Assembly: GCF_900115125.1 (NCBI RefSeq)
Contig: NZ_FOVJ01000003.1
Span: 62,001-126,000 of the forward strand
From: Nitrosospira briensis
GTDB taxonomy: Bacteria > Pseudomonadota > Gammaproteobacteria > Burkholderiales > Nitrosomonadaceae
Reading direction: 5' to 3'
Length of the DNA: 64,000 nucleotides
A program made the translations under genes and the position numbers. The stretch's first letter is position 1; each line of letters opens with the position of its first letter. The notes under the pieces are model-generated. The model was not told the origin of the DNA. It made no database searches and saw only the letters and a list, made by a program, of their open reading frames with translations. Below, in pieces: positions 1-64,000 of this stretch.

Positions 1-2
1 TG

Positions 3-863
3 GTACCGATTGACGTCGTGGCGGGAACATTTGGCGCCCATCTTTACTCGGGCGGCGCCAACGCGGAGATGGCTACTTTTCTCATTATCGTTCTAGCCTT
101 TTTGCTCGCACGTCGTCGAGAAAAAGTGCTGAGAGCACGCGTTCTACTTTGCCTGACCCCGATTGTGCTGGCTCCGCTGTTTATGGGTGAAACAAAAGTT
201 GTTGTCATTCTCCTCCCTTTGATGTTCCTTATCCTCTTTCGCGGCGAAATAGTATCAAGGCCCCATTTTGCCTTGTTGTGGTTTTGCATCGGGGGCCTGC
301 TGTCGGTTGCGGCGGCTTACGCCTATCTCAATACAACGCAATATCACTCACTCGACGACCTGATAACGAATACCCTCGACTATAACGTTTACGACAAGGG
401 TCATGGCGCGTTGAAACTGAATCGCACGTCATCGCTCTCTTTCTGGGCAGCCGAGCAGGGATTGGACAACCCCGTAAGCCCCGTCTTCGGCAATGGCCTG
501 GGCAGCGCACACGAACACACAGGCGGCCATATTGCGAGACGCTATTCTCATTTTGGCGTCGGCCTCACCGCAATGTCCACCCTGCTATGGGACCATGGAA
601 TCGTCGGCACCGCGCTGTTCCTCTCCGTCCTTGTCCTCGCATGGCGCACCGCCGCGTCTTTGCGGCGCCAATCCACGGAAGCCGTTGTACGGGCGGACGC
701 GGCTGCCATCCAGGCGTCCCTGGTACTATTTGCCTTTTACCTGATCTATCGCCTGGCGCTTTTAGAAACTCTTAGCTTTCAGATAGTCTTCGCAGCCTTG
801 CTAGGGTATCTCGCCTGGCTGCACCGCCGACACGTTGCGATGGGATCGCGGACAATCCCATGA
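3..863 (+). CDS. O-antigen polymerase/ligase-like membrane protein (5' partial)
   Basis: The reading frame is open to the left edge of the window, so the N-terminus is missing; the first internal start is a GTG at 18. What remains is about 285 residues with several hydrophobic segments and one long hydrophilic stretch containing the motif NGLGSAHEHTGGH. That arrangement, membrane helices flanking a large periplasmic loop, is typical of the Wzy/WaaL (O-antigen polymerase/ligase) superfamily. Such proteins polymerise or ligate lipid-linked glycan repeats on the periplasmic side. The stop overlaps the next gene's start by 4 bp (ATGA), so it is probably translated together with the flippase downstream. 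The assignment rests on topology and context; polymerase and ligase cannot be told apart. Confidence 0.62.
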   Translation, partial: VPIDVVAGTFGAHLYSGGANAEMATFLIIVLAFLLARRREKVLRARVLLCLTPIVLAPLFMGETKVVVILLPLMFLILFRGEIVSRPHFALLWFCIGGLLSVAAAYAYLNTTQYHSLDDLITNTLDYNVYDKGHGALKLNRTSSLSFWAAEQGLDNPVSPVFGNGLGSAHEHTGGHIARRYSHFGVGLTAMSTLLWDHGIVGTALFLSVLVLAWRTAASLRRQSTEAVVRADAAAIQASLVLFAFYLIYRLALLETLSFQIVFAALLGYLAWLHRRHVAMGSRTIP

Positions 864-2389
864 TAAGCAAGTCCCCTTATTCCGGCGTGTCCCTCCGGCT
901 CGAAATTTGGCATTTCCTGACAGGAAAAATTGCGTCCGCAGTGATGACATTCGTTATCCTGTTATGGATCGTACGCTTGCTACCGGTCACGGAATATGGT
1001 GTTTACGTTACGCTGGTCGCTCAACTGGAATTAGCGATTGCTATTTCCGGGCTGGGGCTGCCCTGGCTTGCTGCGCGCTACCTGCCGGATTATCGCCTGC
1101 ACGCGTCCGGCGCAAAGATTCAAAGGCTGGCGCGACTCCTGCTAATCTGGCTGGCCGTATCTCTCGCCATTTTTACGGGACTGCTGGGAGCGGGCTTGCC
1201 TCATTATCTGTCATGGACCGGTCTAACAGCTTTTCAGGAAGCTGCGACCCTTTACTTGCTGGTACTATATATCGAGGGCATCGGGCGTTTGGTAATTGTA
1301 AGCTTGCTAAGCCCCTTGATGCAGCAGCGAGTGGTACGGTCCAGTCTCGTGCTCCGCCAATTAATGCTTTTTGCATTGCTGCTCCTGACCTCCTTCTTCC
1401 ATGATATGCAACTGGTTGACGTGGTTCGCGCGGAGCTTGTGGCATCCTTCCTTGGCACGTCCCTTGCAATCATCGGTTTGTGGAAGCATTTGGCGAGCCT
1501 GAAGTGTGTTACCAGCAAACCTGATTGGGAGGAACCTCGCCTGGCGGAAATGTGGCGAACCAGTCTCAACATGTACGTCGCGTACCTGCTTACGCTGCTT
1601 TACAGCCCCCAGGTCTTCCAGGTGGTAGTATTGCGTGCCCTCGGGGCGGAGGCGGCGGCAATATTCGGTTTCTTGCGCAGCCTCTACGTTCAAGTCGCGC
1701 ACTATCTTCCCGCTGCTCTGCTGTTTAACCTCATCCGTCCCAAATTGGTGGCTTCCTTCGTGGGTGGGGGCGGAATCAAAGAGCTTGGCCGCAATGCCAA
1801 CATGGCGGGCAAGCTGAGCCTGTTCGGACTTATGCCGCTAATCGTCTTCGCTGCCGTGGGTGGAGCAGATTTGATCAGCTGGCTCTCGGGAGCGCGCTTT
1901 ACAGATACCGGATTTCTATTTCTTGGCTTCATGCTGGCGTTAATTCCCTTTAGCCAGCGCCAGCTTATGGAGAGCATGGCGGTCGCGACCGGGCACGCCG
2001 GTTTATGCCCCCGCGCGGCTGCGAGCGGATTGCTGATGCCACCACTGATGATGGGTTTGCTAAACCTTGGGCTAGGGCTCTGGGCTCCCATAATTGCGCT
2101 GGCGTTAGGGCATCTGCTGTTCAATCTGGTAATTCTCTTCTATTTGGCGCGCTACACCGGTTACCGTCCCGACCTCGCTGGGTTCTACAAGCTCATCACG
2201 GCGGCCGCGGTAGGTTTTCTCGGGACGGTCTGGTTACCGCCGCTGTCCCCGCTGTGGCTACAGGTGCTGGTACATGCTGCCATGGTTATGGTTGCCTTCC
2301 TTTTCATCGCCTGGCTCATCAAACCTTTTGCGGAGGGCGAGCGAGATCGCATCAATTGCTTGATAAAGCGGCCGCTTTTCATTTGGTGA
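860..2389 (+). CDS. Polysaccharide flippase (Wzx/MOP superfamily)
   Basis: 509 residues, hydrophobic throughout, with about 12-14 predicted membrane segments and short charged loops. It begins with an amphipathic stretch and a helix containing EIWHFLTGKIASAVMTF, as in Wzx-type exporters of the MATE/MOP superfamily. The expected role is to flip undecaprenyl-linked repeat units from the cytoplasmic to the periplasmic face. It is translationally coupled on both sides: ATGA with the polymerase-like gene before it and TGATG with the glycosyltransferase after it. Another MOP flippase lies at 58965, and the two are not close copies. Substrate is unknown. Confidence 0.8.
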   Translation: MISKSPYSGVSLRLEIWHFLTGKIASAVMTFVILLWIVRLLPVTEYGVYVTLVAQLELAIAISGLGLPWLAARYLPDYRLHASGAKIQRLARLLLIWLAVSLAIFTGLLGAGLPHYLSWTGLTAFQEAATLYLLVLYIEGIGRLVIVSLLSPLMQQRVVRSSLVLRQLMLFALLLLTSFFHDMQLVDVVRAELVASFLGTSLAIIGLWKHLASLKCVTSKPDWEEPRLAEMWRTSLNMYVAYLLTLLYSPQVFQVVVLRALGAEAAAIFGFLRSLYVQVAHYLPAALLFNLIRPKLVASFVGGGGIKELGRNANMAGKLSLFGLMPLIVFAAVGGADLISWLSGARFTDTGFLFLGFMLALIPFSQRQLMESMAVATGHAGLCPRAAASGLLMPPLMMGLLNLGLGLWAPIIALALGHLLFNLVILFYLARYTGYRPDLAGFYKLITAAAVGFLGTVWLPPLSPLWLQVLVHAAMVMVAFLFIAWLIKPFAEGERDRINCLIKRPLFIW

Positions 2390-3609
2390 TGGGCGTGTCT
2401 TTTCGCCTGCTCTATCTTACGGTCGAAACATGGCCGACCTTCCGCGCCGACGTCGCAGTTCTGTTTGGCAAATATCTGCCGCATCATGGTATTCATTCCG
2501 ACATCGTGACTGGCGAAACGCCTGCCAGTGAGGGAGCGGTGCCCTGGGAGGCTGGTGCGGCTTTCCTCTGCAAAGTATCCGGGGGAAATGTGAAGATGCG
2601 CCTCACCATGTTTCTGCATGGTCTTCGCCATTTGTTCGGCGCGACTCCTGACAGGTATGATGCAATCCAGGTGCGCGATATGCCGGTACTTGGTGTCTTT
2701 GGCCTGCTAACGGCGCGGCTTAAACGGTTGCCATTTTTCTATTGGATGTCATATCCCGTACCGGAAGGACAGATCGCGCTGGCACGCGAGCGCGGTCTCT
2801 CGGCCGGGTTGATAAAATTTGCTGTCCCCTGGACCTGCGGCCGGGTGGGACGCTTCGTGCTGTATCGCATTGTTCTGCCACGCGCAAATCATGTTTTTGT
2901 ACAATCCGAGCGGATGAAGCAGGATATGGTCGCGCGAGGCATCGCGGCGGCGCGGATGACGCCGGTGCCAATGGGCATACATTTAGAGGATTGTCTTCCC
3001 GCAGAAATCGTGCCGGCGTCAAACTCGCGCTTGGCGGGCCGGCGCGTCCTGGTTTATCTCGGTACGCTGGAACGGCCACGTCGCATTGAACGTTTGTTCG
3101 AGATGCTGGCACTGGTGAAAAGACAAGTGCCGCAGGCTTTGTTAGTATTGGCTGGCGATACGGTAGACGATGTGCATAGAGCATGGCTGAAGGGGCAGGC
3201 ACAGAACGCGGGCGTGGCCGATGACGTGCTCTGGACCGGTTGGTTGCCCACCCGTGAAGCCTGGCGCTATGTCAAAGCTGCGGAGATAGGCCTCTCACCA
3301 TTCCCCTCCGGTTTCCTGCTGGACTCCGCATCTCCTACAAAAGTGCCTGAGTATCTTGCCTTCGGGCTTCCCGTAGTGTGCAACAACAACCCGGACCAGG
3401 CTGCGGTAATCAGCGCCAGCGGGGCTGGTCGGTGTGTACCATACACTGCAGACGATTTTGCGGATGCGGTGTGCGAATTGTTGGAGCTGGATGGGCAGAG
3501 TCGCAGCAACATGCGTGCTTCCGGCCAGCGCTACGTCGCCGAAAACAGGGATTACCGCCTGCTCGCGAACATGGTCGCGCGACAATATGAATCAATATTT
3601 TTAAAATAA
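2389..3609 (+). CDS. Glycosyltransferase family 4
   Basis: The ATG at 2389 overlaps the flippase stop (TGATG), giving 406 residues, the usual length for GT4. The frame stays open further upstream inside the flippase gene, but that part looks like a shadow. Features are a GT-B fold with an N-terminal acceptor half, a central VFVQSERMKQDM segment and a PVPMGIHLED loop, then a C-terminal nucleotide-sugar half with LVYLGTLERPRRIERLFEML and a late SPTKVPEYLAFGLPVV segment carrying the donor-binding glutamate. It should transfer a sugar from a nucleotide donor to a lipid-linked glycan at the cytoplasmic membrane. Donor and acceptor cannot be read from sequence. Confidence 0.85.
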   Translation: MGVSFRLLYLTVETWPTFRADVAVLFGKYLPHHGIHSDIVTGETPASEGAVPWEAGAAFLCKVSGGNVKMRLTMFLHGLRHLFGATPDRYDAIQVRDMPVLGVFGLLTARLKRLPFFYWMSYPVPEGQIALARERGLSAGLIKFAVPWTCGRVGRFVLYRIVLPRANHVFVQSERMKQDMVARGIAAARMTPVPMGIHLEDCLPAEIVPASNSRLAGRRVLVYLGTLERPRRIERLFEMLALVKRQVPQALLVLAGDTVDDVHRAWLKGQAQNAGVADDVLWTGWLPTREAWRYVKAAEIGLSPFPSGFLLDSASPTKVPEYLAFGLPVVCNNNPDQAAVISASGAGRCVPYTADDFADAVCELLELDGQSRSNMRASGQRYVAENRDYRLLANMVARQYESIFLK

Positions 3610-3709
3610 GCCTTACCCAGCGGCTGTTAACGCATTGAGGTTTTTGAGAGTCGGCGTTTTGCTTACGGGGATTCAAGCAATTGTTAGCATCTTACTATTA
3701 GGTGTCGAA

Positions 3710-5041
3710 ATGAAAAAAATTAGCAAACTTGCAAGAGGCGTTCTTGAAGTCTTGCCGGATGAAGGCAGAATAATAAAAACTTCCGTACGTAAGGTCCTGG
3801 TGGGCAAAGAGCTCGCTCTAAGTAAATTGACGCACCATTTCGGGGGCATGACATTGCCCGATCCGCGCGTTGTCCATTGGCTGCCTCCTGAGCAAATCGA
3901 GTTTGCCACTTGCCTGAAGAATGAAAGTTCTGACTGGGAGGATTGGGTCTTCCGTCAAACAGGGCGCCTGAAGCGTGTGCATGACGGGGAGTGGGACCTA
4001 TTGAAGTACCCGGTCGCCTCCATGCGCATATGTACCGCAATCGAGGGGCGCATGAAGCAGGGGGAGAGCTGGGAAACGTCGGAATACTATCAGGTAGCCG
4101 TTAGGCAGATAGAGGGGGGCCGAAAGGTTTGGGGTTGCACGAACCGCGCTGATTTCAATAAACATTGCAACAAGATCGATCGGTTAATCGACTCGATCGT
4201 GAAGCACGGCTATCGCGAAAGCAAGGAATTTGACAACCGGTCCCGGGCAGATACCTCGCTAGGCCAGAGTGAAGTTCTGATAAATATCAGCCGTGACGGT
4301 TTTCCCTTATTTCAAGACGGACGCCATCGACTTGCTATTGCGCGCGTTCTCGGTGTTAAAGAAATCCCGGTACAGATAATGATCAGGCATGTCGAGTGGC
4401 AGGTTTTTCGTGAGTTCATGCATCGGATGGCGCGCGGGAGCGGTGGAGCATGCAAAGCAGGTTTTCTCTATCAGATGCCGATCCATTTTGATCTGAGCGA
4501 TATTCCATCCGAGCATGGTTGTGAAGACAGGTGGAACGCGATCTCGCAACATATTCCTGCCGCGACGGAGACTGCACTGGATATCGGTTGCAATCTCGGT
4601 TTTTTCTGCCACAAGCTCGAAGCCCTGGGATACAGGTGCTTTGGTATCGAATATCAACCTGATATCGCGTATGCCGCCCGAAAAATCTCACAGGCGGAAA
4701 AACGGCGCTTTAAGATAGTTGCAGGTGACGTTCTCGCCGCAGAGTTATTTCGCGATATTGGGACATTCAGGTTTGGTATCGTAAATGCCCTGAATATATT
4801 TCACCACTTCATAAAGACCGAAACTGGCTATACAAGGCTCAAGGAGTTTATGAAACGCGTTCGGGCAGATATCATGTTCTTCGAGCCGCATCGCCTGGAT
4901 GAGCCGCAGATGCAGGGGGCGTTTTTCAATCCATCCCCGGAAGAATTTGTTGGGCTGATAAAAGACTGGGGCGACTTTCGATCCTCGACCCCCATTTACT
5001 CAGCAGGTGATGGACGCACAATCTACAAACTCGTTCGGTAA
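3710..5041 (+). CDS. ParB-like domain fused to SAM-dependent methyltransferase
   Basis: I place the start at ATG 3710, five bases after an AGGTG ribosome-binding site; an in-frame TTG at 3635 has no such site. The 443-residue protein has two recognisable parts. Around residues 190-225 the segment FQDGRHRLAIARVLGVKEIP matches the ParB/sulfiredoxin-like fold (DGxHRxxAxxxLG...VPV). From about residue 285 a class I methyltransferase begins, with SAM motif I LDIGCNLGFF near 289, then FGIEYQPDIA and a GIVNALNIFHHF motif IV region. It sits between GT4 and glycoside hydrolase genes, so the substrate is probably a sugar or glycan intermediate. What the ParB-like part does here is unknown. Confidence 0.72.
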   Translation: MKKISKLARGVLEVLPDEGRIIKTSVRKVLVGKELALSKLTHHFGGMTLPDPRVVHWLPPEQIEFATCLKNESSDWEDWVFRQTGRLKRVHDGEWDLLKYPVASMRICTAIEGRMKQGESWETSEYYQVAVRQIEGGRKVWGCTNRADFNKHCNKIDRLIDSIVKHGYRESKEFDNRSRADTSLGQSEVLINISRDGFPLFQDGRHRLAIARVLGVKEIPVQIMIRHVEWQVFREFMHRMARGSGGACKAGFLYQMPIHFDLSDIPSEHGCEDRWNAISQHIPAATETALDIGCNLGFFCHKLEALGYRCFGIEYQPDIAYAARKISQAEKRRFKIVAGDVLAAELFRDIGTFRFGIVNALNIFHHFIKTETGYTRLKEFMKRVRADIMFFEPHRLDEPQMQGAFFNPSPEEFVGLIKDWGDFRSSTPIYSAGDGRTIYKLVR

Positions 5042-5195
5042 ATTGCCCGCAGACGCAAATTGACCGGGTGGATTTTTACGGATGGACTATCATGATTTAT
5101 AAGCTGTTCAGTTTCAGGTGATTTTGCTCATCCCGAGTTGACCTCGCCTTGACCTAACCGCGTTCAGCGGGAAGAACGAACATGGGGAGTACGCA

Positions 5196-7439
5196 GTGTT
5201 CCAATTACTTCGTGGTTTCATGGTTGTGCCGTTTGTTATATTTCCGCTGATTATGGCAAACGCGGTGCTAGCTAAAGACGGTTGGCGCCAGGTTGCCGAT
5301 CATGACCTTTCTGTAGACGCTGGAAGCGCACTTGATTTCTCTGCTCTCGTGGAACCTGGTCCGGCCGGAAAGAATGGCTGGGCCATTGCATTACCAGAGG
5401 GGCATCTCGGCTTCGAACATCGCGCGACGCCGCAGCGATTTCTGATTGCATCCATGGTCTTCACCAAATCGAATAATGGAGGAGTGCCCGACAAGGCAGG
5501 AACGGAGCGTCTAGTTCAGCAGCTCAAGCGCAGTGGCTACAACCTCGTGCGTCTGCATTTCGTAGACGCTTATCTGATGCACGACCGGATGAAGGATTTC
5601 GATTTCGATCCGGAGCAGTTCGACCGATTGCATTATCTGCTTGCGCAACTCAAGGCCGCAGGCATCTATTGGATCGTCGACGGCCTGGCCTCCGATAACG
5701 GTGCCTGGGGAAACGTGCAGCCTCACCGCTGGGTGAAAAAACACCGTGCAAAGCTGGATGTGCTTACAAGTGAAAAAGGCTTCCGGCATTGGGCGACGCT
5801 AGTTGAACGCGTGTGGGGTGCAAAGAATCCGTATACCGGGAGTGTGCCGCTGCAAGACCCTGCAATGCTGGGGATTATTTTGGTCAACGAGGGCTCCGTC
5901 GGCTTTATGGCCACCCTTGACGGAGGAGTTTACCCCAATGTGTTAGCCCCACTGTTCCAGTCGTGGTTGAAGACAAGGTATGGTACGGATGCAGCCTTGC
6001 AAAAGGCGTGGGGCAGGACGCTGGAGAAGGGAGAATCTCTTGCGGCTTCAGTGCGCATGCCCAAAACCATACGCGGCAAATCGCCGCGCGACGCGGACTT
6101 TGCCCGCTTTGTATCGGAATTGGAGCGCAGCGCTTACACAAAGATGAACGAACACGTACGGAAGCTAGGGTTCAAGGGGTTGACCACTGCCTACGACAAC
6201 TGGCCTGAGATGGGTCCGGACATCTCTCGTCAAGCGCTTGACTGGGTCGATATGCATGCCTACCACGCCTATCCCACCAAGATGGCCGACCCGGGTTCCC
6301 GTATTCCTCAAACCAGCGTACACAGCAACAGTGCAAAATTTGTGCGCGGACTTAGCAGCACGCGGCAATGGGGCAAACCATTTACGGTTTCCGAATATGG
6401 CCAGATATTCTGGAACCGTTTTCGCCATGAGTCTGCCGCGCTGGTTCCCGCCTTTGCTGCGCACCAGGGTTTTGATGCGATTTGCCAGTACGGTGAAATC
6501 CCGATTCAAGTTGATTATGGTTCTTCGCCTTATACCCGGCGTCAGGCCATCTACCCCTACAACATTGGCGCTGATCCAATAGCTCGTGCCGGTGAGCGAC
6601 TCGCCGCCGTATTATTCCTCCGTGGCGACGTGGCTGCTTCACCCAATCACATCCGCGTACACTGGGATGCCGACAAAGTCCATGCCAGAAGCGCCGGCTG
6701 GGAATATATGCCGGAAGAACTTTCCAAGCTCGCCTTCATCTCTCCCCTAGGGCTGGACTTCCGCCCGATTCCACAGGCCCCCAAGTCTGGTGAGTTGTGG
6801 GTCAACCTTACAGGATCGCAACCGTGGTGGAGCGTGAAAACGGAGAAGGGCCCGGCCGCCGGACGGGATTTGCGCTCTGATAGCGTAGCGGCGTTGCGCG
6901 ACAGGGGAATCATAGACTCTGGTAATCTCTCCCAGCCCGGGAACCGACGTTTTCAGTCCGACACGGGGCAGTTCCTGATCGACTCGGGGGCGGGCTTGAT
7001 CAAGGTAAACACCGACCGTACAGTTGCACTGGTGTTCAATGGCGGTAATGCTTCTGCCGGTGCCTTGAGCATACGCTCCGCAAGTGTGCCGGTACTATTT
7101 GCGGTGTCGTCGCTGGACGGCAAACCCATTACCCAAAGCCGACGCATGCTGCTCTGGGCCTTGACGGATGCCATCAACACCGGCATGACATTTGCAGATG
7201 CGGAACGTACAACGCTCAAAGCCATCGGTAAATTTCCACCGCAATTGCAAACGATCTCCGCCGTTATAAAAGTTGCTACGGAACACGGTGCCGAATTGAA
7301 GGCCTGGCCGCTCAGCCTGAGTGGTGTGAGACGTGAGCCGATCCCTCTTACCCGCGTGGGAGATGCGGTCGAATTGCAGCTGGATACTGCCAGGATGCCC
7401 GAAGGCCCCGCGGTTTTTTTCGAGATTGCTACCAAATGA
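5196..7439 (+). CDS. Secreted glycoside hydrolase, clan GH-A-like
   Basis: The start is GTG 5196, preceded by GGGGAG at a spacing of 6. The first 26 or so residues form a signal peptide ending in ANAVLA, so the 747-residue product is exported. The N-terminal half reads as a (beta/alpha)8 barrel: NLVRLHFVDAYLMHDRM, an acid/base candidate in ILVNEGS (Glu 232) and a nucleophile candidate in FTVSEYGQ (Glu 400), the spacing expected for retaining clan GH-A enzymes. The C-terminal third (from about residue 540) looks like beta-sandwich accessory domains. A hydrolase among glycosyltransferases usually trims or depolymerises the polymer made by the same locus. The GH family number is not assigned. 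Confidence 0.74.
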   Translation: MFQLLRGFMVVPFVIFPLIMANAVLAKDGWRQVADHDLSVDAGSALDFSALVEPGPAGKNGWAIALPEGHLGFEHRATPQRFLIASMVFTKSNNGGVPDKAGTERLVQQLKRSGYNLVRLHFVDAYLMHDRMKDFDFDPEQFDRLHYLLAQLKAAGIYWIVDGLASDNGAWGNVQPHRWVKKHRAKLDVLTSEKGFRHWATLVERVWGAKNPYTGSVPLQDPAMLGIILVNEGSVGFMATLDGGVYPNVLAPLFQSWLKTRYGTDAALQKAWGRTLEKGESLAASVRMPKTIRGKSPRDADFARFVSELERSAYTKMNEHVRKLGFKGLTTAYDNWPEMGPDISRQALDWVDMHAYHAYPTKMADPGSRIPQTSVHSNSAKFVRGLSSTRQWGKPFTVSEYGQIFWNRFRHESAALVPAFAAHQGFDAICQYGEIPIQVDYGSSPYTRRQAIYPYNIGADPIARAGERLAAVLFLRGDVAASPNHIRVHWDADKVHARSAGWEYMPEELSKLAFISPLGLDFRPIPQAPKSGELWVNLTGSQPWWSVKTEKGPAAGRDLRSDSVAALRDRGIIDSGNLSQPGNRRFQSDTGQFLIDSGAGLIKVNTDRTVALVFNGGNASAGALSIRSASVPVLFAVSSLDGKPITQSRRMLLWALTDAINTGMTFADAERTTLKAIGKFPPQLQTISAVIKVATEHGAELKAWPLSLSGVRREPIPLTRVGDAVELQLDTARMPEGPAVFFEIATK

Positions 7440-7641
7440 TGCGCCTCGGCTGCAAGATAAAGGGATAAATGGCTTTCGAACTTCTGAAGCACGAAGTTCA
7501 AAGGCCTGAAGCGAACTCAGGCACGATCAATGGCTCCCGCCAGCGCTTGAATCCGATAAAAAAATAGACTTCTATCCTGTTTACCAGGATTGCGAGACTG
7601 AGATATCAATACAGATCAATGAACCGCAGAAAAACGTACTC

Positions 7642-8883
7642 ATGAGTACTATACGGGTTCGTACCTTTTATCCTGCGGATCCGGCCGGTGTTGTGCCCGG
7701 TGGTATCGACACTTTTATTCGGGGCATTATCAAGTGGTCGCCTGACGATATCGAATTCAGCCTGATCGGTATAACCACCGACCCGGTTTTGCGTCCTGTT
7801 GCCCGCTGGACCCGCTGCAGGGTGGGTAGGCGTGAGTTTGATTTTTTTCCGGTTGTCCAGGTGGTCGCTTCCGGCAATCACCCTCGCATACCGCTCTCGC
7901 TTCGCTATACGCTTGCCACCGCGCTGGCATATAGGAACCTTGGGCGCGAATTCGACATTTTCGAGTTTCATCGCGTTGAACCGGGCGTGTTATTCCGCGC
8001 TGACCCGCGGCCAAAGAACGCTTTTTTTCATCAGAACACGACGGTGATCCGAACGAAAGAGGCTGACATTCTGTGGAAGTACCTGCCGGCAGCTTATGAG
8101 GCTATCGAGCATAGAATCATGGCGGGGCTCGCATCGGCCTGGTGTGTGCGAGAAGACGGTGTCTCCGCCCTGCAAGCTCGTTACCCATCACAAGCCGAAA
8201 CGATCAGGTTTATCCCCACCTGGGTGGATACTGATGTATTTTTCCCTCTCGATGCGGAGGCGCGCGCGGGGCAGCGAAAAAAATTTGCCGCGAAATTCAA
8301 TATCGATCCGGCCATGTCGTGGATTGTCTCGGTTGGCAGGCTAGATATGCAGAAAAATCCGGCACTCCTGCTCGCAGCCTTCGCCCGGCTGGTAACTGCA
8401 GGTCGGTCCGTTGCGCTCCTTTTGATCGGGGACGGCGTTTTACGCGCCGAACTGGAAAGCCGTGTCACGCTTGAGGGTATGTCGGCACGAGTAAGCTTTC
8501 TGGGGCTTCGCCGGCAGGATGAAATCGCCGCTATTCTCGCGGCCTCAGACGTCTTCGCGCTGGCGTCGGCATACGAGGGCATGTCGATGGCAATTCTGGA
8601 AGCACTTGGGTGCGGCCTCCCCGTGGCCGCCACTGACGTTGGGGAAGTGCGTAAAACTGTATTTCCGGGGGTGAACGGCGCACTTGCAGAAGATCACAGC
8701 GTTGAAGGGTTCGCCGCTTGTCTTGAAGATGTGCTCGATCATAGGGGTAACTATCGTGGTGAGCCCGCCGTACGGTCGGTTCGGGCTTTCCACCCGGCTG
8801 AAATACTGAAGCCGGTGTATGACAACTATCGGGAACTCGCCGTTCGCCGGAGCGCCAGGAAACTGAGAGAAACGCATGGATGA
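7642..8883 (+). CDS. Glycosyltransferase family 4
   Basis: 413 residues with a GT-B layout. The N-terminal half starts with the glycine loop AGVVPGGIDTFIRG. The C-terminal half has SVGRLDMQKNPALLLAAFA and an EX7E donor-site motif in EGMSMAILEALGCGLPVA (Glu 312 and Glu 320). It should act at the cytoplasmic face of the membrane on a lipid-linked acceptor. The ATG at 7642 lacks a strong ribosome-binding site and follows about 200 bp of non-coding DNA, so this may be a new transcriptional start. The gene overlaps the WecG-family gene by 8 bp, pointing to coupled translation. Donor sugar unknown. Confidence 0.86.
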   Translation: MSTIRVRTFYPADPAGVVPGGIDTFIRGIIKWSPDDIEFSLIGITTDPVLRPVARWTRCRVGRREFDFFPVVQVVASGNHPRIPLSLRYTLATALAYRNLGREFDIFEFHRVEPGVLFRADPRPKNAFFHQNTTVIRTKEADILWKYLPAAYEAIEHRIMAGLASAWCVREDGVSALQARYPSQAETIRFIPTWVDTDVFFPLDAEARAGQRKKFAAKFNIDPAMSWIVSVGRLDMQKNPALLLAAFARLVTAGRSVALLLIGDGVLRAELESRVTLEGMSARVSFLGLRRQDEIAAILAASDVFALASAYEGMSMAILEALGCGLPVAATDVGEVRKTVFPGVNGALAEDHSVEGFAACLEDVLDHRGNYRGEPAVRSVRAFHPAEILKPVYDNYRELAVRRSARKLRETHG

Positions 8884-9649
8884 AGCAAAGCCGAGCTATC
8901 CCGAGCGTCATCGTGGCCTCGTTGTTGGCATACCAATCGACGCAGTGGACTGGCAGACGGCGCGGCAGACGCTCGGCAATTGGGCCGAGGCACAGGAATC
9001 CCGTTACGTCTGCATTTGTAATGTTCATTCCGTAATCACAGCCAGCCGGGATGGCAGTTACCACCGGGTCATCGCCGAAGCGGATATGGCGACTCCGGAT
9101 GGAGCGCCCGTAGCCTGGACTTTGAGGCGAAAGGGCTTTATCGGACAAGCCCGGATCACTGGTCCCGACCTGATGTGGCAATTATGCGAGGACGCGTCGC
9201 GACGAAACGTCAAGGTCGGGCTCTTCGGTTCTACGCCCGACACGTTGAAAAATTTACGTGGAGCATTAGCAGAGACTTTTCCAGGACTCGATATTCCCTT
9301 TTGTGTCTCGCCACCATTTGGGCAGTTTGATTATGAGGATCACCAGCTTTGCGACAGAATCAACTCCAGTGGCATCGGACTCCTGTTCGTCGGTCTGGGA
9401 TGTCCCAAGCAGGAAATATGGATGTCGCTACATCGCGGCCGGGTACGGGCCGTGATGATCGGCGTGGGGTTCGCATTCAGTTATCATGCCGGAATCATTC
9501 CACGCGCCCCAGTCTGGATGCAAGCGAGGGGCCTCGAATGGCTGTATCGTCTGTACTCGGAGCCCCGCCGCCTATGGCGGCGCTATTTTGTTACCAATTT
9601 CCTGTTTATCGTCAAGACTGCGCGCGAATGGGCCAAAGGGGAATTGTAG
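8876..9649 (+). CDS. WecG/TagA/CpsF family glycosyltransferase
   Basis: 257 residues, the full usual length for GT26. Diagnostic segments are MATPDGAPVAW (with the conserved Asp near residue 75), RITGPDLMWQLCEDA, KVGLFGSTPDTL, LLFVGLGCPKQEIW and a C-terminal PRRLWRRYFVTNFLFI. Family members transfer ManNAc or ManNAcA from UDP to a polyprenol-linked GlcNAc. The donor fits the neighbourhood, since a UDP-GlcNAc 2-epimerase (wecB) lies 4.5 kb downstream and would supply UDP-ManNAc. No UDP-ManNAc dehydrogenase (wecC) is apparent, so ManNAc rather than ManNAcA is the simpler guess. Confidence 0.9.
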   Translation: MDEAKPSYPERHRGLVVGIPIDAVDWQTARQTLGNWAEAQESRYVCICNVHSVITASRDGSYHRVIAEADMATPDGAPVAWTLRRKGFIGQARITGPDLMWQLCEDASRRNVKVGLFGSTPDTLKNLRGALAETFPGLDIPFCVSPPFGQFDYEDHQLCDRINSSGIGLLFVGLGCPKQEIWMSLHRGRVRAVMIGVGFAFSYHAGIIPRAPVWMQARGLEWLYRLYSEPRRLWRRYFVTNFLFIVKTAREWAKGEL

Positions 9650-9738
9650 CTTGCGCGACAATTCCCCAATGAGCATTTTACTGGAGTAACATCGGCCGGC
9701 GAACACTGAGCCGGACAGCTTAGCTTCAGTTCCATTCT

Positions 9739-9786
9739 GTCGAGATCAGATAGTGGGACGGATACAAGTCTTATCCCAATCTCGAC
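9739..9786. terminator. Hairpin between convergent genes (possible bidirectional terminator)
   Basis: An interrupted inverted repeat: GTCGAGAT (9739-9746) pairs with ATCTCGAC (9779-9786), and TGGGA (9754-9758) pairs with TCCCA (9774-9778) inside it. It lies in the gap between the converging wecG-like gene and beta-helix gene. There is no clean T-run, so a termination role is inferred from position only. Confidence 0.3.
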
Positions 9787-9859
9787 TTCGGCAGTTCTAT
9801 TCTACCTTTCCGAATTCGGATATCGGAATCCAGAGTCCGTGTGCCGCGGCTGGCATCAA

Positions 9860-12800
9860 TCAGAAACCGAGCGGGAAAGGGCAGCCGAGGCTGTTGGCAA
9901 TCAAAGCCTGCGGCGTCTCCGGGCATTGATCCTGGGTATCGGCGATGTCATCTCCGTCCGAATCAACCAGGGCGCCGGCCAGGGCATATACTATCTCCGA
10001 GGAGTGGGGCGCGAGCCGATGCGGCCAGGATATGGTTGCGTCCCGGGTGAACGAAACGTAATGGTTGCAAGCTGCTGGCGCAGCGTCCTCGTCAGGGCAT
10101 GGAACCTCCGCTTCCTCTGTTGTGGCGTTACTCAAGAGCGCGGCGCGCAAAGTCGCAACCTGCCGTAGCGGGACCATCTCTACATTGGCGACGGCAATTT
10201 CCTCATCGGGCATGATATTCTCGAAGTCGATGCGAGCACCAGCGTCTCCGGTCACGGGATCATTTTTTTGAATGGTAAGCGTGGCCTCGATGAGAATTGT
10301 GCGGCGCTTCCAGCCAAGGGTTCCATGAACCGTAGTAATTGCTTTCGTGAAAAGTTCAAAGCCGTTGGCGCCTCCGCCGCCCCTGCGCGGCGAAACGGTA
10401 ACCTTCTGGCCATCGAATTTTGTCTTCATGTCAAATGTGAGGCGATACCATCTGTTTGCCTCAACGGAAAAATTAGGAGTGGATAGCACGCTCCGACTCG
10501 CGCCGGCAATCAGTTTCACGCAGGGCAAAGCCCCGCATTCATCGACGGAGATGACTGCGCGCGGGCTTGCATTGTTCCATGCTCGCCAACCTGACATGTC
10601 GTCTGCGATATTGATTGGGGCAATGAGACTCGTTCCCTGAACCTGGAAAGCGCTATAGCCTGCATGAACAATATGCCTGCCGTTCGGGTCGAGATTGCGC
10701 GATATTCCGTTATCCTTCGCTCTTTGCCATTCCATGAAGTCGTACCTGCTTTCACCGCTACGTGACCGTTCTCGGGCGATATGCCTGGAGATGAGCGCCG
10801 AATGCCGATTAAAATCGTAACTCGCGAACAGGCTAGTGCTTGCAAAAGACGTATCCTGTACTATGCCGAGCGCGCTGCCGGTTGGAAATATGAGATTATT
10901 GGTAATGCTATTGCCCGAGATGTCCCCGGCCGCGCTATCTTCATGCAGCCAGAGCTGATAGCTGCGATTGCCAAAGAGCGTATTCGCGTCGATGTAGTTT
11001 TTCTCCGCATTGTGGAGCTGGATACCGTAATCGACATTCTCGACGGTATTTCCTGATACGGTAGCACCAGAGCTGCGCTCATCCAGGTAAATTCCGACCA
11101 CATGGGTTCGTCCGCCGGGCCGGCCATGGGAATTACCTCTCATGTTGCGGATGATGTTATCTTCAATCCGGTTATTGTTATCCTGCCGAGAGACATAGAT
11201 TCCTCCGCAATCATCGAGTATAGAGCACGCATTCTCTATGTGGTTGCGTCGAATTGTACTGTTGCCGCTAGGAGCAGCATGCCATGAAGTGATGCCGTGA
11301 TAAGCCGCATTACGGACGTGGTTGCCCTCAATGGAAGCGCCCTGGCCTGAGCTGATGGCGGCGACTGCAGATACCGGAAGAGAGAGAATGCGGCCATTCT
11401 GAATCAGCACAGCGCTGTTCTCTATCCGGTTGTTGAAGACCCTCAGGCCCGAAGCTACGGCGAATCCATCCTTCAGTCCTCTTACGGCATCCAGCCCTGT
11501 GTTGGCAATATGATTTTTTTCGATCAGGGCATTTGTTGTTGCTGCCGGAAGGAGCCCTTCGTTGGCAGTATCCGTGATTTTACAATCGACGACGGCGACA
11601 CCGGTGCTACGGGACAGATCGACCCCTATTCCCGTGCGCCTGATCGCCACGCCGCGTAATTCAATGTCTGCGCGTCCCGAGAGATCCACGCCTTTCTGGA
11701 GGTGGATAACGGAAACCCGGGAACCCGGCGCGGCCATATCAGAGGTTCGCAAGTGAATCGCTCGACTGCCTGTGTCATAGAGCCATTCGCCCGGGTCGTC
11801 GAGCATCCATCGAGCGCCAGTGAGAAAATATCCGTACCCCGCCCGTAGCCGGTATTTCGTAGGCGAATCGAGCAGTATTTTATCCTGCTGAACGGAAGTG
11901 ATGGTCTTCCGCTCAAGCATCCAGGGAGCTGAACGGACAAAAACTGAAACGCCGGGAGCCATCAGGCGGGTAGCGCTGGGCACGGCTGGATCGGGATGAA
12001 GCGGAATATAGCTGCTGCCGGCCGTTGTGTTGCTTACGGAGTTGGAATCCGAGGCCATGACGATGTAAGGCGACTCTGGCTCATTGGAGTCGTGTCCCCG
12101 GTTCGGATGGTGGGCGGTAACGTGGGCTGTATTGCCGATGTAAAGCCCGAGAGGTGTTCCTACGGCCGGGACGACGCTCACATTATCCACGTAGAAATTG
12201 GCGCTTCCAGTTCCTTCGATATCGACGCGCAGATCCTGAAGCGATTGTCGAGGGCGGAAGGAAAGGTTGACGGTCTGCCAGGCATTATTTCCGGTGATGG
12301 GAGCAACCGCATTATCGACCGTATCCCAGGGTGGAGACCCGCGCCGCATCTTGACCAGGATCGTTTTTCCCAGGGGGACGCGTATGCCCAAGGTAAGCTG
12401 ATACGTTTTTCCAGCCTCAACTGCGATGTGATGGGTGCTGGCTATCCAGTTCCGTGTGGAACTGGCGCCGCCAAGGACCGAAATGCACGGCGCGGCGCCG
12501 GAAATACAATTCGTGTTATCAGTGCCGAGACTAATGGAATCGTCCGATGACCACCGATACCAGCCGGTGGTGCCTTTATCGAATTCGCCATTTGTAACCA
12601 GGTTAGCCGGAAACTTGCTGCGGTAAGAGCCATCGGTGTCCAGGCTCCAGGCACTTTTCGGTACTGTAGCCGAACCATCAATCAAAGGCCTGTTATTGCA
12701 AGGCGCAGGATAAGAGCCAATGCGAATCGGTTGCGAGACGCTCCCGGACGCTGAAAGCCGTAGCGTCTCGTACCAGGTCTGGCCACAACGCAAGAGGACG

Positions 12801-13006
12801 GTGTCGCCGGGGAGAAGTTTTGCCGTCGCTACTTTGGCGAGCGTCAACCAGGGGCCATCAGCGGCAGGAGCGCTGGATGGAGACGGGAAATTGCCGGACC
12901 AGGAATCGTTGCCGAGGTTGGCATCAATATAGTAAGTTGCCGAGTGGGCAGATTGCTGGATGGTAAAGAGCGCGACGATAATGAAAATCTTTTTAAGGTT
13001 TATCAT
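9860..13006 (-). CDS. Secreted right-handed beta-helix protein
   Basis: 1048 residues with a signal peptide at 1-22 (ending QQSAHSA). Residues about 24-100 resemble the N-cap of parallel beta-helix proteins (YYIDANLGNDSWSG, LLPGDTVLLRCGQTW). A carbohydrate-binding-like beta-sandwich follows at about 130-280 (ending NFYVDNVSVVP). A long stretch of N-rich turns (IEKNHIANTG, IRRNHIENA, IEDNIIRNM, VSGNTVENVD) at about 440-720 is the helix itself. A second sandwich comes next, then a C-terminal calcium-binding, thrombospondin type 3-like segment (DSDGDDIADTQDQCPE). Such proteins are polysaccharide lyases, epimerases or glycan-binding scaffolds; catalytic residues cannot be assigned. It faces the glycosyltransferase operon and lies downstream of a c-di-GMP riboswitch, with about 530 nt between them. 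Confidence 0.8.
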   Translation of the reverse strand: MINLKKIFIIVALFTIQQSAHSATYYIDANLGNDSWSGNFPSPSSAPAADGPWLTLAKVATAKLLPGDTVLLRCGQTWYETLRLSASGSVSQPIRIGSYPAPCNNRPLIDGSATVPKSAWSLDTDGSYRSKFPANLVTNGEFDKGTTGWYRWSSDDSISLGTDNTNCISGAAPCISVLGGASSTRNWIASTHHIAVEAGKTYQLTLGIRVPLGKTILVKMRRGSPPWDTVDNAVAPITGNNAWQTVNLSFRPRQSLQDLRVDIEGTGSANFYVDNVSVVPAVGTPLGLYIGNTAHVTAHHPNRGHDSNEPESPYIVMASDSNSVSNTTAGSSYIPLHPDPAVPSATRLMAPGVSVFVRSAPWMLERKTITSVQQDKILLDSPTKYRLRAGYGYFLTGARWMLDDPGEWLYDTGSRAIHLRTSDMAAPGSRVSVIHLQKGVDLSGRADIELRGVAIRRTGIGVDLSRSTGVAVVDCKITDTANEGLLPAATTNALIEKNHIANTGLDAVRGLKDGFAVASGLRVFNNRIENSAVLIQNGRILSLPVSAVAAISSGQGASIEGNHVRNAAYHGITSWHAAPSGNSTIRRNHIENACSILDDCGGIYVSRQDNNNRIEDNIIRNMRGNSHGRPGGRTHVVGIYLDERSSGATVSGNTVENVDYGIQLHNAEKNYIDANTLFGNRSYQLWLHEDSAAGDISGNSITNNLIFPTGSALGIVQDTSFASTSLFASYDFNRHSALISRHIARERSRSGESRYDFMEWQRAKDNGISRNLDPNGRHIVHAGYSAFQVQGTSLIAPINIADDMSGWRAWNNASPRAVISVDECGALPCVKLIAGASRSVLSTPNFSVEANRWYRLTFDMKTKFDGQKVTVSPRRGGGGANGFELFTKAITTVHGTLGWKRRTILIEATLTIQKNDPVTGDAGARIDFENIMPDEEIAVANVEMVPLRQVATLRAALLSNATTEEAEVPCPDEDAAPAACNHYVSFTRDATISWPHRLAPHSSEIVYALAGALVDSDGDDIADTQDQCPETPQALIANSLGCPFPLGF

Positions 13007-13537
13007 TGGATTGTGTCTTGGATTTAATGAAAGAAATGTAATTTCACAGCCTGAGGTAATCCGCTAATTTCACGGTTACAGTCGTGGACGTACCGCCAAG
13101 GCTTGTTTCCATTTCGTATTTCACTATGTTGCGTTAGTGGCGCCGTCGTGGAGCTGTCCGTTAATCATTGCCGAATGGCACGGTATCAGGCATTGAGAGT
13201 TTGGCGTCGGCTCACTCGAACTTCTGTGAAAAAGCGATTTGGCTATCCGGTCGAGTAAAATGCGCAGGGCTGAGCGATCCAGCGACAGAGCCTGTCTTGA
13301 TAGCGCAAGCACTAACCCTGGATCACGCGGAAGATTTAATTGAAGCTTGGAGGCGAGGCGGGAAAGTTGCGGGTTGATTTCCACGTTCAGTTCCTTTTCT
13401 AGCTGGGAGGAGGAACTGCGTGAATATGCCTGGTGGATCAAACACCACCGCTCGGGCACGAACCGCCGAAGACGGGCGCGCCGATTAGTTTTGCTTGATA
13501 AACCTCCCCACCTCGCTCAGGTGAGATGAGCGGCGTT
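13007..13537. other. Long leader/intergenic region below the riboswitch
   Basis: About 530 bases lie between the riboswitch and the beta-helix start codon. I see no convincing gene. A 111-codon minus-strand frame (13459-13124, GTG start) and overlapping plus-strand frames exist, but none shows a recognisable domain or a ribosome-binding site. Just after the aptamer, on the minus strand, CGCTCA and TGAGCG can form a hairpin around TCTCACC, followed by a G-rich AGGTGGGGAGG. This may be part of the expression platform. Confidence 0.4.
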
Positions 13538-13625
13538 ATCTGGCAGTCCTGCCGTCCTGGGGCTTATGCCCTGTAGACCGATGACTTTGCGTCCCCCGCT
13601 TTCACGAGGTATGCCTTTTTCAGAT
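13538..13625 (-). ncRNA. Cyclic-di-GMP-I riboswitch (GEMM-I aptamer)
   Basis: Read on the minus strand, the segment has the order of conserved elements of the GEMM-I aptamer. A closing stem ATCTG/CAGAT comes first, then AAAGGCATACC. Next is a stem CCTCGT/GCGGGG capped by a GAAA tetraloop (plus positions 13600-13603), then the invariant GGGACGCAAAG (complement of 13585-13595), then CATCGGTCT. The second arm ends in GGCAGGACTGCC. The bound ligand is c-di-GMP in most members; a few relatives prefer cGAMP. A sigma-70-like promoter lies just upstream. The next substantial gene downstream is the secreted beta-helix protein. Confidence 0.88.
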
Positions 13626-13647
13626 TCATAGACCGAATCGTGGGATA

Positions 13648-13676
13648 ACTATAACACAAGCTCTCCTATTTTGAAA
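13648..13676 (-). promoter_or_regulatory. Promoter of the riboswitch transcript
   Basis: On the minus strand a TATAGT -10 element (complement of 13648-13653) is preceded at 17 bp by TTTCAA (complement of 13671-13676) as a weak -35. The predicted start, near 13641, falls about 15 nt before the aptamer's first stem, as expected for a riboswitch leader. Confidence 0.5.
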
Positions 13677-14155
13677 TCTTTCGAGATTCGACGGCAGCAA
13701 TTTCAATATGTCAAGCAGTTTTTGTTTGAAGTGCCGGTTTGATGCTGTACCCCTAGTGCTGGACTGGCAGCTGTCATCGCATGCGCTTTTTTATCCTTCT
13801 ACATTCTCTTTCTATGAGGTAAAGTTATAAAAATAGCCACTATGAATTAGATGTTTTAAGGCAGGATCCATCATTTGAAGCGAAGCCCTCGCCGAGGAGG
13901 TGATTCTGGCTGATTCATTTCAATAAACCGGACGTCGAAATGCGCGAAATGAAATTCATCCGTCCCTAAGTTATCTTTTTGGAAATTGACAGGATAAAGG
14001 GAGCCTGACCGGTTTCAGGCTGTTTCTTTCATTGAAGATAGTGCGCCAACGGGTAATCGAAGCATATTTGAATCGTTCAATGACTTGACTGTTGGTGGCA
14101 TACTCTCTTCACTCGAACAGGAGGGGCCAGGTAGCGCAATAAGATACGCTCAATT
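13677..14155. other. Non-coding region upstream of wecB
   Basis: About 480 bases separating the divergent riboswitch transcript and wecB. No gene is supported. A 7-bp hairpin, AGCCTGA/TCAGGCT at 14002-14021 followed by GTTTCTTTC on the plus strand, resembles a terminator or attenuator in the wecB leader. The wecB promoter itself is not clear. Confidence 0.4.
14002..14030 (+). terminator. Terminator-like hairpin in the wecB leader
   Basis: A perfect 7-bp stem (AGCCTGA, 14002-14008; TCAGGCT, 14015-14021) with a 6-base loop is followed by the T-rich GTTTCTTTC. No plus-strand gene ends just before it, so it may be an attenuator or end a transcript I cannot see. Confidence 0.3.
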
Positions 14156-15262
14156 ATGAAAACTATTTATCTGGTTGCCGGGGCGCGCCCTAATTTCATG
14201 AAAATTGCCCCTATCGTGCGTGCCCTCAAAGCCCACGGTGGCCTGGCGTTCAAAATCATCCATACCGGTCAGCATTACGACCGGGACATGAACGACGTAT
14301 TCTTCGAAGAATTAGGAATCCCCAAACCCGATATCTTCATGGCTGCGGGCGGCGGCAGTCACTCACAACAGACGGGTAAAATCATGCTGGCTTTCGAGGA
14401 ACTCTGCGAAACCATGCGCCCCGATGCGGTGCTGGTAGTGGGCGATGTGAACTCAACATTGGCCTGCTCGATTGTAGCCAAGAAGCTGAGCATTCCGGTA
14501 GCCCACGTAGAAGCTGGCTTGCGTAGCGGCGACATGTCCATGCCAGAGGAGATTAACCGCATAGTTACCGATAGTATCGCAGACTGGTTTTTCGTGACTG
14601 AGCCAAGCGGCATTGAACACTTGAAGCGAGAGGGAAAGCCGGATCTTGCCATCCACTATGTCGGGCATGTGATGGTGGATAATTTACTGTACCAAGCAGA
14701 AAAATTAGTTCGGATGGATGCTTCCGACTTTGAAACCAGTGACTTTAAGGCGAACTGTAGGGCTAATGGCATTCAGTATGGGGTGATTACGCTTCATCGG
14801 CCGAGTAATGTCGATAGCGCGGAGATAATGGAGCGCATCGTCAGCGCGCTGGTTGAAATATCAAGCGAACTGCCATTGATTTTTCCTGTGCATCCGCGCA
14901 CCCGGGGGAATCTTGAGAAATTCGGCATTAATCTGGGGCCAAACATTACAGTGGTGGGACCGCAGGCTTATATGGCTTTCCTCAATCTTTGGAAGGATGC
15001 GGTTGTAGTAATGACGGACAGCGGTGGACTTCAGGAGGAAACCACAGCCCTGGGTGTTCCCTGCATCACGATTCGGGAAAATACCGAACGCCCTGTAACG
15101 GTGGAAGAAGGGTCAAATGTGCTGGTCGGCACTGACCCGGTACAGATCGTTGCCGAGGTACGGAAGATACTGCGCGGCGAAGCCAAACGGGGCCGGTGTC
15201 CGTATTTATGGGACGGCAAGGCAGCCCGGCGCATTGTCGACGTTCTGGCGAAGGAGCTTTAA
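14156..15262 (+). CDS. wecB: UDP-N-acetylglucosamine 2-epimerase (non-hydrolysing)
   Basis: 368 residues, the normal length for the WecB/MnaA family. It interconverts UDP-GlcNAc and UDP-ManNAc in the cytoplasm. Family signatures are the N-terminal VAGARPNFMKIAPIVRAL, HTGQHYDRDMND, VVGDVNSTLACS, HVEAGLRSGDMSMPEEINR and the late TDSGGLQEETTALGVP. The UDP-ManNAc produced would feed the WecG/TagA-like transferase upstream. It heads a plus-strand group with galE and manC, separated by gaps of roughly 130-200 bp. Confidence 0.95.
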   Translation: MKTIYLVAGARPNFMKIAPIVRALKAHGGLAFKIIHTGQHYDRDMNDVFFEELGIPKPDIFMAAGGGSHSQQTGKIMLAFEELCETMRPDAVLVVGDVNSTLACSIVAKKLSIPVAHVEAGLRSGDMSMPEEINRIVTDSIADWFFVTEPSGIEHLKREGKPDLAIHYVGHVMVDNLLYQAEKLVRMDASDFETSDFKANCRANGIQYGVITLHRPSNVDSAEIMERIVSALVEISSELPLIFPVHPRTRGNLEKFGINLGPNITVVGPQAYMAFLNLWKDAVVVMTDSGGLQEETTALGVPCITIRENTERPVTVEEGSNVLVGTDPVQIVAEVRKILRGEAKRGRCPYLWDGKAARRIVDVLAKEL

Positions 15263-15465
15263 CGAGCCGATGCGGGTATTGGCAAATGGACCATCGTCAG
15301 GAGGGCTGGCCGCATGTTCAGTCACTATTCATGACGTCATATTTTTTTCAGATTACTCCTGAAAGAATTTGTGCCCGGTCAAGATAACAATTGAGCTAAT
15401 AATTTCGCGTACAGGTGAGGATGTTACAAAATGATTCCAGACGCCATTATTTTCAAAGGAAAACC

Positions 15466-16506
15466 ATGATCCTTGTGACCGGCGGGGCGGGCTATATCGG
15501 CTCGCACACCTGCGTAGAGCTGCTCAACGCAGATTTCGAAGTTACGGTATTCGACAATTTTTGCAATAGTCACCCCGAGGCACTGGCGCGGGTGGAACGC
15601 ATCACCGGCAAAAAAATTCGCCTGGTGTGCGGCGACAGCCGGGATCGTGCCGCGCTGGTAACGGCCCTGCGCGAGAGCGGCGCCACCGCCGTGATACACT
15701 TCGCCGGGCTCAAGGCGGTAGGAGAATCGGTTAAACACCCGCTGGCCTACTACGACAATAATGTAGTTGGCACGCTACGCCTGCTGGAAGCGATGATCGA
15801 ATGCGGTGTGAAAACCCTCGTATTCAGTTCTTCCGCCACGGTTTATGGCGATCCAAAGCGACTCCCGCTAACTGAAGATCATCCGCTGTCCGCCACGAAT
15901 CCTTATGGGCGCAGCAAGCTGATGGTTGAGGAGATTCTGCGTGACTTGTACCGCAGCGATTCTTCCTGGCGTTGCGGTATTCTGCGTTACTTTAACCCGG
16001 TAGGAGCCCATCCCAGCGGTTTGATCGGGGAAGACCCGCAAGGCGTTCCCGACAATCTGATGCCTTTCGTCGCGCAAGTGGCGGTAGGGAAACGTGAAGT
16101 TCTCAGTGTATGGGGCGACGATTATCCAACTCCGGACGGGACCGGAGTACGGGACTATATTCATGTGGTGGATCTGGCATTGGGTCATCTTAAGGCGCTG
16201 GAAGCCCTGGAGGCCATGAACACCGAGGATTTGCGAAAGCAGGGTGGATGTCTGACGGTAAACCTAGGGACTGGAACAGGCTACAGCGTGCTCGATATGG
16301 TGCGGGCTTTTGAACATTCAAGCGGCCGGTCGGTGCCATACAAGATCGGTCCCCGCCGTCCGGGTGACATTGCCTCCTGTTATGCCGATCCAAAACTCGC
16401 TTCAGACCTGCTGGGTTGGCGCGCGGAGCGGGGGCTGGAAGAAATGTGCCTCGATACCTGGCGCTGGCAAAGCGCGAACCCTGAAGGGTATGCAGGCAGG
16501 ACTTGA
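15466..16506 (+). CDS. galE: UDP-glucose 4-epimerase
   Basis: The ATG at 15466 follows AAGGA at 5 bp and begins directly at the NAD-binding motif [15 protein letters not shown], so an upstream in-frame start at 15415 is unlikely. 346 residues, the normal GalE length. The extended SDR signatures are present: AVIHFAGLKAVGES, FSSSATVYG (catalytic Ser/Thr), YGRSKLMVEE (catalytic YxxxK) and the C-terminal RRPGDIASCYAD. It interconverts UDP-Glc and UDP-Gal, and in some members UDP-GlcNAc and UDP-GalNAc, supplying Gal or GalNAc to the polymer. Confidence 0.94.
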   Translation: MILVTGGAGYIGSHTCVELLNADFEVTVFDNFCNSHPEALARVERITGKKIRLVCGDSRDRAALVTALRESGATAVIHFAGLKAVGESVKHPLAYYDNNVVGTLRLLEAMIECGVKTLVFSSSATVYGDPKRLPLTEDHPLSATNPYGRSKLMVEEILRDLYRSDSSWRCGILRYFNPVGAHPSGLIGEDPQGVPDNLMPFVAQVAVGKREVLSVWGDDYPTPDGTGVRDYIHVVDLALGHLKALEALEAMNTEDLRKQGGCLTVNLGTGTGYSVLDMVRAFEHSSGRSVPYKIGPRRPGDIASCYADPKLASDLLGWRAERGLEEMCLDTWRWQSANPEGYAGRT

Positions 16507-16636
16507 CTGATAACAACTGAAAGTATTGCGAAGCGCGCCCCTGGCCCGGTCCTGACTGGTAGCCGGAGCGTGATTTGATGGCAAATTTTATGTGGGGCCG
16601 GTTAGAACGAATGGGAAAATTCTCGTTGGAAGTTCG

Positions 16637-18085
16637 ATGCAATCATTGATCCCTGTTGTGCTATCCGGTGGTTCCGGCACACGCCTCTGGCCTCTCTCAC
16701 GCGAGAAGTATCCAAAGCAGCTTCTGCCTCTTATCGGGGAAGATTCTCTATTGCAGGCGACCCTTCGGCGCATGGAGGGACTAACTGATGTCCAGCTTGG
16801 GGCGCCGCTGGTGGTCTGCAACGAGGAATACCGTTTCGTGATCGCGGAGCAGTTAAGGCTGATGGGAACAAAAGGAGCCATTCTGCTTGAACCCGTCGGC
16901 CGTAACACGGCACCCGCGCTCACCCTCGCCGCCTTGGCGTCGATGCGTGACGGAGAAGATCCGACTCTGCTGGTCATGCCGGCGGATCACGTGATCATGG
17001 ATGTGGCGAGCTTCCAGGGGGTCGTACGTCTAGCCATGCCGCTTGCCACTGAAGGCAAGATAGTTACCTTTGGCATCACGCCCGATTCCCCGGAGACGGG
17101 CTACGGGTATATTCAGGCCGGCGAGACTCTGGGAAGGGATGGAGCCAGTCGCATCGCCCGCTTTGTGGAGAAGCCCGATCTCGCGACGGCACAAGCTTAT
17201 CTTGATGCCGGTTCTTACTTTTGGAATAGCGGCCTGTTCATGATGCGAGCCTCCGTCTGGCTCTCGGCCATCGGCTACTGTCGCCCGGATATTTTAACGG
17301 CTTGTCGCGCAGCCTGGGATCAGGGTTCGGCCGATGGCGATTTTCTGCGTGTAGGCAAAGAAGCATTCATGCGATGTCCGAGCGACTCTATCGACTATGC
17401 GGTCATGGAGCGTATTGCCGGGTGCGAAAGCTCCTTGCCAGTAGGCGCATTCGTTCCGCTATCCGCAGGCTGGTCGGACGTAGGGGCGTGGGATTCCTTG
17501 TGGCAGGTGTTGCCGAAGGATGATCAGGGCAACGTATCGCAAGGCGATGCGTTGCTGGAAAATTGCCATAACATGCTGGTGATGGCGGAGCATCGACTGG
17601 TCGCGTGCATAGGGGTTGAGGATATGGTGGTGGTTGAAACGCCCGATGCCGTTCTCGTTTCTCATATGAGCAAAACCCAGCATGTAAAAAGAATTGTCGA
17701 TCGCCTCAAGCGTGAGGGCCGCCCCGAGAGCGAATTGCATCGGAAGGTGTTCCGCCCCTGGGGGTGGTATGACGGCGTCGATTCCGGCAAGCGTTTTCAG
17801 GTAAAGCGTATTGTAGTAAAACCGGGTGCGGCCTTATCGCTGCAAATGCACCATCATCGCGCGGAGCACTGGATAGTGGTAAGCGGCACGGCTCAAGTGA
17901 CGCGCGGTGACGCAAGCTATCTCGTATCGGAAAATGAGTCGACTTTTATTCCGCTAGGGACGCGACACCGCCTGGAAAATCCTGGTTGTGTACCCCTCGA
18001 AATGATCGAAGTCCAATCAGGTTCATATTTGGGCGAAGATGATATCGTGCGCTTTGATGATGTTTACGGACGCAACGAAAGCTGA
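16637..18085 (+). CDS. manC: Mannose-1-phosphate guanylyltransferase / mannose-6-phosphate isomerase
   Basis: I start at ATG 16637, preceded by GGAAG at about 5 bp; a GTG at 16592 is in frame but lacks the family N-terminus. 482 residues, the standard bifunctional length. The N-terminal nucleotidyltransferase has VVLSGGSGTRLWPLSREKYP, LLVMPADHVI and FVEKPDLATA. The C-terminal type II isomerase is a cupin with RPWGWYDGVDSG and the metal-binding MHHHRAEHWIVVSGTA. It makes GDP-mannose from mannose-1-phosphate and also isomerises fructose-6-phosphate to mannose-6-phosphate. A phosphomannomutase (manB) is not in the window. Confidence 0.95.
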   Translation: MQSLIPVVLSGGSGTRLWPLSREKYPKQLLPLIGEDSLLQATLRRMEGLTDVQLGAPLVVCNEEYRFVIAEQLRLMGTKGAILLEPVGRNTAPALTLAALASMRDGEDPTLLVMPADHVIMDVASFQGVVRLAMPLATEGKIVTFGITPDSPETGYGYIQAGETLGRDGASRIARFVEKPDLATAQAYLDAGSYFWNSGLFMMRASVWLSAIGYCRPDILTACRAAWDQGSADGDFLRVGKEAFMRCPSDSIDYAVMERIAGCESSLPVGAFVPLSAGWSDVGAWDSLWQVLPKDDQGNVSQGDALLENCHNMLVMAEHRLVACIGVEDMVVVETPDAVLVSHMSKTQHVKRIVDRLKREGRPESELHRKVFRPWGWYDGVDSGKRFQVKRIVVKPGAALSLQMHHHRAEHWIVVSGTAQVTRGDASYLVSENESTFIPLGTRHRLENPGCVPLEMIEVQSGSYLGEDDIVRFDDVYGRNES

Positions 18086-18290
18086 CTGGAGTATCTGCCT
18101 CTAGTCCACTCGGTCTATTGATCATTCTCCTATGAGGTGTAACCTTTCAGACGTCGGGTTTTGTAGACGTTCTCCTGACTCGGCTGATGAGTGCCTGTTT
18201 AACAGCATAGGATGTTGCGCGTTAGGGGGCAACTTGAGTCGTATGAATGGTATATGCACATTTGTTTCAAAAATATAAAGGAGGTAAAAA

Positions 18291-18860
18291 ATGATTAAGC
18301 CATCTTTGAAAGTCGGTATTGCTGCCGCAATGCTGGCCAGTGCCAGTTTCGGAGCACATGCCACGACAACGGACCTGGGTGAAGTATCTGCCAGTGTGCC
18401 GACGACGTTCACGGGCACGGTGTTGGGAGAGGCAACGACCTTTAGCGATATATTTAACTTTACTCTCGAGCAACCCAATGTGAGTTCAGGATATGATGTC
18501 GTTAATTTCCCGGTGGATCTCGGAGAGGTAGGCACCCTGGGAACGGTACTTTCCACCATGTCGCTCGTCTCTTATGGTGCTGACAATACGCAAGGAACCT
18601 CGGATGATCAGGTCTTGCAGTCGGTCGTGCTTCCTTCAGCCGGGAACACTCAGGATCATTTGAGCCTTGCATGGGACGAACCGCTTGTCGGTGGGCATTA
18701 CCTCAACATTACTGGGGTCACCAGCGGCTCGCTGGGCGGTGTATACAGTGGCTCGATCGCTGCAGCCGTTCCCGAACCCGAAACTTATGCCATGCTTCTG
18801 GCTGGCCTTGGGTTGATGGGGGCGGTTGTACGTCGCCGGGGCATGCGTAAATCTTCCTGA
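18291..18860 (+). CDS. FxDxF-type PEP-CTERM secreted protein
   Basis: 189 residues with a strong ribosome-binding site (AAAGGAGG). The signal peptide ends around GAHA at residue 24. The segment TFSDIFNFTL matches the FxDxF motif of a PEP-CTERM subclass. The C-terminus carries the sorting signal: VPEPETYAML, a hydrophobic helix, then VVRRRGMRKSS. The protein should be exported, recognised by an exosortase, and released or anchored in the exopolysaccharide layer. It stands alone behind manC with its own leader and ends in a strong hairpin terminator, so it is probably a separate, well-expressed transcript. Confidence 0.9.
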   Translation: MIKPSLKVGIAAAMLASASFGAHATTTDLGEVSASVPTTFTGTVLGEATTFSDIFNFTLEQPNVSSGYDVVNFPVDLGEVGTLGTVLSTMSLVSYGADNTQGTSDDQVLQSVVLPSAGNTQDHLSLAWDEPLVGGHYLNITGVTSGSLGGVYSGSIAAAVPEPETYAMLLAGLGLMGAVVRRRGMRKSS

Positions 18861-18901
18861 GTTCTGTCAGGCAGGTTCTATGCAGGTTCTATTTGATGGT
18901 T

Positions 18902-18930
18902 AAGAACGGCCTCCTCCGGAGGCCGTTCTT
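18902..18930 (+). terminator. Rho-independent-type terminator after the PEP-CTERM gene
   Basis: A perfect 13-bp stem (AAGAACGGCCTCC, 18902-18914; GGAGGCCGTTCTT, 18918-18930) with a 3-base loop, 41 bp past the stop codon. The 3' T-tract is poor on the plus strand, but stem strength and position support termination. Confidence 0.65.
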
Positions 18931-19227
18931 ACTGCTGCAACTTTCTCTTCAGAATCCGATAGCCGTCCGAAAGCGCCGGTGATCAGTTAATATTCCGGCC
19001 TTCCAATCGGTTAGATTATTTGGTCCGCCAGGCTGGTTTATCCGGGTATTGAACCTGGTTCAGGACGGCCCTGCTCTCTTTGTGTGCTTTCACATTTCCC
19101 GCCCGGTTACCACTCGCTCAGGAATGTTTCCACGGTTCGACTACGCAAGAATCAAGGGTCCTGAATAGCAGCAGCAGGCCGTCCTTCGCCCTAAGTCGTT
19201 TTAAACGGGTCAATTATTTTTCAACAA
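18931..19227. other. Non-coding region between PEP-CTERM gene and tRNA-Val
   Basis: About 300 bases with no supported gene, RNA or repeat visible to me. The right end runs into the terminator of the minus-strand tRNA. Confidence 0.4.
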
Positions 19228-19265
19228 GAGAAAAATAAGAAACGCCGCCTCGATGATTAGCAGCG
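19228..19265 (-). terminator. Terminator of tRNA-Val
   Basis: On the minus strand CGCTGC (complement of 19260-19265) can pair with GCGGCG (complement of 19243-19248, one G-T pair) and is followed by TTTCTTATTTTT. It begins 23 nt after the tRNA 3' end. Confidence 0.55.
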
Positions 19266-19287
19266 GAAAATGTACCTGCCGATGTCC

Positions 19288-19364
19288 TGGTAGGCGCGAT
19301 TGGACTCGAACCAACGACCCCCACCATGTCAAGGTGGTGCTCTAACCAGCTGAGCTACGCGCCT
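19288..19364 (-). tRNA. tRNA-Val (anticodon GAC)
   Basis: A 77-nt cloverleaf on the minus strand. The acceptor stem is AGGCGCG/CGCGCCT, the D-arm reads AGCTCAGCTGGTTAGAGC, the anticodon stem CCACC/GGTGG encloses TTGACAT with anticodon GAC, and the T-arm carries GGTTCGAGTCC. CCA is encoded at the 3' end. It reads Val codons GUC and GUU. Confidence 0.95.
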
Positions 19365-19404
19365 GAGAAGACCGAATTTTATCTGAAACAGAACGAGCGT
19401 TCAA

Positions 19405-19410
19405 ATTATA
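19405..19410 (-). promoter_or_regulatory. -10 element for tRNA-Val
   Basis: A perfect TATAAT on the minus strand, about 40 nt upstream of the mature tRNA 5' end. The -35 is not convincing. It overlaps the apparent far-upstream start of the pseudouridine synthase frame, another reason to doubt that start. Confidence 0.45.
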
Positions 19411-19481
19411 ATGCTGATGCCACATCCTGATTGGCAGTTTTGCTGGCAACTACAGTTTTTTCTATTTGGCTATATCACATC

Positions 19482-20214
19482 ATGGAAAAAATCCGGCTAT
19501 CCAAACTCATGTCCCAGCAAGGGATTTGTTCCCCGGAGAGAAGCGGATAGCTATATCGAACGGGGGTGGGTGTTCGTGGATGGAGAGCGTGTCAGTGAAT
19601 TGGGTGCGAAGGTTTTACCGATACAAAAGATAAAGCTGCATAATATGGCGCAAGCGCAGCAGTCGACCCAGGTCACCATACTGCTGAACAAGCCTGTCGG
19701 CTACGTATCTGGTCAACCAGAACCGGGATATAAGCCGGCGATAAGCCTGATCAGCCAGGAATCACGCTTTCAGGGCGATCACTCAACAAGACAGTTCAAT
19801 CCGGCATATCTGAAGGGCCTGGCGCCTGCCGGCAGGCTGGATATTGATTCATGGGGCTTGCTGGTGCTCACACAGGACGGTCGTGTCGCCAAACAGCTGA
19901 TCGGTGCGGAGTCGGGGATCGAGAAGGAGTATCTGGTACGCGTGGAGGGGACGCTGTCGAAGCAGGGATTAAGGCTGCTCAATCATGGCCTCAGCCTGGA
20001 TGGCGAAGCACTGAAACACGCTGAAGTGACACGCCAGAATCAGGATCAGATACGCTTCATCTTGCGCGAAGGTAAAAAGCGCCAAATTCGTAGAATGTGC
20101 GAACTGGCAGGATTAAAGGTCACCGGATTGAAGCGCGTCCGCATCGGCAAAGTAAAACTGGGGGAGTTGCCGCTAGGAAAGTGGCGCTATCTCAGGGATG
20201 GGGAAGAGTTTTAA
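19482..20214 (+). pseudogene. 23S rRNA pseudouridine synthase, RluF-like, frameshifted
   Basis: The catalytic part (roughly 230 residues) is intact, with [10 protein letters not shown], the catalytic-Asp motif [13 protein letters not shown] and [13 protein letters not shown]. This is the RsuA/RluB/RluE/RluF subfamily that isomerises a uridine in 23S rRNA; the S4 domain points to RluF or a relative. The proper N-terminus is in another frame: ATG 19482 reads [17 protein letters not shown] and then runs out at a run of four C (19531-19534). Removing one C joins it to [20 protein letters not shown], restoring a complete S4 domain. The in-frame ATG at 19411 encodes unrelated residues. Either the gene is broken or the extra C is a sequence error. 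Confidence 0.75.
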
Positions 20215-20282
20215 GACAGCTTTACAGCCGCCTTCTTTATAGGTATCGACGTTTAATTTCACGAATTTCAGGATCACGGCAA

Positions 20283-21344
20283 ATGATTTTGGTAACCGGT
20301 GGCGCTGGGTTCATTGGCGCAAATTTTGTACTGGAGTGGCTTTCGCAGTCTGACGAGGCGATCGTCAATCTCGACATACTTTCTTATGCGGGAAACCTGG
20401 AGAGTCTCGGCACACTGATGCAAGATGAGCGGCACGTTTTTGTTCAGGGCGACATCTGCGATAGTGCCCTCGTGACTCGCTTGGTCGGCCGCTACCAACC
20501 CCGCGCCATAATCAATTTCGCTGCGGAAAGCCATGTGGATCGCTCTATCCACGGTCCGGAAGATTTTATCCAGACCAATATTGTCGGTACCTTCCGCCTC
20601 CTGGAAGCCGCCCGCAGCTACTGGAACGGCCTGAACGGACGCAAAAAGCAGGATTTTCGTTTTCTCCACGTTTCCACTGACGAGGTTTATGGTTCCCTGG
20701 GCAAGGGTGAGCCACCCTTCGATGAGGCGCATCGCTACGAGCCCAATAGTCCTTACTCTGCCAGTAAGGCGTCCAGCGATCACCTGGTGCGCGTGTATCA
20801 CCATACCTATGGCTTGCCTGTGCTTACAACCAATTGTTCCAATAATTATGGTCCGTATCAATTCCCGGAAAAGCTCATTCCGCTCATAATCGTCAATGCC
20901 CTCGCAGAGAAGCTGTTACCAGTATACGGTGATGGTCAGCAAGTCCGCGACTGGCTTTATGTAGAGGACCATTGCAGCGCCATTCGCCGTGTCCTGGAAG
21001 CCGGCAGGCCGGGGCAAATTTATAATATCGGGGGATGGAACGAGAAGCCCAACCTCGATATTGTTCATACCATTTGCGGCCTGCTGGATACGTTGCGGCC
21101 GCGACCCGCAGGACCCTACGGTGACCTGATCCATTTCGTTACAGATCGTCCTGGCCATGACCGCCGGTATGCAATCGATGCGAGGAAAATCGAGCAGGAA
21201 TTGGGCTGGAAGCCCGCGGAAACGTTTGAAACAGGTATTCGCAGAACAGTGCAGTGGTATCTTGATAACCCAGGCTGGGTTGGTAATGTTCAATCCGGGG
21301 CCTACCGCACCTGGGTTGAGAAGAATTACAGCAGGCGTGCCTGA
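20283..21344 (+). CDS. rfbB: dTDP-glucose 4,6-dehydratase
   Basis: I start at ATG 20283, eight bases after AGGAT, where the protein begins [15 protein letters not shown]. 353 residues, full length. Extended SDR signatures are [24 protein letters not shown] (catalytic Thr-Asp-Glu) and [13 protein letters not shown] (catalytic Tyr-x3-Lys). It converts dTDP-glucose to dTDP-4-keto-6-deoxyglucose, the branch point for L-rhamnose (rfbC, rfbD here) and for the 4-amino sugar made by wecE 25 kb downstream. It leads a four-gene operon with overlapping start/stop codons. Confidence 0.95.
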
Positions 21345-22246
21345 TGAAGATACTGCTCTTCGGAAAGGACGGCCAGGTCGGTTGGGAGCTGCAACGCAGT
21401 CTTGCACCTTTGGGCGAGTTGGTGGCCCTGGATTTCGACAGCGGGGAATTTTGTGGAGACTTTACGCGTCCTGACGGGATTGCTGAAACCGTCAGGATAA
21501 TCGCTCCCGACGTGATCGTGAACGCTGCAGCGCATACCGCGGTGGACCAGGCCGAGAGCGAGCCGGAGCGTGTCCGCGTGATTAACGCCATGACTCCCGC
21601 GGTACTCGCTCACGAAGCCGGCAAGCTTGGCGCCTGGCTGGTCCATTATTCCACTGATTATGTGTTTGATGGAAGTGGAAGCACACCCTGGGTGGAAACG
21701 GATTCGGCGGGACCATTGAATGTATACGGCGTAACCAAGCTGGAGAGCGAGGAAGCGATAATCGGATCGGGCTGCCGTCATCTGATCTTTCGCACCAGCT
21801 GGGTTTTTGCCGCGCGTGGCGGCAACTTTGCAAAAACAATGTTGCGTCTAGGCCAGGAACGAGATAGCCTCACCGTAATTGATGACCAGATTGGCGCGCC
21901 GACGGGCGCTGACCTGCTCGCTGACGTTACCGCGCATGCTATTCGTGCGGCAATGCAACGGACAGGCACTTCCGGCCTTTATCATCTGGTCCCCGCGGGT
22001 GAGACCTCCTGGTACGGCTACGCGCAGTTTGTATTGAATTTCGCTCGTCAAGCCGGGGTAAGGCTCACTGTCGAGCCGGAGAGTATTCTCCCGATAACCA
22101 GCAGCGCATTTTCCTGCCCCGCCCGGCGACCGAAAAACTCGCGTCTGGATACCAGAAAATTGCAAAGTACCTTCGATTTGACTTTGCCCTCATGGCAAAC
22201 AGGGGTGGCACGCATGCTTACCGAAATTCTTGGGAAGGCACCATGA
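21344..22246 (+). CDS. rfbD: dTDP-4-dehydrorhamnose reductase
   Basis: 300 residues. Signatures are the N-terminal [49 protein letters not shown] (catalytic YxxxK) and [14 protein letters not shown]. It catalyses the last step to dTDP-L-rhamnose using NAD(P)H. The start overlaps the rfbB stop (TGATG) and the stop overlaps the rfbA start (ATGA), so the four genes are translationally coupled. Confidence 0.95.
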
Positions 22247-23130
22247 CCCAACGCAAAGGCATCATACTCGCCGGCGGCTCCGGCACACGGCTCTACCCTG
22301 TAACAAAGGTGGTCTCGAAGCAGTTGCTGCCCATTTACGACAAGCCGATGATCTACTATCCCCTGAGTACGCTCATGCTGGCAGGTATTCACGACATCCT
22401 TGTCATTTCCACTCCCCAGGATACCCCGCGTTTTGAACAACTCCTGGGCGATGGAAGCGATTGGGGCTTGAACTTGCAATATGCGGTGCAGCAGAGGCCG
22501 GATGGGTTGGCACATGCCTTCACCATTGGCAAGAATTTTATCGGACCCGATCCCAGTGCACTTGTGCTGGGCGATAATATTTTCTATGGACACGATCTGC
22601 ATGTGCAACTCCGCCGAGCGATGGAAAAGCAGGAGGGAGCGACAATATTTGCCTATCACGTACAAGACCCGGAACGTTACGGTGTCGTCACTTTCGATGC
22701 CCATAACCAGGTTTCTTCGCTGGAAGAAAAACCGGCCCGACCCAAGAGCAACTATGCGGTTACCGGTTTGTATTTCTACGATAATCACGTGGTGGACATT
22801 GTGGCAGGGCTCAGACCTTCTGCGCGCGGGGAACTGGAAATTACTGATGTCAACCGCTGCTATCTGGAACAAAACGGGCTGAGCGTGGAAATCATGGGCC
22901 GCGGTTATGCGTGGCTGGATACAGGTACGCACGAAAGTCTGATAGAAGCCAGCAATTTCATCGAAACCATTGAACACCGGCAAGGTCTTAAAGTGGCCTG
23001 TCCGGAAGAGATTGCCTATCGCCAGGGTTTCATCAACGCGGCAGAGCTTGAGAGACTGGCGCAACCCCTGGCCAAAAATGGCTATGGCCGATACTTATTG
23101 CGTTTGTTGGACGAGCGGGTGGTCACATGA
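22243..23130 (+). CDS. rfbA: Glucose-1-phosphate thymidylyltransferase
   Basis: I start at ATG 22243, five bases after GGAAGG and overlapping the rfbD stop. The frame extends upstream to 22192, but that part is inside rfbD. 295 residues, normal length. Signatures are [49 protein letters not shown] and [14 protein letters not shown]. It makes dTDP-glucose from dTTP and glucose-1-phosphate, the entry step of the pathway. Confidence 0.96.
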
Positions 23131-23678
23131 AAGTAATCTCCACTTCCATTCCCGATGTCTTGATTATCGAACCCGAAGTTTTTGGCGACAGCCGTGGGTT
23201 TTTTTTTGAAAGTTTCAACCAGAAGAATTTCAGCCAGGAAACCGGGCTTGATGTGAAGTTCGTGCAGGACAACCATAGCCGCTCCGCCAAAGGCGTATTG
23301 CGGGGCTTGCACTACCAGATCAGGCAGCCTCAGGGCAAGCTGGTGCGAGTAGTGCGTGGGGCTGTGTTCGATGTGTCCGTGGACATCCGGAAGTCGTCTC
23401 CGACCTTTGGCCGTTGGATCGGGGTGGAACTATCTGAAGATAATTACCGTCAACTATGGGTTCCGCCGGGATTCGCCCACGGTTTTTATGTGCTAAGCGA
23501 AAGCGCCGATTTTTTATACAAGACCACGGATTACTATATCCCCGATTTTGAACGCAGCGTGTTGTGGAACGACCGTGATATTGGCATTTCATGGCCGATC
23601 GGGACTGGTGCTCAACCCACCATTTCCACAAAGGACACAAACGCGGCGAGACTGGCAGACGCCGAGGTTTTTGAATGA
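23127..23678 (+). CDS. rfbC: dTDP-4-dehydrorhamnose 3,5-epimerase
   Basis: 183 residues, a cupin-fold enzyme of normal length. Signatures are [29 protein letters not shown] (with the catalytic His), [18 protein letters not shown] and [13 protein letters not shown]. It epimerises C3 and C5 of dTDP-4-keto-6-deoxyglucose to give the substrate of RfbD. The ATGA overlap with rfbA closes the rfbBDAC operon. Confidence 0.96.
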
Positions 23679-23731
23679 GGCTTCGGCTTATCCGATGGTC
23701 TGTCACGTAGAGGAAAGGAAAACGGATAGGT

Positions 23732-24874
23732 GTGAGCGTCGTTGACCGCAAAGGTGAGTATTCGGAAATGATAGAAGCGACAACAGGCCAGGAGTTTCCA
23801 TTGCGGGAGGCGCATCGCCTCGTCCGCGATCTTATGACGCCTAACCCATGGATCTACTGGATCGATTTTCTCGTCCATATCTCACTGGGCTGGGGCGCCT
23901 TTATTACGATCCTGTCTATGCCGCTGTCTCTCCCCTGGCAGCTTCTGGGCGGAATCATCGCCATGCTCGCCTTTTATCGCGCTGCTATTTTCATTCATGA
24001 ACTGGCGCATCTGAAAAAGGGCACATTCCGGTTATTCCGCCTGGTGTGGAATGTCGCCTGCGGCATACCGCTGCTGATCCCTTCCTTCACCTATGATGGC
24101 GTGCACAACGACCACCACAAGCGGGACATCTATGGCACAGACAAGGATGGCGAGTATGTCCCCTTCGCAACCCTGAAGCCTGTAGTCATGATTGGCTATG
24201 TAATGCTGTCATTTATTTTGCCGCTATTCTTCATAATCCGTTTTCTGCTTCTTACACCCCTGTCTTATCTGATTCCGCCGTTGCGTAAGCTCGTCTGGGA
24301 ACGCGCTTCTTCTCTCACTATCGACATGAATTATAAACGTGCGGAAACTGCGATCCGTAATGACAAGCACTGGAAGATCCAGGAATTCGCCGCTTTTGTT
24401 TTCATAACGGGAGTGGTTGCAGCCATTGCCTGGGATGTTTTAAGCCCTCGGTTCCTGGTTCTCTGGTACGTGATAGCCATGTTTATCTTTTTTATAAATT
24501 CCTTGCGTACGCTTAGCGCACATGCTTATCGTAACCCCGGCGATCGCCCAATGGAATTTGCAGAGCAATATCTCGACTCCATCAATGTTCCGGGCAACCT
24601 CTTCATTACTGGCTTATGGGCTCCGGTGGGCCTGCGCTATCATGCGACACATCACCTTTTCATGAGCATGCCCTACCATAACCTGGGCGAGGCCCAGCGT
24701 CGTTTAGTAAACGGTTTGAGCGATAACACGCTTTATCTGAAGACTGTCAGGACCAGTATGTGGGATGCACTGCGGCGGATTTGGGGTGAAGCTGTTTCAA
24801 ACACACGGCAAGCTGATGTGTCCGATCCCCACACTACATTTGAAGATGCCGTAGGCAGGGAAAAAAACGCATGA
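23732..24874 (+). CDS. Fatty acid desaturase family membrane protein
   Basis: 380 residues with about five or six membrane segments and the three histidine boxes of membrane di-iron desaturases: HELAH near residue 89, HNDHHK near 125 and HATHH near 304. These bind the two irons that activate oxygen for desaturation or hydroxylation of an acyl chain. The start is uncertain: the GTG at 23732 sits too close to its purine-rich stretch, and an in-frame ATG at 23768 follows AAGGTGAG at about 10 bp. It lies 53 bp behind rfbC and may share its transcript. The substrate is unknown; membrane lipid or a lipid carrier of the glycan are both possible. Confidence 0.85.
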   Translation: MSVVDRKGEYSEMIEATTGQEFPLREAHRLVRDLMTPNPWIYWIDFLVHISLGWGAFITILSMPLSLPWQLLGGIIAMLAFYRAAIFIHELAHLKKGTFRLFRLVWNVACGIPLLIPSFTYDGVHNDHHKRDIYGTDKDGEYVPFATLKPVVMIGYVMLSFILPLFFIIRFLLLTPLSYLIPPLRKLVWERASSLTIDMNYKRAETAIRNDKHWKIQEFAAFVFITGVVAAIAWDVLSPRFLVLWYVIAMFIFFINSLRTLSAHAYRNPGDRPMEFAEQYLDSINVPGNLFITGLWAPVGLRYHATHHLFMSMPYHNLGEAQRRLVNGLSDNTLYLKTVRTSMWDALRRIWGEAVSNTRQADVSDPHTTFEDAVGREKNA

Positions 24875-25143
24875 TGAAACAATGCCCTGTTATGACATGT
24901 GGAAAAACCGGACGGCTCGCCGGGCCCCGGGCTGGTGTCGGTTGAAGCGAGCTCTGTCATCCCCTCTGCAGGCCGCACATGCCGCGGAGGATGTCAGCGG
25001 CGCATGAATTAAACTGACAGAAAGCCGAATCTGCTGCATGCATGTGAAATAATACCGATCCGTTCCGCGTCCCCTAGAGTCGAAAGCATTTTTTTTTCAT
25101 CATCCAACTGTCTCTTCAACCGTTCCTGCATTCACTATCCGGT

Positions 25144-27930
25144 TTACTGTATCTGCTTCAGCAATGTTCTGGCCTCATCGATATTTGGAAAGCTCTTGCC
25201 GGTACCAAGGAGCTGCTCCAGTTCTTTGCGGGCTTTAGCTTTTTCGCCTGTCTTGACCAACCCATGCGCCAGATGGTAGCGAAGATCTGGTGCTCCCGGA
25301 GCGAGCGAGACTGCTTTCTGCAAGAGCGGCAGACCTCGGGCGGTATTGCCTTGTTCTACCAGGATCCATCCCAGCGTGTCCAATATTGCCGGGTTGTCGG
25401 CCGCTAGCTGATATGCTTTTTCGGCATATTCCACGGCTTGAGGATCTTTTTCCTGCTGCAAAGTTGTAGCGAGATTATTCAAGGCCGGTACATGTTTCGG
25501 ATTTTGCTTCAAGATAGCCTGATATTGCTCGATGGCGGGCTTCGCCTGCTGGTCAGCGATATAAACCTGGGCGAGATACATACGAACAGCATCGTCGGTG
25601 GGATGCTCCTTCAGCCACTGAAGCAAACGGGGATTCGCTTCTTTGCCTTTTCCTGCCTGGCTGAGCGCCGTATGCAACTTCACCAATAATGGCGGCGTCT
25701 TGCCGATGGCAAATGCGTGCTCATAAGCCTTGGCGGCGAGCGCAGGATTTCCTTGCTTCATTAACAGATCTCCCTCGGCGACGTAGCCCGCCGGTATCTT
25801 TTCATGCTGCTTCTGGATCCGTCGCGCTATTGCCATTGCCTTCTCATAATCCTGCTGGCGTGATTCAAGCGCGATCTGTGCCAATTGCGCGTTCAGGTAA
25901 TCCGGTTTTATAGCCAGTGCTTTTTTCAGCGCGTCGGAGGCCGCCGGGAAATCCTGCGCTTCCATGTAGAGAGAGGCAATGCGGAATTGAACAACAGGGG
26001 AATCCGGCCGCATCCCGGCGAGTTTATTGTAGCTCTCAAGCGCGGCGGATTTATTATTGTTTACATATTGTGCCTGCGCAACTAAATCCAGCACATCCGG
26101 ATTATCCGGGTTCGCACCCTGAAGCTTTCGGGCAAGGGTAAGAGATTTCTCCTTTTCCCCAGTACGTAGATAATGGGCCGTCAGAAGTAAGGCAGGCTGA
26201 AGTACGTCAGGATTCTGCTGGGTAGCGCGTTCCAGCCAGGCTGTCGCTTCTTTTTTCTGTCCCTGATTGAGGGCAAGACGTGATAGCGCGGCCATGGCTT
26301 GGATATTCTTTTTGTCTTTTTCAAGGATGGCTTCAAAGCGCCTTTTCGCTGCTTCCGGCTTCTTCTCCCGCAGATCAAGCTGCGCTAGGTTTGCCGCGGC
26401 GGCGTAATAGGAGGGTTGCAGCGAAAGCGCTCTTTCAAAACTCTCCCGCGCACCAGGAACATTTTTTTTGTTCAGGTAAATGCCACCCTTCAAATTATGT
26501 ATGAGAGCGTTATCCGGATGTTCCTTCTCGAGCGCTTTTGCTGCTGCAAGGGCTTTGTCGAACTCCTTGAGACGGAGATGAGTCATGATCAGGAGGATGC
26601 CTGCCTGAGATGACTTGGGGTCCAGCCTTGTTGCCGTTTCCAGTTCGGCCACGGCATTGGAACTGTCTCCCAGCCCCATCCTGCTCATGCTTAAGGCAGT
26701 GTGGAATGCCGCGCTTTTGGGGACGATATTGCTTGCCTTTTCAAAATATTCCGCCGCCTTGGAAAAGTCCTTGGCCTGCATATAGGATTCGCCCGCGAGA
26801 GCAAATAGCTGCGCATCTTGCTTCTCAACCTTTAGTGCGGGGTTCAGTATTGAAATGGCACGCTGGGTTTCCCGGTTCTTCAAAAGAACAGAAGCCAGGA
26901 GCTTGCGAGCGTAGAGGCTTTCCGGGTCCTTCTCCAGGTATTGCTTCAAGTGCTGTTCTGCTTGCGGCACTGATCCGAGTGCGATCTGCACTGCACCTGC
27001 AAGTAGCAAGCTCGGCATGTGGTCGGGGTATGAACGCAATACCTGTTGCAAGGATTCCAGCGCGACGGCAGGTTTCCCCTGATTAAAATCCAGCAAGGCC
27101 TGGCTGTAGAAGACCATGAGATTACCCGGCGACAACTTGCGAGCCGTTTCGATGTTGGCTTTGGCAGCCTCAAATTCTCTCTTGTCGATTTCTATGAAGG
27201 CTTTATTGATGTAGGCAGAGGCACTGTCAGGCTTTAACTTTATAACCTGATCATAAGCGGCAAGGGCAGGACCATTTTCCCCCTGGGCGCGCAGCAGGTC
27301 CCCTTTGAAAAGCCAGGCCCCGGCGTCCTGCGGATTCCGCGTTACAGCCCGCTCCGAATACTGCATTGACGCCTCGATGTCTCTCTTAAAGAGGGAATAT
27401 TTAGCCAAACCGATTAACGCATCCGAAAAATCCGTTTTATCCTCAAGTGCGTGGTTGAACAGGTCTTTGGCGTCCTCAACCTTGCCCAGGCCCAGTAACG
27501 CGGTCCCCCTCAGTGTTGAAATCTCGGCTGAATTTTTATCTTCAGAAAGTTGCTTTGTTTCATCGAGAACCTGTTGCAATTGGCCCAGACTGAGCAACGC
27601 CTGTCCCAAATCAGGCATCACCTTTGCTGGATTCATTCCGAGGCTCAGGGCCTTTCGAAGCTCTTTCTCGGCCGATCGAGAATCGCCGGTCTTGTTATAG
27701 ATAACGCCCAGGAGATAGCGAGCTTCAGGATCATCGGGACTTTTTTGCAAAGCGTTTTTAAGCTGGATAATGGCTGCCTTGTGGTCCCCTTTTTCATCGT
27801 AGCGTCTGGCGTCCGAAATCAGGGTTTGTGGGTCCTCGGACTTTGCGCAACCGGCCACGCCCCCGATCAGTGCTGCGGAGATAATTAACGTCAAGAGATT
27901 TTCAGTTACAGCCGCGCTTAACTTAAGCAT
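25144..27930 (-). CDS. prsT: PEP-CTERM system TPR-repeat lipoprotein PrsT
   Basis: I start at ATG 27930; the frame continues upstream to 28059 but without a signal sequence. The 928-residue protein begins with a lipoprotein signal whose lipobox is GGVAGC, so it should be acylated on Cys and held in the outer membrane. The remainder is about 20 tetratricopeptide repeats (for example DPEARYLLGVIYNKTGDSRS, LDTLGWILVEQGNTARGLP). Length and architecture match PrsT, which is found in exosortase/EPS loci and is thought to be an assembly or export scaffold on the periplasmic side. It is divergent from tviB, sharing a 334-bp intergenic region. Confidence 0.9.
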   Translation of the reverse strand: MLKLSAAVTENLLTLIISAALIGGVAGCAKSEDPQTLISDARRYDEKGDHKAAIIQLKNALQKSPDDPEARYLLGVIYNKTGDSRSAEKELRKALSLGMNPAKVMPDLGQALLSLGQLQQVLDETKQLSEDKNSAEISTLRGTALLGLGKVEDAKDLFNHALEDKTDFSDALIGLAKYSLFKRDIEASMQYSERAVTRNPQDAGAWLFKGDLLRAQGENGPALAAYDQVIKLKPDSASAYINKAFIEIDKREFEAAKANIETARKLSPGNLMVFYSQALLDFNQGKPAVALESLQQVLRSYPDHMPSLLLAGAVQIALGSVPQAEQHLKQYLEKDPESLYARKLLASVLLKNRETQRAISILNPALKVEKQDAQLFALAGESYMQAKDFSKAAEYFEKASNIVPKSAAFHTALSMSRMGLGDSSNAVAELETATRLDPKSSQAGILLIMTHLRLKEFDKALAAAKALEKEHPDNALIHNLKGGIYLNKKNVPGARESFERALSLQPSYYAAAANLAQLDLREKKPEAAKRRFEAILEKDKKNIQAMAALSRLALNQGQKKEATAWLERATQQNPDVLQPALLLTAHYLRTGEKEKSLTLARKLQGANPDNPDVLDLVAQAQYVNNNKSAALESYNKLAGMRPDSPVVQFRIASLYMEAQDFPAASDALKKALAIKPDYLNAQLAQIALESRQQDYEKAMAIARRIQKQHEKIPAGYVAEGDLLMKQGNPALAAKAYEHAFAIGKTPPLLVKLHTALSQAGKGKEANPRLLQWLKEHPTDDAVRMYLAQVYIADQQAKPAIEQYQAILKQNPKHVPALNNLATTLQQEKDPQAVEYAEKAYQLAADNPAILDTLGWILVEQGNTARGLPLLQKAVSLAPGAPDLRYHLAHGLVKTGEKAKARKELEQLLGTGKSFPNIDEARTLLKQIQ

Positions 27931-28264
27931 ATAAAATTCCCTTCTCTCCCATAAAGCTTGCGTAATCGCCACGCAAGGTTTTTTCAGAACCAGTTCAAGC
28001 AACCGAAGTTGCGGCCATATTACAATGGATTGTTTCATGCTGGAGTTCGAGCCACACAAGGCAGGCCAGCGCCAATCCCGGAAACTGCAGGTTCGAGTCG
28101 CTCCTTCGCTCCGTGCTCTTCGGTATGATATGCTGGCATGAGCCGGATGGAAATTGCACCTTGGTACAGTTTCATTTAAAGGCTTGCGGCCTGATGATAC
28201 CGGATTGTTTTCCGTATAGCAGTTGTTTTCGGGCCTGAATCACAAATAGAAGGGGAGATCGTTG
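27931..28264. other. Divergent promoter region of prsT and tviB
   Basis: A 334-bp gap between two divergent genes must hold the promoters of both. I cannot pick out a convincing -35/-10 or -24/-12 pair. AAGGGGAGA (28252-28260) is the tviB ribosome-binding site. Confidence 0.4.
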
Positions 28265-29545
28265 ATGAATGTTGTAGCTGTAGTTGGATTAGGGTATGTA
28301 GGATTACCATTGGCAGTTGAACTTGGAAAAAAACGGGAAACCATAGGTTATGATGTATCCAACAGCAAGGTCGAAAGTTACAAGCGATATATCGATCCTA
28401 CCGGCGAAGTTTCTCTGGATGACTTGCAGGCGGCAAGCAATCTTCTTTTTACCACTGATGCGGCTGAGCTAGCGCGCGCCGATTTTGTTATCATCGCTGT
28501 TCCGACACCGGTAGACCTTGCTCATCAGCCCGATTTTGCCGCGCTTGTTGGCGCAAGTCAGGCGGTCGGAAAACACATGAAGCGCGGCGCCATCGTTATT
28601 TATGAATCTACGGTTTATCCAGGGGCAACGGAAGAAGTGTGCGTTCCGGTTCTGGAGAAGTATTCGGGTATGAAATGGAAAGAAGATTTTCACGTTGGCT
28701 TTTCTCCTGAACGTATCAACCCTGGCGATAAACAACATACGCTTACCAGCATCCTTAAAGTTGTATCGGGAGACGATGAAGATACGCTGGAGAAAATAGC
28801 CATTCTTTATGAAAGCGTAATTTCAGCTGGGGTGCACCGAGCGTCAAGCATCAAAGTGGCGGAGGCCGCCAAGGTAATCGAGAATACACAACGTGACCTG
28901 AACATCGCTTTGATGAATGAACTGGCAATCATTTTCGACAAGCTCGGGATTGACACGCTGGAGGTCCTCCAGGCCGCCGGCACGAAATGGAATTTTCTGC
29001 CCTTTCGTCCCGGTCTGGTCGGGGGGCATTGTATCGGTGTGGATCCCTATTACCTCACTCACAAGGCGGAGATGATCGGTTATATACCCCAGGTCATTCT
29101 CGCGGGGCGTAGAATCAACGACAGCATGGCCAAGTTCGTGGCCGAACAGACGATAAAACATATCATCAAGGCAGACATCAACGTGCGGGGTGCGCGCGTG
29201 AACGTTTTAGGCTTATCCTTCAAGGAAAACTGCCCTGATCTGAGAAACTCCAAGGTTGCCGATCTGATCAACGAGCTCAAATCCTACGGGATAGAGATCC
29301 ATGTCCATGACCCGCTGGCGAACCCTGAAGAAGCTCGCCACGAATATGGTCTGGAACTCGAATCATGGGATGATCTTCCGCGCGCCGATGCGCTAATTGT
29401 TGCAGTCTCGCATCGGCAATTCATCAACACCCCCTTGGCCGATTTTCACTCCAAAATTACCGATAAAGGATGCTTTATCGACGTCAAATCGCAATTTGAT
29501 TCCCTCGCGCTGCGTAGGGCGGGCTTCAATGTCTGGAGACTTTGA
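28265..29545 (+). CDS. tviB: UDP-N-acetylhexosamine 6-dehydrogenase (TviB/WbpO type)
   Basis: 426 residues from ATG 28265, six bases after AAGGGGAGA (a TTG lies just before it). UDP-sugar dehydrogenase signatures are VVGLGYVGLPLAVELGKK, IVIYESTVYPGATEE, FSPERINPGD, the catalytic Cys 256 in GGHCIGVDPYYL, and LGLSFKENCPDLRNS. The length and the pairing with a TviC/WbpP-like epimerase point to TviB/WbpO, which oxidise UDP-GlcNAc or UDP-GalNAc at C6 with two NAD+ to the uronic acid. The product in this pathway is UDP-GalNAcA. UDP-glucose dehydrogenase is a less likely alternative. Confidence 0.9.
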   Translation: MNVVAVVGLGYVGLPLAVELGKKRETIGYDVSNSKVESYKRYIDPTGEVSLDDLQAASNLLFTTDAAELARADFVIIAVPTPVDLAHQPDFAALVGASQAVGKHMKRGAIVIYESTVYPGATEEVCVPVLEKYSGMKWKEDFHVGFSPERINPGDKQHTLTSILKVVSGDDEDTLEKIAILYESVISAGVHRASSIKVAEAAKVIENTQRDLNIALMNELAIIFDKLGIDTLEVLQAAGTKWNFLPFRPGLVGGHCIGVDPYYLTHKAEMIGYIPQVILAGRRINDSMAKFVAEQTIKHIIKADINVRGARVNVLGLSFKENCPDLRNSKVADLINELKSYGIEIHVHDPLANPEEARHEYGLELESWDDLPRADALIVAVSHRQFINTPLADFHSKITDKGCFIDVKSQFDSLALRRAGFNVWRL

Positions 29546-29563
29546 AAAAAGGCTGGCCTGATA

Positions 29564-30655
29564 ATGACAAGATATCAACAGGTGCTTCAGCATTTGGAAA
29601 ATCACCGGTCGCACTGGCTGGTAACCGGTGTTGCCGGCTTCATCGGGTCTAATTTACTGGAAGCCCTGCTCAAGCGGAACCAGAAGGTAACCGGCCTGGA
29701 TAACCTTTCGACCGGCTACCGCCACAATCTGGAGCAGGTCAGGGAATTGGTCGGGGAAAATGCCTGGCTCAATTTTACTTTTATCGAAGGCGATATCCGC
29801 GATCTGGATGCCTGCAGGAATGCGTGCAAGGACGTGGATTATGTATTGCATGAAGCGGCTCTCGGATCGGTGCCGCGTTCAATTCAAGACCCCATCCATA
29901 CAAACGAGAGCAACATCTCCGGTTTCCTGAATATGTTGGTGGCCTCGCGTGATTCCGGTGTGAAGCGCTTCATTTACGCGGCTTCCAGCTCCACTTATGG
30001 CGATCACACCGCATTGCCCAAGGTCGAGTCGGTCATCGGCCTCCCGCTCTCGCCATACGCTGTTACCAAGTATGTCAATGAACTCTATGCAGATGTATTC
30101 GCCCGCTGCTACGGAATGAACTCCATCGGCCTGCGCTATTTTAACGTCTTTGGCCCCAGGCAGGACCCGAATGGAGCGTATGCGGCAGTGATTCCGCAAT
30201 GGGTTGCTGCACTCATCCGGAATCAAACGTTGTACATCAACGGAGATGGCGAAACCAGCCGGGATTTCTGTTTTATCGACAACGTCATTCAGATCAATTT
30301 TCTTGCGGCGCTGACTGAAATGCCCCAGGCAGTCAATCAGATTTATAATGTGGCGGTGGGGGAACGCACCAGCTTGAACCGCCTCTACGAGATGATGCGC
30401 GCGCTTTTGTCAGAGAAGTTTCCCGCCCTGCGGGCTCATAAACCCGTATATGCCGATTTTCGCAAGGGAGATGTGCTGCATTCTCAGGCCGATATTTCCA
30501 AAGCTGGCGAAATGTTGGGTTACGATCCGACCCATCGGATTGATGAAGGGCTAAAGCAGGCGATGGGGTGGTATACAGCCTATCTTACGCCTGGAAAGGA
30601 GGAACCTGCCGCAGGCGTGGCTAGCGCTTCCAACGAAAGGCCAGATTTTCCCTGA
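29564..30655 (+). CDS. tviC: UDP-N-acetylglucosamine(uronate) 4-epimerase (TviC/WbpP type)
   Basis: 363 residues, an extended SDR enzyme with an N-terminal extension before [19 protein letters not shown], as in TviC and WbpP. Further signatures are [29 protein letters not shown] (the GSVPRS segment is typical of this subgroup), AASSSTYGD and [18 protein letters not shown] with the catalytic YxxxK. It epimerises C4 of UDP-GlcNAc or UDP-GlcNAcA. It follows tviB by 18 bp, so the pair forms a two-gene operon for UDP-GalNAcA. Confidence 0.92.
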
Positions 30656-30676
30656 GCCGATCGGCACTTTGTTCCG

Positions 30677-31288
30677 CTAATCGTTCCATTTGCCTGCTTC
30701 CATCAACTGATTCTTCAGGCCAGGCAGCGGAAAGCCCAGTTCATACGCTTTCTTTGCATAGATATTTGCCTGTTCGTAATCTTTTTTCTTTACATAGAGC
30801 AACCCGAGATTGTAGTTGATGGTGGGATTTTCGGGCTCAAGGTCAACAGCAATCCGAAATTGTTCGGCAGCCTCATCAATTTGCCCGGCTTTTAACAAAT
30901 AATTGCCATATACCATACGGACCGTACCATCATTCGGTTTAAACCGGATGGCGCGATCAAAAAAGCAACCAACAGAATATTTCGAGCCGGCCGGTTTTAA
31001 AGTCTTGTCTCGCAGGGAAAGTTTCCCAAATGCCGCTAGTGCGCGGTGATGATTAGGAAACAGTATCAGTGTATAAGCCAGATCTGCGCCAAGCGTTCCT
31101 GTGTTTCCATGGCGCAGATTCTCTATCTCGGGGGTAAAATGATGTCGCTCGACAGTTGCCAAAAAGATTTTTTGCTCAGCACTCGTATAGTCCCGTACGT
31201 TTTCCAGTTCCCCACAATAAGGGGCTGCTTCAAGGGTTGTGGAAATTATCGAAATTGCTAATATTCCGATACCGAATATGCCTTTCAA
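30677..31288 (-). CDS. Exported TPR-repeat protein
   Basis: 203 residues from a TTG start at 31288 that has a good AAGGAG site 6 bp upstream. A signal peptide ends near TTLEAAP, so the protein is probably periplasmic. Two or three TPR units are clear in the C-terminal half (RMVYGNYLLKAGQIDEAAEQ, NYNLGLLYVKKKDYEQANI). Two Cys residues, near 25 and 107, might form a disulfide. Its place between tviBC and the exosortase-associated operon suggests a role in EPS assembly or secretion, but no specific function can be assigned. Confidence 0.75.
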   Translation of the reverse strand: MKGIFGIGILAISIISTTLEAAPYCGELENVRDYTSAEQKIFLATVERHHFTPEIENLRHGNTGTLGADLAYTLILFPNHHRALAAFGKLSLRDKTLKPAGSKYSVGCFFDRAIRFKPNDGTVRMVYGNYLLKAGQIDEAAEQFRIAVDLEPENPTINYNLGLLYVKKKDYEQANIYAKKAYELGFPLPGLKNQLMEAGKWND

Positions 31289-31579
31289 TTATGCTCCTTG
31301 CAATTTAGCATGTTTCGACCGTACTGCATTTCCCGCTTCAGAGTGGTAATGCCGGCCCCTTTTTCATCCGGGGTGAAAATTGCCCGGCTCGCTGATTTTA
31401 GATTTCGCGGTTCGCCGCGATTTGTTGAACCGCCGCGACTTATCCGGGACCGCCAGAAAATGCGAGGTGGTCCTTATAATATCATTCCTGACATGCGTAA
31501 CAACTATTCGTTTTGTCGGCACGACGCGAATCTCAAGCCGCAGGGAGCAGGTTCACGTCATGATTCATCACGATACGTG

Positions 31580-32452
31580 TTACCACGAGTGTATCCATTC
31601 TCTTGTCCAGTTTGCTACTGTGTCACGCCACGCACGACGGGAAAAGGTGTGATTTGCTTCGGGAAAATCTAGACGCGACACGCGTGGGGAGTCCAGCAGC
31701 TTCTGCCATTCGGGAGAACTGTTCACAACGCTCTGAAATTCTTGTGCAGTAAGGTCTTTTCCACTGGTTATCAGCAGCACCTTTCCCTCGAAATGGCCGA
31801 GACCGTGAAGCATGCGCGCCGGCAGACCGTCATTAAAAGACCTGTCGCAAGCCCTATCCGTTGCGTTAACTACAATTCGTTTCTTTACGGACACGGCTTG
31901 AAAGACGGTCTTCACAAGGGATCGAGCTGCATCCGAATAGCTAAACTTCCCGGTCAATACCTTGCCCCAGAACTCTCGCTCCAGAATGCGTGCAGCATAA
32001 TAATGCTTCAGATAAGCCTTAGCGGCCCCTTCATTCGTTCTTACCCAGGGATTCAGCAGCGCCAGTCCAGTCACGCGGGGATCCATGTATGCGTAGAAGA
32101 CAGCGGCAGATGCGGCGTCACAAAGTCCCCAAATCACCAGCTCCTTGAGTGGAGGCATCTCCTTGAAAAATGTATCAATCGCGCAACGCAGATCATCTTC
32201 CACTTCTTCAAAGGTTCTTGTATCCCCCTCGCTATCCCCCATTCCGCGGGAGTCGAAGCGGAGGACGGGAATTCCATGTGCCGCCAGATGGCGAGCAAGT
32301 AACGTGAATTGGCGATGGCTTCCCACGCGATATTGAGGCCCGCCTACTACAATTAACACACCTCGTGCCCCGGGTTTCTCCGGTAAGCTCAAAACCCCGT
32401 ATAGCCAGGCATCGTTACAGGGAAAAGCGAGAGCGTGCTCCTCGAAATTCAT
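31580..32452 (-). CDS. Exosortase A system-associated hydrolase 1
   Basis: The start ATG at 32452 overlaps the stop of the gene before it (ATGA), giving 290 residues. The upstream part of the frame is inside hydrolase 2. The alpha/beta-hydrolase fold is visible: oxyanion region VVGGPQYRVGSHRQF, LRFDSRGMGDSEG, a nucleophile elbow VIWGLCDAASAA, and a late His in ANHTFS. Cys occupies the usual Ser position, a feature of this exosortase-associated family as I recall it. It always travels with hydrolase 2 and an ACP in exosortase/EPS loci; its reaction is unknown. Confidence 0.88.
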   Translation of the reverse strand: MNFEEHALAFPCNDAWLYGVLSLPEKPGARGVLIVVGGPQYRVGSHRQFTLLARHLAAHGIPVLRFDSRGMGDSEGDTRTFEEVEDDLRCAIDTFFKEMPPLKELVIWGLCDAASAAVFYAYMDPRVTGLALLNPWVRTNEGAAKAYLKHYYAARILEREFWGKVLTGKFSYSDAARSLVKTVFQAVSVKKRIVVNATDRACDRSFNDGLPARMLHGLGHFEGKVLLITSGKDLTAQEFQSVVNSSPEWQKLLDSPRVSRLDFPEANHTFSRRAWRDTVANWTREWIHSW

Positions 32453-33309
32453 AAGCGCTTTTCGGCAAAAATGTCTGTTGTAGCCGCCACCAGCCCGGCA
32501 CACTCGGAAATCTCCTGGGTTGCCCAAAATGGCAAGCAAGGTACAAGGTGCAAATGCAAATCGACTTCTTTCTGCTTCCAGGCGCTTATAACCTTCGCGC
32601 CCGCAGGGGGCATGGGGCGGCCAGCCTCAGCCACGATCTCAAGCCAGTGAATAGTACTTTTTGCCACCGCCAGGTCAGCCGCTTTCAACTTGTCAATAAC
32701 CATAGTCAGGCCGGGCGCAAGCTCATACCCTGCCACTTCGAGCGTTTCCCCGTTTGCCAGTTGAGTACGCATGGTGCCTGTCCCTGTCGCCTTTACGCCA
32801 TCTACGCCGGCTGCAAGCATCTCGTTAGCCAGCCGCAGCCGCAAAAACTGATTCACGAACGATTCTCCATTGATTACCGGTTGCCACAGGACGATCTGGT
32901 CAATGGTATTTTCCCAACTTCTGGCGAAGTCCAGTGCAAGCAATGCCCCAAGGCGCAGACCCCAGAGGCTGACGGGGGCATTGACCTTGTCCCCAAGCCA
33001 ATTCATTGCGACAAACAGGTCCTGCTTCCAGACATTCCAGCGCGCATCTCCGAATTCCCCGCTACTGTCGCCACAACCGAAGAGATCCATCTGGAGTACG
33101 CCAAACCCTATCGCGGCGAAAGCCCTTGCCTGCATCGCGACCATGCGCCGGGATTTGTTCATTTCGTCTCCGAAGGGATGGACGTAGATAAACGCTCCGC
33201 GGCATTCCATGCCGGGAAGGGGTGCATAATAAAGACAGAAGCGCTTTCCGGAATCTGCGTTCAGAAAAAAGGGCCTGGCAGGAGCGACACCCTTCGGAGC
33301 TTCCTTCAT
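32449..33309 (-). CDS. Exosortase A system-associated hydrolase 2
   Basis: 286 residues with an alpha/beta-hydrolase fold: AFIYVHPFGDEMNKSRRM, VLQMDLFGCGDSSGEFG and the elbow SLWGLRLGALLALDF. The residue at the nucleophile position is Arg rather than Ser or Cys, so ordinary serine-hydrolase chemistry is doubtful. The family co-occurs with exosortase, ACP and hydrolase 1. Its start overlaps the ACP stop by 4 bp and its stop overlaps hydrolase 1, so the three are translated as a unit. Confidence 0.88.
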   Translation of the reverse strand: MKEAPKGVAPARPFFLNADSGKRFCLYYAPLPGMECRGAFIYVHPFGDEMNKSRRMVAMQARAFAAIGFGVLQMDLFGCGDSSGEFGDARWNVWKQDLFVAMNWLGDKVNAPVSLWGLRLGALLALDFARSWENTIDQIVLWQPVINGESFVNQFLRLRLANEMLAAGVDGVKATGTGTMRTQLANGETLEVAGYELAPGLTMVIDKLKAADLAVAKSTIHWLEIVAEAGRPMPPAGAKVISAWKQKEVDLHLHLVPCLPFWATQEISECAGLVAATTDIFAEKRL

Positions 33310-33557
33310 TCAGCAAGCTTCTGCTCAACGAAGCGTGTCAGACTGCCAAGCGTTTCGAAAGTCCTTGCGCTGATCTCATCATCATCCACAGCAATGTCAA
33401 AATGCTCTTCCATAGCAGTAATTACATTAACAACCGCCATGGAATCCAATTCGGGGAGGCTACCCAGCAAGTTTGAATCCTCCTTAAGGAAATTCTTTCG
33501 CTCGCCGAGGCTCAGTACGTCAGACAGAATGTTTTTCACTTCTTCAAGGTGCTGCAT
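33306..33557 (-). CDS. Acyl carrier protein, exosortase-associated
   Basis: 83 residues, acidic, with the phosphopantetheine site LDSMAVVN (Ser 39) and the helix MEEHFDIAVDDDEI typical of ACPs. It would carry an acyl group as a thioester. It is coupled to hydrolase 2 by a 4-bp overlap and lies 24 bp after the GNAT gene. The order GNAT-ACP-hydrolase 2-hydrolase 1 suggests that the acyl group is loaded, checked or moved by these neighbours. This is not the housekeeping AcpP, whose usual fab neighbours are absent. Confidence 0.88.
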   Translation of the reverse strand: MQHLEEVKNILSDVLSLGERKNFLKEDSNLLGSLPELDSMAVVNVITAMEEHFDIAVDDDEISARTFETLGSLTRFVEQKLAE

Positions 33558-33581
33558 TATTGCTCCGTAGTAGGTTTTGTC

Positions 33582-34313
33582 TTAAAGGATGGGCGGGATT
33601 TCACCGAGCCCCTGAGTGTTGAGGTGAAATTCGGGAAATGACCCGGGATGGGACGATAGATGAAAGTAGGGGGATATGGAGGCGAACGTGATTTGCCAAC
33701 GGCCGGCGCAAAGGAAGATCGCGCTGCCCAGGGATAAGGTTCCGAGACGGGCGTGGGCGGCAAGCGAGCCTGCATTGAAGGGGGAAATACGGCTGCACGA
33801 CCACAGCACATCATGTTCGCGCAAGACCCGGTTCGCCCCATCCCATAGGCGTGGGAAAGTCAGTCCCAGCCGGGAATCCGGCGCTACATACACATCGAAA
33901 TCCCATGCAGCCCGGCCTGCCGGAAGCGGTATATAACGCGCACGCACTTCATCTTCCTGATAGCTGCCCAGCAATAGCCACAGAAAGCCCACGAAGCGCT
34001 GCTCTTTAAGAGCGACCAGGCATTTTGCTCCTTGCTTGAATCGCGCTTGGATCGCCGGAGCAGGCCTGGGGAATTGCCGGGCAATCTCGTCCTGTTCGTT
34101 AATCAGCCGAACTTCAATCTTCTCGCCCCTTCCTGGCGGAAGTAAAGTAGTCTTCGCCACTGGCTGCGCGATCAGGTAATACCTGTAGATTCGCAGATTT
34201 CCCCTTGACATCACGCCCATAAGTCTGTCGAGCGCGAAAAGGCCGACATTAACCCAGCCCCACTGCTGCACCATCTTGTAGAACTCTTTTTTTCGTCCCG
34301 CTATCGATGCCAT
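33582..34313 (-). CDS. GNAT-like N-acyltransferase in the exosortase operon
   Basis: 243 residues. The central part (about 70-200) reads as a GNAT-type fold: IQARFKQGAKCLVALKEQR, VGFLWLLLGSYQEDEVRARY, then DFDVYVAPDSRLGLTFPRL and a late ISPFNAGSLAAHARLG, which resembles the acyl-CoA-binding and C-terminal helix of GNAT enzymes. It heads the operon with the ACP and two hydrolases, so its acyl donor may be the ACP rather than CoA. The start at 34313 has a weak ribosome-binding site; a downstream ATG at 34274 is possible. Confidence 0.7.
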   Translation of the reverse strand: MASIAGRKKEFYKMVQQWGWVNVGLFALDRLMGVMSRGNLRIYRYYLIAQPVAKTTLLPPGRGEKIEVRLINEQDEIARQFPRPAPAIQARFKQGAKCLVALKEQRFVGFLWLLLGSYQEDEVRARYIPLPAGRAAWDFDVYVAPDSRLGLTFPRLWDGANRVLREHDVLWSCSRISPFNAGSLAAHARLGTLSLGSAIFLCAGRWQITFASISPYFHLSSHPGSFPEFHLNTQGLGEIPPIL

Positions 34314-35004
34314 TACTTTTGTAACAATTGATTAGCCTGAATGTCCGGTAGCGGCGGCCAATGAGGTTCAGGAGTTGGATAATTTGTCGGACAATTGGCC
34401 AGGCTGCCGAACAGCCTGTAAGCCGAACAGGATATAAGAATCGAGCGAGAGCTCTTCCAACAATCTCCCGAATTTTTCCAACAACTCTCAGTGAAGGTTG
34501 CCGTTGGAACGATTGAAACCCGGAGTCACAATGTCTTCCAGGAATACGCGCTTATTCCGTGGAAGGCCCTTAAATAAGTCATGGAGAGACGCTCAGCTGA
34601 TAACGGCGCCGAAAAATCGAGACTTGTCCAGATGTTCCATAGAACGAGCTTCCGCCTGTTCCGCCTTGTTTGCTAACATATCAACAAAAACTTAACTACT
34701 ATAAGTCATATGAGGTATTAAGTGAAGTGAAAAACATCTTTACTTTTCAGCGCATTTTCTTGTACGCTTCGTTCTCATATCTTCCCTGGCCTCACAAGAG
34801 CCGAGGCCTCAGAGCCGAAGTTCAACATATCACCCAGATCCTCCGGAAAGGTTAATCGAGGATCATGGGTTTGTGTTCGCCGATGTCCCGGGAAAGAAAA
34901 TGGAGCAATAGTGGCAGCTGAGCTTCAGCCGGCGCCGTCGGGTTTGGTACTAACCGACGACTAAATAAAATAACAATTTTGTTCTTTCTTTCGGGGGGTG
35001 GACC
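34314..35004. other. Divergent intergenic region
   Basis: About 690 bases between the GNAT operon and the beta-propeller PEP-CTERM gene. I find no supported gene; short frames here lack domains and ribosome-binding sites. It must hold both promoters. A hairpin CGTCGG/CCGACG (about 34938-34963) lies shortly before the PEP-CTERM gene, and GGGGGGTGG (34993-35001) is its ribosome-binding site. Confidence 0.4.
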
Positions 35005-36513
35005 ATGGGCAGGCTGAGCGTATCAAAAAAACGGCGAGTGAATAAATCGGCATTTTCGAACTCCTTCTTTCTCTTCAGCAGGAGTCGGATCAAGACGGCA
35101 GGCCTCACGCTCTCTACATTATTTATCACAAGCTCATTCCCATTCTTTATTGCGCAAGCACATGCGCAAGCCTCATACGAACGGTTGTCATCATTGCTGG
35201 CCGCAACGCCGGAGGGCGGGTGGGTCAAGGCAAGTACCAACGCTTTTTCCGATGTCTGGCCAACCGGTGCAGATGCGGTACCGATAAGCACCCAACAGTT
35301 TCCAGGTGCGATTGTGAAAGCGTGGAGCTCTTTTGCCTGGGATACAACTCGCGGAAACCTGATACTCTGGGGTGGCGGCCATGCGAATTACGCCGGTAAT
35401 GAGGTATATGTATGGGATGGGGCCACGGGCGACTGGGGACGGGGCTCGCTGCCAAGCAGGCTGGAAAACGGTTTTGTTGTTGACAGCGCAGCTCCCCAAT
35501 CTTCCCATACATACGACAACAATTTATATCTTCCCGTTAATGACATGTTCCTTACGTTGGGAGGAGCGTCCTGGCCGACCGGGGGAGGATTTCAGAAGAC
35601 GGACGGCACGACCATAACGGGTACCGGGCCTTTTCTGTGGGATCCGATCAAGGCAGATCCAAACAAAGTCGGGGGGACTACCGGTTCGGGCTGGAATACT
35701 ACCGATATCGCCCAGGGTGGAAACATGTGGATTGACCGGGAAGTGCGGAATGAAAGTCACATCAATGGAACAAGCGCCCATAGGATCGAGAACGGCAAAG
35801 ACGTGGTTTACTTTACTGCCGAGCAAGTCGCATCAGGGTTTCCGACACTTTACCGCTACACCTTGGGAGATGTGAGGAACGGCGGGCAAGATACACGGGA
35901 AAAAATTGGAGTTACGTGGAACACGGTCGGAGATCAAAGCGCCGGGACGCTCGACAATACACACAACCTCTACATTAAAACCGCGAGAGTCGTGGGCTCG
36001 TACACGTCGGATCTGACGATATGGGATCTGGACAATGCCAACCCGATCAACCCCAACCAAAACCGCGATATCGGAATCAACCTGGTAAATAGTGATGGCA
36101 GCGATTTTGTAATGACAAGTTTTTACGGCCTCGATTACGATGAGGCCAATAACAGAATAGTGTTATGGGATGGAAAAGATGGCGGGGGAAAGGTCTGGTA
36201 CGCGGATGTTCTCACTGATGAAGCCGGCGACATCGGTTCTAACACTACCTGGACCATCCATGAGGTTGACAGCTCCACCGCGGAGCACCCCCATGGCAGT
36301 TTCTTCACAGGTGTTCTAGGAAAATGGCATTATGATCCATCACTGGGCGCGTTTGTCGCTTTGGACGAGATTTCCTCGGCTGGCGGAAACAGGTGGAATG
36401 CTGACGTCTGGCTGTACAAACCGATGGCAGCCGTTCCGGAACCGCAAACTTATGCGCTTCTCCTGGCAGGGCTCGGCCTGATCGGATGGGCCGCTCGCAG
36501 ACGTCGCGCCTGA
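35005..36513 (+). CDS. PEP-CTERM secreted beta-propeller protein
   Basis: 502 residues. The N-terminus is long and basic (MGRLSVSKKRRVNK) before a hydrophobic signal ending IAQAHAQA near residue 55. The body contains repeated blades like those of kelch/galactose-oxidase propellers (NLILWGGGHANYAGNEVYVW, NRIVLWDGKDGGGKVWYADV). The C-terminus carries the exosortase signal VPEPQTYALLLAGLG, a hydrophobic helix and AARRRRA. It should be exported, processed by the exosortase and remain in or on the EPS. Binding to carbohydrate is plausible for such propellers but not shown. Confidence 0.88.
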   Translation: MGRLSVSKKRRVNKSAFSNSFFLFSRSRIKTAGLTLSTLFITSSFPFFIAQAHAQASYERLSSLLAATPEGGWVKASTNAFSDVWPTGADAVPISTQQFPGAIVKAWSSFAWDTTRGNLILWGGGHANYAGNEVYVWDGATGDWGRGSLPSRLENGFVVDSAAPQSSHTYDNNLYLPVNDMFLTLGGASWPTGGGFQKTDGTTITGTGPFLWDPIKADPNKVGGTTGSGWNTTDIAQGGNMWIDREVRNESHINGTSAHRIENGKDVVYFTAEQVASGFPTLYRYTLGDVRNGGQDTREKIGVTWNTVGDQSAGTLDNTHNLYIKTARVVGSYTSDLTIWDLDNANPINPNQNRDIGINLVNSDGSDFVMTSFYGLDYDEANNRIVLWDGKDGGGKVWYADVLTDEAGDIGSNTTWTIHEVDSSTAEHPHGSFFTGVLGKWHYDPSLGAFVALDEISSAGGNRWNADVWLYKPMAAVPEPQTYALLLAGLGLIGWAARRRRA

Positions 36514-36530
36514 ATACCGTTTGTCAAATC

Positions 36531-36558
36531 AGTACCGCACCGGCCTCGGTGCGGTACT
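36531..36558 (+). terminator. Hairpin terminator after the beta-propeller PEP-CTERM gene
   Basis: A perfect 12-bp stem (AGTACCGCACCG, 36531-36542; CGGTGCGGTACT, 36547-36558) with a 4-base loop, 18 bp past the stop and facing the convergent SGNH-like gene. There is no T-run on either strand, so it may serve both directions or only protect the 3' end. Confidence 0.55.
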
Positions 36559-36682
36559 AAACGCATGCCATAATGTGATGCCAGCTCGATTGGCATCGCG
36601 CAGGTATAGCATACCGCTCTGCTCATATCCAGATGCAGGCAGATAATCCTCCGGGTTTCAGCTTATCCTGTTTCTTCATTGG

Positions 36683-37930
36683 CTACGCGCCCGCAACAAG
36701 TTCTATTGCCTCTACAAAGAGTGCCGGGTGGCTTTTCATACACCTTGAGCGTTCTTGATAGATGCGCCGCAGATTCAGTATCGTATTCGATTCGTTCAGC
36801 TGGAACCCAAATGTATCCGGCTTGTCTTGCTCGACGTTTATCATCTGAAAGGTGTTAGCCGAGTTGGAAAAAACGGACTCCAGCACAATGTCCCCAAGCT
36901 CCTTCTTGAAATGCCCTGCTTCCCAATACCAGCGGGTAGCCGTCGTGCGATCTCCTTTTGCGGGAATCTTTTCGCAGTTGTAGTTGCCATAGCCGCTGAA
37001 ATCAAACAAGGCAATACGTGCGCCAGGATGACGTTGTTTCGCGGCTGATACCTCGCGCACCAACAGATCCTTCCATTTCCAGAATGAAGACCATAGCCTT
37101 GTCTCCTCGAAAAGAGCAAGTATTTGGGCGTGATACGGATAGATGATCAATTTCACGTCGCTGCCGGACTTAGCCGCAATATCGAGAATCGCTCGCAAGT
37201 GGTCAAAATCAGCAGAAGAAAGCGAGCCTTTCGCCTTCTTGAGATAAGTTTTGGTGTTTTCCTGCGCTCTTTGCCGAAACAGCGGGTAATAACCTTCTCT
37301 CCGCATGATCGGACCATATTCGTTCAACGGATTAAACCCTCTGGAAGTCATGATTGCCGCTTCGTTATCATATTGAATGAACAATGTGCGGATTGTGTCC
37401 TTTACAGACCCTAGCGAAAAAAGGCTATCAAAACGCCAGAACCAGTGGGTAACCGGATGTCTATCATTGGCGGGATGTTGATGCAATATCGTAGAAGCCG
37501 CGTTTTGCGGTGCTTCCATGAAATCCAGAAACTCGACGCCAAGCACGACGACCTTTGGCTTGATCCCGATCTGATGCAGGTATTCTACTTGCCCGCGAGC
37601 ATTGCTGATGCCAGCCCCAGGGATGGCGAGGTTATAAGCTGACAAACCCTGCCGGACAAATACCGGTGCCTCCGGATCAAAGCCCACTTCGGCGCGGGAG
37701 TGACCCAGGATAAGCGCATCCGCCCGCATTTCAACGGCCTGTGTGAGCTTGATCTCGCTTTGATGCCGTGTTAACCCGGGCTTGATGAGATTGAATCCGG
37801 GGCGAGTCACGACGCGGTACTGATCATAAGGGTCCACGATTACGACCAGGGCCACGACGAGCGCGATTCCAGTCAAAGTGGAAATCGTAAACCAGCGCAT
37901 AAAACGCGAGGGCTCGAGCGGTTTCGTCAT
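36683..37930 (-). CDS. SGNH-like membrane-anchored protein, MBOAT partner
   Basis: 415 residues with one N-terminal membrane anchor (about 12-32), then a periplasmic domain. It has ALILGHSRAEVGF, where GHSR resembles the GxS of SGNH/AlgJ-AlgX-type proteins, then NLAIPGAGISNARGQ (the Gly and Asn blocks) and a late YWEAGHFKKELGD with a candidate catalytic His. It lies 27 bp after an AlgI-like MBOAT gene on the same strand. Such pairs acetylate exopolysaccharides in the periplasm: the MBOAT passes the acyl group across the membrane and the SGNH-like protein attaches it to the sugar. Confidence 0.75.
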   Translation of the reverse strand: MTKPLEPSRFMRWFTISTLTGIALVVALVVIVDPYDQYRVVTRPGFNLIKPGLTRHQSEIKLTQAVEMRADALILGHSRAEVGFDPEAPVFVRQGLSAYNLAIPGAGISNARGQVEYLHQIGIKPKVVVLGVEFLDFMEAPQNAASTILHQHPANDRHPVTHWFWRFDSLFSLGSVKDTIRTLFIQYDNEAAIMTSRGFNPLNEYGPIMRREGYYPLFRQRAQENTKTYLKKAKGSLSSADFDHLRAILDIAAKSGSDVKLIIYPYHAQILALFEETRLWSSFWKWKDLLVREVSAAKQRHPGARIALFDFSGYGNYNCEKIPAKGDRTTATRWYWEAGHFKKELGDIVLESVFSNSANTFQMINVEQDKPDTFGFQLNESNTILNLRRIYQERSRCMKSHPALFVEAIELVAGA

Positions 37931-37957
37931 GGTCGCATCACGCAGCCCGTGCGTATA

Positions 37958-39505
37958 TCAGAACTGGAAGTAAAGAAATTCATTTGGACGATTCAACGAC
38001 AGCAAACTGATTACTGTCAGAGAACCGAGGAAAACAGCCCACAGGCGCGATGGCATCCAGGTCAGCCTATACGCCATTCCCCTTTTTGGCGTCTGCGCAG
38101 CGGGGTTGAAATCAAGCGCCGGGTCAAAGCGGTGAACAAGCTCTTGTGTATTGGGCAGTAAAAAAGCAATCGCTGCAGCAAATGCAATCCACCCCCACGT
38201 TTCTACAAAATGCAAGCCCCCGCCCAAGTAAAAGTTCACGCCCAGGTTCTGAAGCGCCGGTACCAGTATTGCGATCCGATTACCGATGGCATCGGGCAAT
38301 CCAATACCGAAGCCGCCGGTCATGCCTCGAACGATTTCCCATGAAGTGGCAAGGTCCGGCGAGCGGAAAAATACCCATGCGAAGCACACTGCAACAAAGG
38401 TTGTTGCAGTGGCGGTCAACTTCCAAACTGCCGACTCCGAGGGAAAGCCCAGGCGTTTCGATATGACAGCCCATGCATGGTGAATCACCAGATAGCAACC
38501 ATGCAGCCCGCCCCAAATGATAAAATTCCAGCCAGCCCCGTGCCACATTCCGCCCAACAGCATAACAGACATCAGATTGCGGTAGCGTTTAAACAGGCCG
38601 GTCCGGTTCCCACCCAGCGGAAAATACAGATAGTCACGAAGAAAGCGAGACAGGGTCATATGCCATCTTCGCCAGAACTCGCTGATGTTTTCCGCTTTAT
38701 ATGGAGAATTGAAATTAAGAGGAAGCCGGACCCCAAACAAACGAGACAAGCCGATGGCCATATCCGAATAAGCTGAAAAATCAAAATAAAGCTGAAAACT
38801 GTAAGCAAGAACGCCACCCCAGGCGATAAACAGCGAGGGCGAATCCGGACTTTCGAACAACGGGCTTGCGTAAGGAGACAGGTTATCTGCAATCAATACT
38901 TTCTTGGCGAGGCCAAAGGAGAATATAGTGACGCCGACAGCAAAATTGGTTGCCGAGAGCCTGTACATCCGCCCATCGGCGAATTGGGGCATCATTTCCT
39001 TGTGATGGAGAATGGGACCTGCGATGAGATGTGGAAAATAAGTAACGAATAAAAGGTAATGAACAAACTGGTATTCGCGCACCTTGTCCTGGTACGTATC
39101 GACGAGGAAAGCGATTTGCGTGAAAGTATAAAATGATATGCCGATTGGCAGAATGATATCCAGGCTGGAAAAGTCTTCATTACTGATGAAGCTCGCTGTA
39201 TCCAGGAAGAAATTGGCGTACTTGAAATAGGCGAGGAGACTTAAATTGGCGGCTATGGCCAGGACCAGCCAGCGCTTCCGGGAAGGTTCGGCTGCGTGCG
39301 AAATATGCAGCCCGCTCCAGTAATTGAATGCTATTGAAGCGAGCAGCAGTGGAACGTAGCGATAATCCCAGTACCCATAAAAAAACAGAGACGCGAAAGC
39401 AAGCCATCCCGATGCCCATGTGTGGTTCCTGCGACCTAGCCAGAAAAAACCTCCAAGCACGACTGGCAGATAGGCAAAAAGGAAAATAAAGGAATTAAAC
39501 AGCAT
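37958..39505 (-). CDS. MBOAT family O-acyltransferase (AlgI-like)
   Basis: 515 residues with about 10-12 membrane segments. The MBOAT signature is clear: FDFSAYSDMAIGLSRLFG, NISEFWRRWHMTLSRFLRDY and GGMWHGAGWNFIIWGGLHG, with the invariant His at 322. AlgI-like proteins move acyl groups, usually acetyl, from a cytoplasmic donor to the periplasm for polysaccharide O-acylation. It is the first gene of a two-gene minus-strand operon with the SGNH-like partner. Confidence 0.93.
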   Translation of the reverse strand: MLFNSFIFLFAYLPVVLGGFFWLGRRNHTWASGWLAFASLFFYGYWDYRYVPLLLASIAFNYWSGLHISHAAEPSRKRWLVLAIAANLSLLAYFKYANFFLDTASFISNEDFSSLDIILPIGISFYTFTQIAFLVDTYQDKVREYQFVHYLLFVTYFPHLIAGPILHHKEMMPQFADGRMYRLSATNFAVGVTIFSFGLAKKVLIADNLSPYASPLFESPDSPSLFIAWGGVLAYSFQLYFDFSAYSDMAIGLSRLFGVRLPLNFNSPYKAENISEFWRRWHMTLSRFLRDYLYFPLGGNRTGLFKRYRNLMSVMLLGGMWHGAGWNFIIWGGLHGCYLVIHHAWAVISKRLGFPSESAVWKLTATATTFVAVCFAWVFFRSPDLATSWEIVRGMTGGFGIGLPDAIGNRIAILVPALQNLGVNFYLGGGLHFVETWGWIAFAAAIAFLLPNTQELVHRFDPALDFNPAAQTPKRGMAYRLTWMPSRLWAVFLGSLTVISLLSLNRPNEFLYFQF

Positions 39506-39754
39506 GCTCGGGTAAAACCTGACAGAGGGGACGATTGCGACAGGGAGGCATTATAAAATGCAAAAATACTTTCGTAACCGCTTAATCACTATCGGGCGAT
39601 ACTCGTCTGGCTCTTGCCCAGCAGATCAGGCCCCATCCCGACCGGGGCCATCAATTGAAAGGCGATGTTCGATCATTTCGAATACTTTATTTTTTCTCGG
39701 GCCATGGAGAGTTGCACCAGGCCAGCCATAATTTGTGGAAATTGAGAATAGAAT

Positions 39755-40729
39755 ATGGCAGAGTCGGCCAATAAGATAATGAAGGAATCCAAGGCTAACA
39801 ATATGCCCCCCGAAATCAGCATTGTCTCAACAATGTATCGATCGCAATCCTTTCTTGAGCGGTTTCTTGCGGAGTGCCTTCAGGCTGTGTCAGAAATAGA
39901 ATGTAATGACTTCGAGATATTACTGATCAATGACGGGTCGCCAGATAACTCCCTGGCTTATGCGCTCACCCGTAGATCCGATATTCCTCAACTGGCGGTG
40001 GTCGATCTTTCGCGCAACTTTGGCCATCACCACGCTATTCAGGCGGGATTGCGACATGCCCGCGGGAATCTGGTTTTCCTCATCGATTGCGACCTTGAGG
40101 TCTCACCGCTTGTACTGACGGATTTTTACCGCAAGCTCCGCGAATCGGATTGCGATATGGTTTTTGGTTACCAGGAAGCGCGGAAGGGGGGCTGGTTCGA
40201 GCAGATCACCGGTAATTTGTTCTGGAAAGGGTTCAATTTTCTCAGCGACATCAAGATTCCTGAAAATATCATTACCGAACGGATCATGACTCGCCGTTTT
40301 GTCGAAGCACTACTGCAAATGGGCGATCGTAATCTGTTCCTCGGAGGCATGATGAGCTGGACCGGGTTCCACCAGATCGGCTTGCCTGTAATCAAGAAAC
40401 AAAGGGGTGGACAAAGTACATATACGATCGCGCGACGCATTGGCGTGATGGTCAACGCAGTCAGTTCGTTCTCGGCTCAACCGCTGATCTGGTTGTTCAA
40501 CACCGGGGTTACCATTACACTGCTAAGCTTCCTGCTGGCTTTTTATCTTGTGCTGCGAAAACTGCTTTTTGACGACGCCCTGATAGGTTTCACTTCCGTA
40601 ATGACTGTGATGACGCTCAGTCTTGGTATCATGACGACGGCAATAGGCCTTGTCGGCATTTATCTCGGCAAGGTATTTAATCAGGTGCAGAACAGGCCTA
40701 CGTATATAGTGAAAGATATCTATCGCTGA
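39755..40729 (+). CDS. Glycosyltransferase family 2, membrane-anchored
   Basis: 324 residues. The N-terminal GT-A domain (about 18-230) has EISIVSTMYRSQSFLERFL, LLINDGSPDNS and the metal-binding LIDCDLEV. Two C-terminal membrane segments (about 245-305) follow, as in DPM1/GtrB/ArnC-like transferases that charge undecaprenyl phosphate. It may initiate or extend a lipid-linked chain, or make a polyprenyl-phosphate sugar for a GT-C enzyme such as the one at 61560. It begins a long run of closely spaced plus-strand genes and is followed by a methyltransferase at 18 bp. Confidence 0.88.
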   Translation: MAESANKIMKESKANNMPPEISIVSTMYRSQSFLERFLAECLQAVSEIECNDFEILLINDGSPDNSLAYALTRRSDIPQLAVVDLSRNFGHHHAIQAGLRHARGNLVFLIDCDLEVSPLVLTDFYRKLRESDCDMVFGYQEARKGGWFEQITGNLFWKGFNFLSDIKIPENIITERIMTRRFVEALLQMGDRNLFLGGMMSWTGFHQIGLPVIKKQRGGQSTYTIARRIGVMVNAVSSFSAQPLIWLFNTGVTITLLSFLLAFYLVLRKLLFDDALIGFTSVMTVMTLSLGIMTTAIGLVGIYLGKVFNQVQNRPTYIVKDIYR

Positions 40730-40747
40730 CGATAAAAGAAGGTTTCC

Positions 40748-41470
40748 ATGAGCCTGGAAGATGAGCAGGATCCAACCGCCTACGATCGCACTTATGTCCT
40801 GGACAATCGCCTGACCCTCCAGTGGTATCCCGAAAGAGTTGCGGCCATGGCGCAAGCTGGCAGCATGCTGGAGCTGGGCTTGGGGCATGGATACTCCACA
40901 GAATATTTCGCGAAGACCTTTCAGCGCTACCGGGTCATTGAAGGATCCCGGGAGATGATTGACCGCTTCAAGGAGCATTTTGCAATCGAGGGCATGGATA
41001 TCGTTCAGGGCCATTTCGAGGATTTCGAGACGGACGAGCGGTTTGATGCGATTGGCATGGGGTTTGTTCTTGAGCATGTGGATGATCCTGCCGCGATTAT
41101 CCGCCGCTACGCCCGGTTTCTTTCTCCCGGGGGATCCATTTATATTGCCGTCCCGAACGCCGAATCCTTGCATCGGCGGCTGGGCAATGCGGCCGGCCTG
41201 CTTCCCGACATCGGCGCCTTGAGTCCAGCTGATCTGGAGTTTGGTCACAAGCGCTATTTCACCCTGGAATCGCTGACTGCGATGGTTGAAAACGAGGCAT
41301 TGGAAATACGCAAGGTTGAAGGCCTCTTGCTCAAGCCGATCACGACGCAGCAGATGATCGATTTGAATCTTAGCGAAGCAATTTTACAGGCCATGCTTAA
41401 AGTAGGTGTCGACTATCCCGAGCTGTGCAATTCCTTGTTGATCCAGGCGAGCAGGTCAGCGCAGCAATGA
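40748..41470 (+). CDS. Class I SAM-dependent methyltransferase
   Basis: 240 residues. The SAM-binding motif is MLELGLGHGYSTEYFA, followed by RVIEGSREMIDRF and FDAIGMGFVLEHVDDPAAI, then the post-motif LSPGGSIYIAVPNAESLHRR. It is clearly related to the methyltransferase at 52794 (shared MGFVLEHV, AVPNxESLHRR, AAGLL blocks). Both sit near a GT2 gene. The likely substrate is a sugar or a nucleotide- or lipid-linked intermediate. Confidence 0.85.
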   Translation: MSLEDEQDPTAYDRTYVLDNRLTLQWYPERVAAMAQAGSMLELGLGHGYSTEYFAKTFQRYRVIEGSREMIDRFKEHFAIEGMDIVQGHFEDFETDERFDAIGMGFVLEHVDDPAAIIRRYARFLSPGGSIYIAVPNAESLHRRLGNAAGLLPDIGALSPADLEFGHKRYFTLESLTAMVENEALEIRKVEGLLLKPITTQQMIDLNLSEAILQAMLKVGVDYPELCNSLLIQASRSAQQ

Positions 41471-41516
41471 CGGGTGGATTCCATAAGAAGAAACCCGGCT
41501 GGGCTCGCGGTCCCAA

Positions 41517-41942
41517 ATGCAGTTTTCCATGCAAGCGTTCGCTCTTCGTTTCCATCACTTTGGCCTAGCCAGCAGGCGGCCGGAGCAGACGCTGAATTTT
41601 CTCAGGGGCCTGGGCCATGAAGTGATCAGGCAGGTCTATGATCCACTGCAAAACGTGAACCTATGGTTGTGCCCCCATGCTTCCATGCCTACTGTGGAGT
41701 TGGTCGCTCCAGCACAGGGGCCGGGTCCCCTCGATGCAATCCTTACCACATCGAGCGAAAGCATCTACCATCTCTGTTATGAAACCGAGAATCTCAAGGC
41801 CAGCCTTGAAGCCTTGAAGGAAGGCGGGTTTCGCGTCATCTGCGTGTCATCCCCAAAGCCTGCAATCCTTTTCGGCAACAGACAGGTCAGTTTCTATATG
41901 GTCAAGGATTTTGGCATAATTGAATTGTTGGAATCCAGTTGA
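41517..41942 (+). CDS. VOC-superfamily protein (glyoxalase/epimerase-like)
   Basis: 141 residues with the two beta-alpha-beta-beta-beta halves of the VOC fold: FHHFGLASRRPEQTLNFLRG, VELVAPAQGPGPLDAI, then SIYHLCYETENLKASLEAL and FYMVKDFGIIELLES. Metal-ligand candidates are the His in the first strand, the Glu in VELVAP, the His in IYHLCYE and the terminal Glu in IIELLE, as in methylmalonyl-CoA epimerases. The stop overlaps the next gene's TTG start (TTGA). Placed before an FkbH-like enzyme and an ACP, it may act on an ACP- or CoA-bound acyl group, which is inference. Confidence 0.78.
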   Translation: MQFSMQAFALRFHHFGLASRRPEQTLNFLRGLGHEVIRQVYDPLQNVNLWLCPHASMPTVELVAPAQGPGPLDAILTTSSESIYHLCYETENLKASLEALKEGGFRVICVSSPKPAILFGNRQVSFYMVKDFGIIELLESS

Positions 41943-43738
41943 CCTGTCGCCAGAGAAAAGTGCTTACAGCCGTTCCCTCATTCTCCAAGGATCTTCCCCC
42001 CACGCTATCGGATCTCATCAGCGCTTCCGATACCTTGCACGCGGCAATGCCACCCGCCGCCCCGACGTATCGCTTCGGCTTCCTGCGCAATATAACGCTG
42101 GAAGGGATTGAGCCTTATCTGCGGTACCACATGTTGAGGATGGGGCTTCGCCCCGATCTGATCTTCGGAGGTTACGGATCCATGCGCCAGGATCTGATGT
42201 TACCCGACTCGCCGCTGGTCAAGCACTGCCCCGACATTCTGGTAACGGCATTGATGCTTGAGGAGCTGGATCCGCGCTATGGTTTTCCCGGGTGGAACTC
42301 GGCACATTCACGGGAGGAACTCAATAGTATTTTTGACGCCCTCTCGGCAAGCGACGCCCCTACCATCAGTCTCAATACGTTCATCGTTCCCTTTCACCCC
42401 GAGACGGGCGCATTGATCGCGGCTCCCGACGCCGCCGGCGAGGTAGCCAGGCTCAATGAATTTGTGCGGGCGTTTGTCCGCGAGCACAGTCCCCGCTTCT
42501 GCCTCATGGACTGGGACCGGCTCGCACATCGTATTGGCGAGGCCGAGGCCATGGACTACCGGTACTGGTATATTTCCAAGGCTCCTTTCAAGCGATCCTT
42601 TCTCGATGCCCTGGCGCGGGAGTTGATGAAGGTTGTGCTTGCCCTCAAGGGGCATGGCAAGAAATGCCTGGTTCTGGATTGCGATAATACTTTATGGGGC
42701 GGCATCGTCGGGGAGGATGGCATTGAAGGTATCCATCTGGATGCCCATGATTATCCTGGCCGGGCATATTACGATTTCCAGAAGACCGTCCTGCAATTGG
42801 CCGAGCGTGGCGTGCTGGTGACACTCTGTTCCAAAAACAACGAACAGGATGTGCTCGACGTCCTGGACAAACATCCGTGGAGCCTGCTCAAACGCGACCA
42901 TCTGTCCGGCTTCCGCATCAACTGGGAAGACAAGGCCGCCAACCTGGCCGAGCTGGCAAAGGAGCTGAACATCGGCCTCGATGCTTTTGTATTCGTGGAT
43001 GATAACCCGCGAGAGCTGGAATTGATAAGGCAGGTGCTACCGCAAGTGACGATCTTGCAGGTTCCGGACAGGCTCTATGAATACCCAGCGTTGCTACGGC
43101 GCGACGGCCTCTTTGATAGGCTGATAACCAGCCAGGAGGATAAGCTGCGCACCAGTCTCTATCAAACCGAGGGTAAGCGTAAAGCGGAACTTAATCAACA
43201 TCCGGACCTGGAAAGCTACCTTTCGTCGCTGGGATTGACGGCGGCGATTCACCTTGCAACGGACGGGGAAGCCATGCGTGTTGTACAGCTGACGCAGAAA
43301 ACGAATCAGTTCAACCTGACGACGCGGCGCTATTCCGACCACGACGTCGCGAAGTTTCGCGCTTCCGCTGACGCTTGCGTCTATACTTTGTCTGCCAGCG
43401 ACCGTTTTGGCTCTCTCGGCCTGGTAGGCGTATTTATCGCCGCGCGGCGGCAGGACGCGGCGGTGGTAGATTCCCTTTTGATGAGCTGCAGGGCGCTGGG
43501 CCGCCGTCTCGAGTTTGCCTTCGTCCTGGAGTGCATGCGGCGCATCGTTGCGGATTGGGGAATCCTGAGCTGGGAGGCAGAATATCTGTCTACAGCCAAA
43601 AACAGTCAAGCGGCCGATTTCTGGAATACCCTTGGTTTTGCGTTGCTGGAACAAACGGAAGGCCGCCGGCGCTATGGGTTGCCGGCCTCCATGCCGAAAA
43701 TGGATTTACCCGGCTTTATCCATATTGAAAGAGAGTAG
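41939..43738 (+). CDS. FkbH-like HAD-IIIC family protein
   Basis: 599 residues from a TTG at 41939 overlapping the VOC stop, with GGAAT 6 bp upstream. The N-terminal region (about 40-240) is the FkbH-type domain. A HAD domain begins at KKCLVLDCDNTLWGGIVGE, with catalytic Asp 247 and 249, then VTLCSKNNEQDV and FVFVDDNPRELE. The C-terminal part (about 450-590) looks GNAT-like (VQLTQKTNQFNLTTRRYSD). FkbH enzymes of polyketide pathways dephosphorylate a glyceryl donor and load glycerate onto an ACP. An ACP gene follows after 8 bp, matching that role. Confidence 0.9.
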   Translation: MTCRQRKVLTAVPSFSKDLPPTLSDLISASDTLHAAMPPAAPTYRFGFLRNITLEGIEPYLRYHMLRMGLRPDLIFGGYGSMRQDLMLPDSPLVKHCPDILVTALMLEELDPRYGFPGWNSAHSREELNSIFDALSASDAPTISLNTFIVPFHPETGALIAAPDAAGEVARLNEFVRAFVREHSPRFCLMDWDRLAHRIGEAEAMDYRYWYISKAPFKRSFLDALARELMKVVLALKGHGKKCLVLDCDNTLWGGIVGEDGIEGIHLDAHDYPGRAYYDFQKTVLQLAERGVLVTLCSKNNEQDVLDVLDKHPWSLLKRDHLSGFRINWEDKAANLAELAKELNIGLDAFVFVDDNPRELELIRQVLPQVTILQVPDRLYEYPALLRRDGLFDRLITSQEDKLRTSLYQTEGKRKAELNQHPDLESYLSSLGLTAAIHLATDGEAMRVVQLTQKTNQFNLTTRRYSDHDVAKFRASADACVYTLSASDRFGSLGLVGVFIAARRQDAAVVDSLLMSCRALGRRLEFAFVLECMRRIVADWGILSWEAEYLSTAKNSQAADFWNTLGFALLEQTEGRRRYGLPASMPKMDLPGFIHIERE

Positions 43739-43746
43739 GCAGCGCC

Positions 43747-43983
43747 ATGTCCGATATAGAGAATCGTACCCGTGACGTTATGATGAAAGTCCTGCAAATC
43801 TCACCACAAGATATCTCACCAGACATTTCACGCAAAAATCGTCCCGCCTGGGATTCACTCAAGCACATGAACCTGATGCTGGCGCTGGAGGATGAGTTTG
43901 GCATCGAGTTCAGTGACAAGGAAATAGTCGAACTGAACAGCCTGCATTTTTTAGTGGACGCCTTGCGGACCAAGCGTTCATGA
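43747..43983 (+). CDS. Acyl carrier protein paired with FkbH-like enzyme
   Basis: 78 residues with the phosphopantetheine site AWDSLKHMNLMLALEDEFG (Ser 37) and the usual three-helix ACP pattern. It lies 8 bp behind the FkbH-like gene and overlaps the acyltransferase start by 4 bp (ATGA). Its position suggests it receives an acyl group, probably glyceryl if the FkbH-like protein behaves like its relatives, and presents it to a transferase. It differs clearly from the exosortase-associated ACP at 33306. Confidence 0.9.
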   Translation: MSDIENRTRDVMMKVLQISPQDISPDISRKNRPAWDSLKHMNLMLALEDEFGIEFSDKEIVELNSLHFLVDALRTKRS

Positions 43984-44660
43984 ATGACCAGTCTGATAGA
44001 CCTTTGGTCATTTTCGGCGTGGGAGAAATGGCCGAGTTGGCCTGCTATTACTTTACGCACGACAGCCCTCGCAGGGTCGCCGCCTTCACCGTCGATGGCT
44101 CTCATCTCGAGGAAGACCGATGTATGGGCCTGCCGGTATTTGCCTTCGAGGAGATAGACGCACACTGCGGCCCTGAGGAATACGATATGTTCGTGGCCGT
44201 GGGCTATGCCCGCCTGAACAAGGCCAGAGCCCAAAAATGCCTGGAAGCCAGATCGCGCGGCTATCGCCTGGCGTCATATGTCAGCAGTCGCAGCGTGACC
44301 TGGCCAGACCTGTCCATCGGTGAGAACTGTTTCATCATGGAGGGAAACATAATTCAGCCATTCGTGCGGATAGGCAACAATGTTATCATCTGGTGCGGCA
44401 GCCTCATCAGTCATCACGTCGAGATTGACGATAATTGCTTCATCGCTGCCCATGCAGTCATATCGGGTAATGTAAAGATAGGTGCGCATAGCTTCATCGG
44501 CGTAAACGCGACGCTGCGCGACAAGATCACATTGGGGGAGCGCACACTGATCGGCGCAGGTGCTCTGGTTGCCGCCAGCACCGAGGAGAATACCGCCTAT
44601 CTTGCCGCAATCAGCCCCGAGGCAGGCATCCCCAGCCACCGGCTGCAATCGTTGCTCTGA
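43980..44660 (+). CDS. NeuD/PglD-like sugar acyltransferase
   Basis: 226 residues. A small N-terminal Rossmann-like domain starts VIFGVGEMAELACYYF. The region from about 100 shows hexapeptide repeats of a left-handed beta-helix (IGENCFIMEGNIIQPFVRIG, IDDNCFIAAHAVISGNVKIG, IGAHSFIGVNATLRDKITLG). NeuD, PglD and relatives N- or O-acetylate nucleotide-linked amino sugars with acetyl-CoA. Here the gene overlaps the ACP gene, so the acyl donor may be the ACP. The wecE product, an amino sugar, is a candidate acceptor. Confidence 0.87.
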   Translation: MNDQSDRPLVIFGVGEMAELACYYFTHDSPRRVAAFTVDGSHLEEDRCMGLPVFAFEEIDAHCGPEEYDMFVAVGYARLNKARAQKCLEARSRGYRLASYVSSRSVTWPDLSIGENCFIMEGNIIQPFVRIGNNVIIWCGSLISHHVEIDDNCFIAAHAVISGNVKIGAHSFIGVNATLRDKITLGERTLIGAGALVAASTEENTAYLAAISPEAGIPSHRLQSLL

Positions 44661-44672
44661 CAGATCCTATCA

Positions 44673-45377
44673 ATGCAAGCCAGGCACAACAAGGTTGCCA
44701 TCCTGCAATCCAACTATATCCCCTGGAAGGGTTACTTCGATCTCATCCATGACGTTGACCTCTTCATTTTTTATGACGATGTCCAATATACGCATTCGGA
44801 TTGGCGCCACCGGAACAAATTGATGACCAAGGACGGTCCCCGGTGGTTATCGATCCCCGCGGGCCACGACTTGAAGCGCTTGATATGCGAGGTGGAAATC
44901 CCGGATCAAAGGTGGAAGCGGCAGCATAGAAGCACGATTGAACAGAGTTACCGGCACGCGCCCTTCTTCCGGAAATCGCAATCCCTGCTGGATTTCCTGT
45001 ATGAGAACGACATAACAAATCTTTCCGATTACAATCAGCGCGCAATAAAGCATCTCTCCGGTATTCTCGGCATTCATACCCGGTTTGCCGATAGCCGGCT
45101 TCTCGAAGTCGAGGGCGGGAAAACCGAGAGGTTAATAGGCATTCTTGAGAAGGTGGGCGCCACTCAATACATCAGCGGGCCGTCAGCCCGGGACTATATT
45201 GAAGAACCCATGTTTGCCGAGGCCGGCATTGAACTGGTGTATAAGGAATACCCCGCTTATCCAGCTTATCCACAATGCTTTTCCCCATTCTCCCCTTTTG
45301 TCACCGTGCTGGATTTGCTATTGAATGTGGGACCGGAAGCACCTTCTTACATCTGGGGACGGCGCGAACAAGAATGA
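44673..45377 (+). CDS. WbqC-family protein
   Basis: 234 residues. WbqC-family features are the N-terminal VAILQSNYIPWKGYFDLI, VDLFIFYDDVQYTHSDWRHR and the C-terminal FSPFVTVLDLLLNVGPEA. The family is common in O-antigen and capsule loci, often next to aminotransferases and methyltransferases, and its biochemical role is not settled. It follows the acyltransferase by 12 bp. A 50-residue remnant of another WbqC-like gene is present at 52649. Confidence 0.88.
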   Translation: MQARHNKVAILQSNYIPWKGYFDLIHDVDLFIFYDDVQYTHSDWRHRNKLMTKDGPRWLSIPAGHDLKRLICEVEIPDQRWKRQHRSTIEQSYRHAPFFRKSQSLLDFLYENDITNLSDYNQRAIKHLSGILGIHTRFADSRLLEVEGGKTERLIGILEKVGATQYISGPSARDYIEEPMFAEAGIELVYKEYPAYPAYPQCFSPFSPFVTVLDLLLNVGPEAPSYIWGRREQE

Positions 45378-45757
45378 AGGAACGATTCGACATGGCAGGA
45401 CATATTTATATCCTGCTGACCCTGCTATTCACCGTGTATGGCCAACTGGTGCTGAAATGGCAGATGGGGCAGGCGCCCGCCATGCCGGACAGAGGATTGG
45501 ACAAACTGCTGTTTCTTCTCCAGCAGTTTTTTAACCCATGGATCATGTCGGGTTTTTTTTCGGCCTTCCTTGCCTCTCTCGCCTGGATGGCGGCCATGAC
45601 ACGCTTCGAACTCAATTACGCTTATCCTTTCATGAGCCTCGCGTTTATCATCGTCATGTTTTTCTCCGTGCTTTTCCTGAACGAGTCCTTGACGCCGCAG
45701 AGTATTCTGGGGACAGTGATGGTGGTGTCGGGTTTGATAGTCATTTCCCGCGCTTAA
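45374..45757 (+). CDS. Small DMT/EamA-like membrane protein
   Basis: 127 residues with four membrane helices, like the small multidrug resistance and ArnE/ArnF type of half-transporters. Features are YILLTLLFTVYGQLVLKWQM, WMAAMTRFELNYAYPFMSL and MVVSGLIVISRA. The ATG at 45374 overlaps the WbqC stop (ATGA); an alternative ATG at 45392 is followed directly by the first helix and has AAGGA about 10 bp upstream. ArnE/F-type proteins flip undecaprenyl-phosphate-linked amino sugars, a role that would suit its place before wecE. Confidence 0.8.
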   Translation: MKERFDMAGHIYILLTLLFTVYGQLVLKWQMGQAPAMPDRGLDKLLFLLQQFFNPWIMSGFFSAFLASLAWMAAMTRFELNYAYPFMSLAFIIVMFFSVLFLNESLTPQSILGTVMVVSGLIVISRA

Positions 45758-45809
45758 CACCTTGACACATGCTTTTGTCCATAAATCCAATTCAGGCGCA
45801 ATCTCAGCC

Positions 45810-46931
45810 GTGATCCCTTTCAATAAACCCTACATGACCGGAAAAGAGCTATGGTACGTCAGCCAGGCTCACGCAAGTGGACAACTCGCGGGCGATGGAA
45901 TTTTTACCAAAAAATGCAATGCCTGGCTGGAACAGCGCATAGGCTGCGAAAAAGCATTGCTGACGCATTCCTGCACGGCGGCGCTGGAGATGGCGGCCAT
46001 TCTGGCCGACATCCAGCCCGGCGACGAGATCATCATGCCCTCCTATACGTTTGTCTCAACCGCAAACGCCTTTGCATTGAGGGGAGGGGTGCCGGTATTC
46101 GTTGACATTCGATCTGACACGTTCAATATCGACGAGGTTCTGATCGAGGCGGCTATCACGCCGAAAACGCGGGCGATTGTGGCAGTTCACTATGCCGGGG
46201 TGGGCTGCGAGATGGATGTCATTATGTCAATCGCGGAAAAGTACGGCTTGCTGGTGATCGAAGACGCGGCGCAGGGCATCATGTCCAGCTACAAAGGGAG
46301 GCCGCTGGGGAGTATAGGGCATCTCGCCGCACTGAGTTTTCACGAGACCAAGAACATCATTTCGGGGGAGGGCGGTGCGCTGTTGGTGAATGATCCCTGT
46401 TTTGCGGAGAAAGCGGAAATAATCAGGGAAAAGGGCACTAATCGAACTCTTTTTTTCCGCGGCCAGGTGGATAAGTATACCTGGGTGGATTTTGGTTCAT
46501 CCTATCTTCCCAGTGAGCTCATCGCCGCTTTTCTGTGGGCTCAGATGGAGGAAGCGGACGCAATTACTCGACGCCGGCTTGATATCTGGGATGTATATCA
46601 TGACAATTTCGAGGCGCAGGAGATGGAGGGAAAAATCCGCCGCCCCATTGTTCCGTTCGACTGCACTCATAACGCGCATATGTATTACCTGCTATTACCG
46701 GATCTGAACAAACGTACGTCCTTTATCGATGCACTCAGGAAGAAGGGAATAGGGACAGTGTTTCACTACGTGCCGCTTGACAGTTCCCCCATGGGTGAAA
46801 AGTGCGGCCGCAAGTCCGGAGCGTTAACCCACACCCAGTTCCTCAGCGATCGATTGGTGAGGCTGCCGCTGTGGCTTGGATTGGAAGAGTTCCAGAGCGA
46901 AGTCATCCGCCAAGTCATTGCGGAGTTATGA
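45810..46931 (+). CDS. wecE: dTDP-4-amino-4,6-dideoxygalactose transaminase
   Basis: 373 residues from GTG 45810, which makes the protein begin MIPFNKPYMTG like its relatives; an in-frame TTG at 45762 is the other option, and neither has a strong ribosome-binding site. The PLP-dependent DegT/DnrJ/EryC1 fold is clear: LTHSCTAALEMAAIL, PGDEIIMPSYTFVSTANAFA, VHYAGVGCEMD, VIEDAAQGIMSSYKG, the PLP lysine 181 in SFHETKN, and KGTNRTLFFRGQVDKYTW. These blocks match WecE (RffA), which uses glutamate to aminate dTDP-4-keto-6-deoxyglucose to dTDP-Fuc4N. RfbB in this window supplies the substrate. Confidence 0.93.
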   Translation: MIPFNKPYMTGKELWYVSQAHASGQLAGDGIFTKKCNAWLEQRIGCEKALLTHSCTAALEMAAILADIQPGDEIIMPSYTFVSTANAFALRGGVPVFVDIRSDTFNIDEVLIEAAITPKTRAIVAVHYAGVGCEMDVIMSIAEKYGLLVIEDAAQGIMSSYKGRPLGSIGHLAALSFHETKNIISGEGGALLVNDPCFAEKAEIIREKGTNRTLFFRGQVDKYTWVDFGSSYLPSELIAAFLWAQMEEADAITRRRLDIWDVYHDNFEAQEMEGKIRRPIVPFDCTHNAHMYYLLLPDLNKRTSFIDALRKKGIGTVFHYVPLDSSPMGEKCGRKSGALTHTQFLSDRLVRLPLWLGLEEFQSEVIRQVIAEL

Positions 46932-46994
46932 AAAAAATGACTGCTCCCGGTGTGTACGCCTTGAGTAAAAGTTGAAAACGCAGCGGAAAAATTG

Positions 46995-48212
46995 ATGCGC
47001 ATCCTGCATATCCTTGACCATTCCATTCCGCTTCACAGCGGCTATACATTCCGGACGCTCTCCATTCTCCGGGAACAGCGTACCCTGGGTTGGGAAACTT
47101 ATCACCTGACCGGATCGAAACAGGGAAATTGCAGCATTCCGGAAGAGGATGTCGAGGGGTGGCATTTTTATCGCACCCCGGCCGCTGCAAATTCGATTTC
47201 GCGATTGCCCGTCCTGAACCAGGTTTCCGTCATTCATGGCTTGACGGCCCGTTTAAGCAAGGTGGCGGAAATTGTCAAGCCGGATATCCTGCACGCCCAT
47301 TCCCCGGCCCTGAACGCCATACCTGCCCTGAGCGTGGGCAGGCGTCTGGGTATTCCGGTCGTCTATGAAGTCAGGGCGTTCTGGGAAGACGCAGCGGTAG
47401 ACCATGGGACCAGTCGCGAATGGGGGCTCAGGTATCGACTTACCCGGTCACTGGAGAGCTATGCACTGAAGCGGGTTGATGCCGTCACCACAATTTGCGA
47501 AGGACTACGCAGTGATATTCTTGCGCGGGGCATCGCGCCGGAAAAGGTGACGGTCATTCCCAATGCAGTCAATATCGAGAATTTCAGCGCAGGCAAAAGC
47601 CGTGATTCGCAACTCGCTCAAGACCTGGGGGTCGAGGGCAAGCCGTTGTTGGGCTTTATTGGTTCTTTTTATGCTTATGAAGGCTTGGGTATTCTGTTGA
47701 AGGCATTACCGGAAATGCTGTCCGCCAATCCTGATATCCGCGTCATGCTGGTCGGGGGCGGTCCGCAAGAAAAAGAATTAAAAGCTATCGCTGCGCAGCT
47801 TGGCCTGGAAGACAAGGTGATTTTCGTCGGCCGGGTTCCTCATGAGCAGGTCCAGCGTTATTACAATCTGATCGATATCCTTGTTTATCCGAGACTGCAG
47901 ATGCGGCTTACCGATCTGGTAACGCCGTTGAAGCCGCTCGAAGCCATGGCGCAAGGCAGGCTTGTTATGGCTTCGGATGTCGGTGGCCATCGGGAACTCA
48001 TCGAGGACAGGAAAACCGGCGTCCTTTTCGCTGCCGGCGATTCGGCTGCGCTCGCTTCCAAGGTGTTGAATCTTTTCTCCAGTCCCGAACTGTGGCCTGG
48101 CCTCCGCCTGGCGGCCAGGAGTTTTGTGGAAACACAACGTAATTGGCCCGTCAGTGTGGCACGGTATCAGGATATTTACGGCTCGCTCGTCTCGAAGGCG
48201 TCAGGGCCGTGA
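46995..48212 (+). CDS. PEP-CTERM/exosortase A-associated glycosyltransferase, Daro_2409 family
   Basis: 405 residues from ATG 46995 (a TTG lies immediately upstream). It begins MRILHILDHSIPLHSGYTFR, the hallmark of the Daro_2409-type GT4 found in exosortase loci. GT-B features include VVYEVRAFWEDAAVDHG, VIPNAVNIENF, LLGFIGSFYAYEGLGILLKA and the donor-site TPLKPLEAMAQGRLVM. It would extend the lipid-linked glycan on the cytoplasmic side. The stop overlaps the next gene's GTG (GTGA). Confidence 0.92.
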   Translation: MRILHILDHSIPLHSGYTFRTLSILREQRTLGWETYHLTGSKQGNCSIPEEDVEGWHFYRTPAAANSISRLPVLNQVSVIHGLTARLSKVAEIVKPDILHAHSPALNAIPALSVGRRLGIPVVYEVRAFWEDAAVDHGTSREWGLRYRLTRSLESYALKRVDAVTTICEGLRSDILARGIAPEKVTVIPNAVNIENFSAGKSRDSQLAQDLGVEGKPLLGFIGSFYAYEGLGILLKALPEMLSANPDIRVMLVGGGPQEKELKAIAAQLGLEDKVIFVGRVPHEQVQRYYNLIDILVYPRLQMRLTDLVTPLKPLEAMAQGRLVMASDVGGHRELIEDRKTGVLFAAGDSAALASKVLNLFSSPELWPGLRLAARSFVETQRNWPVSVARYQDIYGSLVSKASGP

Positions 48213-49330
48213 AGCCGGCGGGATTGCGCATCGGACTGGTTGGACCTTTACCCCCCCCTTCCGGTGGAATGGCCAACCAGACACTGCAATTGGCCAGATT
48301 ATTGCGTGGGGAAGACGCCGTGGTTGAACTGATTCAGGTCAATCGCCCCTATCGCCCGGGCTGGATTGGAAGAATCAAGGGAATAAGAGCGGGATTTCGG
48401 TTGCTGCCGTATCTTGGCCACCTCTGGTTTTCCGCGAACAGGGTTCAGTTATTTCATGTAATGGCGAATTCGGGCTGGTCTTGGCACCTCTTTGCGGCCC
48501 CGGCCATCTGGATAGCCCGCATCAAAGGGAAACCGGTCATCATCAATTACCGGGGGGGCGAAGCAGACAATTTTTTCGACAAAGCTTTTTTCTGGGTAAA
48601 ACCCTCCCTGCATCGGGCAAATGCAATCATCGTTCCTTCCGGCTTTCTTGAAGCGGTATTTGGAAAACGGGGTTTTTCAACCGACATCGTGCCCAATATC
48701 ATTGATCTGAGCCGGTTCGGCGCGGAAATCCACCCTGCATCTTCCACAGCAGAAGCAGGGTTTCCCCATATCATCGTTACCCGCAACCTGGAGCCGATTT
48801 ACGACAACGCTACCGCCCTGCGTGCATTCAGCATTGTGAAACGGGTGCTTCCCACGGCAAAACTTACCTTGGCCGGGTCAGGTCCCGAGGGGGAAGCGCT
48901 GGAGGCGCTCGCATGCCGGCTTGGGCTGGCGGACGCGGTTACCTTTACAGGTCGACTGGATAACGAAGGCATGGCGGCTGTCTACCGCAGCGCCGATGTC
49001 ATGATCAACCCCAGCTTGGTGGACAATATGCCCATCTCGGTCCTTGAAGCCCTGGCCAGCGGCATCCCGGTTGTGAGTACTAACGTGGGCGGGGTTCCCT
49101 ATCTGGTAGAACATGAAAAAACAGCCTTGCTTGTTCCGGCGCAAGACCCGGAAGCCATGGCCGAAGCGGTCCTTTCATTACTCAACGATCCCTTGAAAAC
49201 GAAGCAGATGACCCAGGCAGGCCTTGAGTCTGTACAGCAGTACGCGTGGCCCAACGTGCGTGATTCCTTGTTTCGCGTTTATGGAAACGTCCTGGAAAAT
49301 TCAAACAGATCCATGGCGTGCGTCAAGTGA
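48209..49330 (+). CDS. Glycosyltransferase family 4
   Basis: 373 residues from GTG 48209, overlapping the previous stop. A GT-B protein with LRIGLVGPLPPPSGGMANQT at the N-terminus (glycine loop), VIINYRGGEADNFF, IVPNIIDLSRF, TLAGSGPEGEALEAL and the donor-site PSLVDNMPISVLEALASGIP. It is probably an elongating transferase of the same pathway. The stop again overlaps a GTG (GTGA) of the PaaK-like gene, so three genes in a row are coupled through non-ATG starts. Confidence 0.9.
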   Translation: MKPAGLRIGLVGPLPPPSGGMANQTLQLARLLRGEDAVVELIQVNRPYRPGWIGRIKGIRAGFRLLPYLGHLWFSANRVQLFHVMANSGWSWHLFAAPAIWIARIKGKPVIINYRGGEADNFFDKAFFWVKPSLHRANAIIVPSGFLEAVFGKRGFSTDIVPNIIDLSRFGAEIHPASSTAEAGFPHIIVTRNLEPIYDNATALRAFSIVKRVLPTAKLTLAGSGPEGEALEALACRLGLADAVTFTGRLDNEGMAAVYRSADVMINPSLVDNMPISVLEALASGIPVVSTNVGGVPYLVEHEKTALLVPAQDPEAMAEAVLSLLNDPLKTKQMTQAGLESVQQYAWPNVRDSLFRVYGNVLENSNRSMACVK

Positions 49331-50703
49331 ACGCAAGCCCGGGCAGAAAAAAAGATTTTTATACCTCGCTCATATCAGGTCTTTTCTTTCCGGTTCACGA
49401 GCGCATCAAGCACCATCACAGCGTTGCTGTCCGTAAAGAGATGGAGGCGTCCCAATGGTGGGACCGGAAACATCTGGAAGCGCTCCAGCTTTCCAAACTG
49501 CAGCGCTTGCTTGCCAAGGTCCAGGCAAACGTCCCCTACTACCGCAGACTCTTCGCAGAGATTGGCTTCGAGGCATCAAATATACGCTGTCTTGCCGATC
49601 TGGCCTGTTTGCCCCTTCTGGACAAACCGGCGATCCGCGCCAATACCGATGAAATGAAATCCGAACTTTGCCGGGACCTTGCCCGGTTTAACACCGGCGG
49701 TTCCAGCGGAGAACCGTTGATTTTCTACATCAGCAAGGAACGAATCAGTCACGATGTGGCCGCGAAATGGCGCGCCACACGCTGGTGGGATGTGGATATC
49801 GGAGATGAAGAAATAGTGGTGTGGGGCTCACCAATCGAACTTGGTGCCCAGGATAGCCTCCGCGTCTTTCGTGATCGACTGCTCAGGACCAAACTGCTCC
49901 CCGCCTTTGAAATGTCGCAACAAAAACTCGACCAGTTCCTGGACGAAATAGAGGGAATGCGTCCCAAAATGCTTTTCGGTTACCCTTCTTCCCTGTCGCA
50001 CATTGCCCGCCATGCCCAGACAAGGGGGCGGCGTATGGATGATCTGGGAATCCGGGTCGCGTTTGTTACCTCGGAGCGTCTTTATGCCGAACAGCGCCAG
50101 CAGATCAGCACAACGTTCGGTTGTCCGGTAGCGAACGGCTATGGAGGCCGCGATGCAGGCTTTATCGCCCACGAATGTCCTCAAGGCGGCATGCACATCA
50201 CCGCCGAGGATATTATTGTAGAAATTGTGGATCAGCAAGGCACGCCATTGCCCTACGGGGAGGCCGGAGAGATTATCGTCACCCATCTGGCCACGGGCGA
50301 TTTTCCCTTCATCCGCTATCGTACCGGCGATATAGGCGTACTGGACAGCAAGCTCTGCGTTTGCGGACGCGGCCTTCCCCTGCTTAGGGAAATTCAGGGC
50401 CGCAGCACCGATTTCCTTGTCGCGCAGGATGGTACTGTCATGCATGGCCTGGCCCTGATCTATATCCTGCGCGAGCTCCCCCAGATACGCAACTTCAAGA
50501 TCATCCAGGAAGATTTGAATCTGACGCGTGTATGGGTGGTTACGGATGAGAGGCTAGAGGTCGGGCTGTCCAGTAAAATCGAGGAGGGGTTCAAGGCCAG
50601 GCTGGGTCGGGGCGTGGAAATCGTTGTCGAAGAGGTGAATGAAATTCCGCTGGAAAAATCGGGCAAGTTTCGCTACGTGGTAAGCAAGGTTGCAACGGTT
50701 TAA
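49327..50703 (+). CDS. PaaK/CapK-like adenylate-forming protein
   Basis: 458 residues from GTG 49327. It is related to phenylacetate-CoA ligase and the CapK/CoF-synthetase group: LARFNTGGSSGEPLIFY (P-loop), FGYPSSLSHIARHA, ANGYGGRDAGFIAHECPQGG, FIRYRTGDIGVLD and a late IPLEKSGKFRYVV. Family members activate a carboxylate as acyl-AMP and pass it to a thiol; in polysaccharide loci the true substrate is unknown. A partial copy of its 5' end is found at 58370-58600, and a second, divergent full-length member lies at 54859. Confidence 0.87.
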   Translation: MNASPGRKKDFYTSLISGLFFPVHERIKHHHSVAVRKEMEASQWWDRKHLEALQLSKLQRLLAKVQANVPYYRRLFAEIGFEASNIRCLADLACLPLLDKPAIRANTDEMKSELCRDLARFNTGGSSGEPLIFYISKERISHDVAAKWRATRWWDVDIGDEEIVVWGSPIELGAQDSLRVFRDRLLRTKLLPAFEMSQQKLDQFLDEIEGMRPKMLFGYPSSLSHIARHAQTRGRRMDDLGIRVAFVTSERLYAEQRQQISTTFGCPVANGYGGRDAGFIAHECPQGGMHITAEDIIVEIVDQQGTPLPYGEAGEIIVTHLATGDFPFIRYRTGDIGVLDSKLCVCGRGLPLLREIQGRSTDFLVAQDGTVMHGLALIYILRELPQIRNFKIIQEDLNLTRVWVVTDERLEVGLSSKIEEGFKARLGRGVEIVVEEVNEIPLEKSGKFRYVVSKVATV

Positions 50704-50836
50704 TTGAAAGAGCCGCGGTTGCAACGTCTTATTGCTTAATTGCATCGTTTCCTGCAGTGGCTGCCATCGAATCAGGTGAGCAATCTATAACCGTATCACG
50801 CTGTCGGAAACTATATGCAAGTGCAATAAAGGACGC
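50704..50836. other. Gap after the PaaK-like gene, left edge of the rearranged region
   Basis: 133 bases between the PaaK-like stop and the flippase remnant. No feature is seen except that ATAAAGGACGC (50821-50831) recurs at 58728-58738 on the other side of the block, close to the other remnant. Confidence 0.35.
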
Positions 50837-51267
50837 TGGAGCGTACTGGCCAGCATGGGGCGTGCAGACCTGTCGCTGAAGTCTACGATCATTGCATTGA
50901 TTATCTTGTTGCCCCTGACATTGATTGGCGCGCAATATGGGGTAATCAGCCTTGTATCGGCCTTGATGACGACCGAACTGATTGTCGCATTTTCAACTGT
51001 CCGCATGAGCAAGGCTGTTCTGGAAACGTCTTTCACAAAAATCGCGCTAAGCTTTCCCAGCCATTTGTTTCGTCCGCTGTCATGGCTGCCTGCCTGCTAA
51101 GCGCGAGGGCCGTATTTGTCGGCGAGGATAGCCTTGGACGATTGTTTATCGAAATCGCTGGCGGCGCGCTTATTTATTTCTTAACCCTGTGGCGTTTCTA
51201 TTTAAAATGGCTGGAGGATGCGATAAAGCTATTCCTAAGAAGGCATAAGGCAAATTCCGCCGCCTAG
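50837..51267 (+). pseudogene. Remnant of a Wzx flippase (C-terminal quarter)
   Basis: Two adjacent plus-strand frames together reproduce the C-terminus of the intact flippase at 58965. The first (to about 51060) reads SMGRADLSLKSTIIALIILL, then LPLTLIGAQYGV and TTELIVAF, matching SMGRADLTVRSG, LPLALIGANYGS and ASELIVAF. After a one-base shift near 51058-51062 the second reads VSSAVMAACLL and ALIYFLTLWRFYLKWLEDAI, matching VSSVVMAGCVL and ASYFLTLRTFYRKRLMDTI. The N-terminal three quarters are missing. It is a decayed partial duplicate lying directly behind the PaaK-like gene. Confidence 0.88.
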
Positions 51268-51580
51268 CAGTCCGTCGATCTTCTCCTCAATTCCACCCGC
51301 AACTTCGCATTGCCGGATAATTATTGCTTTCAAAGAAGCACGCTGCTTTGAGAATATTGAAGAATGTATGTATGCGATAATTAAATATGGAAAAAACGAG
51401 ACACCCGTTCTCTATCGTATGCCACGCTCGAAGAGATTCGAATTGGCGACTGCAGCGGGACGTCGAGCGCGAGGCCGCAGCCTTGCATGGCGTGACTGCA
51501 TCTGGTCGGTATTGCCCCAATACTGAGACAATACCAGTTGGTGGGCGCTCGCTTGCTCATGGATGAATCATCTGAGCTAA
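51268..51580. other. Non-coding gap at the left boundary of the GC-rich block
   Basis: About 310 bases, AT-richer than the genes to the right, with no supported gene, repeat or insertion-sequence end that I can recognise. Confidence 0.35.
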
Positions 51581-52531
51581 ATGATGGATAACCCAGTTTC
51601 CATGTCACCAGAAATAAGTATCGTGATCCCCACATTTAACAATGCGGCGGGTTTGGTTTTGCTGGCCGATCGGCTTAGCTGTGTGGTCAATGGCACAGGA
51701 AAGTCATGGGAAGTAATACTTGTTGATGATGGCTCCTCGGACAATAGTTGGCGTGTCATTGAAGATATCGCGCGGGACCGGCCAGGATTTCGGGGTATCC
51801 TCCTTGGCCGCAATATGGGCCAGGCTCGCGCCACGCTGTGCGGAATCCGTGCAGCAACTGGGGATATCGTGGTCACCATGGACGACGATCTGCAGCACGA
51901 GCCCGAGGCTATGCCTATGCTGCTTGCCGAGTTGGATAGTGACGGCGGATACGATGGACTGTTCGCCTGGTTTCCGGACAAGCAGCACAGTGGCTTGCGT
52001 AACTTGGGCTCGCGCATCGTACGCTATCTCAACGCCCGTGCCTTCGGCCTCGGCAAGGTGAAGATCTCATCCTACCGTTTGATGCGAAGGCAGGTGGCGG
52101 ACTTCATCCGTGCCAACAAATCATCCATCGCCAGCCCGGGCGCCATGATGCTCGCAGCGACCAGGCACATCAAATCAGTGCCCATCGAGCACCATCAGCG
52201 TGCTTTCGGTCGCTCCAACTACACCTTGATAAGTCAGTTGCGACTGGCGCTGACCAACCTCTTCGCTGTCAGCCTGTTACCACTACGTCTCATCGCCGGG
52301 CTAGGGATTGCTACCGCTATGGTGAGTGCGATTATGGTGCTGGGCACGCTGGTGCGCTACTTCACCACTGGTTTCGGCGTACCCGGATGGGCAACGCTGG
52401 TGATTCTGATCACCTTCTTCTCCGGCATGATCTTGCTCTCCCTCGGGGTGATCGGCGAGTATCTCCTCCGGGTGCTGCGCGAGTTGCAGTATACTGACGC
52501 GGTGCCGGTGCGTCGGACCATCGGATTCTAA
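51581..52531 (+). CDS. Glycosyltransferase family 2, membrane-anchored
   Basis: 316 residues. The GT-A domain has EISIVIPTFNNAAGLVLLAD, ILVDDGSSDNSW and VVTMDDDLQHEPEAM (metal-binding Asp), then two C-terminal membrane helices (about 235-300) ending in LGVIGEYLLRVLRELQYTD, as in polyprenyl-phosphate glycosyltransferases (DPM1/ArnC/GtrB). It opens the GC-rich block. It shares the GT2-then-methyltransferase order with the resident pair at 39755-41470, but its sequence is quite different. Confidence 0.88.
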   Translation: MMDNPVSMSPEISIVIPTFNNAAGLVLLADRLSCVVNGTGKSWEVILVDDGSSDNSWRVIEDIARDRPGFRGILLGRNMGQARATLCGIRAATGDIVVTMDDDLQHEPEAMPMLLAELDSDGGYDGLFAWFPDKQHSGLRNLGSRIVRYLNARAFGLGKVKISSYRLMRRQVADFIRANKSSIASPGAMMLAATRHIKSVPIEHHQRAFGRSNYTLISQLRLALTNLFAVSLLPLRLIAGLGIATAMVSAIMVLGTLVRYFTTGFGVPGWATLVILITFFSGMILLSLGVIGEYLLRVLRELQYTDAVPVRRTIGF

Positions 52532-52648
52532 ACTTCCGCGGCCCACATGGCGCCAAGACGTGCGACCACGGATACTCTCAGGACTTCGCCGATGAGTTGT
52601 GTGATTCTGCAGCCCAGCTTCATTCCCTAGTGTGGTTATTTCCACCCT

Positions 52649-52801
52649 ATGGTTACCCAAACCGCCCTCAACTATTATAACCCCTTCGACGGTCAGGTCT
52701 CGATCCTGGACCTGCTGTTCAACGCTGGGCAGAAGCGCCAGGATATATTTGGGGACGTGGGCGAGACGAATTTAACAAAAGGATCTGTGATCGATGAGTA
52801 A
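52649..52801 (+). pseudogene. Remnant of a WbqC-like gene (C-terminus)
   Basis: A 50-codon frame starting at ATG 52649 reads NYYNPFDGQVSILDLLFNAG, which matches the C-terminal block of WbqC proteins (compare FSPFVTVLDLLLNVG in the intact copy at 44673). The rest of the gene is missing. It overlaps the start of the methyltransferase at 52794 by 8 bp, as an intact upstream gene would have done. It could still be translated as a small peptide. Confidence 0.68.
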
Positions 52802-53528
52802 CGAGCTTGATTGGCATGCCCATGCTTATGGCGCGGGTTTCGACTACGCCTTCGACAATAACATCATTTCCAATTGGTACCCGGACCGGATTATGGCGCT
52901 GTCTCGCGAGTCCGGGAGTCTCCTCGAACTCGGCATCGGCCGGGGTGTGACGACCGAGGCGTTTTCCCGACATTTTGTCCGCCATGTGGTCGTCGACGGG
53001 TCGCCTGTCGTTATCAACCGCTTTCGCGAACAGTTTCCACAGTGTACGGCGGAGGTGCTGGAGTCCTACTTCGAAAAACTCGATATCGAGGAGCGGTTTG
53101 ACGCCATAGTGATGGGCTTCGTCCTCGAACATGTGTACGAGCCGGTTGCACTGTTGAAGCATATCCGTCGATTTCTGAAACCAGGCGGTCGATTGTTTGT
53201 TGCGGTTCCAAATGGTGAATCTCTGCACCGGCGCATCGGCCATGCCGCGGGATTGCTACTGGACATGACGGCATTGGGTAAGGGCGATCTGGAGCTCGGC
53301 CACCACCGCTCTTATTCCGTCACCACGCTGGACGCGGATCTTACAGCGGCAGGTTGGATGATCACGCGTCGGGAAGGCATCTTTCTGAAACCCTTGATGA
53401 CCCACCAACTGATCTCCCTGCAACTTGGATCGGACATTATTCGTGGCATGTGCGAGGTGGGCATCGGCTACCCGGAACTAAGCTGCGCGCTATTGTTCGA
53501 AGCTGTCGCCGCCAAGGAGGTGGCTTGA
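52794..53528 (+). CDS. Class I SAM-dependent methyltransferase
   Basis: 244 residues with SAM motif LLELGIGRGVTTEAFS, VVVDGSPVVINRF, FDAIVMGFVLEHVYEPVAL and LKPGGRLFVAVPNGESLHRR. It is a paralogue of the methyltransferase at 40748, alignable over nearly its whole length. Codon third positions are more GC-rich than in that copy, consistent with arrival from another genome rather than local duplication. The stop overlaps a TTG start (TTGA) of the ATP-grasp gene. Confidence 0.87.
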   Translation: MSNELDWHAHAYGAGFDYAFDNNIISNWYPDRIMALSRESGSLLELGIGRGVTTEAFSRHFVRHVVVDGSPVVINRFREQFPQCTAEVLESYFEKLDIEERFDAIVMGFVLEHVYEPVALLKHIRRFLKPGGRLFVAVPNGESLHRRIGHAAGLLLDMTALGKGDLELGHHRSYSVTTLDADLTAAGWMITRREGIFLKPLMTHQLISLQLGSDIIRGMCEVGIGYPELSCALLFEAVAAKEVA

Positions 53529-54859
53529 CCCTCGTCGCGCCAGATTTTCTTGAAGGCAAACGCCTGCTGCTCCTCGGCGGCACACCGCTTATGTGCCATG
53601 TCGTGCGCAAGGCTCGTGAGCTTGGCGTCTACACCATTGTTACCGATTACTATGATGAGCACCGAGCTCCAGCAAAGGTCGAGGCTGAGGAGGCTTATGC
53701 GGTCAGTACCCTGAACGTGCCCGGGCTCGTCGACCTGGCTCGCACCGTCCGTGCCGACGGGGTGTTTACCGGCTATTCGGACATCACTCTCCTGCCTTGC
53801 CGCGCGGTCTGTGACGCACTGAGGTTGCCGTTCTATGCCAGTCGCACCCAGCTTGAACAGACCCTGAACAAGCGCCGCTTCAAAGCCCTGTGCCGCAAAC
53901 ACGGCATCCCGGTGGTCCCAGACATCGACCCGGTGCAGTTGCGCGAGCAGCCGCAGCAGGCCCCGTACCCAGTGATCATCAAACCCGCCGATAGCTACAG
54001 CAGCCGGGGTATCTCAGTCTGTGCGACCCCGGCAGAGGTAGCGCCTGCCATTGAGCGTGCGCTCAGCTACTCCGGTAGCGGGGAGTTTATCGCAGAACCT
54101 TATATTGAGGCCGACGACGTCTATTTGTATCTAACGGTTCAGGATGGAATACTCAGCCTCTCAGCGATGGCCGACCGGTTGATGAACACCGAACAGCCTG
54201 GCTTTGCGCCGCAACCGATGGGTTACCTGTTCCCGTCGCGCTACATCGACAATTGGTTTGCCCGCCTCGTACAACCTATGAGGTCGCTCGTCGCCGACCT
54301 CGGTCTTCGCAACGGCACCTTTTTCGTCCAGGGCTTCGTGCTCGATGGCACCATCACGCTATTTGAGATGGGCTTGCGGCTATCTGGTGGCGCCGGCTAC
54401 CTGCCCATCGCTCAAGAGAACGGCATCGATCAGGTCAAAATGCACGTCGCCTATGCGCTGACCGGCCAGTTCGCGGGTTGGGATCTGCGCACCGCCGATA
54501 ACCCACGGTTCAAGCGACCGCATTGCGTGCTCGTCATACTACTGCGCAACGGGATAATCGGGCGAATCGGGGGCTGGGAGCAGGTCTGCGCCCATTCAGC
54601 GGTCTATGCCACACTGCGGCTGCGTGATGAGGGCGACGTCCTGACTGAGGCCGGCACACTGAATCAGGTGTTTGCCCGAATCTACCTGTGTGCGGCGGAC
54701 AAGCATCGGTTGCTCGTCGCCATTGCACAAGTGCGCGCGCTTTTGTCGATCACCGACATCGAAGGCGCTTCAATGATGTTGGGCTCGTTTTCGCTGGATG
54801 CTGTGCCGCTATCATGGGATCTTCAGCAACTGTCACCCACGCGGAGAACGCTGCCCTGA
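53525..54859 (+). CDS. ATP-grasp ligase-like protein
   Basis: 444 residues from TTG 53525, which has AAGGAGG about 5 bp upstream and overlaps the previous stop. The frame stays open further upstream inside the methyltransferase gene. The N-terminal domain has LLLLGGTPLMCHVVRKA; the ATP-grasp core has YPVIIKPADSYSSRGIS near residue 150, FIAEPYIEADDVYLYL, and GTITLFEMGLRLSGGAGYL near 280, where the Glu and following residues bind metal and substrate. Such enzymes join a carboxylate to an amine or thiol via an acyl phosphate. Next to a PaaK-like and a CapA-like protein, peptide or amino acid attachment to a glycan is possible. Confidence 0.85.
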   Translation: MTLVAPDFLEGKRLLLLGGTPLMCHVVRKARELGVYTIVTDYYDEHRAPAKVEAEEAYAVSTLNVPGLVDLARTVRADGVFTGYSDITLLPCRAVCDALRLPFYASRTQLEQTLNKRRFKALCRKHGIPVVPDIDPVQLREQPQQAPYPVIIKPADSYSSRGISVCATPAEVAPAIERALSYSGSGEFIAEPYIEADDVYLYLTVQDGILSLSAMADRLMNTEQPGFAPQPMGYLFPSRYIDNWFARLVQPMRSLVADLGLRNGTFFVQGFVLDGTITLFEMGLRLSGGAGYLPIAQENGIDQVKMHVAYALTGQFAGWDLRTADNPRFKRPHCVLVILLRNGIIGRIGGWEQVCAHSAVYATLRLRDEGDVLTEAGTLNQVFARIYLCAADKHRLLVAIAQVRALLSITDIEGASMMLGSFSLDAVPLSWDLQQLSPTRRTLP

Positions 54860-56169
54860 TGTTTCGATACGGTTCCCTGGTTAACCATTACGCCGACAGC
54901 GTGCGGTTTGCGCGGCTGTCCTCCTCTGCGGTCCGCTGCCGCCAACTCGTCCGCTTCCGGCGCCTGTTCGAGCATGCCCGCGAACATTCGCCTTTCTACC
55001 GGCACCTGTACCGCGAGACCGGCGTGGACCGGTTGGTGATCCGCGACTGGGCCGACATCGAGCGCGTGCCAATGGTGGATAAGGCCCTCCTTCGGACGGT
55101 GCCAACTCAGGACCTGATGACCCGGCCGATCACGCCGGATCTAGTGCGCATCACCACCAGCGGATCCAGCGGCGAACCCTTCGTAATCTACCAGGCCCGG
55201 ACCGAGCAATACACCTCTCATGTGCGCGTGTTCGCGATGCTATGCGAGCTGGGCTGGCGGCCTTGGCAACGCATCCTGATGTTGACCCGGCTGGAACCCA
55301 GCGCGGTTTTGCAGGTGGAACAGGATTTGGGGCTGCTGACACGGCTGCGTAGGGGTTTAGGGCTGTTCGAGCGCGATATCGCCTCGATCTACACCCCTTT
55401 GACGGAGGTTCTGCGCTGGCTCGACTCACATGCGAACGCTCCTGTGCTCTGGTCCACGCCGGGTATCATCACGATACTGTGCGACTTTCTCGAGGAGCAG
55501 GGCCGGCGCTACCAGTTCAGGCTGGTGGTGCTGACCTCCGAGACGCTCAGCCGGACGCTGCGCTCGCGCTGCGAGCATCTGCTCGGCGCGCCGGTGGTGA
55601 GCCACTATGGCCTCCAGGAATGCCCGACCATCGGTCACCATCCCGGCGACGGCGGTTATTTCCGTATCCAGAGCCATGCCTGCATGCTCGAACTCGTTAA
55701 CGCCCGCGTTGAAGGGGGTGGCGGCACGTTGGGGGACGTGGTGCTGACCAATCTGGTAAATCACACCATGCCCTTCATTCGCTATCGGACCGGGGATACC
55801 AGCGAGGTCCTGCCGGGGCCAGACTGCCCCGCCAAAGTGCTGGGGCTGATCCTCGGCCGGGTGGATGATGTGCTGACCCTGCCCGGTGGCCAGCGGTTCG
55901 CCCATCACCATGCGCATGCGCTATTCATGGACTTCCAGCTCTGCACCCAGTTCAAATTCGTCCAGTACCCGGACGGCCGGCTGGCCCTGAGGCTTCGCCT
56001 GCGCAGCGGCGAGGCGCCTGAGGCGGTGCGCGACGCAGCGCTAGCGCGCTGGCGGACGCGCTTTGCCGAGGTGCCGCTGGCGGTGGAGTTCGTCGACACC
56101 GTCATGCCGGTGGATGCGCGCACCGGCAAGTTCAAGAACATTGAGCGATTGAGTGCGGGATCCGCATGA
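54859..56169 (+). CDS. PaaK/CapK-like adenylate-forming protein
   Basis: 436 residues from ATG 54859, overlapping the ATP-grasp stop (TGATG). Signatures of the PaaK/CapK group are ITTSGSSGEPFVIYQA, LWSTPGIITILCDFLEEQ, LTSETLSRTLRSR, SHYGLQECPTIGHHPGDGG and FIRYRTGDTSEV. It is distant from the PaaK-like protein at 49327. It probably activates a carboxylic acid as an adenylate. Its coupling with an ATP-grasp protein means the block encodes two different carboxylate-activating enzymes side by side. Confidence 0.84.
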   Translation: MFRYGSLVNHYADSVRFARLSSSAVRCRQLVRFRRLFEHAREHSPFYRHLYRETGVDRLVIRDWADIERVPMVDKALLRTVPTQDLMTRPITPDLVRITTSGSSGEPFVIYQARTEQYTSHVRVFAMLCELGWRPWQRILMLTRLEPSAVLQVEQDLGLLTRLRRGLGLFERDIASIYTPLTEVLRWLDSHANAPVLWSTPGIITILCDFLEEQGRRYQFRLVVLTSETLSRTLRSRCEHLLGAPVVSHYGLQECPTIGHHPGDGGYFRIQSHACMLELVNARVEGGGGTLGDVVLTNLVNHTMPFIRYRTGDTSEVLPGPDCPAKVLGLILGRVDDVLTLPGGQRFAHHHAHALFMDFQLCTQFKFVQYPDGRLALRLRLRSGEAPEAVRDAALARWRTRFAEVPLAVEFVDTVMPVDARTGKFKNIERLSAGSA

Positions 56170-57251
56170 TGAAAGTCAATTTCTTCGGCGATATCTGCCT
56201 GGACGGCATCGACTGGCAACGATTTGAGTTCGACCCGGCACTGCGGACCCTGATGGACGACGCCTTCAATGTTGGTAACCTGGAATGCCCGATCACCCTC
56301 CATGAGGTTCCGAAGCCGCTCCAGGTACGCAACCTTCGCGCACCGGCGGAATCGCTGGCTCTACTGCAGGGTTTTGCTGCCGTGTCCCTGGCGAATAACC
56401 ATGTACAGGATTACGGCGAGACGGGCTGCCGGGATACGCTCGCGGCACTCGGGCAGACAGGCATTAGTCATTTTGGCCTCGGGCCCGATCAGCGGTCCGC
56501 ACTCACGCCGCTGATTCTCGAACGTGATGGCGTGCGCCTTGCCCTGCTCGGAGCCACCCGCTACGCCAATGCCGGGGACGGCCTGCCTGGCACCGCCAGC
56601 GAGCGTCCCTCGCGGCTGCGGAGCGTCATCCGCCGACTTAAGGCCGATGGCTGTTTTGTCGTGCCCTATTTCCATTGGGGCTATGAATACGTCCATGTGC
56701 CGTCGCCGCGGGAGCGGGGTATCGCCCATGCCTGCATCGATGCCGGTGCAGATCTGGTCATCGGTGCCCATCCCCATGTCTGGCAGGCGTGTGAGACATA
56801 TCGTGGCCGGCAGATTTATTACAGCCTTGGCAATTTCATCTTCCACTCGCGAGTCTTTGATGGCTTGTCGCCTGTGCCCAATGACCCACGCTTGCAGGAG
56901 GGGCTCGTCGTTAGCGTCCAAATCCGGCCGGATCATCAGTATGATGCCGCTGTGCACGTGGTCCGGCTGACGGATACCAGCGCGCATCTGCTGGACGCCA
57001 CCGGCAGTGCCCCCATCCGGGCCCAGATAACGGCCATGGCGGAGTTGTTGGCGGGGCCACGCCTCTCCTATCTGCGCGCCTATTTCCGGCAAACGCCGGC
57101 CATTGCGCGGCAAAACGTGCGTATCCGCAAAGAGTATCAGACGACGGTTGCAGGAAGCTGGGCTGACATCTTGAAGGTCTATCGTAGCTTCAACGGTCAG
57201 GACGTGATGAACCGTCTCGCCGCCGCAGTCATCGGCCGCCTGGAGCAATGA
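56166..57251 (+). CDS. CapA-family protein
   Basis: 361 residues with the metallophosphatase-like CapA fold: VNFFGDICLDG at the N-terminus, VGNLECPIT, AAVSLANNHVQDYGETG, VVPYFHWGYEYVHVPS and LVIGAHPHVWQACE, with YYSLGNFIFHSR. CapA/PgsA proteins are needed for poly-gamma-glutamate capsule synthesis and export, and are also found in other surface polymer loci. There is no signal peptide, so this member appears cytoplasmic, unlike typical membrane-anchored CapA. It overlaps both neighbours by 4 bp. Confidence 0.88.
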   Translation: MMKVNFFGDICLDGIDWQRFEFDPALRTLMDDAFNVGNLECPITLHEVPKPLQVRNLRAPAESLALLQGFAAVSLANNHVQDYGETGCRDTLAALGQTGISHFGLGPDQRSALTPLILERDGVRLALLGATRYANAGDGLPGTASERPSRLRSVIRRLKADGCFVVPYFHWGYEYVHVPSPRERGIAHACIDAGADLVIGAHPHVWQACETYRGRQIYYSLGNFIFHSRVFDGLSPVPNDPRLQEGLVVSVQIRPDHQYDAAVHVVRLTDTSAHLLDATGSAPIRAQITAMAELLAGPRLSYLRAYFRQTPAIARQNVRIRKEYQTTVAGSWADILKVYRSFNGQDVMNRLAAAVIGRLEQ

Positions 57252-58207
57252 CACGCGGCTTGGTCAAACTCGCGTTGACGCTGGCTCTGTTGCTGGCGTT
57301 GTTCCACTTGTTGGATATTTCCCTTGCCGGCATCCTCGACCGCCTGCGCAATTTTGGCTTCGTGGTTGTCGCGGCCCTGCTGCCGTTGACATTGATCCCA
57401 TGGGTGTCCGCCAGCCGCTGGAGTTACCTGCTGGCTTTAAGTGGTATCAAAGAGCGCATGACTGTGCTCTGGGGGTTCAACTGGAAGGCAACCTTTCTCG
57501 GTCTCTTCCTGCCGGGATCGCAAGGTATGGATTTTTTCCGCATTCTGTTCATCGAGCGCCGTCACCCCGGCAGTCGCGGCGTGGCCGGGAGCACGGTAGT
57601 CATCGAAAGGATGATCGGTTTCCTGCTGCTCGGCCTGTTTGCCCTTCTGGCACTACCCTTTGTCTACGATGGGGATCGGTTCCGCCCGGTCCTGGTCCTG
57701 GTGCTGGCGATGGACGGTGGGCTGGTCCTGCTGTTACTGGCGGTCTTTCTGGTACGCTGGAAGGCGCCGGCGCCGGGCGGTTCGCGCGTCGCCCGGATGG
57801 TCGGCCGAGCGTTGCAGTATCTGCATCGCTTGCACCAGGCGGTACAGCGCTTTCCCTACCGTCGAGGCTTGCTTCCCACGGTGCTGTGGATCGCGGCTTT
57901 TCAACTGTCGCTGGTCACTGTCGTTCACCTGCTTTTCCTGGCCTTCGACCAACCGGTGCCCTTCGTGCAGAACCTGTTGCTGTACCCGTTGATCGGGATG
58001 TTGACGGTGGTGCCCTTGACCGTGAGCGGGTTTGGGGTTCGGGAAGGGGCGTTCGTGTTTTTCTATTCGCTGGTCGGCGCACCAGCGGAGGTGGCAGTGG
58101 GCGTCTCCCTGATGACCTACTTGTTGGTCATCGGCGTCCCGTCCCTGCTGGGCGGGTTGCTGCTGCTGTTTGATCGCGGCCGGGAGAGCAGCATTCCGCG
58201 CGGATGA
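57248..58207 (+). CDS. Lysylphosphatidylglycerol synthase-like flippase-domain membrane protein
   Basis: 319 residues, about eight membrane helices. It fits the flippase-like domain seen in the membrane part of MprF and in AglD-type proteins: WVSASRWSYLLALSGI, GLFLPGSQGMDFFRIL, GSTVVIERMIGFLLLGL and LTVSGFGVREGAFVFFYSLVG. The stretch PGSQGxDxFRxxxxxR and the GxGxREG block are typical. These domains are thought to move lipid-linked molecules across the membrane. It is the last gene of the coupled GC-rich block. Confidence 0.85.
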   Translation: MTRGLVKLALTLALLLALFHLLDISLAGILDRLRNFGFVVVAALLPLTLIPWVSASRWSYLLALSGIKERMTVLWGFNWKATFLGLFLPGSQGMDFFRILFIERRHPGSRGVAGSTVVIERMIGFLLLGLFALLALPFVYDGDRFRPVLVLVLAMDGGLVLLLLAVFLVRWKAPAPGGSRVARMVGRALQYLHRLHQAVQRFPYRRGLLPTVLWIAAFQLSLVTVVHLLFLAFDQPVPFVQNLLLYPLIGMLTVVPLTVSGFGVREGAFVFFYSLVGAPAEVAVGVSLMTYLLVIGVPSLLGGLLLLFDRGRESSIPRG

Positions 58208-58369
58208 GCGGCAACTATAAATGGGAAAAGCTTGGGAAAACCATGCAAGGGCTTAAAAAACCGGGAATCAAGCGGCTGGTGGATATCGTAGGCCCGTACC
58301 CCGGTGGCATCCTTCCCTGCCCGTTGTCCTAACCCGGTTCGGCCCCCAGTCCGCAAGATTCTTCAGTAT

Positions 58370-58600
58370 GAACTTATATACATTCCTGCTCTCCAGCCTT
58401 GTTTTTCCCTGCACGAGTGCATCCAAAATCACGATAGTGTTGCGGTTCGCAAAGAGATGGAGTCACCTCAAAGGCGGGATACGAAACATCGGGAGACGCG
58501 CCGGCTTCTCAAACTGGAGCGGCTCCTCCCGCGTCGAGACGCACGTCCACTATTATCGCGATGTGTTCGCAGGTACTGGATTCAAGGGTGGATTGGATCA
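58370..58600 (+). pseudogene. Remnant of a PaaK-like gene (5' part)
   Basis: Two overlapping frames resemble the first 80 residues of the PaaK-like protein at 49327. One frame reads YTFLLSSLVFP like YTSLISGLFFP. The other reads HECIQNHDSVAVRKEMESPQ like HERIKHHHSVAVRKEMEASQ, and then LLKLERLL and WIQGW in place of LSKLQRLL and EIGF. DNA identity is visible too, as in CGCAAAGAGATGGAG. Frameshifts and missing sequence mean no functional product. Confidence 0.82.
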
Positions 58601-58612
58601 AGCCGTTAATAT

Positions 58613-58714
58613 TGCGATTCAAGTCCAGAAGATTATGGGCTTAATGCCATGTTGGACGCGCCGCTCGAACTCCTCATGCTGCTCAGCACGTTCGCTTTGA
58701 CCTCACCCTGGTAG
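58613..58714 (+). pseudogene. Remnant of a Wzx flippase (N-terminal fragment)
   Basis: This frame reads SPEDYGLNAMLDAPLELLML and then LLSTFAL before a stop. It matches residues about 46-70 of the intact flippase at 58965 (TPDDYGLNTMLRAPLELLLL, LLSTLGL). It follows the PaaK-like remnant within about 15 bp, so most of the paaK-like gene and the flippase start have been deleted between them. Confidence 0.85.
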
Positions 58715-58964
58715 TTAAGTGAGGCGATAAAGGACGCATCGACGTAACTATTGCTGGGTGCCATTCTCCTTGCCTAGACTAGGCAAGGTTAAATGTGAGT
58801 AGAATCGGGTGACGCTGGCTGGAATTCGGGATTAAATGAATCATCACTTGAAACTCTAGCCCGGTGTCGATGTTTATATGCAAATTTCAACCATCGGCCC
58901 CGCAGGTTGCTGGCGTAGAGAAATCACATTAGTGGACTTCTGTTCATTTTCTTGAAGAAACCCC
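58715..58964. other. Non-coding gap before the intact flippase
   Basis: 250 bases with no supported gene. It contains the hairpin at 58768-58788 and should hold the promoter of the flippase transcript. Confidence 0.35.
58768..58788. repeat. Perfect inverted repeat (9-bp arms)
   Basis: CCTTGCCTA (58768-58776) and TAGGCAAGG (58780-58788) with a GAC loop. There is no T-run after it. It may be a terminator, a regulator site or an old element end. Confidence 0.4.
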
Positions 58965-60458
58965 ATGGACGAGCAACAAAATAAAACAGAAATTATTAAT
59001 AAGATTCTGTCCGGCGCTCGTTGGTCTATCGTATTTCGATTGGTAGCTCAAATTATCAGTTGGGTTAGTACTATCGTCGTGGTTCGCTTTATCACCCCCG
59101 ATGACTATGGGCTTAACACCATGCTTAGAGCTCCGCTGGAGCTATTATTGTTGCTCAGTACTCTCGGTCTCGACCTCGCGTTGATACGGGCAAAAAATAT
59201 CGAGCAGGATGACTTGCCCAACATTTTCGGGTGGCTTCTGCTTATTAATGGTCTGCTTTTTCTTGCCTATTTCTTTGGAGGCAGCCTGATAGCTGCCTAT
59301 TTCAACGAACCCAGCCTCGAGCAGCTGGCAAAGGCACTGGCATTTATCTTTCTGCTAATACCTTTCAGGGTTATTCCCAACGCGATTCTGGACCGGCATC
59401 TTAAATTCAAATTCAAATCACTTATAGAATTAATCACTGGCGTTTCCGCTGCTATTACTACGTTGGTATTGGCCATCAAGGGTGCAGGAATTTGGGCGCT
59501 CGTTGCAGGCACACTGGTAAGTAATATGCTTCAGATAATTTTGCTGATGATCCTGGAACCGTGGTTTATTGTGCCTTCACTTAATTTTTCAGCAGTTCGC
59601 CGAATGATGGCCTTTGGCGGAGTTCTGGTTTTAGGGGGCACGATTATCAAGGTTACCGAGAGTCTTGCATTTCTTCTGGTGGGACCGATCCTGGGTGCTG
59701 AGTTACTGGGTATATTCGTTGCCGCTTTTGAGCTTGCCTTGCTCCCACTCTCCAAGATAATGGCAGTGATTAATCCAATTATCTTCCCCGCATTTTCCAA
59801 GTTTCAGGACCAGCGCGATGACGCGGCACATTATCTAGGCAAATCTCTCGGTATCATATCGCTCGGCATGTTGCCTGTGATGATCGGCACTGCCTGCATT
59901 GCCCCAGAGTTTGTGCCCGTGGTATTGGGCGCGAAGTGGTCCGCTGCCGTTACACCTCTTATATTATTGTCGATCAGCATGCCGTTCAGGATGACAACAT
60001 CTTTCCTCAGACCTGTAATAAACAGCATGGGACGCGCAGATTTGACAGTAAGATCCGGGCTCGCGGGGCTGGCAGTTCTATTGCCCCTGGCGTTAATTGG
60101 CGCCAATTATGGGTCAATTGGCTTGGCGGTGGCCGTATTGGCGAGCGAGTTGATCGTTGCTTTTTATACTATCAGCATAAGTGGGGTTGTTTTCAATATT
60201 TCTTTTACGAAGATTGGACAGTGTTTATATCCGGCAATTGTTTCTTCGGTTGTTATGGCAGGATGCGTACTTGGTACCAAATACATATTTGGTCAACAGG
60301 CCGGCATAGAGGGGCTGATTATTGAAATCGGCGTTGGCGCGGCCAGCTATTTTTTGACCTTACGCACTTTTTATCGAAAAAGATTGATGGATACGATAGA
60401 ACTATTCTTCCGAAGAGGCAAAAGTCCCGAGTCTTCAGCGCACTCCTCCGCCCTCTGA
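58965..60458 (+). CDS. Polysaccharide flippase (Wzx/MOP superfamily)
   Basis: 497 residues, about 12-14 membrane helices. It starts with the typical amphipathic stretch and ISWVSTIVVVRFITPDDYG, characteristic of the WzxC/TuaB-like lineage of MOP exporters. The C-terminus ends in a basic tail (RKRLMDTIELFFRRGKSP). It should flip a lipid-linked oligosaccharide. Base composition is AT-richer than the block to its left. Fragments of the same gene are found on both sides of that block (50837-51267 and 58613-58714), making this the only complete copy. Confidence 0.92.
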   Translation: MDEQQNKTEIINKILSGARWSIVFRLVAQIISWVSTIVVVRFITPDDYGLNTMLRAPLELLLLLSTLGLDLALIRAKNIEQDDLPNIFGWLLLINGLLFLAYFFGGSLIAAYFNEPSLEQLAKALAFIFLLIPFRVIPNAILDRHLKFKFKSLIELITGVSAAITTLVLAIKGAGIWALVAGTLVSNMLQIILLMILEPWFIVPSLNFSAVRRMMAFGGVLVLGGTIIKVTESLAFLLVGPILGAELLGIFVAAFELALLPLSKIMAVINPIIFPAFSKFQDQRDDAAHYLGKSLGIISLGMLPVMIGTACIAPEFVPVVLGAKWSAAVTPLILLSISMPFRMTTSFLRPVINSMGRADLTVRSGLAGLAVLLPLALIGANYGSIGLAVAVLASELIVAFYTISISGVVFNISFTKIGQCLYPAIVSSVVMAGCVLGTKYIFGQQAGIEGLIIEIGVGAASYFLTLRTFYRKRLMDTIELFFRRGKSPESSAHSSAL

Positions 60459-60590
60459 ACCGGACGATCAATAATACAGCGTTTGACCTATCGGTATTCC
60501 AACTCGGTTTGAGGTGTAGAAAACAAATAAACTGTCCGGCTTGCAGCAGATGGCCGTCCGGTTTCAACTGGACTTGAAGGAGGCCCCGAG

Positions 60591-61556
60591 ATGAAACTCG
60601 GTATTATTGTCGTTTATCTGGTGAATGAAAATACCCGTCTGATTCTTCAGGAACACCTTCGTCGGATAGAACGTCACACTAAAACAATCGATTACACTAT
60701 ATACGGAACTATTATTCGGACACCCGAACCATTAATAGCTCAGTTACGTATCGGCTCTCATCCCAACATGAAGCTGTACGATTTCGCTTCTGATACGCCA
60801 AGTCGTGCTGGTACCGTAGTGCATCCCGATGCACGCGAACATGGTTCTTATCTGGATAAACTGACCGGGCTTGCATTCGCGGATGGATGCAGCCATATTT
60901 GCACAATGGATATGGACTCGTTTCCTGTCCGTGATGATTGGTTCCACGTCATGTCAGAACAATCCGCAGCATCTTCGAGCGGTGTCGTGGCTGTGTTTCG
61001 AGCCGAAAATGGCGATACCGATCTGACGCACCCGTGCGGATTATTGATGCCTATTACGTTTTACGAGAAATTTTCTCCTGTTTTCATACCACCCGATTCA
61101 TTTTTCTCCAGTGATGAATTTATCAAATATCGTATGGAAACCGGTCAGCGTCCCGATACTGGCGTGGGTATATCTGAGATCATTCATCGTAAGTGTCTAA
61201 ACTGGACCCGGCTAAAACGCACTAACATAAATAACGACGATATTCTTTTTGCCGGTATATATGGCGATCTTATTTTTCACTTTGGCTCGACCTCCAGAAA
61301 CATCAAATATAACGGTGCAGACTTAATGAATGACCGCCTTATTCGTACAATTAACTGGATTGGCGAGAATCTCATGTACTTCCAGCCGGGATCACTGCTG
61401 GATCGATTACGTGCTTGGCAACGGGAGCGAATTGGCCAGAGAAAAACTCAGGCGATCACGAATATTTTTGAAGCGTATTTCTCTGATCCAGACCGTTACT
61501 TGAATTATTTGCGGGGCAATGGTGATTTCTCTCGCTTCATCAAGCAGCATAAATAA
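60591..61556 (+). CDS. GT-A-fold glycosyltransferase-like protein
   Basis: 321 residues with AAGGAGG about 8 bp before the ATG. The N-terminal half begins LGIIVVYLVNENTRLILQEH and reaches ICTMDMDSFPVRDDW, where MDMDS looks like a GT-A DxD metal-binding motif; GYSxD-like signatures of classic GT2 are absent. A His/Asn-rich C-terminal half contains LIFHFGSTSRN. No membrane helix is seen. I think it is a glycosyltransferase for the same polymer, but the family is uncertain. It is relatively AT-rich and lies 132 bp after the flippase. Confidence 0.6.
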   Translation: MKLGIIVVYLVNENTRLILQEHLRRIERHTKTIDYTIYGTIIRTPEPLIAQLRIGSHPNMKLYDFASDTPSRAGTVVHPDAREHGSYLDKLTGLAFADGCSHICTMDMDSFPVRDDWFHVMSEQSAASSSGVVAVFRAENGDTDLTHPCGLLMPITFYEKFSPVFIPPDSFFSSDEFIKYRMETGQRPDTGVGISEIIHRKCLNWTRLKRTNINNDDILFAGIYGDLIFHFGSTSRNIKYNGADLMNDRLIRTINWIGENLMYFQPGSLLDRLRAWQRERIGQRKTQAITNIFEAYFSDPDRYLNYLRGNGDFSRFIKQHK

Positions 61557-61559
61557 CAG

Positions 61560-63140
61560 CTATTGACTGCTTTGGTCCAGCAAATAAACCTTGAGGTTAA
61601 GATCCTCAAGTTCAGGACTCCGGTCGGCAGGCCGGTATCTGGAAATGAGCCAGGCATAAGTTAATGGATGCATTCGGCTATATCGGAATTCTGGATTGCC
61701 GTCCAGGGCATGGTCGGATAGGAGCACCAATTCCGGCAAAGACGATTCCAGGCGCATGATTTCAGCAATTTCAAAGTCCCTGCCTCTTGGAATCAAGGAA
61801 TAGGTTTCCCATATTGGCATCTTGACGTGGAAAATAGCATGTATGCTCGGCATGTTGGGTAAGGCCAAGAACCTTCCGGGAGGGCCGGTCATTTCTTGCA
61901 GTTCCCTGGTTATCAGTTGCAGTCTCTCCGACAAGCCACGACTTATCCATAGTTGCTCACCAGCAACATCGGTTTTTACATGATCTATTTTGATTAAATT
62001 GTGCGCCAGATACGCGTTCGAGCCGCTCAGGGTAAGCAACGATACGCCAAGCAAGCTAACGACCAGCGCCAGCGGACGCGACCCTTTCATTAACCCGCCT
62101 GCAGCCATTAGACCGATCAAGGCTGGGAATATGCCTAGCGACAGATGCGTCAGGTCCGGACGGGAAAAAGCATAGTGAGCATAAGGAATAGTGGCAGCAA
62201 CTGTCGCAAAAAGGACTTTTCTCCCATCGCTGTTCATATCAAAACGTCTAAATGCCAGGGCGAGGATTCCAACCAGAGGAAAAGCCAATAAAAACACAAA
62301 ACCGATTCCAGTGAATATTGTCACTGATGTCCAAAAAACTCCCACCTCTCCCGGTTTCATAGACCAGGGCCAGGGAACAGGCAGGGGAATGTTGGTCGCG
62401 CCATGCTTAAACATCCTGGCGATACTACCTACGAATGCAGTTGCGAAACCATCAGTGGCGAGCATCATGATTAGCGTTGGTGAAAAGCCGATCAAAACGC
62501 CCAGGAAAAAATAACCACACAAGCCTGCCAAAGCCCGTCGGGACGGCATCTGGACCAAAAGTGCCGATACCACCAAAATGAATGCGACCGCGCCATATGC
62601 GCCGTGATTGCGTCCCATAACGGCTGCAATGCCAAGACAGATACCTGCAAAAAGCCATGTGGCAGGTTTGGCAGTTTTTAGCATGAGAACCAGCATTGCG
62701 ACAATAATGATGCTGGTGGCATGATCATAGGCCTTGTAATACGGTATCGCCCAGATGGTAAGAATGAAGGCTGCCAGCAGCGCGAACAGCCATCGCACAG
62801 CACCTTTCCGTTGCAGGGCCAGCAGGCACGTGAACACGCCCAATAGCGTCCCAAGGGTTTGATAGACGACAGCACTCAGACGAGCAGCAAAGAGTCCATC
62901 ATCTCCCATGAGGCGCATGAAAGCTGCCGTCCAGTAATACCTGCCGATATCATAGGACATGAAATCTCGCAGCGGCACTTCCCCCTGCAAGACGCGCTGC
63001 GCCCCGTACCAATAATAACCTTCATCAGCCAGGTCAAAGTCGTATCGCCAGGTAAGCCAGAACCAAAAGGCTGAAAGACCGACCGCAGTTACTGTCGCCA
63101 CGAAAAGGTTTGCGCGATATGAGTTGTACGTCGGTGTCAT
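61560..63140 (-). CDS. GT-C-like integral membrane glycosyltransferase
   Basis: 526 residues with about 11 membrane helices and a soluble C-terminal domain from roughly 400. The first loop contains DLADEGYYWYGAQRVLQGE, the acidic motif (Asp/Glu in loop 1) of GT-C enzymes in the PMT/ArnT/GT39 group; DYGRYYW-like residues follow as SYDIGRYYWTAAF. Such enzymes use polyprenyl-phosphate sugars in the periplasm, which the membrane-anchored GT2 proteins in this window could supply. It is convergent with the previous gene, with only 3 bp between stops. Confidence 0.72.
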   Translation of the reverse strand: MTPTYNSYRANLFVATVTAVGLSAFWFWLTWRYDFDLADEGYYWYGAQRVLQGEVPLRDFMSYDIGRYYWTAAFMRLMGDDGLFAARLSAVVYQTLGTLLGVFTCLLALQRKGAVRWLFALLAAFILTIWAIPYYKAYDHATSIIIVAMLVLMLKTAKPATWLFAGICLGIAAVMGRNHGAYGAVAFILVVSALLVQMPSRRALAGLCGYFFLGVLIGFSPTLIMMLATDGFATAFVGSIARMFKHGATNIPLPVPWPWSMKPGEVGVFWTSVTIFTGIGFVFLLAFPLVGILALAFRRFDMNSDGRKVLFATVAATIPYAHYAFSRPDLTHLSLGIFPALIGLMAAGGLMKGSRPLALVVSLLGVSLLTLSGSNAYLAHNLIKIDHVKTDVAGEQLWISRGLSERLQLITRELQEMTGPPGRFLALPNMPSIHAIFHVKMPIWETYSLIPRGRDFEIAEIMRLESSLPELVLLSDHALDGNPEFRYSRMHPLTYAWLISRYRPADRSPELEDLNLKVYLLDQSSQ

Positions 63141-63241
63141 TGTCTCATCGTGTTTTCAGGCTTAAAAAAGGGAACTGTCCCGGCGCGATCAGGTGCTTAA
63201 CCCGAGATTGCCCCGGTTTTTCGTCTTCCAACCGGTGTGAT

Positions 63242-63396
63242 TTATGTTGCCGGTTGCTTCTTCCGCCAAGTAGCGAGGTAATCATCCAGGAATTGCATCG
63301 GTGACTTGTAGCTCGACCTGGCGGCCCCGTGGCGGACATTCCAGGAATGCGTGCAGTGGGCCTGCTCCACATACACAGCTGTTGTCGCTTCACTTC
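63242..63396 (-). pseudogene. Possible transposase C-terminal remnant
   Basis: A minus-strand frame ends with HSWNVRHGAARSSYKSPMQF and then LDDYLATW, which faintly resembles the end of DDE integrases (a WN-RPH-AL block followed by KSPMQFL). There is no start of its own; the frame continues into the next gene's antisense overlap. The similarity is short, so this is tentative. Confidence 0.25.
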
Positions 63397-64000
63397 CTAA
63401 ACATTCTGGAATGTTTCCTGTTTTCCACCTGATGCGGCGGCGTGAAGAATATCTGAATGGCATTGCGCGCTTTTTAACCAGGAAAAGCATCGGCTCCGCT
63501 TGAGGCCGGCCGCCGCCCGTTCTGCTCTCACCCGTGGGTTTTGGCAGAAAGTGCGCATGGCTTCCAGCAGTCGATCTTCGTCGCGCGGGTCAATAGTTAC
63601 CGCCGCTTCTCCGGCTATTTCAGGACAAGCTGAAACATTGGATGTGATGACAGGACAGCCGCACGCCATGGCTTCAATGATGGGGAGGCCGAAACCCTCA
63701 TACAGAGACGGAAAGACGAAACCAAGGGCTTTGCGATAGAGGTCGGCCAATTCGTCAGTTGTACGCGAACCCGTCATTACCTGCACGCCATCTATCCCGG
63801 CGTAGCGCTGTGCGACATGCTCGGGAAGCTTTAGCACAAGCTGAACATTATTATTATCACGTCTGAGTTTGCCGAACGCAGTCAAAATCCTATTGATGTT
63901 CTTCCGTGGCTCATCATTGGAGATATGAAAAAAGTAGCTACCCGGCTCGGTGGCGGTACCCGGTGTAAAAGCTTCACTATCCACGCCATGATGGCAAACG
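63397..64000 (-). CDS. Glycosyltransferase family 4 (partial at window edge)
   Basis: The frame is open to the right edge of the window, so only the C-terminal half (about 200 residues) is visible. It starts inside a CHHGVDSEAF segment, the usual N-G-V-D loop between the two GT-B domains. It continues with YFFHISNDEPRKNINRILTA and the EX7E donor site in SLYEGFGLPIIEAMACGCP, then NVSACPEIAGEAAVTIDP. This matches the RfaB/mannosyltransferase-like GT4 group. Confidence 0.88.
   Translation of the reverse strand, partial: VCHHGVDSEAFTPGTATEPGSYFFHISNDEPRKNINRILTAFGKLRRDNNNVQLVLKLPEHVAQRYAGIDGVQVMTGSRTTDELADLYRKALGFVFPSLYEGFGLPIIEAMACGCPVITSNVSACPEIAGEAAVTIDPRDEDRLLEAMRTFCQNPRVRAERAAAGLKRSRCFSWLKSAQCHSDILHAAASGGKQETFQNV

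Follow-up and report, generated by a model that had tools for sequence, protein, structure and literature searches.

The question raised by this locus is how a riboswitch aptamer could control a gene that begins more than half a kilobase further downstream. In Nitrosospira briensis, a preliminary description of a stretch of DNA of 64,000 nt (hereafter the window, that is, the whole stretch that was analysed) placed a GEMM-I riboswitch on the minus strand, ahead of a gene for a secreted beta-helix protein, noted an unusually long leader of about 530 nt that lacked a simple terminator, and called the control mechanism not obvious. The length of the leader was well estimated: the distance from the aptamer to the beta-helix ATG is 532 nt. 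The covariance-model scan with RF01051 which the description had called for returned a c-di-GMP-I (GEMM-I) aptamer at positions 13625-13539 of the minus strand, with a score of 72.6 bits compared with the gathering score of 35 (E 2.6e-12) and over all 87 of the 87 model positions (1-87), so that both the class and the strand hold. This aptamer and one tRNA are the two Rfam matches across the window, and the aptamer is the sole RF01051 match in the 3.23-Mb assembly of this genome, which also encodes 11 GGDEF domains; under strict filters, aptamers above the cut-off are represented in at least 97 of the 125 genomes of the family. Within RF01051, the aptamer is unexceptional, and binding of c-di-GMP is predicted. 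The GGC element has both of its G residues in all 63 rows of the alignment A2 (defined below), this locus included, and one of the two presumably corresponds to G20 of Vc2, which favours c-di-GMP over cGAMP.

The gene behind the leader (13006-9860, minus strand) encodes a right-handed beta-helix protein of 1048 aa with CBM_4_9 and Beta_helix domains and an N-terminus that, by eye, resembles a signal peptide. A model of the protein built from 15 sequences (mean pLDDT 83.8) is closest to the glycoside hydrolase BT_1002 (5mqp; E 9e-13, TM by target 0.58, rmsd 7.5), followed by capsule depolymerases and CBM4 modules; the sequence-profile matches, nine altogether, include 9rx2 (5.9e-21), 5mqp (3.9e-10), and the alginate lyase 6kfn (7.4e-9). 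Judging from the sequence and the model, the protein is probably a carbohydrate-active, extracellular enzyme. The gene lies in a polysaccharide cluster that encodes a Polysacc_synt-type protein, glycosyltransferases, WecB- and GalE-type epimerases, and a ManC-type enzyme.

A search of genome contigs with the single protein detected no relatives, whereas a search with an alignment (A1) did. The protein is present in 11 of the 125 genomes, this one included, and in nine of the 11 (this genome, G100, G104, G105, G106, G107, with 43.2 bits, G108, G111, and G115) an aptamer is found upstream of the gene. This recurrence, along with the GGDEF domains, supports the proposed tie of the secreted beta-helix protein to c-di-GMP. 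In G110 and G114 (L033 and L034), no aptamer was detected within 3 kb upstream of the beta-helix gene, even at E 1; these two genomes encode the nearest relatives of the protein analysed here in the protein tree, and the absence of the aptamer reflects either loss there or gain elsewhere. No aptamer was detected within 3 kb in any of the eight scanned relatives from outside the genus (L127, L128, L132, L134-L137, and L139).

Upstream of the aptamer, a promoter-like pair is present at 13675-13648 of the minus strand, consisting of TTCAAA (13675-13670), 16 nt, and TATAGT (13653-13648), with TG before the -10 element, and would place the putative transcription start at about 13641. The -10/-35 pair of the preliminary description exists, but as a promoter it is not established: the one promoter-like site found is weak when compared with the 0.6 sites expected in shuffles.

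Downstream of the aptamer, a conserved translational platform (hairpin, Shine-Dalgarno sequence, and start codon) is present where the mechanism had been considered not obvious. A hairpin at 13418-13388 of the minus strand (CAGUUCCU / AGGAACUG), located 120 nt past the aptamer and ahead of a GTG codon at 13384, covers the Shine-Dalgarno (SD) sequence AAGGA (13396-13392), as indicated by the fold, the pair counts, and the letters themselves. The anti-SD strand (strand B, 13430-13413, minus strand), which consists of GGCAUAUU..GCAGUUC (13430-13423 and 13419-13413), can pair, partly, with the SD arm, forming the B-C hairpin, or with strand A (13549-13532, minus strand), composed of the aptamer 3' strand GGACUGC (13549-13543) and the flank GAUAACGCC (13540-13532); within strand A, the second complement of strand B is GGACUGC together with GAUAACGC. 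A platform hairpin with the SD as its 3' arm, followed by a start codon, is conserved, with small variations, in all nine beta-helix loci that have the aptamer. In this locus and in G104, G105, G106, and G108, the platform reads GCAGTTC..AGGAACTGAAC-GTG or GAGGAACTGAAC-GTG; its 5' side is GCGGTTC in G111 and CAGTTCC in G115; and the platforms of G100 and G107 read GCAGTTTCGCC..GGGAGAACTGCAAG-ATG and GCAGTTCC..GAGGAACGAAGC-GTG, respectively.

Among 88 distinct loci with GACGCAAAG-type aptamers (a set defined by the GACGCAAAG core, with loci lacking this core left out), a pattern search identified the anti-SD, SD, and start codon arrangement in 68; one of the other 20, L040 (G115), has the platform by eye. 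For comparative analysis, 63 loci were aligned (A2), namely, the 68 minus L028, L099, L100, L107, L110, and L117, which are long or divergent, plus L040. The A-B helix is paired in 90.8% of the A2 cells, compared with at most 44.5% when slid, and, in this locus, 13 of the 14 A-B positions pair (7 of 7 in the core and 6 of 7 in helix 2). There are 17 double-change cells in this helix compared with 5.5 in shuffles (the +2 slide has 19), and the covariation is 0.141 compared with 0.122, a value reached by none of the 500 shuffles. Two of the five measures are not above shuffles, pairs with a double change (5 compared with 3.6, reached by 114 of 500) and pair types (16 compared with 16.6, reached by 414 of 500), and relatedness is not fully controlled in these statistics. 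The double changes are present in both main genera, in columns 80-265 (seven rows, two genera), 96-250 (four rows), 95-251 (three rows, two genera), 101-246 (two rows), and 84-261 (one row, the G100 beta-helix locus); pairing is missing at columns 82-263 in 21 of the 63 rows and at columns 100-247 in 22. In the B-C hairpin, 89.3% of the A2 cells are paired, with 64 and 71% in the neighbouring slides; double-change cells number 16 compared with 4.8 in shuffles, and the covariation of 0.188, compared with 0.148, is reached by none of the 500 shuffles, while pair types are not above shuffles (205 of 500 reach the observed value).

When the two states were enforced, the difference between the A-B state and the hairpin state averaged -2.4 kcal/mol (sd 5.3) over the 63 loci, the A-B state being lower in 38 of the 63 and differing little in this locus (-86.8 compared with -86.6). 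Such near-equal energies fit the need of a ligand-driven switch. The minimum-energy fold of this locus (-93.3) is below both enforced states and contains the SD hairpin but not the A-B helix. The A-B duplex of this locus (-22.5) is matched by only 2 of 300 shuffles; it does not surpass duplexes with foreign strands, however, the mean for swapped strands being -23.8 and 56% of foreign B strands doing as well as its own. Over 65 pairs, matched strands outperform swapped ones (0 of 20,000 permutations), with relatedness not controlled, and only 12 of the 65 duplexes beat all 300 shuffles. Six divergent loci outside A2 mostly form weaker A-B duplexes, from -10.5 to -20.4.

For most of the beta-helix loci, among them the present one, it is a leader ORF, and not the gene, whose start is gated. 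Here, GTG 13384, directly behind the covered SD, opens an ORF of 86 codons (13384-13124, minus strand), distinct from the main gene, which it precedes by 378 nt; this ORF ends with TAG TGA, 117 nt ahead of the main ATG, with more in-frame stops behind, so that five, the leader's own included, are encountered before the main ATG. The leader stop lies about 62, 77, and 62 nt ahead of the main start in G108, G106, and G115 (in G115, counted to its GTG), and in G107, the leader ORF overlaps the main start codon. The leader is fused in-frame with the beta-helix ORF in G105, over 118 further codons (G104 is alike), and in G111, over 87, and in G100, the gated start opens a short in-frame fusion. In all seven loci tested (G100, which is short, and G104, a near copy of G105, were left out), the leader frame is open over 76-118 codons, compared with shuffle means of 22-36. 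The combined Fisher p is 4e-5, for lineages that are not fully independent; p for single leaders is 0.02-0.10, with G115 having a longer open run in another frame, and the fused loci need an open leader frame anyway. The SD energies of eight leader starts range from -5.6 to -12.3 kcal/mol, and those of six main starts are -0.7, 0.4, 0.4, -3.4, -3.0, and -3.2 kcal/mol, the first of these being that of the beta-helix start in this locus, which is almost without an SD of its own. The main-start values for G105, G111, G115, and G100 were not used because the index in these cases denotes the edge of the protein match rather than a start codon.

The leader ORF was rejected as a conserved small protein: the peptide encoded in this locus has no Pfam match, and similarity between leader peptides is confined to the first residues and to related pairs (G105/G111, E 7e-4; G100/G111, E 3e-6, the latter in the fused signal region). 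The combination of an open frame, an unconserved peptide, and a variable junction suggests selection for the translation of the leader rather than for the peptide. The C/G ratio of the leader is above that of the main ORF in eight of eight loci, a bias that is general but weak; in six of the eight, the window with the strongest C-over-G excess begins no more than 29 nt from the main start, largely outside the leader, and no clear rut site was found in the leaders of these loci by means of such windows. A possible second mini-ORF, read by eye, starts with ATG at 13112 and extends over 22 codons to 13044 (minus strand), beginning 11 nt past the leader stop and ending 37 nt before the main ATG; it could serve stepwise reinitiation or occur by chance.

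We propose that, without the ligand, strand B pairs with strand A at the 3' side of the aptamer, leaving the SD free, such that ribosomes would start at GTG 13384, whereas with c-di-GMP, the aptamer would hold strand A, and strand B would fold onto the SD and block this start. The sign follows from logic and not from measurement: the bound aptamer must hold A, so that B becomes free to hide the SD, and the switch would be OFF. The aptamer, the hairpin, the A-B complementarity, and the start codon are supported by the sequence and by its comparison across loci; the ligand dependence and the OFF sign are what we infer from them. Translation of the leader would be relayed to the main gene by keeping Rho off the leader, by termination-reinitiation, or by both. 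The beta-helix enzyme would then be made as c-di-GMP falls, which would fit matrix turnover or dispersal. On balance, we favour, with some reserve, this reading of the locus as a c-di-GMP-I riboswitch with a three-strand translational OFF platform that gates a leader ORF which relays to the beta-helix gene. The direction implied in the preliminary description, with expression on in sessile life, is the opposite of what the strand logic predicts, namely, OFF at high c-di-GMP. The other platform genes have a degradative look, which is strong in 14 of 59 and weak in most others (see below). A broader proposition is a tentative one, which we would sooner doubt than accept: the product of the leader would be irrelevant, only the act of translation being important, and the same OFF platform would define a regulon that spans the family and consists of extracellular degradative enzymes, to be released once c-di-GMP declines. 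In this case, the junction with the gene (fused, ATGA-overlapping, or separated) would have drifted because only leader translation matters, with the open frame and the gated start kept.

A different history of the locus, which appears unlikely, is that a real riboswitch has become disconnected here, the leader ORF being a stop-broken remnant of an N-terminal extension and the beta-helix gene being expressed independently. The continuity of the same start codon with the beta-helix ORF in G104, G105, G111, and, as a short extension, G100 is compatible with such a history, as are the five in-frame stops before the main ATG of this locus and the persistence of the gene in the nearest relatives, G110 and G114, where the 3 kb upstream yielded no aptamer. 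However, the aptamer, with its 72.6 bits, and 13 of the 14 A-B positions are intact in this very locus, the protein tree twice places a fused form next to a separated one as its sister (G105/G106 and G111/G115), leader frames stay open in separated forms also, and the scan of the leader yielded no sigma-70-like site.

The sign of the switch could be the reverse, with c-di-GMP raising translation and the A-B complementarity being a by-product of the SD-like GGAC in the aptamer. Likeness to an anti-SD is required of strand B, the aptamer motif GGACUGCC is SD-like, and GEMM switches of both the ON and the OFF type exist, as the title of one report indicates (PMC9262584). What makes this scenario improbable is helix 2 of A-B (GAUAACGC / GCGUAUC), which is located outside any SD complement, is paired in 84.4% of the cells, and includes double changes. 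Furthermore, all 46 rows of another genus retain G255 and C256 of strand B, although pairing of these two with the SD strand is possible in only 18 and 4 of those rows, respectively; SD pairing is insufficient to explain this constancy, which is attributable to the A-B helix. Transcriptional control via an intrinsic terminator in the leader, finally, is very improbable. Stable hairpins do form past the aptamer (the fold of 13641-13370 has a z of -3.0), but the minus strand contains one terminator-like site, with the tail GGTGGTGTTT, where 1.3 are expected, and what comes after the platform hairpin is a start codon rather than a U-run; on these grounds, the intrinsic terminator was rejected, in agreement with the original remark that no simple terminator follows the aptamer.

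The platform that, under the translational OFF reading, gates the leader ORF is not confined to beta-helix genes, the same arrangement being found directly before an ORF in 62 further loci. Of these ORFs, 59 were aligned (L003, L009, and L048, cut by contig ends, were left out), including 24 that are cut at the end of the stretch examined. All 59 have, among their first 110 residues, a segment of strong hydrophobicity, so that export is likely. By motif, these ORFs fall into 33 with WHPGHYY, 11 with LLFKSN, 14 subtilase-like ones, and 1 other. Peptidase_S8 is recognised in 14 of the 59 (best E 4e-48), and a metallopeptidase family in one. The WHPGHYY family is weakly beta-galactosidase-like (GH42 in 15 of 33 at E 0.01), and its profile matches a GH35-type structure at E 8e-5. 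The LLFKSN family is weakly polysaccharide-lyase-like (8 of 11 at E 0.01, the example member scoring below the curated cut-off), and in the profile search it matches a chitinase A1 module most clearly. Within a predicted regulon of degradative enzymes, the subtilases are firm members, and the WHPGHYY and LLFKSN families are leads. The platform ORFs often begin with an M-x-(I/T)-N-N-Q-like sequence, the hydrophobic segment being located at about residue 35 (median peak start), and the long N-region before the signal segment may be part of the RNA element.

Riboswitches that act via upstream ORFs are already known, and the variant described here, a platform and a leader ORF behind a c-di-GMP-I aptamer, is new. 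The aptamer matches the c-di-GMP-I riboswitches of RF01051 over the full length, and what sets the locus apart from them is the three-strand SD platform and the fact that the start it gates, 378 nt ahead of the gene, is that of a leader ORF. In the Mbox of Mycobacterium tuberculosis pe20, as in this locus, a translational platform controls a small upstream ORF, and this control is tied by its authors to Rho-dependent termination before the distal gene (PMC12810186); unlike here, the ligand is Mg2+, and the upstream ORF is highly conserved, whereas the leader peptide in our case is not. The main termination site, the same authors point out, is upstream of that ORF. The B12 riboswitch of M. tuberculosis ppe2 is an OFF switch, as predicted for the present one, with an upstream ORF, the translation of which is essential for the downstream protein (PMC11260477), but the ligand differs, and termination-reinitiation is stated as the mechanism. 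In the SAM-II riboswitch of Sinorhizobium meliloti metA, the SD in the riboswitch is required for translation that starts further downstream (PMC9373788), as proposed here, except that the ligand is SAM and the start is an in-frame AUG2, 74 nt downstream. The c-di-GMP-I riboswitch Bc1 of Bacillus thuringiensis shares with this locus an unusually long platform and exerts transcriptional and translational effects (PMC11218506), but it has two intrinsic terminators, and the abstract names no leader ORF. A literature search, mostly outside subscription papers, found no c-di-GMP riboswitch with an upstream ORF and no GEMM riboswitch of Nitrosomonas, and, at the level of titles, reports on Nitrosospira or Nitrosomonas with riboswitch or c-di-GMP name no such switch.

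With the platform and the leader ORF, an unexplained long leader becomes a testable model. The analysis also suggests that in Nitrosomonadaceae, which are ammonia oxidisers, c-di-GMP controls secreted proteases and polysaccharide-active proteins at the level of RNA. If the relay is true, c-di-GMP would join the riboswitches that act via an upstream ORF, in this case, one with an apparently irrelevant peptide.

Further aptamers of the family are of note. The aptamer of the G107 beta-helix locus (L129, 2555-2640) is a weak RF01051 match (43.2 bits), in which A replaces the second G of the GGC element, presumably the G20-like position, and GAGGC replaces GACGC; it could be decayed or have a changed ligand preference. 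In 15 of 25 same-genus loci (L044, L046, L050, L052, L054, L055, L057, L059, L060, L061, L063, L064, L066, L067, and L068), MKMNFKL-type proteins are preceded by a second aptamer type, with the core GGACGGAAAGC or a near variant and with the likely start codon 133-189 nt from the first aptamer base; the RF01051 scan of the whole assembly detected no aptamer with the GGACGGAAAGC core in the genome analysed here. The one MKMNFKL-type protein that was scanned contains a PEP-CTERM motif. In another genus of the family, c-di-GMP-I aptamers occur in tandem, about 230-240 nt apart, at 1570513 and 1570754 in G090:C1 and with cores at 532 and 763 in L075.
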